DNA of 64,000 nt from Stutzerimonas stutzeri. GTDB taxonomy: Bacteria > Pseudomonadota > Gammaproteobacteria > Pseudomonadales > Pseudomonadaceae. Below the pieces are notes generated by a model that saw only the letters and a program-made list of their open reading frames with translations, did no database searches and was not told the origin of the DNA. Shown here in pieces: positions 1-64,000 of this stretch (its first letter is position 1; each line of letters starts with the position of its first letter). A program made the position numbers and the translations under genes. The stretch spans positions 42,696-106,695 of the forward strand of contig NZ_JAMOII010000012.1 in assembly GCF_024448985.1 (NCBI RefSeq), in the 5' to 3' direction.

Positions 1-680
1 TCAACAACCAGGCGCCCAAGGGCGAACACTATCTGCTGGAGGTCGACGAGCCGCTGGTGATTCCGGTGGGCGCCAAGGTGCGCTTTCTGATTACCGCCGC
101 GGACGTCATCCATTCCTGGTGGGTACCGGCGCTGGCGGTCAAGAAAGACGCCATCCCTGGCTTCATCAACGAATCCTGGACGCGTGTCGAGGAGCCCGGC
201 ATCTACCGCGGCCAGTGCACCGAGCTGTGCGGCAAGGATCACGGTTTCATGCCGGTGGTGGTCGAGGTCAAATCCGCCGAGGACTACGCCGCCTGGCTGG
301 GCGAGAAGAAGGCCGAAGCGGCCAAGCTCGCCGAGCTGACCAGCAAGGACTGGACACTGGAAGAGCTGACCGCCCGCGGCGAGCAGGTTTACCAGACCAA
401 CTGCGCATCCTGTCACCAGGCCAATGGCGAGGGGATACCTCCAATGTTCCCTGCGCTCAAGGGCTCGCCAATCGCTACTGGCGATGCTGAAAACCACATC
501 AGCATTGTCGTCAAGGGCGCGCCGGGTACGTCGATGCCGGCATTCGGCCCGCAGCTTTCCGAGGTCGATCTAGCCGCGGTGATCACCTACGAGCGCAACG
601 CCTGGGGTAACGACACGGGCGACATGGTCACGCCGAAAGACGTGCTCGTCTTCAAACAGGCCGAAGAAGCCACCCAGTAA
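1..680 (+). CDS. coxB: Cytochrome c oxidase subunit II with fused cytochrome c domain (5' partial)
   Basis: Subunit II of an aa3-family terminal oxidase. It accepts electrons from cytochrome c and passes them through the CuA centre to subunit I; the domain seen here is periplasmic. The gene is cut by the window edge: the reading frame is open from base 3 and about 225 residues remain. The CuA site is visible as CTELCGKDHGFM, coded at about 216-251 (two Cys, His and Met ligands), with the upstream His in DVIHSWW. A c-type heme motif CASCH is coded at 402-416, followed by a typical short cytochrome c fold, so this is the fused caa3-type subunit II. It lies directly upstream of coxA in the same operon. 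The N-terminal membrane hairpin and signal are outside the window. Confidence 0.95.
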   Translation, partial: NNQAPKGEHYLLEVDEPLVIPVGAKVRFLITAADVIHSWWVPALAVKKDAIPGFINESWTRVEEPGIYRGQCTELCGKDHGFMPVVVEVKSAEDYAAWLGEKKAEAAKLAELTSKDWTLEELTARGEQVYQTNCASCHQANGEGIPPMFPALKGSPIATGDAENHISIVVKGAPGTSMPAFGPQLSEVDLAAVITYERNAWGNDTGDMVTPKDVLVFKQAEEATQ

Positions 681-692
681 GAGGATCAGGTG

Positions 693-2321
693 ATGAGTGC
701 AGTGATCGACGATCATGGTCATGCCGGGCATGACCATCACCACGGCCCAGCCAAGGGTCTCTCACGCTGGCTGCTGACCACCAATCACAAGGACATCGGC
801 TCGATGTACCTGTGGTTCAGCTTCTGCGCCTTCCTGCTAGGCGGCTCCATGGCGATGGTGATCCGCGCCGAGCTGTTCCAGCCGGGCCTGCAGATCGTGC
901 AGCCGGAATTCTTCAACCAAATGACCACCATGCACGGCCTGATCATGGTCTTCGGCGCGGTGATGCCGGCGTTCGTCGGCCTGGCCAACTGGATGATCCC
1001 GCTGATGATCGGCGCGCCGGACATGGCCCTGCCGCGCATGAATAACTTCAGCTTCTGGCTGCTGCCCGCCGCGTTCGGCCTGTTGGTCTCGACGCTGTTC
1101 ATGGAGGGCGGCGGGCCGAACTTCGGCTGGACCTTCTATGCACCGCTATCGACCACCTACGCGCCGGAGTCGGTGACCTTCTTCATCTTCGCCATCCACC
1201 TGATGGGGATCAGTTCGATCATGGGCGCGATCAATGTGGTCGCGACCGTGCTCAACCTGCGCGCGCCGGGCATGACGCTGATGAAGATGCCGTTGTTCGT
1301 CTGGACCTGGCTGATCACCGCTTTCCTGCTGATCGCGGTGATGCCGGTGCTGGCCGGCGTGGTGACCATGATGCTGATGGACATCCACTTCGGCACGAGC
1401 TTCTTCAGTGCGGCGGGCGGCGGCGACCCGGTGCTGTTCCAGCACGTGTTCTGGTTCTTCGGCCATCCCGAGGTGTACATCATGATCCTGCCGGCGTTCG
1501 GCGCGGTCAGCTCGATTATTCCGGCGTTCTCGCGCAAGCCGCTGTTCGGTTACACCTCGATGGTTTACGCCACCGGCGCGATCGCCTTCCTGTCGTTCGT
1601 CGTCTGGGCGCACCACATGTTCACTGTCGGCATACCGCTGACCGGCGAGCTGTTCTTCATGTACGCAACCATGCTGATCGCCGTGCCGACCGGGGTGAAG
1701 GTATTCAACTGGGTGTCGACCATGTGGCGCGGCTCGCTGACCTTCGAGGCGCCGATGCTGTTCGCCGTGGCCTTCGTCATTCTCTTCAGCATCGGCGGGT
1801 TTTCCGGCCTGATGCTGGCCATCGCGCCGGCTGACTTCCAGTACCACGACACCTACTTCGTGGTGGCGCATTTCCACTACGTGCTGGTGCCGGGGGCGAT
1901 TTTCGGCATCTTCGCTTCGGCCTACTACTGGTTGCCCAAGTGGACCGGGCACATGTACGACGAGACGCTGGCCAAGCTGCATTTCTGGATGAGTTTCGTC
2001 GGCATGAACCTGGCGTTCTTCCCGATGCACTTCGTCGGCCTGGCCGGCATGCCGCGGCGCATCCCGGACTACAACATGATGTTCGCCAACTTCAACATGA
2101 TCTCGTCGGTGGGCGCCTTCATGTTCGGCGCCACACAGTTGCTGTTCCTGTTCATCGTCATCAAGTGCATTCGTGGTGGCCCGGCAGCCGCGGCCAAACC
2201 TTGGGACGGCGCTGAGGGACTGGAGTGGAGCGTGCCGTCGCCGGCGCCTTACCACACCTTCAGCGTGCCGCCGAGCCTGGAAGAGCTGCATGAGCATCGG
2301 ACGGGGCCAAAGCATGAATAG
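693..2321 (+). CDS. coxA: Cytochrome c oxidase subunit I
   Basis: Catalytic subunit of the aa3/caa3 oxidase: it reduces O2 at the heme a3-CuB site and pumps protons. The protein is about 542 residues with the expected twelve-helix hydrophobic pattern. The GHPEVY motif near residue 260 holds the CuB His and the cross-linked Tyr, WAHHMF supplies the other two CuB His residues, and MHGLIMVFG near residue 81 supplies a heme a ligand. I prefer the ATG at 693, eight bases after GAGG at 681-684; a GTG at 690 is directly adjacent. The short N-terminal tail is His-rich (six His within residues 8-17). The gene follows coxB by about a dozen bases. Confidence 0.97.
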   Translation: MSAVIDDHGHAGHDHHHGPAKGLSRWLLTTNHKDIGSMYLWFSFCAFLLGGSMAMVIRAELFQPGLQIVQPEFFNQMTTMHGLIMVFGAVMPAFVGLANWMIPLMIGAPDMALPRMNNFSFWLLPAAFGLLVSTLFMEGGGPNFGWTFYAPLSTTYAPESVTFFIFAIHLMGISSIMGAINVVATVLNLRAPGMTLMKMPLFVWTWLITAFLLIAVMPVLAGVVTMMLMDIHFGTSFFSAAGGGDPVLFQHVFWFFGHPEVYIMILPAFGAVSSIIPAFSRKPLFGYTSMVYATGAIAFLSFVVWAHHMFTVGIPLTGELFFMYATMLIAVPTGVKVFNWVSTMWRGSLTFEAPMLFAVAFVILFSIGGFSGLMLAIAPADFQYHDTYFVVAHFHYVLVPGAIFGIFASAYYWLPKWTGHMYDETLAKLHFWMSFVGMNLAFFPMHFVGLAGMPRRIPDYNMMFANFNMISSVGAFMFGATQLLFLFIVIKCIRGGPAAAAKPWDGAEGLEWSVPSPAPYHTFSVPPSLEELHEHRTGPKHE

Positions 2322-2654
2322 GCAGAGAGCCGCTGAAGGCTTGGGGCTGGACGCTGGACGAGCGGTGGCTTCGACGGCTCGCTTTGCGGCTACTCGGGGG
2401 ATGGGCGATGGTTGTGGTGGGCTAAAGCCCACCCTACTAGGCTATGGGCTGAAGCGGAGCTCTGCCCGACCCATCCAACGCCTGCGTAACGCTGAGCACG
2501 CCGTAGGGTGGGCTTCAGCCCACCGGAACACCGCTTTCGCGCAGCGCTGCGTGGGTATCCATCCACCCTACGGTTGCGATGACGACAGGCTGGCGTCGCT
2601 TTTTCGTTCAGCCTCCAGCTTCCAGGGCTCTTGTGGTCTTCTGGGAGAACCGTC
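2322..2654. repeat. coxA-ctaG spacer with REP-like palindromes
   Basis: This spacer inside the cox operon holds no credible gene. It carries an inverted pair of one repeat family: GGTGGGCTAAAGCCCACCCTAC at 2416-2437 reads on one strand and its complement form lies at 2503-2524. A decayed third copy lies near 2549-2575. Each unit can fold as GGTGGGCT/AGCCCACC. The same family recurs at 13627-13648 and 13695-13716. The 3' end has a short stretch (about 2609-2627) resembling the AGCTTGAAGCTGGAAG-type repeat at 5749-5786. The hairpins could stabilise upstream mRNA or attenuate transcription; that is inference. Confidence 0.7.
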
Positions 2655-3236
2655 ATGAACACTGAGCTGCCACTCGGCCACCTGGTTCGCCGTCTGCTGC
2701 TCGTCGTGGTGGCGATGTTCGCCTTCGGCTTCGCACTGGTGCCGATCTATGACGTCATGTGCCAGGCTTTCGGCATCAACGGCAAGACGGCTGGCGCCTA
2801 CGAAGGAACGCAGACGGCGGACGAGGCGCGGGAGATTCGTGTGCAGTTCCTGGCCACCAACGCCGCAGGCATGGAATGGGAGTTTGGCCCGCAGGCCGAT
2901 CAGCTCAGTGTGAACCCTGGTTCCAGTCAGGAAATGCGCTTCGTCGCCTACAACCCCACGGATAAGCCAATGACGGCCCAGGCCGTGCCCAGCGTGTCGC
3001 CCTCCAAGGCAGCTGCGTACTTTCACAAGACCGAGTGCTTCTGCTTTACCCAGCAAGTGTTGCAGCCCGGTGAGCGCATCGAGATGCCGGTGCGCTTCAT
3101 CGTTGATCGTGATCTGCCCGCAGACGTGCGTCATCTGACGCTCGCCTACACCCTGTTCGACATCACGTCTCGCCAACCCCCCGTCGCCGCCATTGATCAG
3201 GCGCCCGTGGTGGCGGCCAAGGAGAGTCTGCAATGA
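2655..3236 (+). CDS. ctaG: Cytochrome c oxidase assembly protein CtaG (Cox11 family)
   Basis: Copper chaperone that inserts CuB into subunit I. The product is 193 residues with one N-terminal membrane helix (about residues 13-33) and a periplasmic beta-sandwich domain. The conserved copper-binding pair lies in ECFCF (Cys128 and Cys130). The start is the ATG at 2655, about eight bases after GGGAGAA; an upstream in-frame codon at 2631 would add residues that do not look like the family. The stop overlaps the coxC start (ATGA at 3233-3236), so the two genes are translationally coupled. Confidence 0.95.
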   Translation: MNTELPLGHLVRRLLLVVVAMFAFGFALVPIYDVMCQAFGINGKTAGAYEGTQTADEAREIRVQFLATNAAGMEWEFGPQADQLSVNPGSSQEMRFVAYNPTDKPMTAQAVPSVSPSKAAAYFHKTECFCFTQQVLQPGERIEMPVRFIVDRDLPADVRHLTLAYTLFDITSRQPPVAAIDQAPVVAAKESLQ

Positions 3237-4132
3237 GCAAACAGACCACCACGCACGAGAATTACTACGTTCCCGCCCAGAGCAAGTGGCCCATCGTTGC
3301 CACAGTTGCGCTGTTGGTCACCGTCTACGGCCTCGGCAGCTGGTTCAACGACCTCAAGGCCGAGCGCGCCGACTCCAACGGTCCGCTGATCTTTTTCATC
3401 GGTGCGCTGCTGATTGTTTACATGATGTTCGGCTGGTTCGGCTCGGTAGTCCGCGAAGGTCGTGCCGGGCTCTATAGCGGGCAGATGGACCGGTCCTTCC
3501 GTTGGGGCATGACCTGGTTCATCTTTTCCGAGGTGATGTTCTTCGCTGCGTTCTTCGGCACGCTGTTTTACATCCGCTACTGGGTCGGCCCGTGGCTCGG
3601 TGGCGATGGCGACAAGGGCGTCAGCAATATGCTCTGGCCCAACTTCGAATACACCTGGCCGCTGCTGAACAACCCCGATCCCCAACTGTACCCGGCGCCG
3701 GAAGGCACGATCAGCGCCTGGGGGCTACCGCTGATCAACACCATTCTCCTGGTCACCTCCAGCTTTACGCTGACCTGGGCGCACCACGCACTGCGCAAGG
3801 GCAATCGCAAACACCTCAAGCTCGGGCTAGGGCTGACCGTGCTGCTCGGCGTGGCCTTCCTCATCCTGCAGATCGAGGAGTACGTGCATGCCTATACCGA
3901 GCTCGGCCTGACGCTCGGCTCGGGCATTTACGGCGCGACCTTCTTCATGCTCACCGGCTTCCATGGTGCCCACGTCACCATGGGGGCGATCATCCTGACG
4001 GTGATGCTGGTGCGCAGTTTTCGCGGCCACTTCACGCCCGAACAACATTTCGGCTTCGAGGCGGCGGCCTGGTACTGGCACTTCGTGGACGTGGTATGGC
4101 TCGGCCTGTTCGTCTTCGTTTATGTGATTTGA
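3233..4132 (+). CDS. coxC: Cytochrome c oxidase subunit III
   Basis: Third core subunit of the aa3-type oxidase, an integral membrane protein that stabilises proton uptake in subunit I. It has 299 residues and about seven membrane segments. Family features include FSEVMFFAAFFG, the GFHGAHV segment and the C-terminal WYWHFVDVVWLGLFV. It overlaps ctaG by four bases and closes the structural part of the operon; the next gene on this strand is SURF1, after a small convergent gene. Confidence 0.97.
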   Translation: MSKQTTTHENYYVPAQSKWPIVATVALLVTVYGLGSWFNDLKAERADSNGPLIFFIGALLIVYMMFGWFGSVVREGRAGLYSGQMDRSFRWGMTWFIFSEVMFFAAFFGTLFYIRYWVGPWLGGDGDKGVSNMLWPNFEYTWPLLNNPDPQLYPAPEGTISAWGLPLINTILLVTSSFTLTWAHHALRKGNRKHLKLGLGLTVLLGVAFLILQIEEYVHAYTELGLTLGSGIYGATFFMLTGFHGAHVTMGAIILTVMLVRSFRGHFTPEQHFGFEAAAWYWHFVDVVWLGLFVFVYVI

Positions 4133-4155
4133 AGTTGCAACCCGTTGTAGGGGCG

Positions 4156-4356
4156 TTATCCGAAACCGGGCCGCAGCAGGCCGGAGTAAAAGCCCCAGGC
4201 GATCAGCGCGACCGTCAATGTCGTGAGGGAGACGCGAACGAACAGAGCGGTTACCAAGCGGGAAGTACGGCCTTCGTCCTTGACCAGAAAGAACAGTCCA
4301 CTGAACAGACTGACCAGCGTGGCGACTAATAACAAAATAATGACCGCCTTGAGCAT
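4156..4356 (-). CDS. Twin-transmembrane protein, DUF2909 family
   Basis: A 66-residue protein made almost entirely of two membrane helices (about 3-25 and 38-60) with a short charged loop KDEGRTSR between them. Length and pattern match the DUF2909 family, usually found beside cytochrome oxidase and SURF1 genes, as here. Its function is unknown; a role in oxidase assembly is plausible from location only. It is transcribed against coxC (23 bases between the stops) and away from SURF1, so the 81 bases from 4357 to 4437 hold divergent promoters. Confidence 0.85.
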   Translation of the reverse strand: MLKAVIILLLVATLVSLFSGLFFLVKDEGRTSRLVTALFVRVSLTTLTVALIAWGFYSGLLRPGFG

Positions 4357-4437
4357 GAGCGGGTCCGCCGTAATAAGTGAACTGGGGGAGTGGGGGTGGA
4401 GTATAGCCAGCCGGATAAATACGTCGCGGGGCGCGGC

Positions 4438-5145
4438 ATGAGCGGCTTCAAGCCGGGTTTGCTGCCAACGCTGATAGTGCTGTGCCTGTTGCCGCTGCTG
4501 GTCTGGCTAGGTTTCTGGCAGCTGGAGCGCGGCGAGCAGAAGCGCGACATGCTGGCCCGTCAGGAGGCCCGCCAGGAAGCCGCGCCGGTATCGCCGGAGC
4601 AGATCGAGAACCTTGAAGATCCCATCTATAGCCGCATCCATCTTCAGGGCAGCTTCGATGCCGAGCACAGCTTTTTGCTGGACAGCCGCACCCGCGACGG
4701 TCAGGTCGGCGTCGAGCTGCTGCAGCCGTTTCACGATCAGTCCAGCGGCCGATGGGTACTGGTCAACCGGGGCTGGCTGCCTTGGCCGGATCGCCGCATC
4801 CCGCCGAAATTCGACACACCGGATCGCCCGTTGAAGCTGGCCGCCTGGGTCTACGCCCCCTCGGGCGAGCCGTTCATTCTTAGCAAGCGCATGGCCGAAG
4901 GCTGGCCGCGGCTGATCAATCACGTCGATGTCGAGGAGATCTGGCAGCTGCTCGATCGCGATGGCGTCAGCTACGAGCTGCGGCTGGAGCCGGGGCCCGC
5001 GGCATACCGCGCCGACTGGCCGGTGACCTTCATGAAGCCGCAGCAGCATGTGGGTTACGCGGTGCAATGGTTTGCGCTGGCAGCGGCGTTGCTGGCGTTG
5101 TTCATCTACTTCGGCGTGCATCAGGCACGAGGGAGCAAGCAGTGA
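4438..5145 (+). CDS. SURF1 family oxidase assembly protein
   Basis: SURF1/Shy1-type protein that helps deliver heme A to oxidase subunit I. It is 235 residues from the ATG at 4438, with the two-helix topology of the family: an N-terminal helix (about residues 8-26) before WQLERGEQKRDML, and a C-terminal helix (about 207-228). The periplasmic part contains the family segment VLVNRGWLPW. An in-frame GTG at 4390 would add 16 polar residues before the first helix and looks unlikely. The stop overlaps the start of the next gene. Confidence 0.9.
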   Translation: MSGFKPGLLPTLIVLCLLPLLVWLGFWQLERGEQKRDMLARQEARQEAAPVSPEQIENLEDPIYSRIHLQGSFDAEHSFLLDSRTRDGQVGVELLQPFHDQSSGRWVLVNRGWLPWPDRRIPPKFDTPDRPLKLAAWVYAPSGEPFILSKRMAEGWPRLINHVDVEEIWQLLDRDGVSYELRLEPGPAAYRADWPVTFMKPQQHVGYAVQWFALAAALLALFIYFGVHQARGSKQ

Positions 5146-5747
5146 CCACGATGAATCCGACACTCAACCCTGCGCAGCCGCAGCGGCGTCGCGGGCGGCT
5201 GCAATTGTTGCTGATCCTGGCGGTGGTGATTGGCCCCATGCTGCTGGCCAATGCTATGTACCACTTCGGCTTCTGGGTCCCGCAAACCCGAACCTATGAC
5301 GGCGCTCTGGTCGCGACCGGGCAGGGCCGCGATGCGCTCGGGATCAATGCGCCGGTCGCCACCGCGGCGGCCGCCGCCGAGCCGCGCTGGGAGCTGCTGG
5401 TCACGGCACCGCAGGGCTGCGCCGAGGATTGCCGGCAACTGGTCTATCTGGCCCGTCAGATCAATATCGGCCTGGCCCGCGAAGCCGGTCGCGCCGGTCA
5501 TGCGCTAGCCAGCGCGCAACATCTAGCTAGCGACTATGACCAGCGCCTGCAACGTGAATACCCGCAACTGCAACGCTATCCGTTGGACGCCGCCGTGTAC
5601 GGCGCTAATCCCGAGCTGCCCGCCGGCGCACAACTCTGGATCGTCGACCCACACGGCAATCTGGTGCTCCGCTACGACGCGAAAGCGGACGGCAAGGCGA
5701 TTCTCGATGACCTGAAGTATCTGTTGAAGATCTCGCAAATTGGATGA
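5142..5747 (+). CDS. Membrane-anchored thioredoxin-fold-like protein of the oxidase cluster
   Basis: A 201-residue protein with basic N-terminus, one membrane helix (about residues 18-38) and a periplasmic domain. The domain contains a CAEDC pair within APQGCAEDCRQL and ends in WIVDPHGNLVLRYD, which resembles the C-terminal part of SCO/thioredoxin-like folds. It is commonly found between SURF1 and ctaA in pseudomonads. I infer a role in oxidase assembly or copper/thiol handling, but no function is proven by the sequence. I use the GTG at 5142, which overlaps the SURF1 stop as GTGA and lies six bases after GAGGGAG; the ATG at 5151 is the alternative. Confidence 0.75.
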   Translation: MTTMNPTLNPAQPQRRRGRLQLLLILAVVIGPMLLANAMYHFGFWVPQTRTYDGALVATGQGRDALGINAPVATAAAAAEPRWELLVTAPQGCAEDCRQLVYLARQINIGLAREAGRAGHALASAQHLASDYDQRLQREYPQLQRYPLDAAVYGANPELPAGAQLWIVDPHGNLVLRYDAKADGKAILDDLKYLLKISQIG

Positions 5748-5893
5748 AAGAGCAGCTGGAAGCTGAAAGCTTGAAGCTGGAAAAAGCACTGAGCCAACCC
5801 CCCTCCCCTCGGGGAGAGGGCTGGGGTAAGCCAACCCTACGTTGAAATTGGGTACGGCGCCTGCCCTGCAAGCTTTTCGATAACGAGGACCTT
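5748..5893. repeat. Short repeats between oxidase assembly genes
   Basis: The spacer before ctaA holds a stretch built from AGCTGGAAGCTGAAAGC-type units (5752-5780). It is followed by CCCTCCCCTCGGGGAGAGGG (about 5803-5822), a GC-rich imperfect hairpin of a kind scattered in many pseudomonad and xanthomonad genomes. No gene is visible. Confidence 0.55.
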
Positions 5894-6961
5894 ATGCACT
5901 CAAAGTCACGCCCCGGTTATCGCCTTGCCGTATTTGCCACGCTACTGGCCGTGGTGGTGGTGCTGCTGGGTGCTTACACGCGCCTGACCCACGCCGGGCT
6001 TGGCTGCCCGGACTGGCCTGGCTGCTATGGGTTTCTCACCGTGCCCATGAGCGAAGACAAACAGAGCCTGGCCGCACTGCGTTTCCCCGAGGCGCCTCTG
6101 GAAGTGCGAAAGGGCTGGAACGAGATGGTCCATCGCTACTTCGCCGGCGCATTGGGGTTGGTGATTCTTGCGCTGGCCGTTCAAGCTGTGCGGCGTCGTG
6201 CCGAGCCCGGTCAACCGGTCAAGCTCCCGCTGTTGCTGCTGGCGGTCGTAATCGCCCAGGCGGCGTTCGGCATGTGGACCGTCACCCTGCAGCTCTGGCC
6301 GCAAGTGGTCACGGCGCATCTATTGGGTGGCTTCGCCACCCTGAGCCTGCTGTTTCTGTTGAGCCTGCGCTTGTCCGGTAGGCAGCCGGCGATCCCGACT
6401 GTGGCGGGCCGGGTCAGAGCGTTAGCGGTGACCGGCATGCTGGCGGTGATCCTCCAAGTGGCGCTCGGTGGCTGGGTCAGCAGCAACTACGCCGCGGTGG
6501 CGTGTACCGACTTTCCCACCTGTCATGGCGAGTGGTGGCCGACGATGGATTTCATCAATGCCTTCAATCTGACCCATCACGACATCGGCCCGAACTACCT
6601 GGGTGGCATGCTCTACGGCGAGGCGCGCACGGCTATCCATGTCGCTCACCGGCTGGGTGCGCTGACCGTGACGCTCATCCTGCTGGCCCTGAGCTGGCAG
6701 CTCTGGCGTCGCGGACTGTCGCGCCTGGCCGGGTTGCTGCTGGCCGCGCTGGCCCTGCAGATCGGGCTGGGCATCAGTAATGTTCTGTTCAATCTGCCCC
6801 TGGCCGTCGCCGTCGCCCACAACGGCGGCGGGGCGATGCTGCTACTGGTTACCGTGCTGATCAACCTTCGTCTCCTGAGTCACGGCGCTGTCACGGCGCG
6901 CGAGCCTGCGCTTCAGGAGCGCCCAAATACCGCGGGCGGGCTCGACCTGCCCAGCGCTTGA
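5894..6961 (+). CDS. ctaA: Heme A synthase (COX15/CtaA family)
   Basis: Oxidises the C8 methyl of heme O to give heme A for the aa3 oxidase; an eight-helix inner membrane enzyme. The 355-residue product has the family signatures GAYTRLTHAGLGCPDWPGC near residue 28, the heme-ligand His in MVHRYFAG, the mid-protein THHDIGP and the second half VAHRLGAL. The Cys pair CTDFPTCHG in the first loop of the second half is also present. The ATG at 5894 follows GAGG by five bases. It lies 16 bases before ctaB, the preceding enzyme in the heme A pathway. Confidence 0.95.
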   Translation: MHSKSRPGYRLAVFATLLAVVVVLLGAYTRLTHAGLGCPDWPGCYGFLTVPMSEDKQSLAALRFPEAPLEVRKGWNEMVHRYFAGALGLVILALAVQAVRRRAEPGQPVKLPLLLLAVVIAQAAFGMWTVTLQLWPQVVTAHLLGGFATLSLLFLLSLRLSGRQPAIPTVAGRVRALAVTGMLAVILQVALGGWVSSNYAAVACTDFPTCHGEWWPTMDFINAFNLTHHDIGPNYLGGMLYGEARTAIHVAHRLGALTVTLILLALSWQLWRRGLSRLAGLLLAALALQIGLGISNVLFNLPLAVAVAHNGGGAMLLLVTVLINLRLLSHGAVTAREPALQERPNTAGGLDLPSA

Positions 6962-6977
6962 CCATAAGGAGAACCCC

Positions 6978-7877
6978 ATGGCGACTCTACTCAGCGAACG
7001 CGGCGCCCAGGCCAGCTGGCGCGATTACCTGGAGCTGACCAAGCCGAAGGTGGTGCTGCTGATGCTCATCACCTCCCTGGTGGGCATGTTCCTGGCGACG
7101 CGGGCCGGTGTGCCCTGGACCGTGCTGGTATTCGGCAACCTCGGTATTGCGCTCTGTGCCGGGGGCGCGGCGGCGGTCAATCACGTGGTTGATCGGCGTA
7201 TCGATTCGGTGATGGCGCGCACGCACAAGCGGCCGCTGGCCGAGGGACGGGTATCGCCGGCTGCCGCGCTGTTTTTCGCGTTACTGCTGAGTGTGGCGGG
7301 GATGGTCCTGCTACTGACCTTTACCAACGCGCTGGCGGCCTGGCTGACGCTGGCCTCGCTGGTCGGCTATGCGGTCATCTACACCGGCTTTCTCAAACGG
7401 GCAACGCCCCAGAACATCGTCATCGGCGGGCTCGCTGGCGCTGCGCCGCCGCTGCTCGGCTGGGTCGCGGTGACCGGGCAGGTGACGGCGGAGCCGTTGC
7501 TACTGGTGCTGATCATCTTCGCCTGGACGCCGCCGCATTTCTGGGCGCTGGCGATCCACCGCAAGGATGAATACGCCAAGGTCAATGTGCCCATGCTGCC
7601 GGTGACCCACGGCGAGCACTACACCAAGGTACACATCCTGCTCTACACCGCGGTCCTGCTGGCAGTGAGCTTCATGCCGTTCGCCATTCACATGAGCGGT
7701 CCGCTGTACCTCGCGGCAGCCGCGCTGCTGGGCGCGCGATTCCTGTTCTGGACCATCGTGCTCTATCGCGACAGCCGCCCCCATGCGGCGATCAAAACCT
7801 TCAAATTCAGCATCTGGTACCTGTTCGCGCTGTTCATCGCACTGCTGGTTGATCATTATCTGCTGCTCAACATCTGA
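6978..7877 (+). CDS. ctaB: Protoheme IX farnesyltransferase (heme O synthase)
   Basis: Transfers a farnesyl group to heme B to make heme O. It is a UbiA-superfamily membrane protein of 299 residues. The first Asp-rich motif is NHVVDRRIDSVMARTHKRPL (about residues 67-86), and the second conserved block is the HRKDEYAKVNVPMLPV region after TPPHFWALAI. AGGAG lies just before the start. Also named cyoE. It sits between ctaA and the SCO1 gene, consistent with one assembly operon. Confidence 0.96.
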   Translation: MATLLSERGAQASWRDYLELTKPKVVLLMLITSLVGMFLATRAGVPWTVLVFGNLGIALCAGGAAAVNHVVDRRIDSVMARTHKRPLAEGRVSPAAALFFALLLSVAGMVLLLTFTNALAAWLTLASLVGYAVIYTGFLKRATPQNIVIGGLAGAAPPLLGWVAVTGQVTAEPLLLVLIIFAWTPPHFWALAIHRKDEYAKVNVPMLPVTHGEHYTKVHILLYTAVLLAVSFMPFAIHMSGPLYLAAAALLGARFLFWTIVLYRDSRPHAAIKTFKFSIWYLFALFIALLVDHYLLLNI

Positions 7878-7897
7878 GCCGCTCGACAAGGAACCCC

Positions 7898-8530
7898 ATG
7901 ACCCGCATCCAGAAAACCGTATTCGTTCTCGTCGCGCTGGTCGCGCTGGTCATCGGCCTGACGGTTTCCAAAGTGCTCAATACCGAGCGCCAGCTCGATA
8001 CTGCCGAGCTGTTGGATGCGGGCATCGTGCTCCTGCCCCAAGGCCGCGGCATGCCGGAACTGACGCTGACCAACCAGGACGGCGAATCGGTGTCGCTGCA
8101 GCAACTGGAAGGGCAGTGGAACCTGCTGTTTTTTGGCTACACCTTTTGCCCGGATATCTGCCCGGCTACGCTGGCCGAACTGCGGCAACTGCGCGGTATG
8201 CTTTCGGAGGAGACGCGCCAACGGATGCAGCCGATCCTGGTTAGCGTCGACCCCGAGCGCGATACGCCGGAGCAGCTGAAAACCTATCTCGATTATTTCG
8301 ATGCAGGATTCATCGGCCTGACCGGGCCGCTGGATAACATCCAGACGCTTGCCAACGCCGCCGGCGTGCCCTTCATTCCGGGCGATACCTCGAAAGAAAA
8401 CTACACCGTCGACCACGGCGGCAATCTCGCGCTGATCGGCCCTGATGGCCGCCTGCGTGGCTTCATCCGCGCGCCGATGCGTACCCAGAAGCTTGCGGAG
8501 CAATTGCCAATGGTACTGGCGCTGGAGTAA
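7898..8530 (+). CDS. SCO1/SenC copper chaperone
   Basis: Periplasmic, membrane-anchored protein that delivers copper to the CuA site of subunit II or keeps its cysteines reduced. It has 210 residues, an N-terminal helix (about 6-25) and a thioredoxin fold. The copper ligands are Cys84 and Cys88 in TFCPDICPATL and His173 in YTVDHGG. Start ATG with AAGGA upstream; 20 bases after ctaB. It is the last gene of the cytochrome oxidase cluster; transcription probably ends at the hairpin at 8603-8629. Confidence 0.93.
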   Translation: MTRIQKTVFVLVALVALVIGLTVSKVLNTERQLDTAELLDAGIVLLPQGRGMPELTLTNQDGESVSLQQLEGQWNLLFFGYTFCPDICPATLAELRQLRGMLSEETRQRMQPILVSVDPERDTPEQLKTYLDYFDAGFIGLTGPLDNIQTLANAAGVPFIPGDTSKENYTVDHGGNLALIGPDGRLRGFIRAPMRTQKLAEQLPMVLALE

Positions 8531-8602
8531 GCACCTTGGGCCGCCCGGCCCGCTCTAGAACGAAACCCTGCCGTAGGGCCGAACTTGTTACGGCCATGAA
8601 CG

Positions 8603-8629
8603 ACGAACCCCGCACGCGGCGGGGTTCGT
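8603..8629. terminator. Hairpin between SCO1 and metQ (likely bidirectional terminator)
   Basis: Eleven-base perfect stem ACGAACCCCGC (8603-8613) / GCGGGGTTCGT (8619-8629) with a five-base loop. It lies between two converging genes. There is no long T run on either side, so strength is uncertain. A REP fragment, GTAGGGCCGAACTTGTTACGG, lies just upstream at 8573-8593. Confidence 0.65.
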
Positions 8630-8646
8630 TGTCAGCTCGGAAAGAA

Positions 8647-9420
8647 TCAGAAGGCGGGAACGACCGCGCCCTGGTACTTCTCTTCGATGAACTTGCGGAC
8701 CTCTTCGCTATGCAGTGCGGCAGCCAGCTTCTGCATGGCGGCGCTGTCCTTGTTGTCCGGGCGGGCAACAAGAATGTTCACGTAGGGCGAGTCGCTGCCT
8801 TCGATCATCAGGGCATCTTCGGTGGGGTTGAGCTTGGCTTCCAGCGCGTAGTTGGTGTTGATCAGCGCCAGATCGACCTGGGTTAGCACGCGCGGCAGGG
8901 TCGCGGCTTCCAGTTCGCGGACCTTGATGTTCTTCGGGTTCTCGGCGATGTCCTTCGGCGTGGCGGTGATGCCGGCGCCTTCTTCAAGGGTGATCACGCC
9001 GGCTTTGGCCAGTAGCAGCAGCGCACGGCCGCCATTGGTGGCATCGTTGGGGATGACCACGTTGGCGCCTTTCGGCAGTTCGTCCAGTGATTTCAGCTTG
9101 CTGGAATAAGCGCCGAAGGGCTCGATATGCACACCGGCTACGCTGACCAGCTCGGTGCCCTTGCCCTTGTTGAACTCATCCAGGTACGGCTGATGCTGAA
9201 AGAAGTTCGCGTCCAGGCGCTTCTCGGCGACCTGGATATTCGGCTGCACGTAGTCGGTGAAGACCTTGATCTTCAGATCGACGCCCTGCTCGGCCAGCTG
9301 GGGTTTGATGAATTCGAGGATTTCCGCGTGCGGGACGGCGGTCGCGGCGACGTTCAGTTCGTCGGCAGCCTGGGCGGAGAAGGCCGCGACGGCGGCGAAA
9401 GCGGCAAGCAGTTTTTTCAT
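8647..9420 (-). CDS. metQ: Methionine ABC transporter substrate-binding protein
   Basis: Periplasmic binding protein of the MetNIQ methionine importer. The 257-residue product has a clear signal peptide ending ...AFSAQA, cleaved before ADELNVAA. It has the NlpA-family features VPHAEILEF, DYVQPN, NFFQHQPYLDEFN and IPNDATNGGRALLLL. No lipobox Cys is present at the cleavage site, so this copy is probably a soluble periplasmic protein rather than a lipoprotein as in E. coli. It is last in metN-metI-metQ, 58 bases after metI. Confidence 0.95.
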   Translation of the reverse strand: MKKLLAAFAAVAAFSAQAADELNVAATAVPHAEILEFIKPQLAEQGVDLKIKVFTDYVQPNIQVAEKRLDANFFQHQPYLDEFNKGKGTELVSVAGVHIEPFGAYSSKLKSLDELPKGANVVIPNDATNGGRALLLLAKAGVITLEEGAGITATPKDIAENPKNIKVRELEAATLPRVLTQVDLALINTNYALEAKLNPTEDALMIEGSDSPYVNILVARPDNKDSAAMQKLAAALHSEEVRKFIEEKYQGAVVPAF

Positions 9421-9478
9421 CGTTTGGTTCCTTCAGAAGGTGAGCGGGTTGCGATGGTTCGCTCGCCCTGGTTGCGGT

Positions 9479-10144
9479 TCATTTGCGTGAAAAATGGATA
9501 ACCAGCTTGTCGCCGACGCTCTGCAGCACCTGCACCAGTACCAGCAGCAGGACTACAGTGACGACCATCACATCGGTCTGGAAGCGCTGGTAGCCGAAGC
9601 GGATCGCCAGGTCGCCGAGACCGCCGGCCCCTACCACACCGGCCATCGCGGTATAGGACACGAGGGTGATGGCGGTGACGGTGATAGCCGCGATGATGCC
9701 CGGCCGCGCCTCCGGCAGCAATGTGCTGAAGATGATCTGTCGCGTGGTGGCACCCATCGCCTGGGTCGCCTCGATGATGCCGCGGTCCACCTCGCGCAGG
9801 GCGGTTTCTACTAGCCGCGCGAAGAAGGGTGCGGCGCCCACCACCAGCGGCGGGATGGCACCGGCCACGCCCAGCGAGGTGCCGGTCAGCAGCACGGTGA
9901 AGGGAATCATCACGATCAGCAGAATGATGAACGGCAGCGAGCGCAGCACGTTGACCACGAACGACAGCAGGGCATACAGCGGGCCGTTCTCAAACAATTG
10001 GCGCGGCCCGCTGAGAAACAGCAGCACGCCCAGCGGCAGGCCGAGCAGGATGGTGAACAGCAGCGAGCCGCCGAGCATCAGCAGGGTGTCGAGCGTCGCC
10101 AGCCAGATTTCGTACCAATCCACATTCGTGAAAAGAGCATCCAT
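9479..10144 (-). CDS. metI: Methionine ABC transporter permease
   Basis: Inner membrane permease of the MetNIQ importer, 221 residues, about five membrane segments. The cytoplasmic coupling helix (EAA-like motif) is visible as EATQAMGATTRQIIFSTLLPEA, in two parts around residues 138-159. It overlaps the metN stop by one base (both use base 10144), so it is coupled to metN. Confidence 0.95.
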   Translation of the reverse strand: MDALFTNVDWYEIWLATLDTLLMLGGSLLFTILLGLPLGVLLFLSGPRQLFENGPLYALLSFVVNVLRSLPFIILLIVMIPFTVLLTGTSLGVAGAIPPLVVGAAPFFARLVETALREVDRGIIEATQAMGATTRQIIFSTLLPEARPGIIAAITVTAITLVSYTAMAGVVGAGGLGDLAIRFGYQRFQTDVMVVTVVLLLVLVQVLQSVGDKLVIHFSRK

Positions 10145-11268
10145 CAGCGCAGCACCTCCACGTGAACATCGGCGCTATCGAAGCGGGACAGGGCGGCTTG
10201 CATGTCGCCGCCGGTGAGTGCCAGCGTCAGCTGGCCGTAGGGGGTGTCCTTGATGCGGTCGATGCGCCCCGAGAGGATGCTGAAATCGACGCCCGTCTCG
10301 CGCGCCACGGTGCCCAGCAGTGGCTGGTAGGTCGACTCGCCCTGAAAGGTCAGGCGCAGGATGCGGCCCGGCACGTGGGCGAAGTCGTCGCGCTGCTCAC
10401 CCTCATCCACCGCCTCGTCTTCCAGTACGAAGCGCTGGGTAGTCCCATGCTGCGGATGCAGGAACACATCGGTCACCGGGCCCTGCTCGACGATCACACC
10501 GCCATCCATCACCGCCACGCGGTCGCAGACCCGGCGGATCACATCCATCTCATGGGTGATCAGCACGATGGTGAGGTTCAGCTCGCGGTTGATCTCCGCC
10601 AACAGCTGTAGCACCTGCGCGGTGGTCTGCGGATCGAGGGCGCTGGTGGCCTCGTCGCAGAGCAGAATGTCCGGTTCGGTGGCTAGTGCGCGGGCGATGC
10701 CGACGCGCTGCTTCTGCCCACCGGACAGCTGCGCGGGGTATTTGCGTGCATGATCCTTTAGGCCGACCCGGTCGAGTAGGGCGGCTACGCGGCGTTCGAT
10801 ATCGCCTTTCGAGTAAGTGCCGGCCAGGCGCAGCGGCATGGCGACATTGTCGGCCACGGTCTTAGACATCAGCAGATTGAAGTGCTGGAAGATCATCCCG
10901 ACGCGCTGGCGGAAGCGCCGCAGGCCGTCGGCGTTCAGTGCGGTGACGTCCTCGCCGTTGACCAAAATGCGCCCGCCGGAAGGTTCTTCCAGCCGGTTGA
11001 TCAGACGCAGCAGGGTGCTTTTGCCGGCGCCGGAGTGGCCGATCAGGCCGAACACTTCGCCGGCTTCGATTCGGAAGCTCGTCGGCTGCAGCGCCATCAC
11101 GTCGCGACTGGCGACGCGATAGGTCTTGTGGACGTCATAGAATTCGATCACGGGCGAACCTGTAGATAGGGTCGATACCGGCAGCATCGGCCGGCAAAAG
11201 ATCGGCATTCTACCGCATCCGGCGCGCAGGCTCAGCCGCCGGACGGCACGGCTGTCGGCGCCGATCAT
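10144..11268 (-). CDS. metN: Methionine ABC transporter ATP-binding protein
   Basis: ATPase of the MetNIQ methionine importer. Walker A is GHSGAGKST, the signature is LSGGQKQR and Walker B is ILLCDEATS. The C-terminal part (after about residue 280) is the regulatory methionine-binding (NIL-type) domain. The family normally starts at the [13 protein letters not shown] segment, which here corresponds to a GTG at 11151 (335 residues, the usual family length). However, the ATG at 11268 has an almost ideal ribosome binding site (AGGAGGT, about five bases upstream) and the frame is open, giving a 39-residue extension rich in Arg and Cys. I annotate the longer form; the 335-residue form is the alternative. 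Confidence 0.9.
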
Positions 11269-11417
11269 TGCGACCTCCTATCGCCATCATTAGAAAAGCA
11301 AATTAGCGCAAGACCGACCTTGTACACGTCGCGGCTGTCAGTTTACCGAGCGCCGTGGAAAAGCCGGGTCAAGCAGACGGTCCGCCACGGCTTGCGCAAC
11401 CCATTGCGAGGCCCTCC
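11269..11417. promoter_or_regulatory. metN-katE divergent promoter region
   Basis: The 149 bases between the diverging starts must hold both promoters. An AT-rich patch lies at about 11286-11306. I could not identify an OxyR box, SAM riboswitch or other named element. Confidence 0.4.
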
Positions 11418-13553
11418 ATGACCGACATCAAAGCCCCACGTAACGAAATAGCCGGCACTGATACGCCGGACCGCGCCAACCGCAACGCCAAGCTCGACCA
11501 GTTGGAAAGCTTCCGTTCCGATGCCACCGGACAGGCGCTGACCACTAATCAGGGCGTGAAGATTGCTGACAACCAGAACACCCTCCGTGCTGGCGACCGT
11601 GGCCCCTCGCTGCTCGAAGATTTCATCATGCGCGAGAAGCTCACCCACTTCGACCACGAGCGCATTCCCGAGCGCATCGTTCACGCGCGCGGCTCGGCGG
11701 CCCATGGCGTGTTCGTCAGCTACGGCGACCATAGCTGGCTGACCAAGGCCTCGTTCCTCGCCGCCGAAGGCAAGGAAACCCCGGTATTTGCGCGTTTCTC
11801 CACGGTGCAGGGTTCGCGCGGCTCCGCGGACACGGTGCGCGATGTGCGCGGTTTTGCCACCAAGTTCTACACCGACGAAGGCAACTTCGATCTGGTCGGT
11901 AACAACATGCCGGTGTTCTTCATTCAGGACGCGATCAAATTCCCGGACTTCGTGCATGCGGTCAAACCCGAGCCACACAACGAAATCCCGCAGGCGCAAT
12001 CGGCCCATGACACCTTCTGGGATTTCGTCTCGTTGACGCCGGAATCGGCGCATATGGTGCTCTGGACTATGTCCGACCGCGCCATTCCGCGTAGCTACCG
12101 GGCGATGGAGGGCTTCGGCGTACACACCTTCCGCCTGATCAATGCCGAGGGGGTCTCCCGCTTCGTCAAGTTCCACTGGAAGCCGGTGGCCGGCGCGTTC
12201 TCACTGGTCTGGGACGAGACACTGAAGATCGCTGGCAAGGACCCGGACTTCAACCGCCGCGACATGTGGGAATCCATCGAGAGCGGCGACCCCTTCGAAT
12301 GGGAACTGGGGGTGCAGGTGGTCGAGGAAGCCGACGAGCACAGCTTCGATTTCGATCTGCTCGACCCGACCAAGATCATCCCGGAGGAGCTGGTGCCGGT
12401 GCAGAAGCTCGGCAAGATGACGCTTAATCGCAACCCGGACAACTTCTTCGCCGAGACCGAGCAGGCAGCCTTCCACATCGGTCACATCGTGCCGGGCATA
12501 GATTTCACCAACGACCCGCTGCTGCAGGGCCGGCTGTTCTCTTACACCGACACTCAGCTGCTGCGCCTGGGCGGCCCGAACTTCCACGAGATTCCGATCA
12601 ACCGGCCGCTGTGCCCGCTGCACAACAATCAGCGCGATGCGTTCCATCGACAAGCCATCCACAAGGGTCGCGCGAACTACGAGCCCAACTCCATTGATGG
12701 TGGCTGGCCCAAGGAAACCCCGCCAGGGGCGCAGGGCGGCGGCTTCGAGAGTTATCCGGAGCGCGTCGAAGGGCACAAGATTCGCAACCGCAGCGCGTCG
12801 TTCGGCGACCATTTCTCACAGGCCACGCTGTTCTGGAACAGCATGAGCGAGCCGGAGAAGGAGCATATCATCGGCGCCTACACCTTCGAGCTGGGCAAGG
12901 TGGAGCGGGTGTTCATCCGCGAGCGGCAGGTCAATGAGATTCTCGCCAATATCGACCTGGAACTGGCCCGCCGCGTGGCGGAAAACCTCGGTCTGCCGGC
13001 ACCGAGCGCACCCAGCGTAGCGAAGAAGGATCCGGCGACGCCGAGTTCGCCAGCGCTGAGCCTGATGAACCATGCGCCGGGCAATATCAAGTCGCGCAAG
13101 GTGGCGATCCTCGTGGCCAACGGTGTCGATGGCGCGGCCATCGACGCGTTCAAGGCCAAACTCGCCGAAGAGGGCGCCTTCGCCAAACTGATCGGCCCGT
13201 CGCCGGCACCGGTAAAGACCGCTGAAGGCAAAGTGCTGGTGATCGATGCGGCCATGGACGGCATGCCGTCTGTGATGTTCGACGCCGTGTTCGTACCCGG
13301 CGGGGCGGACGCGGCAGCGGCCATGGCCCAGTCCGGCGAGGCCAGGCACTACCTGCTGGAGGCCTACAAGCACCTCAAGCCAGTCGTCGTGCTCGGCGCG
13401 GCGCGTCCGCTGCTGGCGTCGCTGAACCTCATGCCCGACGCCGGTCTGCTGGAAGGCGATGACGTCGATGCGGTATTCAGCAGCTTCGCCCAGGCCCTCG
13501 GCCAGCACCGCGTCTGGGCACGCGAGGCGGCAGCCAAGGCGGTGCCGGCGTAA
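11418..13553 (+). CDS. katE: Large-subunit catalase HPII
   Basis: Monofunctional heme catalase converting H2O2 to water and O2. It is a clade 2, large-subunit type of 711 residues. Key residues visible are the distal His89 in RIVHARG, the Asn in VGNNMPVFF (about 160-163), and the proximal heme ligand Tyr376 in LFSYTDTQ. After about residue 550 there is an extra C-terminal domain of the DJ-1/GATase1 type ([15 protein letters not shown] onward), as in E. coli KatE. The ATG at 11418 has GAGG six bases upstream; the in-frame codon at 11355 has none and adds a low-complexity tail. Such catalases are often stationary-phase controlled; no promoter was identified here. Confidence 0.96.
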
Positions 13554-13626
13554 AGGTGGGCGTAGCGTAGATGGCCGAAGTCATCCACGCGGGGCCAGGC
13601 ACGTCGCATGGCGTGGCACCGGTGGT

Positions 13627-13716
13627 GGTGGGCTGAAGCCCACCCTACGGGTCCAATCGAGTCGCTTACCGGCGCGGTTGTACAGGTCTCAACCGTAGGG
13701 TGGGCTTCAGCCCACC
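13627..13716. repeat. Inverted pair of REP-like elements downstream of katE
   Basis: Copies of the same family as in the coxA-ctaG spacer: 13627-13648 (GGTGGGCTGAAGCCCACCCT...) and, in opposite orientation, 13695-13716 (GTAGGGTGGGCTTCAGCCCA...). The pair sits between the converging katE and ygjP genes and could also terminate transcription in both directions. Confidence 0.75.
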
Positions 13717-13785
13717 GCGGCGAGTTTGCTGCCTGATCGCAGGGCCCACGCTCGAATGTGGGCTCCGCTTTCGGCCGGCTCGACG

Positions 13786-14283
13786 TCAGTTGTCCTGCAG
13801 CTCGCGCCAATGCAGGTACAGCCGCAGATCGAACTCGATCTGGCCATAGCCCGGCAGCATGTGTTCGCAGAGCTTGTAAAAGGCGCGGTTGTGCTCGGAT
13901 TCGCGCAGATGCGCCAGTTCGTGGACGACGATCATCTTCAGGAATTCCGGTGCCGCGTCCCGAAACAGCGAGGCGACCCGGATTTCCTTCTTCGCTTTCA
14001 GCTTGCCGCCCTGCACGCGTGACACAGCAGTATGCAAGCCCAGGGCACGGTGGGTGAGGTCGAGGCGATTGTCATAGAGCACCTTGTCGATCGGCGGCGC
14101 GCTTTTCAGGTGATCCTGCTTCAGGCGCTGCACATAGCCGTACAACGCCTTGTCGCTCTGGTGTTCATGGCGGCCCGGGTAGCGGCGCTGTAGATAGTCG
14201 CCCAGACGCTGTTCGGCGATCAGCTGGCGGACCTGCTCCAATAGCGGCTCGGGATAGCCGCGCAGGTATTTCAGATCAGTCAT
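13786..14283 (-). CDS. YgjP-like metal-dependent hydrolase (DUF45/WLM type)
   Basis: A 165-residue protein with a zinc-peptidase motif HELAHLRESEH (His121, Glu122, His125 and a third ligand candidate His131) in the context of the YgjP/M48-like family. Physiological substrate unknown. It lies six bases after znuB on the same strand and so is probably the last gene of the zur-znuC-znuB operon. This is a sensible place for a zinc enzyme, but the link to zinc homeostasis is inference from context. Confidence 0.85.
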   Translation of the reverse strand: MTDLKYLRGYPEPLLEQVRQLIAEQRLGDYLQRRYPGRHEHQSDKALYGYVQRLKQDHLKSAPPIDKVLYDNRLDLTHRALGLHTAVSRVQGGKLKAKKEIRVASLFRDAAPEFLKMIVVHELAHLRESEHNRAFYKLCEHMLPGYGQIEFDLRLYLHWRELQDN

Positions 14284-14289
14284 GGCCGT

Positions 14290-15075
14290 TCAATTGCGCT
14301 TGCGCCAGGCGAAGCTGAGCAGGAACAGCGCGGCGGCGCTGACGACGATCGAGGGCCCAGCTGGCGTGTCCTGATACCAGGACAGCGACAGTCCGAAGCA
14401 GACCGCCAGCAGGCCCAGCAGGCTTGCGCCCAGGGCCATCTGCTCCGGCGTGCGGGCGTGGCGCTGGGCCGCGGCGGCCGGGATGATCAGCAGGGAGGTG
14501 ATCAACAGCACGCCGACGATCTTCATCGCCACGGCGATCACCATGGCGATCAGCAGCATCAGTGCCAGGCGGATGGCCGCGACGGGCAGGCCTTCCACCT
14601 TCGCCAGCTCCTCGTGCACCGTCACTGCCAACAGCGGACGCCACAGCGGGATCAGCACCAGCAGCACCAGCGCGCTACCGCCTGCGATCCAGGCCAGATC
14701 GGTCGGGCCCACGGCCAACAGGTCGCCGAACAGGTAGCCCATCAGGTCGATGCGCACATCCTGCATGAAACTCAGCGAGACCAGCCCGAGCGACAAGGTG
14801 CTGTGCGCGAGGATGCCGAGCAGGGTGTCGGAAGCCAGTGGCTGGCGCTGTTGCAGGGTCACCAGCAACACCGCCAGCAGCACGCAGCAAACGACGACCG
14901 CGAGGGTCAGGTTGACCTCCAGCATCAGTCCCAGCGCCACGCCGAGCAGCGCGGAATGGGACAGCGTATCGCCGAAATAGGCCATGCGCCGCCAGACCAC
15001 GAAGGAGCCGAGTGGGCCGGCGACCAGTGCCAGGGCGAGGCCGGCGAGCAAGGCGTTGAGGAGAAAGTCGGGCAT
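14290..15075 (-). CDS. znuB: Zinc ABC transporter permease
   Basis: Membrane subunit of the high-affinity zinc importer ZnuABC. It has 261 residues, about eight membrane segments, and the ABC-3 family features VWRRMAYFGDTLSHSALLG (about residues 28-46) and LLITSLLIIPAAAAQ. It begins seven bases after the znuC stop. Confidence 0.95.
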   Translation of the reverse strand: MPDFLLNALLAGLALALVAGPLGSFVVWRRMAYFGDTLSHSALLGVALGLMLEVNLTLAVVVCCVLLAVLLVTLQQRQPLASDTLLGILAHSTLSLGLVSLSFMQDVRIDLMGYLFGDLLAVGPTDLAWIAGGSALVLLVLIPLWRPLLAVTVHEELAKVEGLPVAAIRLALMLLIAMVIAVAMKIVGVLLITSLLIIPAAAAQRHARTPEQMALGASLLGLLAVCFGLSLSWYQDTPAGPSIVVSAAALFLLSFAWRKRN

Positions 15076-15081
15076 CGTTGG

Positions 15082-15848
<767 letters not shown>

Positions 15849-15852
<4 letters not shown>

Positions 15853-16334
15853 GCCGCACTCCGGCAGGTCGCGCAAAGACCGACCACTTCAACGGTCTGG
15901 CCTTCGACCTGGAAATTCACGCTGTGCGCAGCCTGATTGATGGCTTCGCTGACGATCGATTGTTCCAACTCGATCGCAGTGTGGCAGTTGCGGCAAATCA
16001 GAAATTGTCCCTGATGCGGATGTTCAGGGTGATTGCAGCCGATGAAGGCGTTGAGCGATGCGATGCGATGTACCAGGCCGTTTTCCAGCAGAAAGTCCAG
16101 CGCACGGTAGACGGTCGGCGGCGCGGCACGGCGGCCGTCCTGCTCGGTCAGCGCACCGAGAATGTCGTAAGCGCCGAGCGGCTTGTGGCTTTGCCAGACC
16201 AATTCCAATACACGCTTGCGTAGCGCAGTCAGGCGCACTCCGGCGCGGGCGCAAAGGGCATCGGCTTCGGCCAGCGCACTACTGACGCAGTGTTCATGGT
16301 TATGGGGAGTGCAGGCCAGCGGAGTATTAGGCAT
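15849..16334 (-). CDS. zur: Zinc uptake regulator Zur (Fur family)
   Basis: Zinc-sensing repressor of 161 residues. The DNA-binding domain includes [14 protein letters not shown] and [20 protein letters not shown]. The structural zinc site is formed by CRNC (about residues 110-113) and CATC near the C-terminus, and sensing-site residues lie in the [10 protein letters not shown] region. It is first in zur-znuC-znuB-ygjP and faces znuA across only 32 bases, an arrangement that lets one Zur site control both units. The ribosome binding site on this strand is weak. Confidence 0.93.
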
Positions 16335-16360
16335 GAGCGGCGACGAGATGTTGGAGAGAC

Positions 16361-16373
16361 GTTATTATGTTAC
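16361..16373. promoter_or_regulatory. Candidate Zur box overlapping the znuA start
   Basis: GTTATTATGTTAC matches ten of the thirteen bases of the palindromic gammaproteobacterial Zur core GTTATAATATAAC (consensus from memory). It lies in the tiny gap between the diverging zur and znuA genes and includes the znuA ATG at 16367. Repression of both transcripts under zinc sufficiency is the expected effect. Confidence 0.5.
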
Positions 16374-17371
16374 CCATTCAGTCCAGCCGAGTGTTGCCCG
16401 TGTTTCGCCTTTTTTCATTACCTTTGCTTGTAACCCTTATCTTTCTCGGTAGCGCGCCAGCGCGCGCCGAGGTGGAACTACTGACCAGCATCAAGCCCCT
16501 GCAGCTCATCGCTGCGGCCGTTCAGGACGGTGTGGGCGAACCGCAGGTGCTGCTCCCGGCGGGCGCGTCTGCCCATCATTACGCGTTGCGCCCTTCCGAC
16601 GTACGGCAGATTCGCAGTGCCGATCTGTTTTATTGGATTGGCCCGGATATGGAAGCGTTCTTGGAACCGGTGTTGAAAGGCCGTGAAGGGCCGAGCGTCG
16701 CCGCACAGGCGCTGCCGGAGCTGACATTGCGTCATTTCGGTGATGAGCATGCCGAGTCTCATCAGGGACATGCCGAGCATGCGCACGAAGCCGACGATCA
16801 TGCACACGAAGCTCACGCGGCTGGCGGCCACCATGACCACGCCCATCGCCCCGGCAGTCTCGATGCGCATCTCTGGCTGTTGCCGGCCAATGCCTTGGTC
16901 ATAGCCGCAGACATGGCCGACAACTTGGCGGCCGTCGACCCAGCCAACACAGCGCGTTATCAGGCGAATCTCGAGGCATTCCGGCAGCGTTTGGACGCGC
17001 TCGATCAGCGCCTGACGAAGCGGCTAAGCGATACCAGCAAAAAACCCTTCTTCGTCTTTCATGAAGCCTATGACTATTTCGAGGCAGCCTATGGCATTGC
17101 GCATACCGGTGTGTTCGCTGCTGGCGAGGCACAGCCGGGGGCGCGTCATGTCGCCGAAATGCGTCAACGCCTGGAGCAGGCCGGGCCCAGCTGCGTATTT
17201 TATGAGCCGCCGATCCGTCCGCGTCTGGCCGACAGCCTGATCAGAGATCTACCGGTGCAAGTGGCCGCGCTGGACGCAATGGGTCAGGACATTGAAGCCA
17301 CAGCCGGGGGATACGAGCGTTTGATCGAAAATCTCGGCACCTCGCTCACTGCATGTCTGGACAATCTGTAA
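16367..17371 (+). CDS. znuA: Zinc ABC transporter substrate-binding protein
   Basis: Periplasmic zinc-binding protein of the importer, 334 residues. It has a signal peptide ending ...SAPARA before EVELL, and a His/Asp/Glu-rich loop at about residues 125-163 (HAESHQGHAEHAHEADDHAH and further), typical of ZnuA. The metal-site His residues are in SAHHYALRPSD, LDAHLWL and VFHEAYDYF. GGAGAG lies eight bases before the ATG. It is divergent from zur. Confidence 0.95.
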   Translation: MLPIQSSRVLPVFRLFSLPLLVTLIFLGSAPARAEVELLTSIKPLQLIAAAVQDGVGEPQVLLPAGASAHHYALRPSDVRQIRSADLFYWIGPDMEAFLEPVLKGREGPSVAAQALPELTLRHFGDEHAESHQGHAEHAHEADDHAHEAHAAGGHHDHAHRPGSLDAHLWLLPANALVIAADMADNLAAVDPANTARYQANLEAFRQRLDALDQRLTKRLSDTSKKPFFVFHEAYDYFEAAYGIAHTGVFAAGEAQPGARHVAEMRQRLEQAGPSCVFYEPPIRPRLADSLIRDLPVQVAALDAMGQDIEATAGGYERLIENLGTSLTACLDNL

Positions 17372-17457
17372 GTCACTGAAAGAAAAGAATGCCCGTAATA
17401 CTCACAACGTCGCTCTGAAGCGCCACCGGTCAGGAGTTGCGCTCGACAACCGGCAAC

Positions 17458-17471
17458 TTGATAAATGTCAT
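17458..17471 (+). promoter_or_regulatory. Anr/FNR-like box upstream of nrdJa
   Basis: TTGATAAATGTCAT fits the Anr/Dnr/FNR pattern TTGAT-N4-(A/G)TCAA at all but one of the ten specified positions if G is allowed in the second half-site. It lies 60 bases upstream of the nrdJa start. Low-oxygen control of a B12-dependent reductase would make sense but is inference. I saw no cobalamin riboswitch in this leader. Confidence 0.4.
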
Positions 17472-17530
17472 CCCAAGCCGTGCCGGGCTGGCTTAAGCTT
17501 CGGTTTTCCCACCGCACGAGGATGCGCAGC

Positions 17531-19681
17531 ATGGCGAAGACCGACGGGCCGATTGCGGCAGACAGTAAAACCACCGCCGGAATCGCCCTGCAAGCGGCTT
17601 CCGAGGATATATGGGCGCAGAAGTACCGCCTGACCGCCAAGGATGGCACGCCGGTCGACGGCAGCGTCGACGCCACCTGGCAACGGGTCGCGCGCGCCCT
17701 GGCCGACGTCGAGCCGGACGAGCAGCGCGAGCATTGGTACGAGCGCTTTCTTTGGGCGCTGCGCAATGGTGCGATTCCCGCCGGGCGGATCATTTCTAAT
17801 GCCGGCGCACAGGACTACAAACCCGCCACTTCGACCATCAACTGCACCGTTTCGGGCACCATCGCCGATTCGATGGACGACATCTTGGGCAAGGTCCACG
17901 AAGCTGGATTGACGCTCAAGGCCGGCTGCGGCATCGGCTACGAATTCAGCACCCTGCGCCCGCGTGGCTCCTTCGTCTCCGGAGCTGGCGCGCATACCAG
18001 CGGGCCGCTTTCGTTCATGGATATCTTCGACAAGATGTGTTTCACCGTCAGCTCCGCAGGCGGTCGCCGTGGCGCGCAAATGGGCACCTTCGACGTCGGC
18101 CATCCGGACGTGCGCGAATTCATCCGCGCCAAGCGCGAAGACGGCCGCCTGCGCCAGTTCAACCTCAGCCTGCTTATCACCGATGAATTAATGCAGGCGG
18201 TCGAAGCCGACGGAGAATGGCCGCTGATCTTCCCGCTGCACCTCAAGGAAAAGGCCGAGCTGGATCTGGACGACCCCGAGCAGATCGTCTGGCGTGAATG
18301 GCCGAGCCACGAGGGCTACATTGTCCGCGACGACGGCCTGATCGCCTGCAAGATCTACGGCCGGGTCAAGGCGCGGCACCTGTGGGACATGATCATGGTC
18401 TCCACCTACGATTACGCCGAGCCGGGCTTTATCCTCATCGACCGCGTCAACCAGTTGAACAACAACTGGTGGTGCGAGGCGATCCGCGCAACCAATCCTT
18501 GCGGTGAGCAACCTCTGCCGCCCTATGGCTCTTGCCTGCTGGGCTCGATCAACCTAACCAACTTCGTGATCGAACCATTCGGCGTCGATGCCCGTTTTGA
18601 TTGGGACAAGTACCGCGAAGTGGTGCGCCTGTTCACCCGCATGCTCGACAATGTCGTGGAAATCAATGGCCTGCCGCTGCCGCAGCAGCGTCACGAGATC
18701 GAGCACAAGCGCCGCCATGGCATGGGCTTCCTCGGCCTCGGCTCGACCCTGACGCTGCTCAAGCTGCGTTACGGCAGCCCGGAAGCCTGCGTGTTCACCG
18801 AAGAAGTCGCCCGGGAGATGGCGCTGGTCGGCTGGGAAGTGGCGCTCGAGCTGTCGAAGGAAAAGGGGCCGGCGCCCCTGCTGGCCCAAACCTTCGAAGT
18901 CACCGCCGAGATGCTGCGCAAGCGCCCAGAGATGAAGAAGCACGGTTACAAGGTCGGCGACCAGGTGCCAGGCCGCGTGCTGCACGCCAAGTATTCGCGT
19001 TACATGCAGAAGATCGCTGAATACGCGCCCGAGCTGATCGAGGCGCTGGCCGAGCAGGGCGCGCGCTTCACCCACCACAGCTCCATCGCGCCTACCGGCA
19101 CCATCAGCCTGAGCCTGGCCAACAACGCTTCCAACGGTATCGAGCCGAGCTTTGCCCATCACTATTCGCGCAATCTGATCCGTGCCGGGCGCAAGGCCAA
19201 GGAAAAGATTGAGGTGTTCAGCTACGAACTGCTGGCTTACCGCACGCTGATCAATGAGCGCGCCAAGCCGGGTTCCGACGCGCCGGGCGAGAAGCTGCCC
19301 GAGTACTTCATCACCGCCGACGACATCACCCCGACCCAGCACGTCGACATCCAGGCCGCGGCACAGAAGTGGGTCGACTCGTCGATTTCCAAAACTGCCA
19401 ACGTCCCCACCGATTACCCGTTCGAGGCGTTCAAGGACATCTACCGTTACGCCTGGCGCCAGGGCCTCAAAGGTTGCACCACCTTCCGCTTCAACCCGGC
19501 GGCGTTTCAGGGCGTGCTGGTCAAGGAAGCCGACCTGGAGAAAACCCTGTACCGCTTCATTCTTGAAGACGGCAGCGTGGTCGAGTTGAAAGGAAATGAA
19601 GAGGTCGAATACGACGGCGAGGTCAATTCCGCCGCCAACCTGTTCGATGCCCTCAAAGAAGGCTATTACGGCAAGTATTGA
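17531..19681 (+). CDS. nrdJa: Adenosylcobalamin-dependent ribonucleotide reductase, catalytic part
   Basis: Large portion of a class II ribonucleotide reductase. It reduces ribonucleoside di- or triphosphates to deoxy forms using a B12-derived thiyl radical, independent of oxygen. The product is 716 residues from the ATG at 17531 (GAGG nine bases upstream; the ATG at 17522 abuts GAGG and is unlikely). The barrel has Cys105 in STINCTVSG and the finger-loop motif ATNPCGEQP with Asn322, Cys324 and Glu326. The usual C-terminal redox cysteines are missing from this polypeptide and are found in the next gene, as in P. aeruginosa nrdJa/nrdJb. Confidence 0.93.
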   Translation: MAKTDGPIAADSKTTAGIALQAASEDIWAQKYRLTAKDGTPVDGSVDATWQRVARALADVEPDEQREHWYERFLWALRNGAIPAGRIISNAGAQDYKPATSTINCTVSGTIADSMDDILGKVHEAGLTLKAGCGIGYEFSTLRPRGSFVSGAGAHTSGPLSFMDIFDKMCFTVSSAGGRRGAQMGTFDVGHPDVREFIRAKREDGRLRQFNLSLLITDELMQAVEADGEWPLIFPLHLKEKAELDLDDPEQIVWREWPSHEGYIVRDDGLIACKIYGRVKARHLWDMIMVSTYDYAEPGFILIDRVNQLNNNWWCEAIRATNPCGEQPLPPYGSCLLGSINLTNFVIEPFGVDARFDWDKYREVVRLFTRMLDNVVEINGLPLPQQRHEIEHKRRHGMGFLGLGSTLTLLKLRYGSPEACVFTEEVAREMALVGWEVALELSKEKGPAPLLAQTFEVTAEMLRKRPEMKKHGYKVGDQVPGRVLHAKYSRYMQKIAEYAPELIEALAEQGARFTHHSSIAPTGTISLSLANNASNGIEPSFAHHYSRNLIRAGRKAKEKIEVFSYELLAYRTLINERAKPGSDAPGEKLPEYFITADDITPTQHVDIQAAAQKWVDSSISKTANVPTDYPFEAFKDIYRYAWRQGLKGCTTFRFNPAAFQGVLVKEADLEKTLYRFILEDGSVVELKGNEEVEYDGEVNSAANLFDALKEGYYGKY

Positions 19682-19731
19682 GCCCCGACCAGTAGCCGGG
19701 CGGCGCGCGCCGCCCGGATGGAGAACCTGTA

Positions 19732-20427
19732 ATGACCGTCAAGATTACTCAGCGCATCAAGGGCTTCAAGGTTGTCGATGAGACCCTCGAACGCCCCGCC
19801 GTAACGCCCGACAGCAACGCCAGCAAGGCGAAGGTGGTGGAGATGGACGAAAGTCTGCAACGCCCCGAAACGCTGGTCGGCATGACCTACAAGATCAAGT
19901 CGCCGCTGTTCGAGCACGCGCTCTATGTCACCGTTAACGATGTCGTGCTCAACGCCGGTACGCCCCACGAGCAGCGCCGGCCGTTCGAGATCTTCATCAA
20001 TTCGAAGAACATGGATCATTTCCAGTGGATCGTCGCGCTCACCCGGATCATGTCCGCAGTGTTCCGCAAAGGCGGCGACTGCACCTTCCTGGTCGAGGAG
20101 CTGAAGGCGGTATTCGACCCGCGTGGCGGCTATCTAAAGAAGGGCGGCGTCTACATGCCTTCCATCGTCGCCGAAATCGGCGGTGTGCTGGAGCGCCATT
20201 TGATTGCCATCGGCATGCTCGAAGGCCATGCGCTGGACGAAACCCAGCTCAAATACCTGGCCGAAAAACGCGCCGCCTACGAAGCCAGCCAGGGCGCGGT
20301 GGCGGTCGAGCCGGGCGAAGGCTTTCCGGCTGGCGCGCAACTGTGCAACAAGTGCAACACCCAGGCGGTGGTGCTGATGGATGGTTGCGCTACGTGTTTG
20401 AACTGCGGAAATTCGAAGTGCGGTTGA
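19732..20427 (+). CDS. nrdJb: Ribonucleotide reductase class II, C-terminal part (TSCPD domain)
   Basis: A 231-residue protein corresponding to the C-terminal end of single-chain class II reductases. The middle is a TSCPD-type domain, and the tail carries cysteines at about 205, 208, 219, 222, 225 and 230 (CNKC, CATC, NCGNSKC), the swinging redox arm that re-reduces the active site. It starts 50 bases after nrdJa. The two chains should work as one enzyme. The spacer 19682-19731 contains a GGCGGCGCGCGCCGCC palindrome at about 19700-19715. Confidence 0.92.
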   Translation: MTVKITQRIKGFKVVDETLERPAVTPDSNASKAKVVEMDESLQRPETLVGMTYKIKSPLFEHALYVTVNDVVLNAGTPHEQRRPFEIFINSKNMDHFQWIVALTRIMSAVFRKGGDCTFLVEELKAVFDPRGGYLKKGGVYMPSIVAEIGGVLERHLIAIGMLEGHALDETQLKYLAEKRAAYEASQGAVAVEPGEGFPAGAQLCNKCNTQAVVLMDGCATCLNCGNSKCG

Positions 20428-20458
20428 ACACGTCGTCGGATCGCGACTTCGGACCGTC

Positions 20459-20487
20459 GGATTACGCCTTCGGCTAATCCAACCTAC
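20459..20487 (+). repeat. REP-like hairpin after nrdJb
   Basis: GGATTACGCCTTCGGCTAATCC folds into a hairpin (GGATTA/TAATCC and GCC/GGC) and is followed by AACCTAC. It is a widespread Pseudomonas intergenic repeat. It may act as the nrdJb terminator. The rest of the spacer up to 20721 has one more GC-rich stem at about 20679-20708, between this gene and the converging ppnN. Confidence 0.6.
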
Positions 20488-20721
20488 GTTGACTAGAGGA
20501 TTGCGGCTGCTTTGCAGGATGGAATCGCCGAAGGCGCTTCCGTCGTTTACCGCGTAGCGTTTGCTTCTTCAGCCTTGGCTGTCGGCTGGACGAGCACCTG
20601 GCCCGCCGTATCGAGCGGGCCTGGCTCTGCTAGATATTAGAAACGGCTCCAGCAGGCCGGGGTTAGCGCTTCGACAGAGGGGCGAGCGACCGTAGTCGTT
20701 GCGGCCCCCCGGTTCGGGATA

Positions 20722-22095
20722 TCAGCTCACTACCCGGTAGCACGGCTCGTAAGGCCGTCCGCCGGGTAGCTTCATCCGATGCTGCAGGACGAACGCCTGC
20801 AGCAACTCGTCCAAGGGTTTCATGATTGCCGCGTCGCCGTGGATCTCGTAACGGCCGTGCTTTTCGATGCGGCGGATACCCTTGTCCTTCACGTTACCGG
20901 CGACGATCCCGGAGAACGCCCGGCGCAGGTTTGCCGCCAGTTCGTGGGGGGGGACGTCACGGGTCAGGCGCAGGCTGGCCATGTTCTCGTGTGTCGGGTC
21001 GAACGGATGCTGGAAGCCTTCGTCGATCTTCAGTAACCAGTTGAAGTGGAAGGCGTCGTTGCGCTCGCGACGGAACTGCTTGACGGCTTTCAGCCCCTCG
21101 ACCATCTGCCGGGCCACCTCGGCCGGGTCGTCGATGACGATCTGGTAGTGACGCTGGGCTTCTTCGCCAAGTGTCGCGCCTACGAAATCGCGCAGCTGCT
21201 GGAGGTAAGGCGCGGCGCTTTCCGGGCCGGTGAGGATGACCGGGAAGGGCACGTCGCGGTTATCCGGGTGCAGCAGGATGCCCAGCAGATAAAGGAATTC
21301 CTCCGCCGTGCCAACGCCGCCGGGGAAGATGATGATGCCGTGGCCCACGCGGACGAAAGCCTCCAGGCGCTTCTCGATATCCGGCAGAATCACCAGCTCG
21401 TTGACGATTGGGTTCGGTGCTTCGGCGGCAATGATGCCCGGCTCGGTCAGGCCCAGGTAACGGCCACCGACGATGCGCTGTTTGGCATGGGCGATGGTCG
21501 CGCCCTTCATCGGACCTTTCATCACACCCGGGCCGCAACCGGTGCAGATATTCAAATTGCGCAAGCCCAGCTCGTGGCCGACACGTTTGCTGTACTGGTA
21601 TTCCTCGCTGCTGATCGAATGCCCACCCCAGCAAACCACCATGTTCGGCTCGATGCCCGAGCGCAGGGTGCGTGCGTTGCGCAGCAGATGGAAAACGTAG
21701 TCGGTGATGCCGGCAGAGCTGCTCAGGTCGATGCGCGAGCTGCCCAGTTCGCTCTCGGTATAGACAATGTCGCGCAATGCGCTGAAGAGCATTTCTCGTG
21801 TGCTGGCGATCATCTCACCGTCGACGAAGGCATCGGCGGGCGCGTTGATCAGCTCCAGACGTACGCCGCGATCCTGCTGATGGATACGAACCTCGAAGTC
21901 GTCGTAAGCCTCGAGCACGGTCTTGGCGTTGTCGATGCGCGCGCCGGTGTTGAGAATCGCCAGCGCGCACTGACGGAATAGTGTGTAGGTGCTGCCCGAG
22001 CTGGCTTCGCTGAGTTGTTGTACTTCCCGCTGGGACAGTGTTTCCAGGCTGCCCTTGGGGGCTACCGAGGCATTGATTACATAGCGTGAGGTCAT
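20722..22095 (-). CDS. ppnN: Pyrimidine/purine nucleotide 5'-monophosphate nucleosidase (LOG family)
   Basis: PpnN (YgdH) cleaves nucleoside monophosphates to base and ribose 5-phosphate; the E. coli enzyme is tuned by (p)ppGpp. The product has 457 residues from the ATG at 22095, close to the E. coli length. The LOG-family core has CGPGVMKGPMKGA and the substrate motif PGGVGTAEEF (about residues 265-274), flanked by N- and C-terminal domains typical of PpnN. The start is supported by AGGGAACAG upstream; an in-frame codon at 22146 has no such support. Confidence 0.92.
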   Translation of the reverse strand: MTSRYVINASVAPKGSLETLSQREVQQLSEASSGSTYTLFRQCALAILNTGARIDNAKTVLEAYDDFEVRIHQQDRGVRLELINAPADAFVDGEMIASTREMLFSALRDIVYTESELGSSRIDLSSSAGITDYVFHLLRNARTLRSGIEPNMVVCWGGHSISSEEYQYSKRVGHELGLRNLNICTGCGPGVMKGPMKGATIAHAKQRIVGGRYLGLTEPGIIAAEAPNPIVNELVILPDIEKRLEAFVRVGHGIIIFPGGVGTAEEFLYLLGILLHPDNRDVPFPVILTGPESAAPYLQQLRDFVGATLGEEAQRHYQIVIDDPAEVARQMVEGLKAVKQFRRERNDAFHFNWLLKIDEGFQHPFDPTHENMASLRLTRDVPPHELAANLRRAFSGIVAGNVKDKGIRRIEKHGRYEIHGDAAIMKPLDELLQAFVLQHRMKLPGGRPYEPCYRVVS

Positions 22096-22465
22096 TCGTT
22101 CTGTTCCCTGAAAACAATGCCACCGAGCCAGGCAGGTCAGGTGCATCAGGTTGGTAAGCGCAGTGCGGTGTGGCCGCGCATGGTGCGGTCGCCCGGGCTA
22201 GCATCGCGCTAGCTTCCTCATTGCGATGCTTCGTCCAGATCGCCACAACGACAGCCGGGCTGAGACCGGCCATCTTACACCTGCCGCAGCGGCGCGCAGG
22301 GTGGGTTTACTTGACGTCCAGGACACGAGAAAGGTTCCGCACGATTAGCTGGCGGTTGGGTTGGGATGCATCCGGCGCGTCTCGCCACCACGGTTCGACA
22401 GTTGGCGGCGCAGTTGCACTTCGCCGCCTTAGTCCATTTCGTTCACGGCAGCAGGGGAGCTGCGC
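22096..22465. other. Spacer between ppnN and the cdsA-type gene
   Basis: About 370 bases with no credible gene. It must contain the ppnN promoter near its left end. Its right end is the downstream edge of the lipid cluster. I see no strong hairpin with a T tract, repeat family or recognisable operator. Confidence 0.5.
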
Positions 22466-23398
22466 TTACGCCCACCAATAACGCACCGTGTGAAAAAAGA
22501 TCGGTGCGGCGAAGCATACCGAATCGAGGCGGTCGAGCATGCCGCCGTGCCCTTCGATCATGTGCCCCCAATCCTTCACGCCACGGTCGCGTTTGATCGC
22601 CGACATCACCAATCCGCCGAAGAAGCCGAGCAGATTCAGCGTCAGTGCGATCAGCGCTGCCTGCCAGAAAGTGAAGGGGGTGATCCAGAACAGCGCCGCG
22701 CCGATCAGCGTCGCCAGCGCGATGCCGCCAACGAAGCCTTCGACGGTTTTCGACGGCGACAGGCTGGGCGCGATTTTGCGTTTGCCGGCCAGCTTGCCGC
22801 AGACGTATTGCAAAACATCGGAGAGCTGCACCACGATCACCAGCCAAGCGATCAGCAGCAGGTTGCGGCCTTCGAAGCCGGCGATCTCCAGCGTCAGTAG
22901 CGCCGGGACGTGAGACACGCAAAACACTGCGATCATCAGCCCCCACTGCACCTTCGAGGCGCGTTCGAGATAGCGCGTGGTGTCGCCGCCCAGCGAGGCG
23001 AGGATCGGCAACAGCAGGAAGATGTACACCGGAATGAAGATCGCGAACAGGCCGTACCAGCCGATGCCGACCAGCAGATACTGCACCGGCAGCACGAAAT
23101 AGAACGCCGTGATCAGCGCCGGATAGTCGCTGCGCCGGGTCGGTGCCAAGGTCATGAACTCGCGCAGGGCAAAGAAGGAAACCAGGTAGAACAGGATCAC
23201 CACCGCCGTGTGCCCGAGCCAGAAGGCGATGCCGATCACCGCGACCATCACCCACCAGGCGTTGATGCGCGCGTTGAGGTTGTCAATTACCGGGTTCTCG
23301 GCGTCGCCACTGCGGCGTTTAAGTACGAAGCCGATCAGCGAGGCCAGGGCGAGCAGGGCGCCGATCCCGGCGAACAGCATGAGTGTGTTGTTATCCAT
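22466..23398 (-). CDS. CDP-diacylglycerol synthase-like membrane protein (YnbB-like)
   Basis: Phosphatidate cytidylyltransferase family: makes CDP-diacylglycerol from phosphatidate and CTP in the inner membrane. It has 310 residues with about eight membrane segments and the CdsA C-terminal signature KIAPSLSPSKTVEGFVGG, plus SAIKRDRGVKDWG, MIEGHGGMLDRLDS. Because it lies in a cluster with a CDP-alcohol transferase and a YnbC-like fusion, it is more likely the YnbB-type paralogue than the housekeeping CdsA. Its start follows the acyltransferase stop by one base, so it is coupled. Confidence 0.88.
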   Translation of the reverse strand: MDNNTLMLFAGIGALLALASLIGFVLKRRSGDAENPVIDNLNARINAWWVMVAVIGIAFWLGHTAVVILFYLVSFFALREFMTLAPTRRSDYPALITAFYFVLPVQYLLVGIGWYGLFAIFIPVYIFLLLPILASLGGDTTRYLERASKVQWGLMIAVFCVSHVPALLTLEIAGFEGRNLLLIAWLVIVVQLSDVLQYVCGKLAGKRKIAPSLSPSKTVEGFVGGIALATLIGAALFWITPFTFWQAALIALTLNLLGFFGGLVMSAIKRDRGVKDWGHMIEGHGGMLDRLDSVCFAAPIFFHTVRYWWA

Positions 23399-23399
23399 G

Positions 23400-24020
23400 T
23401 CAGGCTTCCTCCGGCGCCAGTTCCAGCAGCGCCTGGCGGGCGCGAGTCAGGAACGCATCCTTGTCTTCGTTCTCGTCGATGCTTAGCGGCGCGCCGAAAC
23501 TGATCGTGCACAGCAGCGGCAAGGGCAGCGAGTGGCCCTTTGGCATCACGCGGTTGAGGTTGGCGATCCATACCGGCACCAGCTCCACGGCGGGTCGCGC
23601 CTGGCCGAGACGGTAGAGCCCGCCCTTGAACGGCAGCAGACCTTCTTCGAGATTGCGCGTGCCCTCCGGGAACAGGATCAACGAATGCCCTTCATCCAGT
23701 GCATCGAGCATCGGCTGCAACGGATCGACCGACGGGTCGCGCCGCTCACGGTCGACCAGCACGCCGTGAAACACGCGATTGATGATGAAGCGGCGCATCT
23801 GTCCCTTCTGCCAGTAATCCGCACCGGCTACCGGTCGGGTGCGTTTGCGCAGTTCGGGCGGCAGGGAGGCCCAGAGCAGCACGAAGTCGCCATGGCTGGT
23901 GTGGTTGGCGAAGTAGATACGCTGGGTGCGGGCCGGTGCGCAGCCCAGCCAGAGACTGCGCGCACCGGTGAGCAGGCGGGCCCCGGAGGTGAGCAGGAAA
24001 GCGGACAGGTAGCCGAGCAT
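23400..24020 (-). CDS. 1-acyl-sn-glycerol-3-phosphate acyltransferase family protein
   Basis: PlsC-type acyltransferase, 206 residues from the ATG at 24020 (GAGGGA upstream; an in-frame codon at 24089 lacks support). The catalytic motif is NHTSHGD (His40 and Asp45) and the substrate motif is FPEGTR at 117-122. One N-terminal hydrophobic segment probably anchors it to the membrane. It would supply phosphatidate to the CDP-diacylglycerol synthase encoded immediately after it. The 105 bases before it show no other gene. Confidence 0.88.
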   Translation of the reverse strand: MLGYLSAFLLTSGARLLTGARSLWLGCAPARTQRIYFANHTSHGDFVLLWASLPPELRKRTRPVAGADYWQKGQMRRFIINRVFHGVLVDRERRDPSVDPLQPMLDALDEGHSLILFPEGTRNLEEGLLPFKGGLYRLGQARPAVELVPVWIANLNRVMPKGHSLPLPLLCTISFGAPLSIDENEDKDAFLTRARQALLELAPEEA

Positions 24021-24125
24021 CGATTGTCCCTCAGGCCTCGCAGGCCGGTAGTAGTGAGGAGGCCAGCGCAGCCAGAAGCTGGCGCGCAAACTTACAACAG
24101 TGGCGGGGTGGGGTAGAGGGACGCA

Positions 24126-25880
24126 TCAGCTGACTCTCTGCGCCAGCGAAACACTGAAAATGCCCCATTCATCGATCCGCTGGGTCAGCTTGCGAAAGCC
24201 GGCCGCCTCGACCAACTGGTCCATTTCCGCCTGGCTGCGTCGACGCATGATCCAGGCTTGGCCGTCGCGGTGGCTGGTCAGGGCGCGGGCGATCAGCTCT
24301 AGCTGCGGATGCCAGGGTTGGCCGGTATAGATGAGATATCCCCCCAGCGGCACTGCCTCGGCCAGCCCGGCCAGTGAGTTCGCTAGCAATTGGTTGTCCC
24401 TAAACAGCTCATAGAGACCAGAGACGACGGCCAGTGTCGGTTTGGGATCGAGTGCGGCCAGGCTGGCCTGGTCGAAGGCATCTGCCTTGATGAAGCGGGC
24501 AATGGCACCGAGACCCTTTTCGCCGATCAACTTGGTGCCGTCGCCTACGTTGAGGTCGCTGTAATCGCGCAGCAGTATCGTCTCGGGCAGCGGTTCCACA
24601 TGCTCCAGGGCTTCGAGGATGTAGCGACCGTGACCGGCGGCTATGTCGACTATATGCACCGGCGCGTCAGCCTCGCGCAGATGCGCGATGGCTAGTTGCA
24701 ACAACTCTTCGACATGTCGCTTGCGTTGGCGAATACCGCGCCAGCCGATGGAATCCAGATAGTGCCGGTCGATCAGTCGACCCAGCGCCGATTTGCCGTT
24801 CGACTGGTTGCGATAGACGTAGTCCAGCGTGCTGCCAGAATCGAAGCCGGTCTCGAATCCCAGCCGGATACCGGCCGACATGCTCGCGGCCAGCCGCATG
24901 CCTGCACGCGTCGCGCGCCAGTACAGGTTCCGCATGGAGTGCTTCGGCAAGGCCGCAGCCAGCGCCTCGGCTTCGGCGCAGCTGGGGCCGATACGATCGG
25001 CATCCAGCAGGCAATGGCGCTCGGTGGCCGTCTGGAAGCTCTGCAAAATGAAGCGCCGAACACGACCGAGAGCCTGATGACGGTCACGCTCACCCAGCGT
25101 GTCGTGGAAAAATCCCGGAAGGATGTGTTTCTCCTTGCGTGCGCTACCCAACCGCGCGAAGAACTGCTCCTGCGGCTTGCGCTTGACCACAAAGTCGGCG
25201 CCGGAAATCAGCAACTGCGTCGGAATATGAATTGCCTCGGCATCGGCCACCACTCGCTTCGCCGCCTGATGCAGACCTAGCAGCATGTTCACCGAGATCG
25301 CCCTGGCAATCAGCGGGTCGCTCCTGTAGCTGGCGATGCGCGAGGTGTCGTGAGTCAGCAGTCTTGGCTTCACGTAGCTGTCGATGAAGAAATTGCCACG
25401 CCAGGCACGCAACAACGCCAGGCCTTGGCGCGCGAAGGGCACGTAGAGCTTTACCTGAAACGCCGGCGAGGCAAGCACCATAGCGCGGATTTTCGGTGCG
25501 TAGTCATGGGCCCAGGCCGACACGATCACCGCGCCGACGCTTTGTGCCAGCACCACCATGTCCGTTTCGTCTATTCCGTGCTGTTCGCCGATGTGTGCGA
25601 TGAATGTCTGCACGTCGCGCACGCTGGTGGCGAAGCTGGGGCTATCACCGCGCAGGCCCGGCGATTGGCCGTGGCCACGAGCGTCCCAGGCAAATACATC
25701 GAATCCGGGAAGATCCAGCTCATCGGCCAAATGGGCCATACGCCCCGAGTGTTCATGACCGCGATGAAACATCACCAGCGCTTGGCGCGTCGCAGCGTTT
25801 TCGGCAGTTGCCGGCCAGTGGCGATAGAAGAGCTCCACGCCGTCATGGGTGGTGAAGCTGCAAGCGTCGGAGGTTCGCAT
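24126..25880 (-). CDS. Alpha/beta hydrolase - methyltransferase fusion (YnbC-like)
   Basis: A 584-residue two-domain protein. Residues 1-280 form a monoglyceride-lipase type alpha/beta hydrolase with nucleophile Ser114 in LAQSVGA (Ala replaces the first Gly of GxSxG), Asp229 in ISGAD and His259 in GFFHDTLGE. After a linker, residues 380-584 form a class I SAM-dependent methyltransferase with the SAM loop VDIAAGHGRY (411-420). Length and architecture match E. coli YnbC, whose function is, to my knowledge, not established. The ATG at 25880 has AAGGA seven bases upstream; a TTG at 25898 is in frame but less likely. It follows the CDP-alcohol transferase by 23 bases. Confidence 0.88.
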   Translation of the reverse strand: MRTSDACSFTTHDGVELFYRHWPATAENAATRQALVMFHRGHEHSGRMAHLADELDLPGFDVFAWDARGHGQSPGLRGDSPSFATSVRDVQTFIAHIGEQHGIDETDMVVLAQSVGAVIVSAWAHDYAPKIRAMVLASPAFQVKLYVPFARQGLALLRAWRGNFFIDSYVKPRLLTHDTSRIASYRSDPLIARAISVNMLLGLHQAAKRVVADAEAIHIPTQLLISGADFVVKRKPQEQFFARLGSARKEKHILPGFFHDTLGERDRHQALGRVRRFILQSFQTATERHCLLDADRIGPSCAEAEALAAALPKHSMRNLYWRATRAGMRLAASMSAGIRLGFETGFDSGSTLDYVYRNQSNGKSALGRLIDRHYLDSIGWRGIRQRKRHVEELLQLAIAHLREADAPVHIVDIAAGHGRYILEALEHVEPLPETILLRDYSDLNVGDGTKLIGEKGLGAIARFIKADAFDQASLAALDPKPTLAVVSGLYELFRDNQLLANSLAGLAEAVPLGGYLIYTGQPWHPQLELIARALTSHRDGQAWIMRRRSQAEMDQLVEAAGFRKLTQRIDEWGIFSVSLAQRVS

Positions 25881-25903
25881 CCGGAAATCCTTTTCCAAAA
25901 TAT

Positions 25904-26515
25904 TCAGGCGGCTGTTTCGTTCAGTCCTTGGCGTACACGGTTGATCAGCGTGTACAGCGCAAGGGCGGCGATCAGCAGCAACGCTGCGTTGATCCAGCTT
26001 GCCGGCAACCAGCCGCAGGCCACGCCAGCGGCCAGTACGCCGAAGGCAAAGGCGCGGTCGCTCTTGCCCATGGGACCGTCGTAGCGACGGGAGGAACCGA
26101 CCATCAATCCTAGGACGCCAGCGTATTCACTGATCATCGCCAGCAGTACCACAGCGATGACCGCCTGCGGCCAAACGCCAGCGATCAGTGCGAAAGGAAG
26201 GTAGAGGGCGCTATCCGCTACGACATCACAGAGCTCGTTGAGATAGGCACCCAGCCTGGACTGCTGGTGAAATTCTCGCGCCAGCATTCCATCGATGGCA
26301 TTGAGCGCCATGCGCAAAAGCATCCAGATGGGGATCAATGCAAAAAGCCAGGTCTGCTGGACCCTCAGAGCGATGACGCCAGCGACCAGTAGCGACAGTA
26401 CGAGGGCGGCGATGGTGACCTGGTTGGCGGTAATGCCGAGCGCGTGGAGGCGTTGCACCAACGGGCGCAGCAGATCCTGAAAGCGTGGCTTGAGCTGATA
26501 GATGGAGAGCATCAT
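25904..26515 (-). CDS. CDP-alcohol phosphatidyltransferase family protein (YnbA-like)
   Basis: Membrane enzyme of 203 residues that would transfer a phosphatidyl (or similar) group from a CDP-lipid to an alcohol. The family motif reads NAIDGMLAR...G...N...D: the core Asp75, Gly76, Ala79, Arg80, Gly89 and the catalytic-base Asp97 are present. The first and third metal-ligand Asp positions are Asn72 and Asn93. About five or six membrane helices. First gene of the four-gene cluster; AAGGA lies just upstream. The acceptor alcohol cannot be read from the sequence. Confidence 0.88.
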   Translation of the reverse strand: MMLSIYQLKPRFQDLLRPLVQRLHALGITANQVTIAALVLSLLVAGVIALRVQQTWLFALIPIWMLLRMALNAIDGMLAREFHQQSRLGAYLNELCDVVADSALYLPFALIAGVWPQAVIAVVLLAMISEYAGVLGLMVGSSRRYDGPMGKSDRAFAFGVLAAGVACGWLPASWINAALLLIAALALYTLINRVRQGLNETAA

Positions 26516-26852
26516 CGATTCCTTTCGATGTGGGGCATGGTGTGCACGAATGATTGTGCAAGCCGGCTAGCGATCAATCGGAGCCGGACTTTGGGGAAAA
26601 ACAGGGCGCGTGGCAAGTAGGCTCAGCGGCGCGCCGCTGTTTTTGGGAGCTGGTCGTCGTCAACTATAGAAAGACCCGTTATGGCGCTGGGTACACTGCG
26701 ATTTGATGCGTCAGCCAAGTATCCAAAGTTCGGAGATCCACCCCGCGCTTCGGTACACGGCCGCTGCAGTTCGGCCAGGTCTTCGATGCGTGTGGGTCCG
26801 GCGTTCCTTGCGTTCGCAATCTTTCGCCGTGTTCAGCCTTTTGGCCTGGCTA
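26516..26852. other. Spacer between thrB and the lipid cluster
   Basis: About 337 bases without a convincing gene. It should hold the promoter of the four-gene lipid cluster (reading left) and the 3' region of thrB. I see no recognisable operator, riboswitch or strong terminator. Confidence 0.5.
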
Positions 26853-27803
26853 TCAGAGCGCAAACGGCAATGCGCTATGGCATTGCCGGCGGGCGGCGAG
26901 CAGGCGGCGGAATTCTTCAGGGTCCTTGATCAGCACGGGTTGCCCGGCGAAGTTCTGCGCGGCGATCAGGCGCGAGAGCCAGAAACGCACGCCAGCCACG
27001 CGCAGCATCGGCTGCCACAACTCGGCCTCGGCCGGGGTGAAGCGGCGCAGGCTGGAGTAGGCGGCGAGCAGCGCCTGGCTGCGCTCCTCGTCGAGTTCAC
27101 CGTTGGGGTGGCTGCACCAATCGTTAACCGTGATGGCGATGTCGTAGAGCATTGGCCCGGAGCAGGCATTGTAAAAATCGATCACGCCGGTCAGGTGACC
27201 CCCCTCGAAGAGCACGTTGTCGCGGAACAGGTCGGCGTGCAGGTTGGCGCGGGGCAGGGCGAGGATCTTCGGTTTCAGCTCGGCGATTTCCGTCAGGCTG
27301 TCGCGCAGTAGCGGTAGCTGGGCCTCCGGCAGTCCCATGGCGATGCTGGGGCCCTCTTCTTGCATCCAGTCCAGGCCGCGGTCGCTGCGTCGCTCGATGA
27401 TATGTTCGCGCGTTGTCAGATGCAGGCGCGCCAGCAGTCGGCCCACTTCGCTGCAGTGATGGGCATTGGGCGCCGCGACGTGCCGGCCCGGTAAGCGCGG
27501 TTGCAGCAGCGCCGGCTTGCCTGCCAGGTTGCGCAGGGCTTCGCCGTCGGCGGTCTGTAGTGCGTAAGGCACCGGCAGGCCTGCCCGGTGCAGTACTTCG
27601 AGCAGCTCGATGAAGAACGGCAGGTCCTGGGTCGGTCCACGCTCAACCAGGGTCAGAACGTACTGACCCTGTTCCAGGCTGACGAAGAAGTTGCTGTTTT
27701 CGCTGCCGGCGGCGATGCCCTCGAACTCTTGCAGACGGCCTAGCCCATAAGGCGCCAGAAAAGCTTCCAGTTCTTCGTGTTGCAGCGGGGTGAATACCGA
27801 CAT
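26853..27803 (-). CDS. thrB: Homoserine kinase (ThrB, APH-fold type)
   Basis: Phosphorylates homoserine in threonine synthesis. The 316-residue protein has the choline-kinase/aminoglycoside phosphotransferase fold used by Pseudomonas-type homoserine kinases rather than the GHMP fold. The catalytic loop is NLHADLFRDNVLF (about residues 203-215) and the metal-binding Asp lies in GVIDFYNA. It lies upstream of the ynb-like genes and 30 bases after the DUF2782 gene on the same strand. Confidence 0.93.
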   Translation of the reverse strand: MSVFTPLQHEELEAFLAPYGLGRLQEFEGIAAGSENSNFFVSLEQGQYVLTLVERGPTQDLPFFIELLEVLHRAGLPVPYALQTADGEALRNLAGKPALLQPRLPGRHVAAPNAHHCSEVGRLLARLHLTTREHIIERRSDRGLDWMQEEGPSIAMGLPEAQLPLLRDSLTEIAELKPKILALPRANLHADLFRDNVLFEGGHLTGVIDFYNACSGPMLYDIAITVNDWCSHPNGELDEERSQALLAAYSSLRRFTPAEAELWQPMLRVAGVRFWLSRLIAAQNFAGQPVLIKDPEEFRRLLAARRQCHSALPFAL

Positions 27804-27833
27804 GAGTGGCCTTCCGTTATCGTCGTCGCCGCG

Positions 27834-28115
27834 TTACCAGCTGAAGATTTCCCAGGCGGGGATCAGCATGTCCGGTCGGTCGGCCCGGATGAAATTGCTG
27901 TCGCCATCGGCGCGCACCAGAAAATAGGGTTTGCCGGTCTTGGGGATGATCTTCACAGCATAGAGGAAGCCGTTAACCCGGTACTCTTCGACGGTCCGCT
28001 CACCTTCCTGGCGAATGGTCACGTCAGGCTCACCTTCGACCGACTCCTGGGCAAAACCGGTCAGCGGCACGAGCGCCAGCAGGCTGGCCAGCAACAGAGA
28101 TTTGACTGCACGCAT
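27834..28115 (-). CDS. Small exported protein, DUF2782 family
   Basis: A 93-residue protein from the ATG at 28115 (AAGGGCAAGG upstream). It has a signal peptide ending ...LTGFAQ and a short periplasmic domain whose core is EEYRVNGFLYAVKIIP followed by GKPYFLV. This is the DUF2782 family. Found between thrB and polA in other pseudomonads; function unknown. Its start is only 74 bases from the divergent polA start. Confidence 0.88.
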   Translation of the reverse strand: MRAVKSLLLASLLALVPLTGFAQESVEGEPDVTIRQEGERTVEEYRVNGFLYAVKIIPKTGKPYFLVRADGDSNFIRADRPDMLIPAWEIFSW

Positions 28116-28189
28116 GATAACCTTGCCCTTTGTCGTCAAGTGGTCCCTGCATTCTAGCCCCGGACCCGCCGAAAAGGTTGATCCCGCTC

Positions 28190-30934
28190 ATGAGTCAAAC
28201 GCCCCTGGTTTTGGTGGACGGTTCGTCCTACCTCTATCGCGCCTTCCATGCCCTGCCGCCGCTGACCACCTCTACCGGCAAGCCCACCGGTGCGGTTAAA
28301 GGCGTGTTGAACATGCTGCTGTCGCTGCGCCGGCAGTATCCGGACAGCCCCTTCGCGGTCGTCTTCGATGCCAAGGGGCCGACCTTCCGCGACACGCTGT
28401 TTGCCGAGTACAAATCTCACCGTCCGCCGATGCCGGATGACCTGCGTGGCCAGGTCGAGCCGCTGCACGCCAGCGTTCGCGCGCTCGGCATGCCGCTGTT
28501 GTGCGTGGACGGGGTCGAGGCCGACGACGTGATCGGCACCTTGGCGCGCCAATGCGCAGCCCTCCAGCGCGACGTCGTCATCTCCACTGGCGACAAGGAC
28601 ATGGCGCAGCTGGTCTGCCCTCACGTCACGCTGGTCAACACCATGACCGGCAGCGTCTATGACATCGAGGGTGTACGGACCAAGTTCGGCGTCGGTCCCG
28701 AGCTGATCATCGATTTCCTCGCGCTGATGGGCGACAAGGTCGACAACATCCCCGGCGTGCCGGGTGTCGGCGAGAAGACCGCCTGCGGCTTGCTCAACGG
28801 CATTCCCGGCGGACTTAAGGGACTCTACGAGAACCTCGACAAGGTCTGCGATTTGCCCATTCGCGGCGCCAAGTCGCTGGCCGCCAAGCTCGAAGAGCAC
28901 CGCGACGCCGCGTTCATGTCCTATGAGCTGGCAACGATCAAGATCGACGTGCCGCTGGACGTCGAAGTGGGCGACCTGATGCCCGGCGAGCCCCACCGCG
29001 AAGCCCTGATTGCACTGTACCGCGAGCTGGAATTCAAGAACTGGCTCGATGAACTGCTGCGCGAGGCGAAAGCCGCCGGGGAAGACTGCGAGGTGCAGCC
29101 TGAAGGCTGCTCGATCCAGGCCGAGGCCGAATACACGACGATCTTCGAGCAGGCCGAGTTCGACACTTGGCTCGAACGCCTGAACAGCGCCGAGTGCTTC
29201 GCCTTCGATACCGAGACCACCAGCCTCGATGCGCAGAAGGCGCAGCTGGTCGGCGTGTCTTTCGCCATCGAAGCCGGCAAGGCGGCCTATGTACCGCTGG
29301 GCCACAGCTACATGGGCGTGCCGCAGCAGCTTGATCGCGATGCCGTGCTCGCCGCGCTCAAGCCGCTGCTGGAGGACGCCGGCAGGCGCAAGATCTGCCA
29401 GCACGGCAAGTACGACATGAACGTGCTGATGCACTACGGCATCGAGATGCGCGGCATGACCTTCGACACCATGCTCGAATCCTACGTGCTCGACGCCACG
29501 GCCACCCGCCACGACATGGACAGCCTGGCGCTCAAGTATCTCGGGCGCGGCACTATTCGCTTCGAGGACATCGCCGGCAAAGGCGCTAAGCAGCTGACCT
29601 TCGACCAGATCGCTATCGAGCAGGCCGGACCCTATGCCGCCGAGGATGCCGACGTCACCCTACGTTTGCATCAGGCGCTCATGGGCAAGCTGGAAGCAAC
29701 GCCGTCTCTGCTCAAGGTGCTCAACGAGATCGAGATGCCGCTGGTGCCAGTTCTGGCGCGCATCGAGCGCAACGGCGCGCTGGTCGATGCCAACCTGCTC
29801 GGGCTGCAGAGCGTCGAGATTGGCAACAAGCTCGTCGAGCTGGAGCGCGAGGCCTATGACATCGCTGGCGAGGAATTCAACCTCGGCTCGCCCAAGCAGC
29901 TCTGCGCAATCCTCTATGACAAGCTCGGCTGCCCGGTGCTGTCGAAGACCGCCGGCGGCCAGCCGTCCACGGCCGAAAGCGTGTTGGCCGACCTGGCCGA
30001 AAAGGATTACCCGCTGCCGAAAGTAATCATGCAGCATCGCAGCTTGAGCAAGCTCAAGGGCACCTACACCGACAAGCTGCCGCTGCAGATCAACCCGCGC
30101 ACCGGACGTATTCACACCAGCTACCACCAGGCCGTGACGGCGACCGGGCGGCTATCGTCGAGCGACCCGAATCTGCAGAACATCCCGATCCGCACCGCCG
30201 AGGGCCGGCGCATCCGCCAGGCATTCGTCGCCGCGCCGGGCTACAAGCTACTGGCCGCGGACTATTCGCAGATCGAGCTGCGCATCATGGCGCACCTGGC
30301 GCAGGACGAAGGGTTGCTCTATGCCTTCCAGAATGACTTGGATGTGCATCGCGCCACCGCCGCTGAGGTGTTCGGCGTGGAGCTGGATCAGGTCAGCAAT
30401 GACCAGCGACGCAGCGCCAAAGCGATCAACTTCGGTCTGATCTATGGCATGAGCGCGTTCGGGCTGGCCAAGCAGATCGACGTCAGCCGTGGTGAGGCGC
30501 AGGCCTATATCGATCGCTATTTCGCGCGCTACCCCGGCGTGCTCGCCTACATGGAGCGCACCCGCACGCAAGCGGCGGAGCAGGGCTACGTGGAAACGCT
30601 GTTCGGGCGCCGGCTGTATCTGCCCGAGATCAACTCGAAGAACGGTGCCATGCGCAAGGGCGCCGAACGCACCGCGATCAATGCGCCGATGCAGGGCACT
30701 GCGGCGGACATCATCAAGCGCGCCATGATCAGTGTGGACAACTGGCTGCAGGGCAGCGGTCTAGACGCCCGGGTAATCCTGCAGGTGCACGACGAACTGG
30801 TGCTGGAAGTCCGCGAAGATCTAGTCGAGCAGGTGCGCGAGACGATCTGTCCGCTGATGAGCCAGGCCGCCGAGCTGGACGTGCCGCTGTTGGTGGAAGC
30901 GGGCGTGGGCGACAACTGGGACGAGGCGCATTGA
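28190..30934 (+). CDS. polA: DNA polymerase I
   Basis: Repair and Okazaki-fragment polymerase, 914 residues. The N-terminal 5'-3' exonuclease/FEN domain (1 to about 300) includes GVEADDVIGTLA and DNIPGVPGVGEKTA. The 3'-5' exonuclease domain has FDTETTSLD with Asp340 and Glu342, so proofreading looks intact. The polymerase domain has DYSQIELR (Asp691), the O helix RRSAKAINFGLIYG and QVHDEL (His867, Asp868). The start is the ATG at 28190; the upstream in-frame codon at 28130 would lie in the DUF2782 promoter region. Confidence 0.97.
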   Translation: MSQTPLVLVDGSSYLYRAFHALPPLTTSTGKPTGAVKGVLNMLLSLRRQYPDSPFAVVFDAKGPTFRDTLFAEYKSHRPPMPDDLRGQVEPLHASVRALGMPLLCVDGVEADDVIGTLARQCAALQRDVVISTGDKDMAQLVCPHVTLVNTMTGSVYDIEGVRTKFGVGPELIIDFLALMGDKVDNIPGVPGVGEKTACGLLNGIPGGLKGLYENLDKVCDLPIRGAKSLAAKLEEHRDAAFMSYELATIKIDVPLDVEVGDLMPGEPHREALIALYRELEFKNWLDELLREAKAAGEDCEVQPEGCSIQAEAEYTTIFEQAEFDTWLERLNSAECFAFDTETTSLDAQKAQLVGVSFAIEAGKAAYVPLGHSYMGVPQQLDRDAVLAALKPLLEDAGRRKICQHGKYDMNVLMHYGIEMRGMTFDTMLESYVLDATATRHDMDSLALKYLGRGTIRFEDIAGKGAKQLTFDQIAIEQAGPYAAEDADVTLRLHQALMGKLEATPSLLKVLNEIEMPLVPVLARIERNGALVDANLLGLQSVEIGNKLVELEREAYDIAGEEFNLGSPKQLCAILYDKLGCPVLSKTAGGQPSTAESVLADLAEKDYPLPKVIMQHRSLSKLKGTYTDKLPLQINPRTGRIHTSYHQAVTATGRLSSSDPNLQNIPIRTAEGRRIRQAFVAAPGYKLLAADYSQIELRIMAHLAQDEGLLYAFQNDLDVHRATAAEVFGVELDQVSNDQRRSAKAINFGLIYGMSAFGLAKQIDVSRGEAQAYIDRYFARYPGVLAYMERTRTQAAEQGYVETLFGRRLYLPEINSKNGAMRKGAERTAINAPMQGTAADIIKRAMISVDNWLQGSGLDARVILQVHDELVLEVREDLVEQVRETICPLMSQAAELDVPLLVEAGVGDNWDEAH

Positions 30935-30980
30935 GGCGAGCATAGTCGAAGCGAAACGAAATTATTTTTCATGACCCATT

Positions 30981-31008
30981 GAACTCATGACGCAAAAGGC
31001 GAGTCATA
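30981..31008 (+). promoter_or_regulatory. Candidate sigma-22 (AlgU) promoter of ersA
   Basis: GAACTC at 30981-30986 and GTCATA at 31003-31008 are 16 bases apart, close to the AlgU/sigma-E type GAACTT-N16/17-TCtgA pattern. The predicted start is near 31013. In P. aeruginosa, ErsA is known to depend on AlgT/U (from memory). Confidence 0.5.
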
Positions 31009-31012
31009 GGCT

Positions 31013-31144
31013 TCGGAGGGTGTCAAAACCCTTCGATGCTCCTTGTTGTGTTAAGTGTTGGCAGATCATCTGGACCTCGCCCTAGCGGTCCGGATTTGGA
31101 ACCTCGAACTTCCCCCTCCCCCAACGAAGTTCGAGGTTTTTTTT
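31013..31144 (+). ncRNA. ersA: ErsA small regulatory RNA (Spot 42-like position)
   Basis: Small RNA gene downstream of polA, the location of ErsA in Pseudomonas. The 3' end is certain: an eleven-base perfect stem ACCTCGAACTT (31101-31111) / AAGTTCGAGGT (31127-31137), a C/U-rich loop CCCCCTCCCCCAACG and eight T residues ending at 31144. The 5' end is inferred from the candidate promoter and gives about 132 nt, the length I recall for P. aeruginosa ErsA. ErsA pairs through C/U-rich segments with mRNAs such as algC; target pairing here was not tested. Confidence 0.82.
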
Positions 31145-31330
31145 GCCTGTTGAAAATTCCTGCACTCTTCGTATGGCCGAATTCATTAGGTGATAGTCCC
31201 ACGGCGGCCGAACAAGTTTGGCCCTACCGGACTGCAAGGCGCGTTGGGTCCGCCGGACTTTCATGAGGTACATGCCTTGTAGGGCCGAATTCGGCCATGG
31301 CTCCGCGCCGCCGAACAAGTTCGGCCCTAC
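31145..31330. repeat. REP-like repeats between ersA and the DUF4105 gene
   Basis: Three units of a second repeat family (GTAGGGCCGAACTTGTTCGGC type). They are CCGAACAAGTTTGGCCCTAC at about 31208-31227, GTAGGGCCGAA at 31279-31289 and its complement TTCGGCCCTAC at 31320-31330. The last two form an inverted pair whose right arm contains the stop codon of the DUF4105 gene (31327-31329) and may terminate it. A related fragment lies at 8573-8593. Confidence 0.65.
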
Positions 31331-33285
31331 GGCAACTGCAGCCCGCCGCCGGCCTTATGCAAGCCACGCAGGCGATCGCCAATTTGCGCCAGATTGGCCT
31401 CCACATCCTCCAACTCTAGCCGACGCTCCTCACTCAACAGCAAGCGAACCTCTGCGTTCAGCGTCTCGGTGAGCTGCAGCAGCCGTGCCTGGCGCTGGCT
31501 GCTTTCCTGCTCCAGGCGCGCCCATTCGCTGGCCTGCGGTAGCCCGTAGCCGTGGCCATCGAGCAGCTCGGCTGGGCGACTCAGGTAGCCGCTATTAGCG
31601 AGGATGCCCTGCAGCGTGTCGTCGGCCTTGGCTAGGCTCTGGTCACCGCGTTCGCGACCACTCAGGTAGCGATTCTTCAGTTCTTCCTGTGCAAGCAACA
31701 GATGCCGGCGTAGCGCGGCTTGCTCCACTAGCAACAGGGCCGCGCTAGCGCGCAGGTCAGCCTGGGCGATCCAAGGGCGGCGCTGCTCGGCGCTTAGCGC
31801 CAGCCAATCCTCGACGTTGCTTTGCGGCAGGCCCAGCCGCTCGCGGAGCACCGCGAACATGGCTTGGTAGCGGTCGCGGTAGGAGTCGAAGCGATAACCC
31901 AGACGCAGCGCCTCGCGCGGGTCGTCGAGTACGCTTGCATCGGCTACGCCACGATTGATCAGAATCTCTAGCAGCCCGCTGGGCAGGATGCTGTCCAGCG
32001 CGTCGAATTCGGGACGGGCCGTCCCGCTGCGCAGCAGCTTGAGGGTTTCCACGGCGCAGTTATTGGACAGGAAGTAATAGTCGCCGTCATAGCTCCAATG
32101 CATCTCCGCGCTGCGCTCGACCAGCATATCGATCTCGCGCCGCTCCAGTTTCAGCGGAATCGAGGCCAGGCTGCGCAGCTCGACCTTGGTGTATTCGTCG
32201 ATCACCTGACCCAGCGGCAGGACAAACAGGCGCGACGGGTAGACGCCGGTGAGGCCGTCCCAGCTGGACAGCTGCACGTCACCGACGAAGGCACGGAAAG
32301 ACAACACTAGGTGGTGATCGAGATCCAGCCGGCAATCCGGCCCGCTTGGACGGCCAGGCGCGCAGATCACCAGACGCAGCATGCTGTGCCCCCAACGGCT
32401 GACCCAGGCGTCATTGGCCTCGGCGAACAGATAGTCCACTTCGTAGACGCGTTCCGGATCGAGTTCCACTAACGGTGTGCGGGCGAAATCATGACCGGCG
32501 TTGAGGATCGGCAAACCGCTCGCGCATTCATCCATTTCTGCCGGCTGCCAGCCGAAATGTTCGCGGAAATAGCGATGCAGGGAAGGTCGGCGGCAGGCGT
32601 AGCTGGGGTCCAGCAGGAAGTACTCCAGATTCACCGCAACGAATTCGAGGGGATTGGTCAGCTCATACATATCGGGGCTACGAGCGGCCTGAGCATTGCT
32701 GACTTCCCGCTCGCCGCGTTGGCCGACGCGCTGGGGCCAGCCGGCGAGATCGAGCAGGCGCGGGTCGTCGCTGAGGGTGAAGCGGCGCTCGGTCTGGCCG
32801 CGGCAGGCATCTGGCAATCCCACCAGACCGAGGCTGGCGGCGCGCTGACTGCAAAATGCGAGCTGCCGATAGCCTTCCGGCGACCAGAGCCGAGCGCGAT
32901 CGTAGAGGTGAGCGATTTCGTGAATCAGCGTGGCCAGCAGCTCGCGGCGTACGGTCCCATGCGGGCGGCTGGTGCGTTGCGTGGCGGCGGAGCCATCGCT
33001 CAGCGCGGGCAGCAGACGGCGGTTGAGCAGCAGCTGATCGCCGCCAGCACTTCCGTAGACGTCATGCGTCAGCCCATCGTGCCAGCGGACGCGTACGTCC
33101 CGGTCGAGGTGCTCGACCATCCGCGGTGGCAATGCGGCCATGGCTTCATTCAGTAACTGCTGGCTAGCCGCTTGTTCGGCTGGTTGCAGGTTGCGGTCAT
33201 CCAGCGTCAGGCGAAGGTCGGCCTGAGCAAAATTGGCGAGCGCGGTGAGCGCAACGGCAATCCACCATGCGCGAGGTGATTTCAC
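31327..33285 (-). CDS. DUF4105 domain-containing exported protein
   Basis: A 652-residue protein with an N-terminal signal (about residues 1-22, ...LANFAQA). The first part contains a zinc-peptidase-like HEIAHLYDRA segment near residue 118. The middle is the DUF4105 domain (YEVDYLFAEANDAWVSRWGH... and YFLSNNCAVETLKLL), in which the His and Cys residues resemble a papain-like/NlpC-type arrangement. The C-terminal 150 residues are Gln/Glu/Arg-rich and probably helical. The start is GTG, overlapping the stop of the preceding DUF2388 gene as GTGA, so the genes are coupled. The catalytic role is unknown. Confidence 0.85.
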   Translation of the reverse strand: MKSPRAWWIAVALTALANFAQADLRLTLDDRNLQPAEQAASQQLLNEAMAALPPRMVEHLDRDVRVRWHDGLTHDVYGSAGGDQLLLNRRLLPALSDGSAATQRTSRPHGTVRRELLATLIHEIAHLYDRARLWSPEGYRQLAFCSQRAASLGLVGLPDACRGQTERRFTLSDDPRLLDLAGWPQRVGQRGEREVSNAQAARSPDMYELTNPLEFVAVNLEYFLLDPSYACRRPSLHRYFREHFGWQPAEMDECASGLPILNAGHDFARTPLVELDPERVYEVDYLFAEANDAWVSRWGHSMLRLVICAPGRPSGPDCRLDLDHHLVLSFRAFVGDVQLSSWDGLTGVYPSRLFVLPLGQVIDEYTKVELRSLASIPLKLERREIDMLVERSAEMHWSYDGDYYFLSNNCAVETLKLLRSGTARPEFDALDSILPSGLLEILINRGVADASVLDDPREALRLGYRFDSYRDRYQAMFAVLRERLGLPQSNVEDWLALSAEQRRPWIAQADLRASAALLLVEQAALRRHLLLAQEELKNRYLSGRERGDQSLAKADDTLQGILANSGYLSRPAELLDGHGYGLPQASEWARLEQESSQRQARLLQLTETLNAEVRLLLSEERRLELEDVEANLAQIGDRLRGLHKAGGGLQLP

Positions 33286-33602
33286 TGGGCGAGGATGAGT
33301 TCAGCCAGTGCCTGGTCGCTGGCTTGCCGAGCTTCGGGGAATGCGCCGCGTAGTCCGCCAAATGCCGCTTCCAGACGAGCACCGCGAATCTCGCCGCCGC
33401 TGGCGACGAAGCCGGCCGCTTCGTCCCGCGCTTCGCTGACGACTTTCATGTCGCTGATGCGGCTGGTCACGTCCGAGGTGAAGTTGATGCTGCGATCCAG
33501 CGCGTTGACGAGGATGTTGCTGGTGGCCACCAGGGTCTGCGCCTGGGCACCGCCGACGAACAGGACCAGTGCGAGCGGCACGGCGGTCAGCTTGAAGTTC
33601 AT
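33282..33602 (-). CDS. DUF2388 protein, third copy
   Basis: A 106-residue exported protein (signal ...VGGAQA) of the DUF2388 family. The core is EARDEAAGFVASGGEIRGARLEAA (given in parts: EARDEAAGFVASGGE, then IRGARLEAA) and it ends in LAELILAQ. It overlaps the DUF4105 start by four bases. It is a paralogue of the two genes upstream on this strand. Function unknown; an in-frame extension to 33740 runs into the neighbouring gene and is not believable. Confidence 0.88.
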   Translation of the reverse strand: MNFKLTAVPLALVLFVGGAQAQTLVATSNILVNALDRSINFTSDVTSRISDMKVVSEARDEAAGFVASGGEIRGARLEAAFGGLRGAFPEARQASDQALAELILAQ

Positions 33603-33627
33603 AAGGGTTCTCGTAAAACGGGGTGGG

Positions 33628-33921
33628 TCATTGGACGAGGATTGCCTCGGCCAGTTCAAGGTCGCTTGCAGCCAGCTGCGGGTGGTTTTCACGCAGCCAA
33701 CGCAGCGCCGATTCCAGCCGCGCTCCGCGGTTCTCGCCATCGCTGGCGACGAACCTCGCGGCTTCGTCTTTGGAGTCGAGGATCAGCTTGTTGTCGAACG
33801 GGGCGCTGGTTACCTGGCTGGCGACATAGGTGGAAGCGACACTGCCAGCAAGAAGGCTATCGAAGGCCTGTGCGTTGCCACAAAGACAACAGCCGACCAA
33901 TACAAGGTAAAGCGAACGCAT
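33628..33921 (-). CDS. DUF2388 protein, second copy
   Basis: A 97-residue exported protein (signal ...CCLCGNAQA) with the DUF2388 core SKDEAARFVASDGENRGARL and C-terminal ELAEAILVQ. The signal region has two Cys (residues 11 and 13) but no good lipobox. It lies 25 bases before the third copy and 86 bases after the first. Function unknown. Confidence 0.88.
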   Translation of the reverse strand: MRSLYLVLVGCCLCGNAQAFDSLLAGSVASTYVASQVTSAPFDNKLILDSKDEAARFVASDGENRGARLESALRWLRENHPQLAASDLELAEAILVQ

Positions 33922-34007
33922 GCGGATCCTGGTGCCGAAAAATCAGCCGCATAGGCTAGCGAAACGCTAGCCCCAGGGCTAGCGCACGCTTGCTATAAAA
34001 CTGTACG

Positions 34008-34325
34008 TCAGAGCGCCAGAATGGCGCTGGCCAGCTGCACGTCGCTGGCTTCGATGCCCGGTCGCTCACTGCGGATGTGTTTCAGCGCGGCTTCCAGCTG
34101 AGCACCACGTGCCTCGCCATTGCTTGCCACGAAACGGGCCGCATCGTCCCGCGCGTCGCGTACCAGCTTGTCGTCGCCCAGGTTCGAGGTGATGTCGGAG
34201 GTGCCTTCGACAGTGTTGACCAGCGAGGCGCCGATTGCATCGATGGTCCCGGTGATGCTGCCGGCGAAGGCCGTTCCCGTGACCAGGCAGGCAGCGGCGG
34301 CAACTGACAATAGATATTTGTTCAT
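34008..34325 (-). CDS. DUF2388 protein, first copy
   Basis: A 105-residue exported protein (signal ...VTGTAFA) with the family core RDDAARFVASNGEARGAQLE and C-terminal QLASAILAL. It is the promoter-proximal copy of three tandem paralogues that lead into the DUF4105 gene. Function unknown; expression is probably driven from 34326-34413. Confidence 0.88.
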   Translation of the reverse strand: MNKYLLSVAAAACLVTGTAFAGSITGTIDAIGASLVNTVEGTSDITSNLGDDKLVRDARDDAARFVASNGEARGAQLEAALKHIRSERPGIEASDVQLASAILAL

Positions 34326-34413
34326 ACACTTCTCCAGAGCTGAGCAACTTCGACCCGTGGCCGGGCGATGCCGTTCAGCTTATGCCGCTAGGCGTCATCA
34401 GAGAAGTGTGGCG

Positions 34414-34614
34414 TCAACGCCAGAACGGCTTACTCAGCTCGTCCATCCGCTCACTGTGACTGATGCCGACGTCGGACAGTTGATGATCGTCCAGCGCCGC
34501 CAGTTGGCGCCGAGTGCGCGCGCGTTGCTGCCAGAGCCGCAACAGTTGCAACAATCGGCGTAGCGGTGCCGTGCCGATACGGAGGGTGAGCATGCGGGGC
34601 AGTACGCGCTCCAT
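34414..34614 (-). CDS. Small DUF1127 (YjiS-like) protein
   Basis: A 66-residue Arg-rich protein. The second half, RTRRQLAALDDHQLSDVGIS, is the DUF1127 motif. Proteins of this family are small, often stress-induced, and some bind RNA or modulate phosphate and carbon metabolism in alphaproteobacteria; a role here is not known. It lies 88 bases upstream of the DUF2388 set on the same strand and may be separately transcribed. Confidence 0.85.
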   Translation of the reverse strand: MERVLPRMLTLRIGTAPLRRLLQLLRLWQQRARTRRQLAALDDHQLSDVGISHSERMDELSKPFWR

Positions 34615-34795
34615 GTGCCTCTCCTTCCCGCCGTTTCGCGGGGATGGGTTATGGGCAAATAGAGTCGCCTGGCGCGCTGTTGCGTAACAGTCACAGGCGT
34701 TGTGGATTGTGCCGGTCCAGTTGCAAGTGCAAACGAACTGTACGGCTGTTAATCCAGCGGAACTGTTCTTTGCAACGAGACCTGCTTGGCCTGAT

Positions 34796-35110
34796 TCAGC
34801 CCGTAGCGGATGACGGGCTGATCATTTCGATCGGGCGGATCTCGAACTCACGAGTCAGGAAATCCATGCGCTGTTCGTGGAAGCGACGCATGTGAGGCAG
34901 CGCACTGTGCGCCTGGAGATGCTCGGGCGATTGCCAGACCTCATAGAAGATGAACAGCGTCGGGTCTTCGCCATCGCGCAGCATGTGGTATTCGATACAG
35001 CCGTCTTCGGCCCGGCTCGGGGCAACATAGCTGCGGAAAAGCGCTTCGAATTCGTCGGCTTTGTCCGGTCGCGTGTAGGCGTGGAGCATGAAGGCACAGG
35101 TGTCGCTCAT
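34796..35110 (-). CDS. Antibiotic biosynthesis monooxygenase (ABM) domain protein
   Basis: A 104-residue ferredoxin-like-fold protein of the ABM/YgiN type: a C-terminal His-rich stretch HLQAHSALPHMRRF and the IEYHMLRDGEDPTLFIFYEVW strand pair (in parts). YgiN-type proteins act on quinols. That fits the divergent neighbour, an MdaB-type quinone reductase (E. coli mdaB and ygiN are adjacent). The ATG at 35110 is used; an upstream in-frame codon at 35146 lacks support. Confidence 0.88.
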   Translation of the reverse strand: MSDTCAFMLHAYTRPDKADEFEALFRSYVAPSRAEDGCIEYHMLRDGEDPTLFIFYEVWQSPEHLQAHSALPHMRRFHEQRMDFLTREFEIRPIEMISPSSATG

Positions 35111-35175
35111 GAGTTTCTTGCTCCGTAAGGGCAGTGGCTGTTGCAAACGCTACCGCATTAGCCGGCCAAGCATTC

Positions 35176-35190
35176 TTGACTTTCAGTCAA
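35176..35190. promoter_or_regulatory. Perfect palindrome between the ygiN-like gene and mdaB
   Basis: TTGACT-TTC-AGTCAA is a perfect 6+3+6 inverted repeat, placed about 66 bases before the ygiN-like start (reading left) and 86 bases before mdaB (reading right). Position and symmetry suggest an operator for a regulator of both genes. Confidence 0.45.
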
Positions 35191-35275
35191 TTCGTTTTTG
35201 TCTCAAAGGCTCTGTTTCGCGGGGTTAGTAATCGTTAGGCTGCTCGCCATTCGTAACTGATCAGGTCGCCTGTCG

Positions 35276-35861
35276 ATGAAAAACGTATTGCTGCTCAATG
35301 GCGGAAAACAGTTCGCCCACTCCGATGGTCGCTACAACGCGACCCTTCACGAAACCGCGTTGAGCTTTCTCGACCGTGCCGGCTTCGACGTCAAGCAAAC
35401 CCAGATCGATGCCGGCTATGACTTGGCAGAGGAGGTCGCCAAGTACCTCTGGGCGGACGTAGTCATTTATCAAATGCCTGGTTGGTGGATGGGCGACGCC
35501 CTGGACAGTGAAGAAGTACCTCGATGAGGTGTTCACCGAGGGCCACGGCAGCCTCTACGCCAACGACGGCCGCACACGCTCCGATGCGTCGCAAAAGTAC
35601 GGCAGCGGTGGGTTGTTGCAGGGCAAGCAGTACATGATCTCGGCGACCTGGAATGCGCCGCAGCAGGCCTTCGACGATCCGACCGATTTCTTCGAAGGGA
35701 AGGGCGTCGATGCCGTGTACTTCCCGTTTCATAAGGCCAACGAGTTCCTGGGCATGACAGGCCTGCCGACTTTCCTTTGCGTCGACGTGATGAAGCGGCC
35801 GTCGATCGAGGCCGATATCCAGCGATACGAAGCGCATCTAGCGCAGGTCTTCGGTCTCTAA
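35276..35861 (+). pseudogene. mdaB: NAD(P)H:quinone reductase MdaB, frameshifted
   Basis: Flavodoxin-like quinone reductase that protects against quinone redox cycling. The gene is broken by one extra base. The first 70 or so codons (35276 on) match MdaB up to PGWWMG. The frame then runs into a stop at 35527, while the rest (VKKYLDEVFTEGHG through the C-terminus at 35861) lies in the next frame. Between the GGC codon (35492-35494) and the expected TGG (35502-35504) there are seven bases, 35495-35501, instead of six. Without the extra base the protein would be about 194 residues, the usual MdaB length. It may be a true pseudogene or a sequencing error; the remainder looks undecayed. Confidence 0.88.
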
Positions 35862-35864
35862 CGT

Positions 35865-35905
35865 CTAAAAACAAAAAACCCCTCGCGGCGAAGCCGGGAG
35901 GGGTT
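35865..35905 (-). terminator. Rho-independent terminator of the pnt operon
   Basis: On the minus strand the stem AACCCCTC (35905-35898) / GAGGGGTT (35884-35877), extended by inner GCC pairing, is followed by TTTTTTGTTTTT (complement of the A-rich run 35867-35878). It lies 20 bases after the pntB stop and also separates pntB from mdaB. Confidence 0.85.
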
Positions 35906-35924
35906 CTGGTGTAGCGGGCGTCGG

Positions 35925-37376
35925 TTACTCCACAGCTTTAACCATGTCCTCGACGACTTTCTTGGCATCACCGAAGACCATCATGGTCTTGTCCATGTAG
36001 AACAGCTCGTTGTCGAGGCCCGCATAGCCGCTGGCCATGGAGCGCTTGTTGACGATGACCGTCTTGGCCTTGTACGCCTCGAGGATCGGCATGCCGGCGA
36101 TGGGCGACTTGGGATCGTTCTTTGCCGCCGGGTTGACCACATCGTTAGCGCCAAGCACCAGCACCACGTCGGCCTGGCCGAACTCGGAGTTGATGTCGTC
36201 CATCTCGAAGACCATCTCGTAAGGCACTTCGGCTTCGGCCAGCAGCACGTTCATGTGGCCGGGCATACGGCCGGCGACCGGGTGGATCGCGTATTTCACG
36301 GTCACGCCCATGTGCGTCAACTTCTCGGCCAGCTCCATCAGCGCATGCTGTGCACGGGCCACCGCCAGGCCGTAGCCAGGGACGATGATCACGGTGTCGG
36401 CGTTCGACAGCAGGAAGGCGGCGTCATCGCTGGAACCGGATTTGACCGGGCGTTGCTCTTGGCTGCCCTTGGCCGGACCGGCATCGGCGTCGCCACCGAA
36501 GCCACCGAGAATGACATTGAAGAACGAACGATTCATCGCCTTGCACATGATGTACGAGAGGATCGCGCCACTCGAACCCACCAGCGAACCGGCGATGATC
36601 AGCATCGAGTTGTTCAGCGAGAAGCCGATACCGGCCGCCGCCCAGCCCGAGTAGCTGTTGAGCATCGAGACCACCACCGGCATGTCGGCGCCGCCGATGG
36701 GGATGATGATCAGCACGCCAATCACGAAGGCCAGCGCCACCAGAATCATGAACGCAGTGAAATTGCCAGTGAAGGTGTAGAACAGGCCCAGCACCAGAAT
36801 CGCTACGCCAACGGCGAGGTTGATCTTGTGCTGATTGGGGAACACCACTGGCGCGCCCTGGAACAGCCGGAACTTGTATTTGCCCGATAGCTTGCCGAAG
36901 GCGATCACCGAACCGGAGAAGGTGATGGCGCCGATGGCTGCACCGAGGAACAGCTCCAGGCGGTTACCGGCCGGGATCGGGTACCCGATGGCCTGGACGA
37001 TGCCCAGCGATTGCGGCTCGAGCACCGCGGCGATGGCGATGAACACCGCCGCCAGGCCGATCATGCTGTGCATGAAGGCGACCAGCTCGGGCATCTTGGT
37101 CATCTCGACGCGCTTGGCCATCAGCGTGCCGATGGTGCCGCCAATCAACAGACCGAGCACGATGAAGCCCAGGCCGCTCCAAGGGCTGGCGCTCTCGGCG
37201 AGCTGTGAGCCGAGCTTGAACACCAGGAACACCGTGGTAACCACGGCGATGCCCATACCGATCATGCCGAACAGGTTGCCGCGGCGTGAGGTGGTGGGGT
37301 GCGACAGGCCTTTGAGGGCCTGGATGAAGCTCACCGAAGCGATGAGGTAGAGCAGGGTGATGAGGTTCATGCTCAT
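35925..37376 (-). CDS. pntB: NAD(P) transhydrogenase subunit beta
   Basis: Subunit of the proton-translocating transhydrogenase that makes NADPH from NADH at the expense of the proton gradient. It has 483 residues: an N-terminal membrane domain of about nine helices, then the NADP(H)-binding domain with [11 protein letters not shown] (about residue 335) and [20 protein letters not shown]. The ATG at 37376 overlaps the pntAb stop as ATGA; a second ATG lies at 37370. Confidence 0.96.
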
Positions 37377-37693
37377 GGCTTGGACTCCGCCTTGGCGCCT
37401 GCGCGCTCCTTCTTCTTGAACATTTCCAGCATGCGGCGAGTCACCAGGAAGCCGCCGAAGACGTTCACCGCGGCCAGCGTTACGGCCAGGGTGCCCATCA
37501 GCTTGCCCATCGGGGTGACGGTAAGCGCAGCGGCCAGCATGGCACCGACGATGACAATTGCCGAAATCGCGTTGGTGACCGCCATCAGGGGGGTGTGCAG
37601 CGCGGGGGTGACGTTCCAGACCACGTGGTAGCCGACGTAGATCGCCAGCACGAAGATGATCAGGTTGTAGATGCCATCAGAAATCATGTCCAT
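37373..37693 (-). CDS. pntAb: NAD(P) transhydrogenase subunit alpha part 2 (membrane part)
   Basis: A 106-residue protein with about three membrane helices, corresponding to the C-terminal membrane end of E. coli PntA, which is one chain there and two chains here. It ends in a Lys-rich tail ([16 protein letters not shown]). It lies between pntAa and pntB and overlaps pntB by four bases. Confidence 0.94.
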
Positions 37694-37705
37694 GTTCAGG
37701 CTCCC

Positions 37706-38827
37706 TTATCCGTTGGTGCGCACGACTTGGCCGTCACGGCACATCAGGCATGCGGCGACGATGTCGTCTTCGAGATTGAGCTGGAATCGGGCTTCGCCAT
37801 TGATCACCAGCTTGAGGAAGTCCAGAAGGTTGCGTGCGTATAGCGCCGAGGCATCCGCCGGCACGAGGGTCGCCAGGTTGGTGTAGCCAACCAGGGTCAC
37901 GCCGTGCTTGACCACCACCTGATCGGCTTCGGTCAGTGGACAGTTACCGCCCTGAGAGGCGGCGAGGTCGATTACCACCGAGCCGGGCTTCATCTGCTGC
38001 ACGGTTTCTTCCTGCAGCAGCGTCGGCGCCTTGCGGCCCGGAATCAGCGCGGTGGTGATTATGATGTCGGCTTGCTTGGCACGCTCGTGCACGGCCTGGG
38101 CCTGACGGGCCATCCAGCTTGCCGGCATCGGCCGGGCGTAGCCGCCGACGCCTTCAGCGCATTCGCGCTCTTCATCGGTCTCGCACGGCACGTCGACGAA
38201 CTTGGCGCCAAGGGACTCGATCTGCTCTTTCACCGCCGGACGTACGTCAGAGGCTTCGATCACCGCACCCAGGCGCTTGGCCGTAGCGATGGCTTGCAGG
38301 CCGGCAACACCGGCGCCGAGTATGAGAACGCGAGCGGCCTTCACCGTACCGGCGGCGGTCATCAGCATCGGCATGAAGCGCGGATACTGGTTTGCGGCGA
38401 CCATCACGGCTTTGTAGCCGGCGATGTTGGCCTGGGAGGAGAGCACGTCGAGGCTCTGCGCACGCGACGTGCGCGGTGCCGCTTCCAGCGCGAAGGCGGT
38501 GATGCCGCGTTCGGCCATGCGCGCAATGTTTTCGTTGTCGAAGGGATTGAGCATGCCGACCAAGACCGTACCTGACTGCATCTGCGCCAGTTCGGTTTCG
38601 CTCGGTGCGTTCACCTTCAGCAGGATCTCTGCTGCGAACGCCGCAGCGGCATCGGCGATGGTGGCGCCTGCCGCTTCGAAGGCACTGTCCGGGACGCTGG
38701 CTTGTACGCCTGCACCGCTCTGCACAGTGACCTGATGCCCTTGGCCGATCAGCTTCTTGACGGTTTCCGGTGTCGCGGCGACGCGCGTTTCACCGGGCCT
38801 GGTTTCGAGAGGAACACCAATGTGCAT
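37706..38827 (-). CDS. pntAa: NAD(P) transhydrogenase subunit alpha part 1 (NAD-binding part)
   Basis: Soluble NAD(H)-binding subunit of the transhydrogenase, 373 residues. It begins MHIGVPLETRPGETRVA, typical of the alanine dehydrogenase/PntA family, and the NAD-binding loop is LGAGVAGLQAIATAKRLGA (about residues 169-187). First gene of the pntAa-pntAb-pntB operon, 12 bases before pntAb. Confidence 0.96.
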   Translation of the reverse strand: MHIGVPLETRPGETRVAATPETVKKLIGQGHQVTVQSGAGVQASVPDSAFEAAGATIADAAAAFAAEILLKVNAPSETELAQMQSGTVLVGMLNPFDNENIARMAERGITAFALEAAPRTSRAQSLDVLSSQANIAGYKAVMVAANQYPRFMPMLMTAAGTVKAARVLILGAGVAGLQAIATAKRLGAVIEASDVRPAVKEQIESLGAKFVDVPCETDEERECAEGVGGYARPMPASWMARQAQAVHERAKQADIIITTALIPGRKAPTLLQEETVQQMKPGSVVIDLAASQGGNCPLTEADQVVVKHGVTLVGYTNLATLVPADASALYARNLLDFLKLVINGEARFQLNLEDDIVAACLMCRDGQVVRTNG

Positions 38828-39354
38828 TGTTCTTGTTCTCCTGCTTGATCGTAACCAGCGCCTCAGCTCGGATGCCGACTATCGGCCGCTGGTGGTCTGT
38901 TCGTCCGGCCACTGCAAATGGCGACGGGCGTTCGTATCGGCTAACGGGCCTCTGCACTGCTGGTCCGGCCTGCCGCGGCGCAGCATTCTGCTATCGCCGC
39001 GAAAATCAAACAACTGTTTTAATCAGGACTCGAGTGTGTCGCAACGTTCACGGGGTGACCGTTTGGTTTCGCTGCATCGCTGTAGGCTGCGCCGATATTG
39101 GCTTCGAGCCATGCCAAAACACTTGGGCGTCGGGTTATGCGCGACGTGACATGAATGGCGGGCCATAGACGGGGTTCGTCTGGTGTGTCGTCTATATTTG
39201 ACTTGGGGTGCCGTTTCACAATGATCCGGCGCCAGTACCGAAAAAACTGTCAAAGGTTTGAAATGTCATGCATCCCTTGTAGTCCATAGACGTTGGTTAA
39301 GCTGGCTCTTGGCTGCCGACGACCTTCGATTGCTTTACTTGCGAGAAATTCAGC
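38828..39354. promoter_or_regulatory. Divergent region between pntAa and gspE
   Basis: About 527 bases without a convincing gene. It must contain the pnt promoter (left) and the promoter for the type II secretion operon (right). The part from about 39190 to 39280 is more AT-rich and is the likelier place for the gspE promoter. I could not assign a sigma-54 site, lux-type box or other named element, and gspC/gspD, which often start such operons, are not here. Confidence 0.5.
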
Positions 39355-40869
39355 ATGGCTGAACTGGATGTGAACGAGATGACCGCTTTGCTGGCCGAGC
39401 CGGCCCAGCGACGCCTGCCCTTCGCCTTCGCCCGGCGCCATGGCGTGATCTTGCTGGATCGACCCGAAGGCTTGCGTTTATGCGCGCGCGAAGGTGCGCC
39501 ACTAACAGCGCTGCAGGAAGCTCAGCGCGTGGCTGGTGGGCCGTTGCCGATGCAATGGATTACGCCAGAGGCGTTCGATCAGGCGCTCGGTGCCGCCTAC
39601 CAGCACGACTCCTCGGCGGCGATGCTCATGGTCGAAGGGTTGGGCGACGAGATGGACCTGCACAGCCTGGCCGACCAGATCCAGGAAACCGAAGACCTGC
39701 TCGAACAGGAAGACGATGCGCCGATCATTCGCCTGATCAATGCGATTCTCGGGGAGGCGATCAAGGAAAACGCTTCGGATATTCATGTGGAAACCTTCGA
39801 GAAGCGACTGGTGATTCGCTTCCGCATCGACGGCATCCTGCGTGAAGTGGTGCAGCCCAAACGCGAGCTGGCGGCCTTGCTGGTGTCGCGGATCAAGGTC
39901 ATGGCGCGGTTGGACATTGCCGAAAAACGCATCCCCCAGGACGGCCGTATTTCTTTGCGGGTGGGTGGTCGCGAAGTCGACATCCGTGTCTCGACACTGC
40001 CCTCGGCCAATGGCGAGCGGGTAGTGCTGCGTTTGCTCGACAAGCAGGCCGGGCGCCTGACGCTGCGCCACCTGGGCATGAGCGACCGGGATCGCAAGGT
40101 GATGGAGCAGGCGGTGCAGAAGCCGCACGGCATCATCCTGGTCACCGGTCCGACCGGCTCGGGTAAGACCACTACCCTTTACGCCAGCCTGGTCACGCTC
40201 AACGACCGCACGCGCAACATCCTCACCGTCGAGGACCCGATTGAATATAACCTCGAAGGCATCGGCCAGACCCAGGTCAACACCAAGGTCGACATGACCT
40301 TCGCCCGTGGTTTGCGGGCTATCCTGCGTCAGGACCCGGACGTGGTGATGGTTGGCGAGATCCGCGATCAGGAAACCGCCGACATGGCCGTGCAGGCGTC
40401 GTTGACCGGTCACCTGGTGCTGTCGACGCTGCACACCAACAGCGCCATCGGTGCGGTGACGCGACTGGTGGACATGGGCGTGGAACCGTTCCTGATTTCC
40501 TCGTCGCTGCTCGGCGTGCTGGCCCAGCGCCTCGTACGGGTGCTGTGTAATGACTGCAAACGCGCCTATGTCGCCGATGAAGCCGAATGCGCACTGTTCG
40601 GTATCGACCCGAGCGAGGCGCCGACGCTGTATCACGCCGAGGGTTGCGATGTCTGCCGGCAGCTGGGCTACCGTGGACGGACCGGCATCTACGAGCTGGT
40701 GATGTTCGATGACACCCTGCGCAGCATGATCCACACCCGCGTAGCCGAGCAGGACATGCTTCGCCACGCGCGCCGGCTGGGCCCGAGCATCCGCGATGAC
40801 GGGCTGCGCAAGGTGCGCGAAGGCGTGACTACCATTGAAGAAGTGTTGCGCGTGACACGTGAGGAGTGA
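39355..40869 (+). CDS. gspE: Type II secretion ATPase GspE (XcpR)
   Basis: Cytoplasmic hexameric ATPase that powers the type II secretion pseudopilus. It has 504 residues: an N-terminal domain that binds GspL, then the ATPase core with Walker A GPTGSGKT (265-272) and Asp/His boxes ([25 protein letters not shown]). The zinc-binding tetracysteine is Cys398, Cys401, Cys431 and Cys434, characteristic of GspE rather than PilT. First gene of the gspE-M operon. Confidence 0.96.
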
Positions 40870-40870
40870 G

Positions 40871-40963
40871 ATGAACGCCATTGACCGGCAGGCACCTTAC
40901 AGGCATGCAAGCGGATCGGGTTTATGTGGAACCGATAGCTGGCTTGCCGGAGATCCTGTCTGA
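40871..40963 (+). CDS. Possible 30-codon leader ORF between gspE and gspF
   Basis: A 30-codon frame starting with ATG at 40871, preceded by GAGGAG at 40861-40866 (inside the end of gspE), and ending with TGA at 40961-40963, which overlaps the gspF ATG as TGATG. Start, strong ribosome binding site and overlap suggest it is translated and couples gspF to gspE, filling an otherwise odd 93-base gap. The peptide (begins MNAIDRQAPY) resembles nothing I know; it may be only a coupling device or a remnant. Confidence 0.35.
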   Translation: MNAIDRQAPYRHASGSGLCGTDSWLAGDPV

Positions 40964-42177
40964 TGGCCGCCTTCGAGTACCTGGCGCTCGACCCGCGCGG
41001 CCGCGAGCAGAAAGGCCTGATCGAGGCGGACAGCCCGCGTCAGGCGCGGCAACTGTTGCGCGAGAAGCAATGGTCGCCGCTGGAGGTCAAGCAGGCCAAA
41101 GCCAAGGAAGACACCGGCGGCGGAGGGTTCGCCTTCGGCCGCGGTCTGTCCGCCCGCGACCTGGCCTTGGTGACCCGTCAGCTCGCCACACTGGTTCAGG
41201 CTGCGCTGCCCATCGAAGAGGCGCTGCGCGCGGCGGCGGCACAGGCGACTTCGCAGAAGATCAAATCGATGTTGCTGGCCGTCCGCGCGCGGGTGATGGA
41301 AGGGCATAGCCTGGCGGGATCGCTGCGTGAGTACCCATCGGCGTTTCCCGAGCTGTACCGCGCCACCGTCGCGGCCGGCGAGCATGCCGGGCATCTGGGG
41401 CTGGTGCTCGATCAACTGGCTGACTACACCGACCAGCGCCAGCAATCGCGGCAGAAGATTCAGCTGGCACTGTTGTATCCGGTGATTCTGCTGGTGGCCT
41501 CGCTGGCCATTGTGGTGTTGCTGCTGGGTTACGTGGTGCCCGATGTGGTCAAGGTCTTCGTCAACACCGGGCAGGAACTACCAGCGCTGACTACCGGGCT
41601 GATCGCCGTGAGCGAGGCGGTGCAGCGCTGGGGCTGGCTGATGTTCGTGGGCATCGTCGTGGCCGCGATCGGCATGCGGCAGGCGCTGCGCGACGAGAAG
41701 ATCAAGCGCCGCTGGCACGCCGTGATCCTGCGCATTCCGCTGGTCGGGCGGTTGGCGCGGGCGACCAACACTGCACGTTTCGCCTCGACTTTGGCGATTC
41801 TTACCCGCAGCGGCGTGCCACTGGTGGATGCGCTGGGCATTGCCGCGGCGGTGATCGCCAACCTGCGCATCCGCGACAAGGTCATCGAGGCGGCGCAGCG
41901 GGTGCGTGAAGGCGGCAGTCTGACCCGCGCGCTGGACGCGACAAACGAGTTTCCGCCGATGATGCTGCACATGATTGCCAGCGGCGAGAAATCCGGTGAG
42001 CTCGATCAGATGCTCGCCCGCACCGCGCGCAATCAGGAAAACGACCTGGCCGCGCAGATTTCGCTGCTGGTGGGACTTTTCGAGCCCTTCATGCTGGTAT
42101 TCATGGGGGCCGTGGTATTGGTGATCGTCCTGGCGATCCTGCTGCCGATCCTTTCTCTCAATCAACTGGTGGGCTAG
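40963..42177 (+). CDS. gspF: Type II secretion inner membrane protein GspF (XcpS)
   Basis: Polytopic platform protein of the type II secretion system, 404 residues. It has two repeated GspF domains (about 70-190 and 270-395), three membrane helices, and the family start AAFEYLALDPRGREQKG. Conserved blocks include LPIEEALRAAA and SGVPLVDALGIAA. Its ATG overlaps the stop of the short leader frame. Confidence 0.95.
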   Translation: MAAFEYLALDPRGREQKGLIEADSPRQARQLLREKQWSPLEVKQAKAKEDTGGGGFAFGRGLSARDLALVTRQLATLVQAALPIEEALRAAAAQATSQKIKSMLLAVRARVMEGHSLAGSLREYPSAFPELYRATVAAGEHAGHLGLVLDQLADYTDQRQQSRQKIQLALLYPVILLVASLAIVVLLLGYVVPDVVKVFVNTGQELPALTTGLIAVSEAVQRWGWLMFVGIVVAAIGMRQALRDEKIKRRWHAVILRIPLVGRLARATNTARFASTLAILTRSGVPLVDALGIAAAVIANLRIRDKVIEAAQRVREGGSLTRALDATNEFPPMMLHMIASGEKSGELDQMLARTARNQENDLAAQISLLVGLFEPFMLVFMGAVVLVIVLAILLPILSLNQLVG

Positions 42178-42182
42178 TGAGC

Positions 42183-42617
42183 ATGACGTTGAACGAACGC
42201 AAGCAGAGGGGCTTTACCCTCATCGAAATCATGGTGGTGGTGGTGATCCTCGGGATTCTCGCCGCGCTGGTGGTGCCACAGGTGATGAACCGTCCGGATC
42301 AGGCCAAGGTGACCGTGGCCAAGGGCGACATCAAGGCGATCGGCGCCGCCCTCGACATGTACAAGCTGGACAACTACTCCTATCCCAGCACCCAGCAGGG
42401 CCTCGATGCGCTGGTGGAAAAGCCCGGCGGCAATCCGCAGCCCAAGAACTGGAACCGCGACGGCTACCTCAAGCGCGTGCCGAAGGACCCCTGGGGCAAC
42501 GATTACCAATATCTGTCGCCGGGCACCCAAGGCCAGTTCGACCTGTATTCCTACGGCGCCGACGGCAAGCAGGGCGGCTCCGAGCTGAACGCGGACATCG
42601 GTAACTGGGACCTCTGA
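42183..42617 (+). CDS. gspG: Major pseudopilin GspG (XcpT)
   Basis: Main subunit of the type II secretion pseudopilus, 144 residues. The prepilin signal is KQRG before FTLIEIMVVVVILGILAAL, cleaved after Gly and methylated on Phe; Glu5 of the mature chain is present. The C-terminal part has the calcium-site region DPWGNDYQYLSPG and FDLYSYGADGKQGG. The ATG at 42183 gives a short leader; a GTG at 42177 overlapping the gspF stop is the alternative. Confidence 0.95.
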   Translation: MTLNERKQRGFTLIEIMVVVVILGILAALVVPQVMNRPDQAKVTVAKGDIKAIGAALDMYKLDNYSYPSTQQGLDALVEKPGGNPQPKNWNRDGYLKRVPKDPWGNDYQYLSPGTQGQFDLYSYGADGKQGGSELNADIGNWDL

Positions 42618-42620
42618 TCC

Positions 42621-43196
42621 ATGCCTAGGGCGCGCCGGGAGGGCGGCTTTACGCTGATCGAGTTGCTGGTGGTGATCGTCATCCTGGGCGGCCTGGTGGG
42701 GCTGGCGGTGCTCTCGATCGGCGGTACCAACTCATCGCGCGAGATTCGCGACGAAGCGCAACGCCTGGCGACGCTGATCGGCCTGATGGCCGACGAGGCC
42801 GTGCTCGACAGCCGTGAGTACGGGCTGTTGTTCAGCCGCGACGGTTACCGGGTGATGCACTACGACGAGGCCGAAGCACGCTGGCTCGATGCCGGCGACG
42901 GCCAGGCGCACCGGGCGCCGGAGTGGATGCGTCTGGAACTCGAACTCGAAGGCTCGCCGCTGAAGCTGGTAGCACCAGTCAAGCGTGAGGATGATCCTAT
43001 CGGCCTGTCCGATGACGAGGATCGTGAGCGCCGCAGCGCGCCGCGCGTGCAGCCGCAATTGCTGATCCTCTCGAGCGGCGAGCTTTCGCCCTTCACCCTG
43101 ACCTTCTCCGACGAAAGACCGGGCGGTACCGGCTGGACTGTGTCCAGCGATGGCTTTCGCATGCCCCGCGCCGAACCGCTGGAAGAGCGCCGATGA
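42621..43196 (+). CDS. gspH: Minor pseudopilin GspH (XcpU)
   Basis: Minor pseudopilin, 191 residues, with prepilin signal RREGG before FTLIELLVVIVILGGLVG. Like other GspH proteins it has a longer globular domain. It lies three bases after gspG and overlaps gspI by four bases (ATGA). Confidence 0.9.
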   Translation: MPRARREGGFTLIELLVVIVILGGLVGLAVLSIGGTNSSREIRDEAQRLATLIGLMADEAVLDSREYGLLFSRDGYRVMHYDEAEARWLDAGDGQAHRAPEWMRLELELEGSPLKLVAPVKREDDPIGLSDDEDRERRSAPRVQPQLLILSSGELSPFTLTFSDERPGGTGWTVSSDGFRMPRAEPLEERR

Positions 43197-43597
43197 GCAA
43201 CAGCCTGCCGCGAGCGTGGGGGTTCACCCTGCTGGAAGTACTGGTTGCACTTGCGATTTTCGCCCTCGTCGCAGCCGTGGTATTGACCGCCGCCGGGCGT
43301 AGCGTGAGCAATGCCGGACGACTGGAAGCGCTGACACTGGCGGGCTGGATCGCCGATAACCGCCTCACCGAATTGCAACTGCAACAGCCGGCCCCGAGCA
43401 TTGGCCGTGAAGACCGGGCGCTGGAGTTCGCTGGCCGCCAGTGGCAGACCCTCAGCGAAGTGGAATCCAGCGGAACGCCTGGGTTGTTGCGCATCCGCGT
43501 CTGGGTGGCAGCTGCCGAATCTCGTCGCGGCAACGCGGCTTCGATAGAGCGCCGGGCCGTCACCAGCCTGACCGGCTTTGTCGGGATCGATCCATGA
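43193..43597 (+). CDS. gspI: Minor pseudopilin GspI (XcpV)
   Basis: Minor pseudopilin of 134 residues that starts assembly of the pseudopilus tip. The prepilin signal is LPRAWG before FTLLEVLVALAIFALVAA, and the family segment LAGWIADNRLTELQL follows. Overlaps both gspH and gspJ by four bases. Confidence 0.93.
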   Translation: MSNSLPRAWGFTLLEVLVALAIFALVAAVVLTAAGRSVSNAGRLEALTLAGWIADNRLTELQLQQPAPSIGREDRALEFAGRQWQTLSEVESSGTPGLLRIRVWVAAAESRRGNAASIERRAVTSLTGFVGIDP

Positions 43598-44301
43598 TGC
43601 GTCGTGCCGTGGCGGGCTTCACTCTGCTCGAGCTGCTGATCGCCATCGCGCTGTTCGCGCTGCTGGGGCTGGCGACCTATCGCATGCTCGAAGCCGTGTT
43701 GCGCAGCGATGAGGTGGTGCGCGCCCAGGAAACCCAGTTGCGCCAGCTTGGTCGCGCCGTGTGGCGCCTCGAACAGGACCTGATACAGGCCGTGCCGCGA
43801 CCGGTGCGCGATGGCTACGGTGACGAGCAGAATGCCCTGATCGGTCAACTGTCGAGCTTCGAGGGCGGCGCCGCCCTGGAACTGACCCGCAGCGGTTGGC
43901 GCAATCCCACCGGGCTGCTTCGCTCGAATCTGCAACGGGTTCGCTGGCGCCTCAGTGGCGACAGCCTGGAACGGCTCTACTGGACCGTGCTCGACCGTGA
44001 TCTGGACAGCGAACCGCGCGTGCAACGGGTACTGGACGATGTCACCGAGCTGCGCCTGCGTTATTTCGACGCTGAAAACAGCTGGCACGAGGAATGGCCG
44101 CCGTTCGACTTCGGCCGCGGTAATCCGGAAGAGCAGGCGCGTCGCTTGCCGGTTGCGGTCGAAGTCTCGTTCGATCACCTGCGCTACGGCACCATCACCC
44201 GGCTGCTGCGCCTGCCCGATGGCCCAACGCCGGCGCCGCAATTCATCCAGCCGGACTCCCAGGGTGTCCCCGAACCCGACCCCGAAGGAGAGATGCAATG
44301 A
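43594..44301 (+). CDS. gspJ: Minor pseudopilin GspJ (XcpW)
   Basis: Minor pseudopilin of 235 residues, part of the GspI-J-K tip complex. The prepilin signal is RAVAG before FTLLELLIAIALFALLGLA. The family helix QLGRAVWRLEQDLIQAVPRPVRD follows (in parts). The ATG at 43594 overlaps the gspI stop; the second ATG at 43597 is possible. Overlaps gspK by four bases. Confidence 0.93.
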   Translation: MMRRAVAGFTLLELLIAIALFALLGLATYRMLEAVLRSDEVVRAQETQLRQLGRAVWRLEQDLIQAVPRPVRDGYGDEQNALIGQLSSFEGGAALELTRSGWRNPTGLLRSNLQRVRWRLSGDSLERLYWTVLDRDLDSEPRVQRVLDDVTELRLRYFDAENSWHEEWPPFDFGRGNPEEQARRLPVAVEVSFDHLRYGTITRLLRLPDGPTPAPQFIQPDSQGVPEPDPEGEMQ

Positions 44302-45335
44302 AAGCGCAGCGCGGTGTCGCGCTGATTACCGTGCTGTTGGTCGTTGCCATCGTCACGGTGGTCTGCGCCGGCATGATTACCCGCCAGCAGCTGTCGATTC
44401 GCGGCACCGCCAACCAGGCGCAGGCGCGCCAGGCCTGGCATTACGGGCTGGGTGGCGAAGCGCTCGCGCAATCGATTTTGCGACGCGATTTGCGCGCCTC
44501 CAGCCCCAGCCCCAGCTCCGGCACCGGCACTGGAGTCGATAATGGCACCGAAAATGGAAATAGCACCGGACAGTCAGCCGTCGATCACTTGCTCGAACCC
44601 TGGGCTTTGCCGCAGCCGGCCTACGATCTCGACGAAGGCCAGGGCCAGGTGCAGATCCGTATCGAGGATCTGGCCGGGCGATTCAACCTCAACAGCCTGG
44701 TGCAGGAGCAACAGCACAATGCGGCAGCGCTGGCGCAGTTCCGCCGCCTGCTGCTGCGCCTACAGATCACCGAACCCTATGCCGAGCGGCTGCTGGACTG
44801 GCTCGACAGCGACCAGCAACCCAGCGGCGAGCTGGGTGCCGAGGACAACGCCTATCTGCTGCTCGATCCGCCCTACCGCACTGCCGGGAGTCGTATGGAG
44901 GACTTGTCCGAGCTGCGCTTGCTACTCGATATGCGCGACGAAGACTTCCAGCGGTTGGCGCCCTATGTCACCGCGCTGCCGGCCGACACCCCGTTGAACG
45001 TCAACACCGCCAGCGCAATGGTGCTGTCGAGCCTCGCCGACAGCCTTAGCCTGAGTGCCGCCGAGGCGCTGGTTCAGGTGCGGCAGGCTGGCGGGTTTCG
45101 TGATGTTGCGAGTTTCACGGCGCAACCGGCGCTTGGCGGTGTCCAACTTGAGGGCATCCGTCTGGCGGTGGCGAGTCAATACTTCCAGGCCACCAGCGAA
45201 GTGCGGCTGGCCGATCGGCGGATGGCCCTGGTGAGCCGTCTGCGGCGCGAGGAAAACGGCGATGTCCGCGTCCTTCAGCGCAACCTGGGGCAGCCGCCAC
45301 GACTGCCTCGTCAAACCAACGATGGAGAGCGATAG
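44298..45335 (+). CDS. gspK: Minor pseudopilin GspK (XcpX)
   Basis: Large minor pseudopilin that caps the pseudopilus tip, 345 residues. The prepilin signal is KAQRG before VALITVLLVVAIVTVV; as in other GspK proteins, residue +5 is not Glu. The alpha-domain contains a helix-hairpin-helix-like stretch LNVNTASAMVLSSLA. Unusual is a Ser/Pro/Gly/Thr/Asn-rich insertion at about residues 68-93 (SPSPSSGTGTGVDNGTENGN and on). Confidence 0.92.
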   Translation: MKAQRGVALITVLLVVAIVTVVCAGMITRQQLSIRGTANQAQARQAWHYGLGGEALAQSILRRDLRASSPSPSSGTGTGVDNGTENGNSTGQSAVDHLLEPWALPQPAYDLDEGQGQVQIRIEDLAGRFNLNSLVQEQQHNAAALAQFRRLLLRLQITEPYAERLLDWLDSDQQPSGELGAEDNAYLLLDPPYRTAGSRMEDLSELRLLLDMRDEDFQRLAPYVTALPADTPLNVNTASAMVLSSLADSLSLSAAEALVQVRQAGGFRDVASFTAQPALGGVQLEGIRLAVASQYFQATSEVRLADRRMALVSRLRREENGDVRVLQRNLGQPPRLPRQTNDGER

Positions 45336-45338
45336 CTG

Positions 45339-46481
45339 ATGGATTGCCTGTTTCTGCCGGCCGACTGCGGCGCCCGGCTCGCCACCGATACCCAGGTCTA
45401 CTGGTTACCGGGCGACGGCGAAGGCGGCTGGATGCCGCTCGCCCGATGCGCCGAGCAGACGCCCGCGGCGGTGACGCTGGTGCTGCCGGCCGAGGTCTGC
45501 AGCTATTTCGCGGTCAATCTGCCGACGCGCAAGGCACGCTGGATCAGCCAGGCGCTGGCCTATGCGGTCGAAGAGCTGCTGGCCGAGAACGTCGACGATC
45601 TGCACCTGACCCATGGCGACGCGCTGGAAGACGGCCGCCGGCGGGTCATCGCGATTCGTCGGCAGCTGCTGGCCGACTGGCTGGATGATCTGCGGGCGCT
45701 GGGGCTGACCATCGTCGCCATTCACGTCGATGCCGATCTGCTGCCCCGTGACGATACCCAACTGCTGTTCATCGGCGAGCGTGCGCTATTGGGCGGCGCG
45801 CCGGAGGCGAGGTTGGCATTCGAAAGCAGTCAGTGGCCGCATCTGGCGGCCCAATGCCCGGCACCTCGTCATGCGCATGGCAACCTTGCCGAAGCTCCCG
45901 AGCCGCTCGACGACTATATCCGCGTGGACGACCCCTACCGCTTCCTCGCCTCAGGCCGTGCCGCCGCGCTGAACCTGGCTCAAGGCGATTTCGCCATGCA
46001 GTCCGCGGGCAGCGGACTGGGGCAGTGGAAGCCGGCGCTGATCGTGCTCGCATTGGTGCTGGCGGTGCAGCTGATCTTCAACCTCGCGCAGGCCTGGTCG
46101 CTGGAAAGTCAGGCCGATCGTTACGCCGACGCCAGCCGCGCGCTTTACAGCGAGCTGTTTCCCGAGGATCGGCGCATCGTCAACCTGCGCGCGCAGTTCG
46201 ACGAACACATCGGTCAGAGCTCCGGCACCTCGGCCGAATTCATGCGCCTGCTCAACGAAGTGGCGCTGGTCATGGCCGAAGGCGTTCCGGTGTCGATCAG
46301 CCAGTTGGACTACAACCAGGCTCGCGGCGATCTGGCCCTGCAAGTCCGCGCCAGCGACTTCGCGGCGCTGGAGCAGCTGCGCCAACGCCTGGGTGAAACC
46401 GGTGAGCCTGTCCAGCTGGGTTCGGCCAGCCGCGATGGTGACGCCGTCAGTGCCCGCGTGGTGATAGGAGGTCGGGGATGA
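45339..46481 (+). CDS. gspL: Type II secretion protein GspL (XcpY)
   Basis: Inner membrane protein linking the GspE ATPase to the pseudopilus assembly, 380 residues. The cytoplasmic actin-like domain occupies about 1-220, one membrane helix lies at about 230-250 (PALIVLALVLAVQLIFNLA), and a periplasmic ferredoxin-like domain follows. Three bases after gspK; overlaps gspM by four bases. Confidence 0.92.
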   Translation: MDCLFLPADCGARLATDTQVYWLPGDGEGGWMPLARCAEQTPAAVTLVLPAEVCSYFAVNLPTRKARWISQALAYAVEELLAENVDDLHLTHGDALEDGRRRVIAIRRQLLADWLDDLRALGLTIVAIHVDADLLPRDDTQLLFIGERALLGGAPEARLAFESSQWPHLAAQCPAPRHAHGNLAEAPEPLDDYIRVDDPYRFLASGRAAALNLAQGDFAMQSAGSGLGQWKPALIVLALVLAVQLIFNLAQAWSLESQADRYADASRALYSELFPEDRRIVNLRAQFDEHIGQSSGTSAEFMRLLNEVALVMAEGVPVSISQLDYNQARGDLALQVRASDFAALEQLRQRLGETGEPVQLGSASRDGDAVSARVVIGGRG

Positions 46482-46990
46482 ACCTGAGACAACAGATGCA
46501 GGTGCGCCTGGCCGAGTCGCCCATGTGGTTGCGCTGGCAGCGCCTGCAACCGCGTGAACGCCTGTCGCTGACGCTGCTCGGCTCGTTCCTGCTGGTGGTG
46601 CTGTTCTACCTGCTGCTCTGGCAGCCGGCGCAACAGCGGGTGAGCGACGCTCGGGCGTATTTTCAACAGGAGCGTGATTTGCACGCCTACCTGGAACAGA
46701 ACACCGAACTGGCGCGGCAGATGTCGCGCAGCAACCCGGTCTCGCTGGCGCCCGAACAGCTGCAAGGGCTGGTCACCCAGAGCGCGCAGCAGAGCGGGCT
46801 GGTCATCGAGAGCTTCGACATCGGTAGCGACGGCAGCCTGCAAGTGAACTTGCCCGGCGCGTCCTACGCCAGCCTGCTGCGCTGGTTCGACGAGCTGCAG
46901 GCCGCAGGTGCGGGGCTGGTAGAGGTCAGTATCAGCCAGGTCGGCGATGGACTGGTGGATGCGCGGGCAAGTTTCCGCGCCAACGGCTAG
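46478..46990 (+). CDS. gspM: Type II secretion protein GspM (XcpZ)
   Basis: Inner membrane partner of GspL, 170 residues: a cytoplasmic N-terminus, one helix (about 28-48, LTLLGSFLLVVLFYLLLW) and a periplasmic ferredoxin-like domain. Last gene of the gspE-M operon; no gspN or gspO (prepilin peptidase) follows. Confidence 0.9.
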   Translation: MNLRQQMQVRLAESPMWLRWQRLQPRERLSLTLLGSFLLVVLFYLLLWQPAQQRVSDARAYFQQERDLHAYLEQNTELARQMSRSNPVSLAPEQLQGLVTQSAQQSGLVIESFDIGSDGSLQVNLPGASYASLLRWFDELQAAGAGLVEVSISQVGDGLVDARASFRANG

Positions 46991-47000
46991 CGGGTTGTTT

Positions 47001-47070
47001 GGCTATTTTTATCCAAATAGCCGGCTGGCTTCTGTAAGAGCCAGCTTTTCGCGAGCAAGCTCGCTCCTAC
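47001..47070 (+). terminator. Hairpin and REP downstream of gspM
   Basis: GGCTATTT (47001-47008) / AAATAGCC (47015-47022) is an eight-base perfect stem directly after the type II secretion operon; it lacks a following T run. It is followed by the common Pseudomonas repeat GCGAGCAAGCTCGCTCCTAC at 47051-47070. One of these probably ends the gsp transcript. Confidence 0.5.
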
Positions 47071-47173
47071 GAAAAGCGCCTGGTGCAACTCGGCGTGCCG
47101 CTAAATTAACCAAACAGGCCATGGCATGCAGCAGGGCAGCGCCGTGGCTGGCGCTGCCTTAGTGTTCGGGTGG

Positions 47174-48577
47174 TCAGTGCGGCGACTGGAACTGCATCGC
47201 CAGGGCGCGCAGGGCGGCCTCGGCGTCCAGCACCTTGTTCACTACATCGTTGGCCTTTTCGCGGCTGAGGCCGAGGCGATCGAACAGCTCCTGCGGGATT
47301 TCGCTATAGGCGCCGGAGCCGATACCACGATTGCGCAGCAGGCGTATCGCCAGGCAGACCAGATTGGCATGGGCGGCATGCTCGCCCTGGTAATGCGGAT
47401 CGTGCTGGAAGCGCAGCGCGGTGGACAACTCGTCCGGCATGCCCCAGTAACGCATCAGCCAGGCGCCGATCTGCTCGCGGGTGATGCCCAGCAGATGCTT
47501 TTCGATGACGCTGTGGCTCAGGTGCGGATTGACCTCCAGATGCCGGCAGATTAGCGAGAAATGCGGCGGAAAGACATGCGCCAGCACCAGATAGCCGAAG
47601 TTGTGCAGCAACCCGGCCAGATAGCTGATACCCGCTTCCGGTCGCTGGACGCGGGGAATGGCGCGGTTCAGGCCTTCGATCACCGCGGCGGTGTAGATCG
47701 CCTGTTGCCAGTAGGGTGTCGCCTGTTGCGGCTGATCCTTGGGCAGGCTCAGCGTCTTGCCTAGCGCGAGGCCCAGCGCCAGGTTGATCACCAGATCGAA
47801 GCCGAGCACCCGCACGATGGCATCTTCGACCGAACGGATCTTGCCGGGCGCGGCGTAATAAGGCGAAGCGGCCCAGCTGACCACCTGCGCGGCCAGCGCC
47901 GGATCGGTCTCGACCACGCCGGTGATGTCATCCACTGTGGCGTCGGGGTTGACGCGCAGCTTGATGATCTTTTGCGCCGTCTGCGCCAGGGGCGGAATTT
48001 CGATGGTTTCTTCCAGACGTTTCTGAATGCGCCGCGCGGTAAAGCTCTGCACCGCCTGGGTGATTTCGGCGCTGTCCTGTTCGGGACGGTCCAGATTGGG
48101 CTGAATCTCGCTCAGCGGCACGGCGAACCGGCCCGCGCTGGCCTTGCTGAGCAACTGCTTGAAGTCGCCGCTCGACAACGCCAAAAGCAACCCCGGTTGC
48201 CCGGATTCGACCAACAGCTCCGGCTGTTGCAGCAGGCGTTCCTCATACAGGCAGGGCGAACTGGTCAGCGGCGGCAGGCCGGGCAGCACCTGAAGGTCGT
48301 GCTTGGACAGCATGCGCGTCAGACGATCGGGCTTGACCGCGACCAACTGGCGCCCGGTCAGCTCCACCAGACGCGGCAGGTCGAGCATGTGATCGCGAGG
48401 ATAAAGCACCAGCAACGCGCCGATGGCGTCGTCGACCAGCACAGCCTGCACGCGCCGGGCCGGGTCCAGATCCGGGCGATCCTCACAGGTGCGGTAAGAC
48501 AACGCCAGTTTGTCGAGAAGCTGGACGATCATTGGCGGAAGCGAGATTGGTGTTTTTGTGTCGACAGCCGAGTTCAT
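47174..48577 (-). CDS. Aminoacyl-tRNA deacylase-like and HDOD domain protein
   Basis: A 467-residue two-domain protein. Residues 1 to about 150 resemble the YbaK/prolyl-tRNA-editing fold (RRVQAVLVDDAIGALLVLYP, then LVELTGRQLVAVKPDRL). Residues about 190-400 form an HDOD domain (IPPLAQTAQKIIKLRVNP, ITGVVETDPALAAQVV, GLLHNFGYLVLAHVFP, HAAHANLVCLA). HDOD proteins lack HD-type catalytic residues and act in signalling. No output domain is visible. The ATG at 48577 is preferred over a TTG at 48583. It follows recG on the same strand across a long palindrome. Confidence 0.85.
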   Translation of the reverse strand: MNSAVDTKTPISLPPMIVQLLDKLALSYRTCEDRPDLDPARRVQAVLVDDAIGALLVLYPRDHMLDLPRLVELTGRQLVAVKPDRLTRMLSKHDLQVLPGLPPLTSSPCLYEERLLQQPELLVESGQPGLLLALSSGDFKQLLSKASAGRFAVPLSEIQPNLDRPEQDSAEITQAVQSFTARRIQKRLEETIEIPPLAQTAQKIIKLRVNPDATVDDITGVVETDPALAAQVVSWAASPYYAAPGKIRSVEDAIVRVLGFDLVINLALGLALGKTLSLPKDQPQQATPYWQQAIYTAAVIEGLNRAIPRVQRPEAGISYLAGLLHNFGYLVLAHVFPPHFSLICRHLEVNPHLSHSVIEKHLLGITREQIGAWLMRYWGMPDELSTALRFQHDPHYQGEHAAHANLVCLAIRLLRNRGIGSGAYSEIPQELFDRLGLSREKANDVVNKVLDAEAALRALAMQFQSPH

Positions 48578-48631
48578 GAGCAAGTGATCCGTCTTATTCC
48601 ATGCGGCGCAAGTATAGCCCTTGGGTTTGAG

Positions 48632-48672
48632 GGTCTGTTCCCGTTTCGTCGCGTACGAAACGGGAACAGACC
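48632..48672. terminator. 18-base perfect hairpin between recG and the HDOD gene
   Basis: GGTCTGTTCCCGTTTCGT (48632-48649) and its exact complement (48655-48672) are separated by a five-base loop. It lies 31 bases after the recG stop and 55 bases before the HDOD start, both on the minus strand. There is no T run, so it may be a terminator, an mRNA-stabilising structure or a protein-binding site. Confidence 0.5.
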
Positions 48673-48703
48673 TTAATGCGGTTTGGGTTTTACCGACGAG
48701 CGT

Positions 48704-50776
48704 TCAGACCTGCCCGTACTGCTGCCCATGACGCAGCCAGCGCTCCAGCAGTGGGCTGACGTGCTGCGGCCAGCGGGCCAGCAGCGCCTGGGCGGCGTCA
48801 CGTACGGAGGGCAATAGATCGGCGTCGCGCATAAGGTCGGCGACCTTGAATTGCAGCAGGCCGGTCTGGCGGGTGCCGAGCATTTCGCCGGGGCCACGCA
48901 GTTCCAGGTCCTTCTCGGCGATGACGAAGCCGTCGTTGGTGTCGCGCATGATCGCCAGGCGCTGGCGACCGATCTGCGACAGCGGCGGGTGATAGAGCAG
49001 CACGCAATGGCTGGCCGCGCTGCCGCGGCCGACCCGTCCGCGCAGCTGGTGCAGCTGAGCCAGGCCCAGGCGCTCGGCGTTCTCGATGATCATCAGGCTG
49101 GCGTTGGGTACGTCGACACCGACTTCGATCACCGTGGTGGCGACCAGCAGTTGCAGCCGGCCTTCCTTGAACTCCAGCATCACCGCGGCCTTTTCCGCCG
49201 GCTTCATGCGGCCGTGGATCAGGCCGACGTTGAGCCCGCCGAGCGCTGCCGAGAGGTCTTCGAAGGTGGTTTCGGCGGCCTGGCAGGTGAGCTCCTCGGA
49301 TTCCTCGATCAGGGTGCAGACCCAGTAGGCCTGGCGCCCTTCATTGCAGGCCGCGCGCACCCGCTCGATGACTTCCAGGCGGCGGCTGTCGGCGATCACC
49401 AGGGTGTTGACCGGCGTACGCCCCGGCGGCAGCTCGTCGAGGATCGAGGTGTCGAGGTCCGCATAGGCACTCATCGCCAGGGTGCGCGGGATCGGCGTGG
49501 CGGTCATGATCAGCTGATGCGGGCAGAGCCGGCCGTCGATGCCTTTCTGCCGTAGCGCCAGCCGTTGCTGCACGCCGAAGCGGTGCTGTTCGTCGATGAT
49601 CACCAGTGCCAGGCGCTTGAACACGACTTCGTCCTGGAACAGCGCGTGGGTGCCGACCACCATCGGGCAGCCGCTGGCGATCTGTTCCAATGCAGCAGCG
49701 CGGGCCTTGCCCTTGAGCTTGCCGGCCAGCCAGGCGACGTCGATGCCCAGTGGTTCGAGCCATTTGCAGAAGGTGATGAAATGCTGCTCGGCGAGAATTT
49801 CCGTGGGCGCCATCAACGCCACCTGGTAGCCGGCTTCCAGCGCCTGCAATGCGGCCAGCGCGGCGACCACCGTCTTGCCTGCGCCGACATCGCCCTGCAC
49901 CAGACGCAGCATGGGCTCGTCCTGGGACAGGTCATAGGCGATCTCGGCGCCGACCCGCTGTTGCGCGCCGGTGGGCTGAAAGCCGAGATTCTGCAGATAG
50001 CGCTGCGGCAAGCTGCGGGCGACCGGTAGTTGCGGCGCCTGCTGGGCGCGCACGCTTTCGCGCAGGCGCTGCAGCGACAGCTGGTGGGTCAGCAGTTCCT
50101 CGAAGGCCAGGCGATGCTGGGCCCAATGGCGGCCCTCGGCGAGTTCTTCCAGATCGGCATCCGGTGGCGGTCGATGCAGGTAACGGATGGCCTGGTCCAG
50201 CGGGGCCAATCGGTAGTCACGTGACAATTCTTCAGGCAGCCAATCCGGCAGGCTGTGCGGGCCGAGGCGGGTGAGCGCCTGTTCGCTGAGGCTGCGCAGA
50301 CGCTGCTGGGTCAGGCCTTCGGTGGTCGGGTAAATGGGCGTCAGGGTTTGCTCGACCGGCGCTGGTTCGCTGGTCAAAGCGCGGTATTCGGGATGGTAGA
50401 TTTCCAGCCCCGAGGCACCCGGTCGCGCCTCGCCGTAGCAGCGCAGCTGGGTGCCGCGCTTCATGGCTTCCTTCTGGGCATTGCTGAAGTGGTAGAAGCG
50501 CAGGCTCAGCGTGCCGCTGCCGTCCTGCAGGCGCACCAGCAGGCTGCGCCGGCGGCCCATGACGATGTCGGCGCCGGTCACCACGCCTTCGATCACGGCA
50601 TCCTGGCCGGGGCGCAGCGCGCCGATAGGCACCACGCGGGTGCGGTCCTGATAGCGCAGCGGCAGATGGAACAGCACATCCTGCAAGGTTTCCAGGCCGA
50701 CTTTGGCGAGCTTCTCGGCCAGCGCCGCGCCGACGCCCTTGAGTGCGGTGACCGGGACCGCCGCGAGCTCGCTCAT
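48704..50776 (-). CDS. recG: ATP-dependent DNA helicase RecG
   Basis: Branch-migration helicase that remodels stalled forks and Holliday junctions. It has 690 residues, the usual length. The N-terminal wedge/OB domain is followed by a superfamily 2 helicase core with Walker A GDVGAGKT, IIDEQHRFG (DExH box as DEQH), TATPIPRTLA and the C-terminal QLRGRVGRG. The ATG at 50776 starts MSELAAVPVTALKGVG, matching the family. It lies downstream of oxyR, an arrangement also known in other pseudomonads. Confidence 0.96.
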   Translation of the reverse strand: MSELAAVPVTALKGVGAALAEKLAKVGLETLQDVLFHLPLRYQDRTRVVPIGALRPGQDAVIEGVVTGADIVMGRRRSLLVRLQDGSGTLSLRFYHFSNAQKEAMKRGTQLRCYGEARPGASGLEIYHPEYRALTSEPAPVEQTLTPIYPTTEGLTQQRLRSLSEQALTRLGPHSLPDWLPEELSRDYRLAPLDQAIRYLHRPPPDADLEELAEGRHWAQHRLAFEELLTHQLSLQRLRESVRAQQAPQLPVARSLPQRYLQNLGFQPTGAQQRVGAEIAYDLSQDEPMLRLVQGDVGAGKTVVAALAALQALEAGYQVALMAPTEILAEQHFITFCKWLEPLGIDVAWLAGKLKGKARAAALEQIASGCPMVVGTHALFQDEVVFKRLALVIIDEQHRFGVQQRLALRQKGIDGRLCPHQLIMTATPIPRTLAMSAYADLDTSILDELPPGRTPVNTLVIADSRRLEVIERVRAACNEGRQAYWVCTLIEESEELTCQAAETTFEDLSAALGGLNVGLIHGRMKPAEKAAVMLEFKEGRLQLLVATTVIEVGVDVPNASLMIIENAERLGLAQLHQLRGRVGRGSAASHCVLLYHPPLSQIGRQRLAIMRDTNDGFVIAEKDLELRGPGEMLGTRQTGLLQFKVADLMRDADLLPSVRDAAQALLARWPQHVSPLLERWLRHGQQYGQV

Positions 50777-50807
50777 GGATGCAGTCTTTCGCGACCGGAG
50801 GCTTGGC

Positions 50808-50953
50808 TAACAGACCGCTGAAAAACTACCTGCGTTGGCAATACTGCGTTAAAAACAGGCTCGGAATGCTCATTTAGAGCACCTAAACTCCGCTTCCTCG
50901 CCTGTTTTTGCCTTGTCTTGCCTGCCTCGCCTACGTTTTTCAACGGCCTGTTA
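50808..50953. repeat. Composite inverted repeat between oxyR and recG
   Basis: About 146 bases with nested symmetry. Outer arms are at 50808-50826 (TAACAGACCGCTGAAAAAC) and 50935-50953 (complementary with two mismatches). Inner arms AAAAACAGGC (50851-50860) and GCCTGTTTTT (50900-50909) are perfect, and the centre is TGCTC-ATTTA-GAGCA (50867-50881). It is a dispersed Pseudomonas-type element. Its right outer arm overlaps the last codons and the stop of oxyR. Confidence 0.75.
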
Positions 50954-51845
50954 CCGAGCACAGGCGGATGGAGTCGGCCAGCACCTCGATGGCCCGCGGG
51001 CGCGGGAAACTGGCGCGCCAGGCGATCGCCACGGTGCGGAAGGGCACCGGCGGCGTCAGCGGCCGGATATCCAGCACGCCGGCCGAATAATGATGGCTGT
51101 CGACCGCCGACAACGGCAGGATCGACACGCCCAGGCCCGAGGCAACCATATGACGGATGGTTTCCAGTGAGGAGGATTCCACCGTGGTGTGGGTCGGCGC
51201 CTCGCCCTTGCGGGTGGTCGGGCAAGCTTCGAGCACCTGATCGCGGAAGCAGTGACCCTCGCCGAGCAGCAGCAGGCTCTTGTCGTTGAGCATCTCGGCG
51301 TCGATGGTTTCTTTCTTCGTCCACGAATGGTTTGCCGGCATCAATACGTAGAACGGCTCGTCGTAGAGCGGCAGTGTCAGTACGTCGGCTTCCTGGAACG
51401 GCAGTGCGATGATGATCGCGTCTAGTTCGCCGGTGCGCAGCTTGTCGCGCAGCACGTGGGTGAAGTTTTCCTCGATGTACAGCGGCATGTCCGGCGCCAC
51501 GCGGTGCAGCTGTGGAATCAGGTGCGGGAACATGTAGGGGCCGACGGTATAGATGGCGCCGACCTTGAGCGGCGCGGCCAGCTGGTTCTTGCCCGCCTGA
51601 GCCAGCTCGCGAATACTCTGTGCCTGCTCGAGGACCTTCTGCGCCTGGGTCACGATGCCTTCGCCAACCGGGGTCAGGCGTACCGCGCTCTTGGTTCGCT
51701 CGAAGATCAGCACGCCGAGTTCGTCCTCCAGCTTCTTCACCCCCACCGAGAGGGTGGGCTGGCTGACGTGGCAGCGTTCGGCGGCGCGGCCGAAGTGTGA
51801 TTCCTGGGCGAGCGTGACGATATAGCGCAGTTCGGTCAGTGTCAT
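50940..51845 (-). CDS. oxyR: Hydrogen peroxide-sensing regulator OxyR
   Basis: LysR-type regulator activated by H2O2 through a disulfide. It has 301 residues: an N-terminal winged helix (about 1-60, HFGRAAERCHVSQPTLS) and a sensor domain with the redox pair Cys199 and Cys208 in GHCFRDQVLEAC, exactly at the E. coli positions. The last few codons lie inside a repeat element (50935-50953) that supplies the TGA, so the extreme C-terminus may differ from relatives. Divergent from the SDR gene at 52026 across 180 bases, which should hold its promoter. Confidence 0.95.
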   Translation of the reverse strand: MTLTELRYIVTLAQESHFGRAAERCHVSQPTLSVGVKKLEDELGVLIFERTKSAVRLTPVGEGIVTQAQKVLEQAQSIRELAQAGKNQLAAPLKVGAIYTVGPYMFPHLIPQLHRVAPDMPLYIEENFTHVLRDKLRTGELDAIIIALPFQEADVLTLPLYDEPFYVLMPANHSWTKKETIDAEMLNDKSLLLLGEGHCFRDQVLEACPTTRKGEAPTHTTVESSSLETIRHMVASGLGVSILPLSAVDSHHYSAGVLDIRPLTPPVPFRTVAIAWRASFPRPRAIEVLADSIRLCSVTGR

Positions 51846-52025
51846 AGCGTGTTTCCATCAGAGTGCCGGCTAGCATAGCCTTTGCTCGTGTTCGAACCAA
51901 CTGGCCATGCGCCGTTCCGTGCAAGCTGATCAGCGGCGCTGATCAGTGCAAAGCGTGCGGACGGCGGTACACTGCGATAACGCGGACCGATTGGCTGGTC
52001 CGCAACGGTTAAGGAGTAACCGACC

Positions 52026-52886
52026 ATGGCAAATCGTCCTTCGGTCATGATCGCCGGCTGCGGTGATATTGGCGTGCGTCTTGGGCTGCAACTGAGCCGA
52101 GCGGGCTGGACGGTCTACGGCCTGCGCCGCCAGGCCGCGAGCCTGCCGGTGCCGATCCTGCCGGTCAAAGGCGATCTGGCCGCCGTCGAGGTTCCGCGCA
52201 GCTGGCCCAACGGCCCTTTGGACTATCTGGTCTACGCCGCAGCCGCGAGCCAGCATGACGAAGCGGGCTACCGCGCCGTCTACGTAGAGGGGTTGCGCAA
52301 CGCGCTCGGCTGGCTGCAGCAGCGCGGCCAGCGGCCCAAGCGATTGATCTTCCTCTCCAGCACCGGCGTTTACGCGCAGAACCAGGGAGAGTGGATCGAC
52401 GAATCCTCACCAACGGAACCCATCGGCTATACCGGCCAGGTGATGCTCGAAGCCGAGCAGTTGGCGCTGAGCAGCGGCATCCCGACCACGCTGGTGCGCA
52501 TGGCCGGGCTTTACGATCCGGCCCGCCCCTGGATGCAGAATCAGGTCCGCGCCGGCTTGCGTGTCGATCGCGACCCGCCGCAGTACAGCAATCGCATTCA
52601 TCGCGACGACGCCGCCGCGCTTTTGGCCTGCCTGCTACAGACCGATCAGAGCGGAGGCGAGCTGCAGGACTGTTATCTGGGCGTTGACGACGACCCGGCG
52701 CCACTGCATGAAGTCATCGACTGGCTACGCGAGCGACTTGGCGTGACCCATTGGGCCGAGCAAACGATGACGCGCCGGGCCGGCAGCAAGCGTTGCAGTA
52801 ATGCCCGCGCCCGCGCGCTGGGCTGGACGCCGCAGTATTCAAGCTATCGCAACGGCTACGCCGGCGTCCGTCCCGGCAAGGGTTGA
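52026..52886 (+). CDS. SDR-family NAD(P)-binding protein (YeeZ-like epimerase)
   Basis: A 286-residue extended short-chain dehydrogenase/epimerase-like protein. The Rossmann glycine motif is IAGCGDIGVRLG (about residues 9-20), the catalytic Ser is in FLSSTGVYA, and the usual YxxxK is altered to a Tyr in GYTGQVMLEAE, where the Lys position is Met or nearby. This pattern is seen in the YeeZ/atypical SDR group, which may bind cofactor without classical catalysis. Substrate unknown. Divergent from oxyR. Confidence 0.85.
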   Translation: MANRPSVMIAGCGDIGVRLGLQLSRAGWTVYGLRRQAASLPVPILPVKGDLAAVEVPRSWPNGPLDYLVYAAAASQHDEAGYRAVYVEGLRNALGWLQQRGQRPKRLIFLSSTGVYAQNQGEWIDESSPTEPIGYTGQVMLEAEQLALSSGIPTTLVRMAGLYDPARPWMQNQVRAGLRVDRDPPQYSNRIHRDDAAALLACLLQTDQSGGELQDCYLGVDDDPAPLHEVIDWLRERLGVTHWAEQTMTRRAGSKRCSNARARALGWTPQYSSYRNGYAGVRPGKG

Positions 52887-53102
52887 GCCACTGCCAAGAC
52901 GACAGCCCGTCGGCGTTTTGGCCATTATTGCGACATTCAGGCAACTCTGCCGGCGCGGTGCTTACTAAAAATCTGTTAGCACGCACGCCGCGCGCCTGCC
53001 ATTTGGCGGCAGTCGGGTCAGGAGCAGGTGCCGCCCCAGCGGCGATCAATCAGGAAGAACCACCACGGCGGCGTTTTCGAACACCGAACCAGGAGATTTT
53101 TC

Positions 53103-54275
53103 ATGAGAGCCCTACGCTGGCATGGCAAGCACGATATCCGCTGCGACAACCACGTCCCGGACCCTTCAATCGAGGACCCGCGCGATGCCATCATCAAGGT
53201 CAGCTCCTGCGCCATCTGCGGCTCGGACCTGCACCTCTACGACGGTTTCATGCCCGGCATGCAACACGGCGACATCATGGGTCACGAGTTCATGGGCGAG
53301 GTGATGGAAGTAGGCTCGGCCAACAAAAAGCTCAAGGTCGGCGACCGCGTGGTGGTGCCCTTCACCATTGTCTGCGGCGAATGCGACCAGTGCCGGCGCG
53401 GCAATTTCTCGGTGTGCGAGCGCACCAACCGCAACAAGGACGTGGCCGACAAGGTCTTCGGCCACACCACCGCCGGGCTCTACGGCTATACGCATCTCAC
53501 CGGCGGCTACGCTGGCGGGCAGGCTGAATTCGTCCGTGTCCCCTATGCCGACGTTGGCCCGGTGGTCGTCCCCGACGGCATGACCGACGAGCAGGTGCTG
53601 TTTCTCGGCGACATCCTGCCGACCGGCTGGCAGGCCGCGGCGCAATGCGACATCCAGCCCACCGACACCGTCGCTATCTGGGGCGCCGGGCCGGTCGGCC
53701 AGTTCGCCATCCGCAGCGCGGTGATGATGGGCGCCGAACAGGTGATCTGCATCGACAACGTGCCCGAGCGGCTGTCCATGGCTCGTGCTGGCGGCGCCAT
53801 CACCATCAATTTCGATGAAGAGAGCGTGCTCGAACGGCTCAAGGAACTGACCCGCGGCAAAGGCCCGGAAAAGTGCATCGATTCGGTCGGTATGGAGGCA
53901 CACGCGGCGCGCTCCATCGACTCCATGTACGACCGCGCCAAGCAGGCGCTGATGCTGGAATCGGATCGCCCGCACGTACTGCGCGAGATGATCTACGTCT
54001 GTCGTCCGGCCGGCATCATCTCCATCCCTGGCGTGTACGGCGGGTTGATCGACAAGATTCCGTTCGGCGCGGCGATGAACAAGGGCCTGACCTTCCGCAT
54101 GGGCCAGACCCACGTCAACCGCTGGACCGACGACCTGCTCAAGCGCATCCAGGAAGGGCAGATCGATCCGTCTTTCGTCATCACCCACAGCGTAAGCCTC
54201 GAGCAGGGTCCGGAGATGTACAAGACCTTCCGCGACAAGCACGACGGCTGCATCAAGGTCGTTCTTAAGCCCTGA
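53103..54275 (+). CDS. Zinc-dependent alcohol dehydrogenase (formaldehyde dehydrogenase-like)
   Basis: Medium-chain dehydrogenase of 390 residues. The catalytic zinc site has Cys in [15 protein letters not shown] and His-Glu in MGHEFMGE. The structural zinc motif is [15 protein letters not shown]. The NAD(P)-binding loop is [10 protein letters not shown] (about residues 198-207). Length and insertions resemble the glutathione-independent formaldehyde dehydrogenase-like subgroup, although its true substrate cannot be read. The ATG at 53103 has AGGAG upstream; the in-frame codon at 53028 is not supported. Confidence 0.9.
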
Positions 54276-54285
54276 GGGCTTCGCT

Positions 54286-54309
54286 CCGCTTCCCTGAACA
54301 GGGAAGCGG
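54286..54309. terminator. Hairpin after the dehydrogenase gene
   Basis: CCGCTTCCCTG (54286-54296) and CAGGGAAGCGG (54299-54309) form a perfect eleven-base stem 11 bases after the stop. There is no T run, so it may only partly terminate before the following gene. Confidence 0.45.
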
Positions 54310-54343
54310 GCGGCTTCTCCACGCCCCGAGGAGGGACTGATTC

Positions 54344-54868
54344 ATGAGCGTTCCACATCGAGTAACCCGTACCAATCATTCGGCCCGCACGCTGGCCCGC
54401 GGCCTTGGCTGGTTCAGCATTGGCCTGGGCGTAGCGCAGCTGGTCATGCCGGGCAAACTGGCGCGTTTTCTTGGCGTGCCCGGCAATGAAGGGCTGATCC
54501 GCGCCTGCGGTGCCCGGGAAGTGGCCACAGGTCTCGGCCTGTTGCTGAGCGACGATCCCAAACCCTGGATTTATGCCCGCATCGGCGGTGATGTGTTGGA
54601 TCTGGCCGGGCTCAGCATGAGCATCGAGAAGGGCACCGAACAGGTCAACGCCGCGATTGCTGCGGGCGCCGTGGCCGGTGTGACGGCGCTGGACCTGTCG
54701 TGTGCCAAAGGGCTGGCTGCGGAAAGCGAGGAGGTCATTGAGTGGGATTACAGCGATCGCAGCGGTTTTTCCCAGCCGCCTGAAGCCATGCGTGGACGCG
54801 TCGAGGCGGAGTTTGCGGCCATGCGGGCTGAGCCTAATGGGTATAGTCCGTCGGCTATGTTGCATTGA
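54344..54868 (+). CDS. Small membrane protein, function unknown
   Basis: A 174-residue protein with about three or four hydrophobic segments between residues 18 and 125 (LARGLGWFSIGLGVAQLVMP, VATGLGLLL, VNAAIAAGAVAGVTALDL). An acidic C-terminal tail of about 45 residues follows. The central GAREVATG motif resembles a family often annotated as 'cyclase/dehydrase-associated' or DUF4267-like membrane proteins. A good ribosome binding site (GAGGAGGGA) precedes the ATG. It follows the zinc dehydrogenase by 68 bases and may be co-transcribed. Confidence 0.75.
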   Translation: MSVPHRVTRTNHSARTLARGLGWFSIGLGVAQLVMPGKLARFLGVPGNEGLIRACGAREVATGLGLLLSDDPKPWIYARIGGDVLDLAGLSMSIEKGTEQVNAAIAAGAVAGVTALDLSCAKGLAAESEEVIEWDYSDRSGFSQPPEAMRGRVEAEFAAMRAEPNGYSPSAMLH

Positions 54869-55922
54869 GGTTTATGTAGGGCGTCACCGGTGTGGGGACA
54901 TTCTGGCTGGGCTCGATAGTTGGGTTTCAAGCCGGTTATCGAGTCGCTTGATGGCGCGGTTTCGCCCTGCTGGGCGACTCACTTTTTTCAAACGCGAAAA
55001 AAGTAAGCAAAAACGCTTGCCCCTGCATCCAGGTCTCGCTGCGCTCGACTTCCCTTCATTCCATCGCTGCTCCGAGGGTCGCCGCGCAAGGGCCATCCAT
55101 GGCCCTTCACGGCTCTCGCGGCATCCATGCCGCTCGCCCCTCTACGCAGCGACTCCATTCGGCCTTCTGACGGGGCGTTCGGTGTCGTCTGATGGTTCGG
55201 CTGTTGGTAAACGATAGGCGCTCTAGACGATGCTCTGGGGACCGAACTAGAAAGCCCCTGACGAAGGAACGTACCTGTCTGCGGCCTCCTACCTTTCGTG
55301 ACTCGCTCGGCATCACCCCTGTGCAGCGTCTACGCTCGGTCTCCTGAAAGGGGGCAGAAGTCCGAGTCGCCTGCTGGTCTCTTTTGCTCTTTTGCTCTTT
55401 TGCTCTTTTGCTCTTTTGCTCTTTTGCTCTTGGTTTTGGATTTTTTTGCGCGAACTATCAGGCGACGCAGAACGCCCCATCAGAAGGGTGAGCGGAATCG
55501 TTGCGCAGAGGGGCGAGCCGCATGGATGCGGCGAGAGCCGTAATGGGTCGGGGCCGCCATCGGTATGGATGGCCCTTGTACGGCGACCCTCGGAGCGGCG
55601 AGGGAGTGAACGAACCCCGGCGCAGCCGGGGCCGGATGCAGGGGCAAGACCTTTTGGTTCCTTTTGGCGGGGCCGGCCATCCGGGCAATTGCCAAAAGGG
55701 ACTCGCCCAGCAGGGCGAAACCACGCTACCAAACAACTCAATAACCGGTTTGAAACCAAAACTTCCAAACTAGCAGCACCCCCGGACTTGCCAGTTCGTC
55801 ATCCGCCATCGCTCACGACAACCGCGAAGCCCCCATTTTTTGCTAAGGTCTTCCGCCGGATCGTTCCGGCCAACACGCCCCGCGCCGCCACCTACTGCCG
55901 GCCAGCCTGCCGATGAGAAACC
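54869..55922. repeat. 1-kb non-coding region with large inverted repeats
   Basis: No believable gene. Two copies of a roughly 280-310 base element lie in opposite orientation: left arm about 54922-55202, right arm about 55449-55757. They share blocks such as GGTTTCGCCCTGCTGGGCGA, CTTGCCCCTGCATCC, GCTCCGAGGGTCGCCG, AAGGGCCATCCAT, GGCTCTCGC and GGGGCGTTC, with about 75-85 % identity by eye. Between them is a spacer of about 245 bases with an octamer tandem repeat. After the right arm the region runs to the AEC transporter start and should hold its promoter. Confidence 0.8.
55381..55428 (+). repeat. Octanucleotide microsatellite CTTTTGCT x6
   Basis: Six perfect tandem copies of CTTTTGCT (48 bases), followed by a partial copy CTT. 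It lies in the spacer between the two large inverted repeats. It is pyrimidine-only on this strand apart from one G per unit, and no gene crosses it convincingly. Confidence 0.95.
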
Positions 55923-56855
55923 ATGTCCGCCGTCGTCAATGTCGTCCTGCCGGTTTTCGCACTGATCTTCCTTGGCTATCTCTGCCGCCGTACCGGCCGT
56001 ATGGGGCCGAGCGGTGCGTCCGAGCTGAATCGCTTCGTCGTCTGGCTGGGGCTGCCCGCGCTGTTGTTCAGCGTGATCGCCACCTCGACCTGGGAGCAGC
56101 TATGGCAGCCCGGTTTCATCGTCGCCTTCACGGTGGGTTGCCTTGGCGTGTTCGCTTTCACCCTGGGTTATCGGTTGCTGCAGAAGCAGCCGCTGGTCGA
56201 TGCCAGCCTCGATGCACTGGGCGCGTCCTACGCCAACACCGGCTACATCGGTATTCCGCTGTGCATGCTGGTACTTGGCGACGAAGCGCTGCAGCCGGCA
56301 ATGGTGGCGTCGATCATCGTAGTCTGCGTGCTGTTCGCCATCGCCCTGGCTTGCGTGGAAACCGGTTTTCATGCCGGACAGGGCTTCATTCGAACGCTGG
56401 GCAAGGTCAGCGGCGCGCTGCTGCGCAACCCGCTGGTGGTGGCGCCGCTGCTGGGTGGCGTCTGGGCCGCGAGCGGGCTAGTGTTGCCGGTGCCGCTGGC
56501 GACGCTGCTGAAATTGCTCGGCGCGGCGGCGGCGCCCTGCGCGCTGGTGTCGTTGGGACTGTTTCTTGCCCAGCCGCAGCCTGGCGGCACGGCCACCGGC
56601 GTCTGGCCACTGGTGACGCTGAAGCTGGTGGTGCAGCCGCTGATCACCTGGTATCTGGCATTCGAGGTGTTCGAGCTGCCGGCGCTGTGGGCCTATTCGG
56701 CGTTGCTGCTGAGTGCGCTGCCCACCGGCACCGGCCCCTACATGCTCGCCGAATTCTATGGCCGCGAGGCGTCACGGGTGTCGCGGGTGGTGTTGTATTC
56801 GACGCTCGGCTCGCTGATCACCTTGTCGGTGTGCCTGGTGCTGCTGCCGGTCTGA
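55923..56855 (+). CDS. AEC family transporter
   Basis: Auxin efflux carrier/BASS-related membrane transporter, 310 residues and about ten membrane helices. It has the family start VVNVVLPVFALIFLGYLCRR, the discontinuous-helix Asn-rich motif ANTGYIGIPLCML in the first half and LLLSALPTGTGPYMLAEFYG in the second. Bacterial members move organic acids or amino acids such as malate; the substrate here is unknown. It converges on the methyltransferase gene. Confidence 0.9.
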   Translation: MSAVVNVVLPVFALIFLGYLCRRTGRMGPSGASELNRFVVWLGLPALLFSVIATSTWEQLWQPGFIVAFTVGCLGVFAFTLGYRLLQKQPLVDASLDALGASYANTGYIGIPLCMLVLGDEALQPAMVASIIVVCVLFAIALACVETGFHAGQGFIRTLGKVSGALLRNPLVVAPLLGGVWAASGLVLPVPLATLLKLLGAAAAPCALVSLGLFLAQPQPGGTATGVWPLVTLKLVVQPLITWYLAFEVFELPALWAYSALLLSALPTGTGPYMLAEFYGREASRVSRVVLYSTLGSLITLSVCLVLLPV

Positions 56856-56914
56856 GCCGAGCCTCTGCGATTGATAGGTGCAACCCATCAATCCATGCTC
56901 AAGCGTCGCGTCGA

Positions 56915-57862
56915 TTACTCAGCCGGCCGGGTCACTTCCAGCACCACGGCGGCGATCCGGTCGCATTCGGTATAGGCGCCGTCGAGCAATTCTTCGCCGA
57001 ACACGTCCGGGTCGACTTCGCGGTAGCGCCATTGCAGGCCGCGACCTTCGAGGCGCTGACTAACTTCCATCAGGAAAGGGTCCTGATTGCCGATCATCGC
57101 CACGCCGGTATAGAGCAGCAGCGTGCCGCACGGGGCCAGCCGCTCCAGCGCGCTGTCGAAGATCGCCAGCGACAACCCGGCGCCCAGCGGGCCGCCGCCG
57201 TGGCGATAGGCGCGCTCGCCGGGGTCGACCAGGTAGGGTGGGTTGGCCAGGATCAGATCGAATTCGCCGTCGACATCCCTGAGCAGATCGCTGTGCTGGG
57301 CTCGCAGGTTGTCGGCACCGGCCAGCGCTGCGTTGATGCGGGTCAGGCGCAGCGCGGACGAATTGATGTCCACCGCCAGCACTTCGGCCTGTGGCCGAGC
57401 CAATGCGGTGAGCACAGCGCCGGCACCGGAGCCGCAACCGATATCCACCGCGCGCCGGATGTTGCCCGGGTGATCGTTCAGGTGCGCCTGGATGGCATTG
57501 GCGAAACGGTAGGTGTCCGGCCCGAAAAACACCGCGTCCGGCGCATCGGTGGGGTAGGCCGAATGCACGAACAGCTGACCATCCAGGCTCGACAGTCGGA
57601 CCCGGCTGCGCCAGCGCGAATCGCAGGGCGCCAGCACGCCCGCCTGGTCCATCAGGCTGAACAGCGCCGGTAGCAGCAGCTCATGTTGGAACGGTCGACT
57701 CCAGCCAAAAACGCCGGCGAGGTCCTTGGCCAGTACGTTTTCGACTCGCTGGTTGACCCGTTCGTGGGTAAGCGGAGTGGGGGTGATGAAGTGATAGCCG
57801 CGCTCGCGCAGCGCCTGAGCCAAGTGCAGCAATGCACGGTCCTGGGCATTTTCCAGCGTCAT
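56915..57862 (-). CDS. Class I SAM-dependent methyltransferase (NPPY type)
   Basis: A 315-residue protein. After an N-terminal domain of about 130 residues is a Rossmann methyltransferase: the SAM loop is AVDIGCGSGAGAVL (about 138-151), the acidic residue is in VLAVDINSSAL, and the catalytic NPPY is in LILANPPYLVDPGE (about 200-213). NPPY marks N- or Gln-methylating enzymes of the HemK/PrmC and RsmC kind, but the N-terminal domain is not PrmC-like and the target is unknown. It lies 36 bases downstream of the diiron protein gene on the same strand, so the two probably form an operon. Confidence 0.85.
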   Translation of the reverse strand: MTLENAQDRALLHLAQALRERGYHFITPTPLTHERVNQRVENVLAKDLAGVFGWSRPFQHELLLPALFSLMDQAGVLAPCDSRWRSRVRLSSLDGQLFVHSAYPTDAPDAVFFGPDTYRFANAIQAHLNDHPGNIRRAVDIGCGSGAGAVLTALARPQAEVLAVDINSSALRLTRINAALAGADNLRAQHSDLLRDVDGEFDLILANPPYLVDPGERAYRHGGGPLGAGLSLAIFDSALERLAPCGTLLLYTGVAMIGNQDPFLMEVSQRLEGRGLQWRYREVDPDVFGEELLDGAYTECDRIAAVVLEVTRPAE

Positions 57863-57898
57863 GGGCTTCCCTGGCGAATTCGCCTCAGTTGAACGGTT

Positions 57899-59350
57899 TC
57901 AGTTGAACAGTCCGGTGAAAATCCGAGTGGCCAGCAGGCCGGCGGCGCTGTGGTGGCGCGCGGGCGATAACAAGGGCAACAGGTGACGCATGCGTGCATC
58001 GCGATTGGGCAGTTGCGCCAATTGCTGTTCCAGCAGTTGCGTTTCCTGGTCGAAGTCGCTGACCGTCTTGCTCCGCTCCTGCACCAGTGCAGGCTTGGTC
58101 GGACGTTCGTGAGCCGCCTGTCGACGACCGCTGAACTGGCTCTGGCGCTGCGCCAACGCGGGGTGCGGCCTGCCGCGGGACGATGGTTGCTCGGCCAGCC
58201 AGTCGCCGGCGATCCAGTCGTGAATCAGCTGCTGCTCATGGGCACTGAACACACCGAACATCGGTCCCTGTTCGCCCGCCATCAGCTGCCAGAAGCGGCT
58301 GTGCTGCGGATCTTCGTGACGCTTGATCCAGCCACGGCGCTGCAAGGTGTCGAGAAACTGCGGAATCTGCTCCGGCTCGGCCAGCCATTGGTTCACCGTG
58401 CGACCATCGAAGCGGCAATAGTCCGAATGCACGAACTGCCCGACGCCGGCCTTTTTCTCAAGCACGCGCAGTACTTCCTGCTCGGCATCGAAACCGCCAA
58501 TCACCGACAGTGTGCTGGCGCCCAGGTCGTTGAGGCGATAGCCGTTGACGACCCGACGATAGAACGCCTCGCTGTCACCGATCTGTGGCCAAGCCGCCAG
58601 CAAGCCCTGTATGGCCTTCTTCGCATGTCCGTTGTCGGCGTTGTCGACGGTGACATGCAGAGTGAAATAGTAGGGGTCGATGCCCAACTCGGTGAGCTCG
58701 TACGAGCTGATCAACAGATGCAGCGGCAACTGTTCGTAACCGAGATTGAAGCCGATCACCTCGGGCAGGAAATGCTCGGCGTGTTCGGCCAGCGCCAGCT
58801 GAATCGCGCCCTGGACGAAGTTCTCGTCATCCAGGTTCTGCCAGTCGTCGCAGCCCTGGCTGGCGAGCAGCTTGCGATAGAGCACGACGTGATTCTTTTC
58901 CGGCTGGCCTTCGCCGAGTTCTTCGAGATAGGTCTGGATCAGCGCTGTGAAGCGCGCATCGTCCCAGCGCTGCAACAAGCCATAGAGCCAGGCGCCGTCG
59001 ACCAGTTTGGTCGGCGCCACGCCTTGCAGAAAATGCAGCGCATGGGCCTTGCTGGAGAAATAGCGGCGCGGTGCCCCGGCGCGGCGCGCATCGAGATAGC
59101 TTTGATATTGGCCGCCGACGCTGGCGGTATGCGCTTCGAGCCATTCGCCGAGCCCTGCCGGGTCCGGCGGTAGATCGCAGGGCAGTGCCGCCGCGCTCTC
59201 CAACTGGGCGTTGAGATATTGAGCGGCGTCGGCACGCACGCTCTCGCTGGCCGGCGCATCGAGCAGCGCGAAATAGAGCGCTCGGGACGGCGCTGCGATC
59301 TCGGGTGCAACAGGAGCGGCATCCATGGGTAGGCTTCGAGTCAGTTGCAT
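57899..59350 (-). CDS. Heme-oxygenase-like diiron protein (iron-containing redox enzyme family)
   Basis: A 483-residue protein whose middle (about residues 100-260) is a heme-oxygenase-like domain (Haem_oxygenas_2/HDO type). Candidate iron ligands are Glu144 in YLEELGEG, His154 in KNHVVLY, Glu206 in NLGYEQLP, and His232, Asp236 and His242 in LHVTVDNADNGH. Members of this superfamily cleave or oxidise amino acid, fatty acid or folate-related substrates. A C-terminal region of about 200 residues has no family I recognise (MFGVFSAHEQQLIHDW is a conserved-looking block), and the last 90 residues are low-complexity. Start chosen at the ATG 59350; ATG 59326 and TTG 59368 are alternatives. Confidence 0.82.
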   Translation of the reverse strand: MQLTRSLPMDAAPVAPEIAAPSRALYFALLDAPASESVRADAAQYLNAQLESAAALPCDLPPDPAGLGEWLEAHTASVGGQYQSYLDARRAGAPRRYFSSKAHALHFLQGVAPTKLVDGAWLYGLLQRWDDARFTALIQTYLEELGEGQPEKNHVVLYRKLLASQGCDDWQNLDDENFVQGAIQLALAEHAEHFLPEVIGFNLGYEQLPLHLLISSYELTELGIDPYYFTLHVTVDNADNGHAKKAIQGLLAAWPQIGDSEAFYRRVVNGYRLNDLGASTLSVIGGFDAEQEVLRVLEKKAGVGQFVHSDYCRFDGRTVNQWLAEPEQIPQFLDTLQRRGWIKRHEDPQHSRFWQLMAGEQGPMFGVFSAHEQQLIHDWIAGDWLAEQPSSRGRPHPALAQRQSQFSGRRQAAHERPTKPALVQERSKTVSDFDQETQLLEQQLAQLPNRDARMRHLLPLLSPARHHSAAGLLATRIFTGLFN

Positions 59351-59490
59351 AAGCTCACACAGCGGCAAAGGGGAAGACCCCCGATGCTGTTTTGGCCTTT
59401 ACCCAACCGGATAAGTTCAGCGCACCCGTCGAGTGGCCGGTCATCCCGCAAGGCGAGTCTTCATGCAACTTCCGAGACGCGTCGTCTTCC

Positions 59491-59503
59491 TACCTATTAG
59501 GTA
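59491..59503. promoter_or_regulatory. Palindrome upstream of the small hydrophilic protein
   Basis: TACCTA-T-TAGGTA is a perfect 6+1+6 inverted repeat 38 bases before the ATG at 59542, in the promoter area shared with the divergent diiron protein gene. It could be an operator; no regulator can be named. Confidence 0.4.
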
Positions 59504-59541
59504 CACAGATGTTTTCCAGCGAAACCAGACGGAGGTCCCCC

Positions 59542-59760
59542 ATGAACCCATCCGAACGCGGTAAGGAAAATCTTGACGTCATCAACGACCGTGACGACCA
59601 GCGCGTCGACCGAGCCGGTGGTAAAACCAATGGCGAAGCCGCCGGCGGCGACCGCAGCGACGTGCCCGGCGGCGCTTACAACGTGCCGCCGAACATGGCC
59701 GACGAAGTCAGCGAAGACGACGCCATGCAACACCGCAAACAGCAGAAGCCGGAGCGTTAG
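59542..59760 (+). CDS. Small hydrophilic protein, function unknown
   Basis: A 72-residue very polar protein rich in Asp, Arg, Gly and Asn (MNPSERGKENLDVINDRDD..., AYNVPPNMADEVSEDDAM). No hydrophobic core is visible, so it may be disordered. The ribosome binding site GGAGG lies six bases upstream, which together with the clean stop makes it a believable gene. Such proteins are common in pseudomonads and often stress-induced; that is inference. Confidence 0.75.
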   Translation: MNPSERGKENLDVINDRDDQRVDRAGGKTNGEAAGGDRSDVPGGAYNVPPNMADEVSEDDAMQHRKQQKPER

Positions 59761-59828
59761 CGGCCCGCGCCGTGAACTTAGGTCGCCGGGACAAATAGTC
59801 CCGTCGTCTGATGGCCGATTTTCTGCGC

Positions 59829-61034
59829 TCAAAGGCCGGTGCGGTCGATGAATTTCACATCCGACGGTCGACTTATCGGTAGCGTCTGCACCGTGTCACC
59901 GAGCAGCCCGCTGTCCGGGTCGCGCTGTAGCACCACCAACTGATCGCTCTTCTGATTGGCGATGAGCATGAAGCGCCCGCTCGGGTCGATGGTGAATTCG
60001 CGCGGCTCCTGCCCCTCGCTGGCGCGCTGTTGAATCTCGCGCAGGCTGCCGGTTTCCTCGATGGCATAGACCATGATGCGGTTCGCCTCGGCGCGGTCGC
60101 TGACGTAGAGGAAGCGGCCATCCGGCGATGGATGGATGGCGCCGGGCGAATGCCCGTCGACCTTGCCGTTCTCGGCCAGATCGACCAGCTGACGCTGTAC
60201 CAGGCTGCCGTCGACATGATCGAAACGTGCGACCTGCGCGCTCAACTCCAGCGTCGCGTAAGCCTGGCTGCCGTCCGGGCTGAATACCAGATGGCGCGGA
60301 CCGCTGCCGTCGGGCAGCTGGATGAAGGGCGGTTCTGCGGGTGATAGCGGGCGCTCGGCACTGGCCGGATCGTAGCGATAGACGAAGATCTTGTCGGCAC
60401 CCAGATCACTGACGAACAACCGCTTGCCGTTCGGCGACATCACCGCCGAATGCACATGCGCGGACTTCTGGCGTTGCGGATGCTGCTCGCTGGCCTTATG
60501 CGTGGCGAGCTGGGTCACCGGCGACAGGGTGCCGTCCTCTGCCGTGGGGATTACCGCCAGGCTGCCGCCGGGATTGGGCGCCGAGCCATAGTTGGAGACG
60601 AATAGATAGCGTCCGTCACGGCTCTGGCTCAGATGTGTGGGCTCATCGCCCAACGTGATTTGCTGGGCCAACGGCGACAGTTGCCCGCTGGCTGGCGCCA
60701 TGGTGAATGCGCTCACCCGACCGACCGGATCGGGATGGCTCGGGCCATTCTCGTTTGCCGCGTAGAGCCGGTTGCGGTTCAGGTCCAGCGTCAGCCAGGA
60801 CGGGTTGTGGGTGCGCACCACCTGCAAGGGCTGGGGCTCGAGATAGCCGCGCTCGGCATCGAACTGCATGCGGTAGATCCCTTCGCTACCACCCTCGCTG
60901 GTGTAGCTGCCGATCAGTAATTGGTACATGGGTGCTGCTACTCCCGAAGTGCTGAATGCCAGAAAAGCCATGGCGAGGCCGAGGCGACGATGGTGCACCA
61001 AATGAAATAGCAGACCGCGCAGTGGACCGGCCAT
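59829..61034 (-). CDS. Lactonase family beta-propeller protein (6-phosphogluconolactonase-like)
   Basis: A 401-residue protein with a signal peptide (...FSTSGVAA before PMYQLLIGSYT) and a seven-bladed propeller of the Pgl/3-carboxymuconate cyclase superfamily. Repeated SPDGR-type turns are visible (SRDGRYLFVSNYG, SPNGKRLFVSDLG, SPDGRFLYVSDRA). The export signal argues against a cytosolic pentose-phosphate role; a periplasmic sugar lactonase is more likely. The ATG at 61034 has AGGAG six bases upstream; the in-frame extension to 61229 overlaps the next divergent gene. Confidence 0.87.
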   Translation of the reverse strand: MAGPLRGLLFHLVHHRRLGLAMAFLAFSTSGVAAPMYQLLIGSYTSEGGSEGIYRMQFDAERGYLEPQPLQVVRTHNPSWLTLDLNRNRLYAANENGPSHPDPVGRVSAFTMAPASGQLSPLAQQITLGDEPTHLSQSRDGRYLFVSNYGSAPNPGGSLAVIPTAEDGTLSPVTQLATHKASEQHPQRQKSAHVHSAVMSPNGKRLFVSDLGADKIFVYRYDPASAERPLSPAEPPFIQLPDGSGPRHLVFSPDGSQAYATLELSAQVARFDHVDGSLVQRQLVDLAENGKVDGHSPGAIHPSPDGRFLYVSDRAEANRIMVYAIEETGSLREIQQRASEGQEPREFTIDPSGRFMLIANQKSDQLVVLQRDPDSGLLGDTVQTLPISRPSDVKFIDRTGL

Positions 61035-61171
61035 GCCTCGCTCCTGTCTCGCTGAGTGTTTGTGATCCTGGACTGGCTTTGAGCGCCGTAGAGGAAAAAG
61101 ATTTGCCGGCGCTGTCGATTTTTCCTGTTCCACCTCGACTATGAGGTAACAGCACACGTCGAGGTGTCGCA

Positions 61172-61528
61172 ATGCGCTATCTGTGCCTGGTTTATCTGGA
61201 TGAGCAGGTTCTGGCCAGCCTGTCGCCAAGTGCGCAGGCGGCGATGGATGACGAGTGCCGCGACTATCGCGAACGTCTTCAGCGCAGCGGCCAACTGATC
61301 ATCGCCGAAGCGCTCCAGCCGGTCCTCAGCACCACGACGCTACGCCTGCGGGGCGGCACCCTCAGCCTGCACGACGGGCCGGTGGTCGACAGTCGTGAGC
61401 AGCCCGCGGCGTTCTATCTGTTCGAGGCAAGCGACCTCAACGACGTGATCCGGCTGGCATCGCGCATTCCACCGGGGCGGCTGGGCTGCATCGAGGTCCG
61501 AGCCCTGCATCCAAGGGCGCCACCCTGA
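61172..61528 (+). CDS. YCII-related protein, degenerate DGPF motif
   Basis: A 118-residue ferredoxin-like protein of the YCII/DGPF family. It starts MRYLCLVYLDEQ, and the diagnostic motif is DGPV rather than DGPF (SLHDGPVVDSREQ). It is closely similar in layout to the second YCII gene at 62116 and is first in the operon leading to an ECF42-type sigma factor. These proteins are thought to take part in stress responses with the sigma factor; the biochemical role is unknown. Confidence 0.87.
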   Translation: MRYLCLVYLDEQVLASLSPSAQAAMDDECRDYRERLQRSGQLIIAEALQPVLSTTTLRLRGGTLSLHDGPVVDSREQPAAFYLFEASDLNDVIRLASRIPPGRLGCIEVRALHPRAPP

Positions 61529-61589
61529 TTGCCGGTGCCGCCAACGACCTCAGCCATCCCAAGAGGCTACCAATCAAGAGGCTACTCGC

Positions 61590-62054
61590 ATGAACAACGC
61601 AACTGAAAACCAGACCGACGAAGCCCGTATCCGCGAACTCACCAACGAGTGGGAGCGTGCGATCGGGGCCAAGGACCTCGATCGCATCATGTCCCAGTAC
61701 GCCGCCGACGTACTGGCCTTCGATGCGGTGGGCCCGCTGCAATTCAAGGGCGCCGAGGCGTACCGCCAGCACTGGCAGAACTGCTTCGAATTCTGTCAGG
61801 GCGAAGGCTTTTTCGAGATCAGCGAGCTGGACGTCCACGCCAGCGCAGACCTGGCCTATAGTCATTTCCTGAGCCATTGCGGCGGCACCAACGAGAAGGG
61901 CGAAATGCAGACCGGCTGGATGCGCGGCAGCCGCTGCTGGCGTCGGCAGGGCGGCGATTGGAAGGTCGTCCATGAGCACTTCTCGATGCCGTTCGACATG
62001 GCCAGCGGGGAGATCGATTTCGGCATCGAGCCCCAGGCCAGCGCGGCCGGCTGA
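61590..62054 (+). CDS. SnoaL-like / NTF2-fold protein (DUF4440-type)
   Basis: A 154-residue protein of the SnoaL/ketosteroid isomerase-like fold (IRELTNEWERAIGAKDLDRI, then WKVVHEHFSMPFD). This group includes small enzymes and ligand-binding proteins; no catalytic set can be assigned. Located between the two YCII genes on the same strand. Confidence 0.87.
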   Translation: MNNATENQTDEARIRELTNEWERAIGAKDLDRIMSQYAADVLAFDAVGPLQFKGAEAYRQHWQNCFEFCQGEGFFEISELDVHASADLAYSHFLSHCGGTNEKGEMQTGWMRGSRCWRRQGGDWKVVHEHFSMPFDMASGEIDFGIEPQASAAG

Positions 62055-62115
62055 GCAGCAACCCTCGTCTCGCGGCTGCCAGAGCGGCAGCCGCCGGGCG
62101 TCACCGGAGACTGAC

Positions 62116-62472
62116 ATGAAATACCTGTGCTTGATCTATTACGACGAGCAGCGCGTGGATTCGATGACCGACGAGCAGTGGGCCGCGTTGGTCGAGCAGT
62201 GCATCGCCAACGGCGAGCGGCTGCAGGAGAGCGGGCACTTCATTGCCGGCGAGCCGCTGCAATCGGTGCGTACCGCCAAGACAGTGCGCGTCCGCGAGGG
62301 CACGGTGTCCGTGGTTGACGGCCCGTTCGCCGAAACCCGCGAGCAGCTGGCGGGTTTCTACCTGCTGGAAGCGCAGGATCTGGACGAGGCGCTGCGTCTG
62401 GCCGCGAAGATTCCACCGGCGCAATTGGGCAGCATCGAGGTTCGCCCGTTGCGCCAACTGCCCGATCGCTGA
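62116..62472 (+). CDS. YCII/DGPF domain protein
   Basis: A 118-residue YCII-family protein with the intact diagnostic motif VVDGPFAETREQ (about residues 68-79). It starts MKYLCLIYYDEQ and ends just three bases before the sigma factor gene. It is a paralogue of the protein at 61172. DGPF proteins are the standard genetic partners of ECF42 sigma factors. Confidence 0.9.
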   Translation: MKYLCLIYYDEQRVDSMTDEQWAALVEQCIANGERLQESGHFIAGEPLQSVRTAKTVRVREGTVSVVDGPFAETREQLAGFYLLEAQDLDEALRLAAKIPPAQLGSIEVRPLRQLPDR

Positions 62473-62475
62473 TCG

Positions 62476-63747
62476 ATGCAGGAACGGGGCAGGCCGCCCT
62501 CGACCGACCTCCCGAATGGCGGGCCGACGCGGGCCGAGATCGATACTCTCTACCGCAACGAGTCGCGACGGGCGCTGGCGACGCTGATCCGGCTGCTGGG
62601 CGATTTCGATCTGGCCGGGGAAGCGTTGCACGATGCCTTCTTCGCCGCGGTGCAGCAGTGGCCGCGCGACGGAATACCGGACAACCCGCGGGCCTGGCTG
62701 GTCTCGGCTGGGCGCTTCAAGGCTATCGACGGGCTGCGCCGGCGGGCGCGCTTCAATGCTTCGTTGAACCTGCTGGCCGATCACCTGGACACCGACGAGG
62801 AGCCGGACTGGGACCGCGACATGCTGGAAGATGATCGCCTGCGGCTGGTCTTCACCTGCTGCCACCCGGCTTTGCCGGCCGATGCGCAGGTGGCGCTGAC
62901 CCTGCGCGAAGTCTGCGATCTGAAGACCGAGGAAATCGCCCGCGCCTTTCTCGCCTCGCCCAGCACCATTGCCCAGCGCATCGTCCGTGCCAAGCAGAAG
63001 ATTCGTGATGCCGCGATTCCCTATCGCGTGCCTTCGCGCGATGAGCTGCCGGCGCGTCTGGATAACGTGCTGCGGGTGATCTACCTGGTGTTCAACGAGG
63101 GCTATTCGGCATCCAGCGGCACTGAACTGACCCGCACCGATCTGAGCGCCGAAGCGATCCGGCTGGGCCGGCTGCTGCTCGAATTGCTGCCGGACCCCGA
63201 GCTGATGGGGCTGCTGGCGCTGATGTTGCTACACGACTCGCGTCGCATCGCGCGCACCAATGGCGCGGGCGAGCTGGTGCGCCTCGACCAGCAGGACCGC
63301 AGCCTGTGGGACCGGTCGCAGATCGAAGAAGGCTCGGCGCTGGTGCAGCGGGCGCTGGCCTCGCGGCGTTTCGGTCCCTACACCTTGCAGGCCGCGATTG
63401 TCGCCGCGCATGCCGAGGCGCCCAGCGCCGCGCAGACCGACTGGGCGCAGATCGTCGGGCTCTATGACGTGTTGCTGCGAACCAGCCCGTCTCCGGTGAT
63501 CGAGCTGAACCGCGCGGTAGCGGTAGCCATGCGCGACGGTCCTAATGCCGGGCTGCTGCTGGTCGAAGGCTTGCTGGCGCGCGGCCAATTGCAGGATTAC
63601 CACTTGCTACATTCGGCCCGTGCCGACCTCTGCCGCCGCCTCGGCCGCCTGGACGACGCACGAAACGCCTACCGAAGCGCCTTGCAATTGGCACAGTTGG
63701 AGCCGGAGCGGCGCTTTTTGCAGCAGCGGTTGGATGAGCTCTTGTAG
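62476..63747 (+). CDS. ECF42-type RNA polymerase sigma factor with C-terminal TPR-like extension
   Basis: A 423-residue sigma-70 family protein. The N-terminal part has sigma region 2 (FDLAGEALHDAFFAAVQQWP, PRAWLVSAGRFKAIDGLRRR) and region 4 (LREVCDLKTEEIARAFLAS, QRIVRAKQKIR). A long C-terminal extension (about residues 190-423) with TPR-like helices follows, typical of the ECF42 group. No anti-sigma factor gene is adjacent; in this group the extension is believed to replace it. Close coupling to the DGPF gene (three bases) supports the assignment. Confidence 0.9.
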   Translation: MQERGRPPSTDLPNGGPTRAEIDTLYRNESRRALATLIRLLGDFDLAGEALHDAFFAAVQQWPRDGIPDNPRAWLVSAGRFKAIDGLRRRARFNASLNLLADHLDTDEEPDWDRDMLEDDRLRLVFTCCHPALPADAQVALTLREVCDLKTEEIARAFLASPSTIAQRIVRAKQKIRDAAIPYRVPSRDELPARLDNVLRVIYLVFNEGYSASSGTELTRTDLSAEAIRLGRLLLELLPDPELMGLLALMLLHDSRRIARTNGAGELVRLDQQDRSLWDRSQIEEGSALVQRALASRRFGPYTLQAAIVAAHAEAPSAAQTDWAQIVGLYDVLLRTSPSPVIELNRAVAVAMRDGPNAGLLLVEGLLARGQLQDYHLLHSARADLCRRLGRLDDARNAYRSALQLAQLEPERRFLQQRLDELL

Positions 63748-64000
63748 CGTGTCGAAGTCTCGCCGGATGAACTTTCTCAACATGCGATGCAACTCGTAGG
63801 CCGAAGTGCGGCGCTGACCCTTGCGGTGCGCGGAGCGCACCCTACGGGCGTGGCGGTGGAGTAGGGTGGCTATGCGCACCGGCGTGTACGCTGCTACGCG
63901 GGAACCCTCGCGTTGGTAGTTCTACGGCTAACGACGCGGGGCGTCGCAATAACGCATCCACGCAGAGCATGGGAGTGATCACCTGGGCAGAATCAGCCGC
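63748..64000. repeat. Right-end intergenic region with a short hairpin repeat
   Basis: No gene is visible to the end of the window. A hairpin repeat GGTGCGCGGAGCGCACC with CTAC after it lies at 63825-63845, another widespread pseudomonad intergenic repeat, and it may terminate the sigma factor operon. Confidence 0.5.

Follow-up and report, generated by a model that had tools for sequence, protein, structure and literature searches.

A reduced arc1/ynb-type lipid gene cluster of Stutzerimonas stutzeri and the double-asparagine motif of its CDP-alcohol phosphotransferase homologue

In the 64,000-nucleotide stretch of Stutzerimonas stutzeri DNA analyzed here (the window), four adjacent genes, called A, C, P, and B below, are a slimmed variant of the known arc1/ynb module, and the new point is the motif of gene A, the YnbA/Arc1A-like member, which has asparagine at two positions of metal-binding aspartates. 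The analysis shows which genes are present, their layout and history, and the motif and predicted fold of A; from these we infer all catalytic steps, the acceptor, the product, and the role. On balance, we lean toward a reduced accessory phospholipid module in which P, B, and A would act in turn to make a minor phosphatidyl-X-phosphate lipid (X being the alcohol), likely for envelope protection. arc1 is a published type VI resistance factor, with no chemistry given in the portions of the reports drawn on here, and ynbABCD is a little-characterized Escherichia coli operon. This comparison makes the question smaller: the minimal set to express becomes A-P-B rather than all six genes, with C optional. 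With the Asn/Asn motif, what was loosely a "phospholipid synthase homologue" becomes a well-defined problem in a single family of membrane enzymes.

The region 22466..26515 holds four intact and complete open reading frames on the minus strand, transcribed in the order A-C-P-B, and all four products match Pfam families above the curated cut-offs, which confirms the four families in one orientation reported in the preliminary description. Gene A (25904..26515, minus strand, 203 aa) was assigned by PF01066 (CDP-OH_P_transf, E = 7.5e-9), its motif, and its predicted fold. Gene C (24126..25880, minus strand, 584 aa from the ATG at 25880) encodes a YnbC-like fusion with an alpha/beta hydrolase domain (PF12146, Hydrolase_4, E = 3.8e-71) and a Methyltransf_20 domain (PF12147, E = 3.4e-152) within one chain; the catalytic Ser/His and the SAM motif expected of a YnbC-type fusion are present, and the solved structures closest in sequence to the N-terminal half are those of monoacylglycerol lipases (E = 4e-18). 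Gene P (23400..24023, minus strand, 207 aa from the ATG at 24023; PF01553, E = 4.4e-17) encodes a PlsC-type acyltransferase with HX4D and EGTR, each found in 124 of the 125 P-bearing loci, while gene B (22466..23398, minus strand, 310 aa; PF01148, E = 4.4e-72) encodes a CdsA/YnbB-like cytidylyltransferase with S-x2-KR-x4-KD and HGG-x-[LMI]-DR-x-D, both present in 130/130 B-bearing loci. P and B share Pfam families and motifs with the housekeeping enzymes PlsC and CdsA but are extra copies alongside other family members in the same genome, which has six PF01553 and two PF01148 matches in total, P and B counted in. The idea of a separate branch from phosphatidate to a CDP-lipid, proposed earlier, agrees with these other copies of each enzyme class. 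To fit the relatives, C probably starts at ATG 25880 rather than at the listed TTG 25898, and P probably at ATG 24023 rather than at TTG 24089; with the starts so moved, the C-P gap is 102 bases.

The arc1 operon of Pseudomonas aeruginosa (PA2541-36) is described as a Gac/Rsm-controlled operon for survival of type VI attack, with six genes, five of them lipid related and four resembling phosphatidylglycerol synthesis enzymes (PMC8926400). Set against this published description, the common Pseudomonas arrangement A-C-D-X-P-B, in which D is a phosphatase and X a small membrane protein, fits arc1 by gene number and kinds. The window cluster repeats the kinds and order of A, C, P, and B in this locus but lacks two of its six members, D and X. 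No relics of D or X are visible by eye in the C-P gap, and D has no match across the window genome, with none in any of the 5 genus genomes tested, versus 4/4 controls matched. By the tree, D has been lost at least three times in Pseudomonadaceae and looks dispensable. Among 146 sources scanned, the order A-C-D-X-P-B occurs in 117 (a count that takes in four rows in which the ORF caller split, doubled, or overlapped frames), A-C-P-B in 4, and A-C-X-P-B in 2. Of 129 loci with A, 125 also have P, namely, 121/121 in Pseudomonas-dominated sets and 4/8 elsewhere, so the co-occurrence on which the preliminary description had staked its proposal is indeed conserved; E. coli K-12 is among the four A loci without P. 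A, B, and P also stand together in all six plasmid regions examined, which come from alpha- and betaproteobacteria, Citrobacter, and a cyanobacterium.

The likeness to E. coli ynbABC that had been pointed out stands for the proteins and not for the layout. Window A shares 46% identity with YnbA, window B 41% with YnbB, and window C 55% with YnbC, and YnbA has the same Asn/Asn motif, whereas K-12 has four genes in the order A-B-C-D, including the phosphatase D, with neither P nor X adjoining. A Citrobacter IncF plasmid carries A-B-P-C-D plus a small sixth gene. The acyltransferase had been regarded as the insert, but a local insertion of P is rejected because P is found together with A and B at most of the loci examined, and C is the gene added in this genus. 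The product lipid of ynbABC had also been presented as undefined; more is in print, namely, an effect of YnbB on the glycolipid MPIase (PMC6362211) and an arc1 operon whose description matches the six-gene form (PMC8926400, PMC12663445).

The gain of C can be followed at a shared site bounded upstream by thrB (26853..27803, minus strand, NCBIfam PRK05231 above cut-off) and downstream by ppnN (20722..22146, minus strand, NCBIfam Nsidase_PpnN above cut-off). At this site, all 19 fetched same-genus relatives have A-P-B with no C between A and P, and the three nearest relatives have, in place of the 1,880-base C-holding segment that runs from the A stop to the P start (24024..25903), spacers of about 70 bases that resemble one another. 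From the 19 loci and this spacer, C is a gene added between A and P at the window site. By FastTree, window C fell outside the group of locus L105 and the solo C copies (support 0.989), but a more careful tree leaves its placement undecided, and in the AU test a single genus clade stayed acceptable (p = 0.222). Since the tree is undecided and the evidence is that of the spacer, the conclusion is limited to the gain of C at the site and does not extend to a horizontal or other source. Among plasmids, a near-identity search gave two matches, both from Shinella and both within C.

The signature of the CDP-alcohol phosphotransferase superfamily consists of eight residues termed "absolutely conserved," D-x2-D-G-x2-A-R-x8-G-x3-D-x3-D. 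Window A instead reads N72-x2-D75-G-x2-A-R-x8-G-x3-N93-E94-x2-D97-x3-D101, plus GPMGKSDR. Asn occupies the first Asp position (Asn72, codon 26300..26302) and the third (Asn93, codon 26237..26239; both on the minus strand, codons counted from ATG 26515), which correspond to D68 and D89 of Mycobacterium tuberculosis PgsA1 in the alignment to 6h53. With the signature broken at two of eight positions, A is doubtful as an ordinary CDP-alcohol transferase. Of the 164 A-profile matches, 159, window A included, have Asn in place of two of the four metal-binding Asp; of the other five, two also have both Asn, two are truncated, and one belongs elsewhere. The Asn pair is common to A proteins from proteobacteria and a cyanobacterium, and D75, E94, D97, D101, and the GKSDR loop are present in 153/153 motif-bearing A proteins.

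The predicted model of A (pLDDT 89.9) matches 16 PDB chains at E <= 0.001, every one from the CDP-alcohol phosphotransferase superfamily, so that the earlier naming of A as a CDP-alcohol phosphatidyltransferase is upheld by the predicted fold but not by the signature. TMq values were 0.68 to 0.81 for phosphatidylinositol-phosphate (PIP) synthase chains, 0.50 to 0.54 for PGP synthase, 0.32 to 0.46 for serine synthase, and 0.57 for the single cholinephosphotransferase; the modeled fold of A is therefore nearest to PIP synthases. R193 of A aligns with R195 of PgsA1, a proposed binder of the acceptor phosphate (PMC4634129), and Arg occupies this position in 159/159 motif-bearing A proteins (155 by pattern, 4 by eye), while R155, the second phosphate-binding Arg of PgsA1, lies one column off the GKSDR Arg in the alignment. 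A thus resembles PIP synthase and PgsA1 in its predicted fold, one acceptor-phosphate Arg, the second and fourth Asp, and both motif Gly, but has Asn instead of the first and third Asp.

In the reading we favor, P would turn a lysolipid (lysophosphatidate, for example) into phosphatidate by acylation, B would convert phosphatidate to CDP-diacylglycerol, and A, PIP-synthase-like with an Asn/Asn metal site, would pass the phosphatidyl moiety on to a phosphorylated alcohol to form the phosphatidyl-X-phosphate. C, as an optional added fusion, may hydrolyze lysolipids or trim and methylate the product. D would take off the head phosphate in most Pseudomonas loci seen; in the window, with neither D nor X, a housekeeping phosphatase may substitute or the phosphate may be retained. 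The likely benefit would be envelope repair or protection against rival bacteria, lipase toxins included, as for P. aeruginosa arc1. arc1A mutants lacking H1-T6SS were reported to be more sensitive to Vibrio cholerae, an effect that was weaker when TseL was not active, and also to Acinetobacter baylyi with Tle1 only (PMC12663445). However, the lipase link is not clean, because none of the Burkholderia thailandensis single-effector mutants, Tle1 and Tle3 included, abolished the arc1 defect, arc1 being called "broader" (Ting et al., PMC8926400), and because the role of arc1A is described as auxiliary to arc3A (PMC12663445, 2025).

Phosphatidyl transfer by A is not certain, because two metal-binding Asp are missing and because, in the M. 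jannaschii PSS, a homologous enzyme, changing the third Asp to Asn abolished activity, with extra Mg rescuing it hardly or never (PMC8633023). Also against the favored reading stand the missing D and X, the offset of R155, the presence of P in only 4/8 A loci outside the Pseudomonas-dominated sets, and the finding that YnbB did not replace CdsA (PMC6362211). The missing Asp and the inactive PSS mutant, with the Asn pair in 159 of 164 A-profile matches plus two of the other five, would suit an A without transferase activity, acting instead as a subunit that binds or regulates (its partner being CDP-diacylglycerol, lysolipids, or P and B) in a module that only boosts local phosphatidate and CDP-diacylglycerol for membrane repair. 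We regard this as unlikely: A evolves under purifying selection (dN/dS of 0.08 to 0.17, within 0.04 to 0.17 for A, P, and B), D75, E94, D97, D101, and the GKSDR loop are invariant in the 153 proteins, and the Asn pair is held from proteobacteria to the cyanobacterium, although each of these would be compatible with a fixed non-catalytic role too. A bolder and tentative possibility is that YnbA/Arc1A forms a branch of the CDP-alcohol phosphotransferases with a mechanism of its own; its Asn/Asn metal site may hold one metal or use E94/D101 as ligands and would open an acceptor closed to ordinary members; the product would be an unknown attack-induced lipid, with A, P, and B as the minimal kit and C and D as exchangeable head-group tailoring enzymes.

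Two other explanations concern C and B. C could work on its own, as a lysolipid hydrolase and methyltransferase, and lie in the operon only by chance, A-P-B being a separate system: 12 genus genomes have C apart from A-P-B at another conserved site (with one copy split and another truncated at a contig end), A, P, and B lie without nearby C on a Caballeronia plasmid, and A occurs without C in 9 genus genomes. But 13 of 14 C-bearing genus genomes also have A (raw counts with relatedness ignored: A+C+ 13, A+C- 9, A-C+ 1, A-C- 33), and C or its methyltransferase half adjoins A, B, and P in distant groups, the cyanobacterium having the methyltransferase half alone, which makes a chance position of C quite improbable. 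It seems very unlikely that the cluster makes an MPIase-like glycolipid, with B forming CDP-diacylglycerol and a sugar-pyrophosphate-diacylglycerol and A, C, and P tailoring the latter. YnbB overproduction does raise MPIase in E. coli, but in the same study ynbB deletion caused no significant MPIase change (PMC6362211); moreover, Pfam finds a glycosyltransferase domain in 0/4 cluster proteins, and the predicted fold of A is that of a phosphatidyl transferase.

Upstream of A, GGA counts exceeded those of random windows, a possible sign of RsmA-type control, but a Shine-Dalgarno sequence accounts for the excess; in the window, the 60 bases preceding A contain one GGA, which any Shine-Dalgarno sequence would give. 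A promoter scan gave 0 sites, versus 1.0 in shuffles, and terminator-like sites numbered 8, versus 4.2 in shuffles (SD, 2.2).

The cluster at 22466-26515 consists of four complete minus-strand genes transcribed in the order A, C, P, B. Gene A (26515-25904), a YnbA/Arc1A-like protein, matches Pfam CDP-OH_P_transf; gene C (25880-24126), a YnbC-like fusion, matches Hydrolase_4 and Methyltransf_20; the PlsC-type gene P (24023-23400) matches Acyltransferase; and the CdsA/YnbB-like gene B (23398-22466) matches CTP_transf_1. All matches exceed the curated cut-offs, which confirmed the four co-oriented families of the preliminary description, while an NCBIfam scan of the four proteins gave zero matches above cut-off. 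For C and P, the TTG starts of the ORF caller were replaced by ATG starts consistent with relatives. The cluster is flanked downstream by ppnN and upstream by thrB (both above NCBIfam cut-offs); polA presumably also lies upstream. Because the same genome encodes two other PF01066 proteins, one other PF01148 protein and five other PF01553 matches elsewhere, the cluster supplements housekeeping lipid synthesis. The window also encodes a 652-aa protein with DUF7844 and Lnb_N domains (31327-33285).

To compare gene arrangements, genome contigs were scanned with a C alignment, giving 448 encoding stretches, of which the best 80 were used; this set is biased to C proteins resembling that of the window, and nearly all are labelled Pseudomonas. 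Together with 64 further stretches, E. coli and the window, they made 146 sources; the best 80 supplied six family profiles, with which all 146 were searched. The tallies count loci rather than independent genomes, since at least five contigs are present twice (e.g., L055/L131 and L027/L155). The order A-C-D-X-P-B, where D is a phosphatase (DSPc domain and a weak PAP2 match) and X a small membrane protein for which a Pfam search found nothing at its cut-off, was found in 113 sources, and four more show it with a gene overlapped, doubled or split by the frame caller (CADXPB twice, ACDDDDXPB and AACDXPB once each). A-C-P-B occurs in four (the window, genomes G039 and G244, and P. guariconensis L054), A-C-X-P-B, A-B-C-D and C-D-X in two each, and C alone in 12 (11 of the window's genus and one of another family), besides one split C of the genus. 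Single cases are A-C-D-X-B-P, A-B-P-C-D, A-B-C, B-C, and C-B with A reversed; one stretch, drawn in by a weak PF12147 match, has none of the six families. Other gammaproteobacteria show A-B-P and A-B arrangements, with C absent from the stretch seen.

P is present in 125 of the 129 loci with A: in 121/121 from the best 80 and from genomes of the genus or family, and in 4/8 elsewhere, E. coli counted among the eight. The families do recur together across genomes, as the preliminary description had proposed to check. Its view of the acyltransferase as inserted was rejected, because A, P and B recur together and E. coli K-12 belongs to the minority without P. Its comparison with ynbABC stood for the homologues (window C is 55% identical to YnbC, A 46% to YnbA and B 41% to YnbB) but not for a three-gene E. 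coli set, as the K-12 operon is ynbA-B-C-D, with a phosphatase as fourth gene, whereas the window order is A-C-P-B.

From gene number, gene kinds and the PAO1 annotation, we infer that A-C-D-X-P-B corresponds to PA2541-36. The window cluster, which lacks D and X, is a real, conserved, reduced variant of a known module. In Ting et al. 2022 (PMC8926400), PA2541-36 are named arc1A-F (antagonism resistance cluster 1), Gac/Rsm controlled and with five of six genes lipid related; arc1 was needed in competition with the B. thailandensis T6SS, the defect persisted against every single-effector attacker mutant, and arc1 was ascribed a broader role. A 2025 Nature Communications paper (PMC12663445) reports that a strain without H1-T6SS required arc1A against V. 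cholerae, to a lesser extent if the attacker had no active TseL, and against A. baylyi carrying Tle1 alone; the part of arc1A is termed auxiliary to arc3A. The arc1-3 naming is repeated in a 2025 preprint (PMC11888443). For E. coli, PMC6362211 reports that YnbB overproduction raised MPIase, that ynbB deletion had little effect and that YnbB did not replace CdsA.

In the A+C+P+B tree, six-gene loci surround both the window and G039 (supports 0.926 and 0.975), L152, a six-gene locus, is the partner of L054 (0.998), and both A-C-X-P-B loci pair (0.984) amid six-gene loci (0.994). Therefore, by parsimony, D would have been lost at least three separate times in Pseudomonadaceae. A search for D came up empty in the window's genome and four others of the genus; control genomes matched 4/4.

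Among 56 genomes of the genus, A occurs in 22 and C in 14, and the two tend to co-occur (13 with both, nine with A only, one with C only, 33 with neither; Fisher p 3e-6, kinship ignored). Nineteen of the other 21 A loci were examined, G039 being already taken with its C and G055 omitted. All 19 carry thrB-A-P-B-ppnN at the same site as the window, C being absent from the A-P interval, and 10 of them have C elsewhere in the genome (one copy split). The A-P spacer is about 70 bases and mutually similar in the three nearest relatives; in the window it is 1880 bases. The A+P+B tree, built on 151 loci, places the window and G042 as sisters (support 0.991) within the genus group, where G039 branches first, its A-C-P-B occupying another site. 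The simplest reading of these loci is a single gain of C in the window's lineage; repeated losses of C are a possible alternative. An AU test on the origin of C did not reject one genus clade (p 0.222). The solo-C site is conserved in the genus, beside LrgA-type and, contig permitting, DedA/PAP2-type genes: C lies at L106:6992-8746, and in corresponding positions in L103, L104 and L107-L115 (11 further genomes of the genus), flanked by an LrgA-type block on one side and a DedA-PAP2 protein on the other (Pfam), with what we take to be LON-domain-like and ProA-like genes nearby. In L115 (G019), C is broken into two reading frames.

An unusual feature lies in A. The CDP-alcohol phosphotransferase signature is given in PMC8633023 as D-x2-D-G-x2-A-R-(x8)-G-x3-D-x3-D and is said in PMC4634129 to have "eight absolutely conserved amino acids"; four Asp, the first and third included, hold two metals in M. 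tuberculosis PgsA1 (PMC6506517). According to PMC8633023, every change at these residues in M. jannaschii PSS lowered or abolished activity, and third Asp to Asn was rescued little or not at all by extra Mg; its passages on these mutants give no outcome for first Asp to Asn. In the A family, Asn replaces the first and third Asp: N-x2-DG-x2-A[RK]-x8-G-x3-NE-x2-D-x3-D is present in 153 of the 158 best A-profile hits, all 153 also having a GPxGKSDR loop. The exceptions are L204 (canonical, a different family), L201 and L205 (truncated), and L202 and L203 (distant). The latter two, CDP-alcohol-transferase-like proteins adjoining P and B, keep both Asn with AV instead of AR. With six of six plasmid proteins, the total is 159/164 hits, 153 of the 159 being distinct in sequence. 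As a control, of 30 loci from one profile search, nine have Asn/Asn, 10 other superfamily members Asp/Asp and 11 no readable motif; in the window's genome, both PF01066 proteins other than A are Asp/Asp. Purifying selection acts on all three of A, P and B: 15 pairings against five relatives gave dN/dS of 0.04-0.17, and in some of them dS exceeded 1, close to saturation. Among the matches listed, mainly open-access (for ynbC, the first 10 of 2,279), titles and abstract openings of the literature on ynb genes, MPIase, arc1 and the CDP-alcohol motif held no description of the Asn pair, whose presence throughout the family specialists should find surprising.

The structure predicted for A by AlphaFold (pLDDT 89.9, pTM 0.80, 20 sequences) best matches PIP synthase chains (TMq 0.68-0.81), compared with 0.50-0.54 for PGP synthase, 0.32-0.46 for serine synthase and 0.57 for one cholinephosphotransferase. 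By sequence alignment, R193 corresponds to PgsA1 R195, proposed in PMC4634129 to hold the acceptor's phosphate, and Arg occupies this position in 159/159 motif-bearing proteins (155 by pattern, four by eye); the second PgsA1 phosphate residue, R155, falls one column off the Arg of GKSDR. These observations would point to a phosphorylated acceptor, which could account for the phosphatase partner D.

A matched 30 plasmid records, and the surrounding regions were inspected in six. A faces C-D-X-P-B in Shinella, P-B without C in Caballeronia, and profile matches to C, D, P and B in Rhizobium, while A-C-D-X faces P-B in Burkholderia ambifaria. The Citrobacter IncF plasmid (L238) carries A-B-P-C-D plus a small gene, adjoining a Tn3-family transposase and a recombinase. 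In the cyanobacterium Pseudanabaena, A-B-P is immediately followed by a lone Methyltransf_20 half of YnbC, the hydrolase missing (L234:8215-9159), beside nif genes. Six Escherichia records in the plasmid collection likewise match A.
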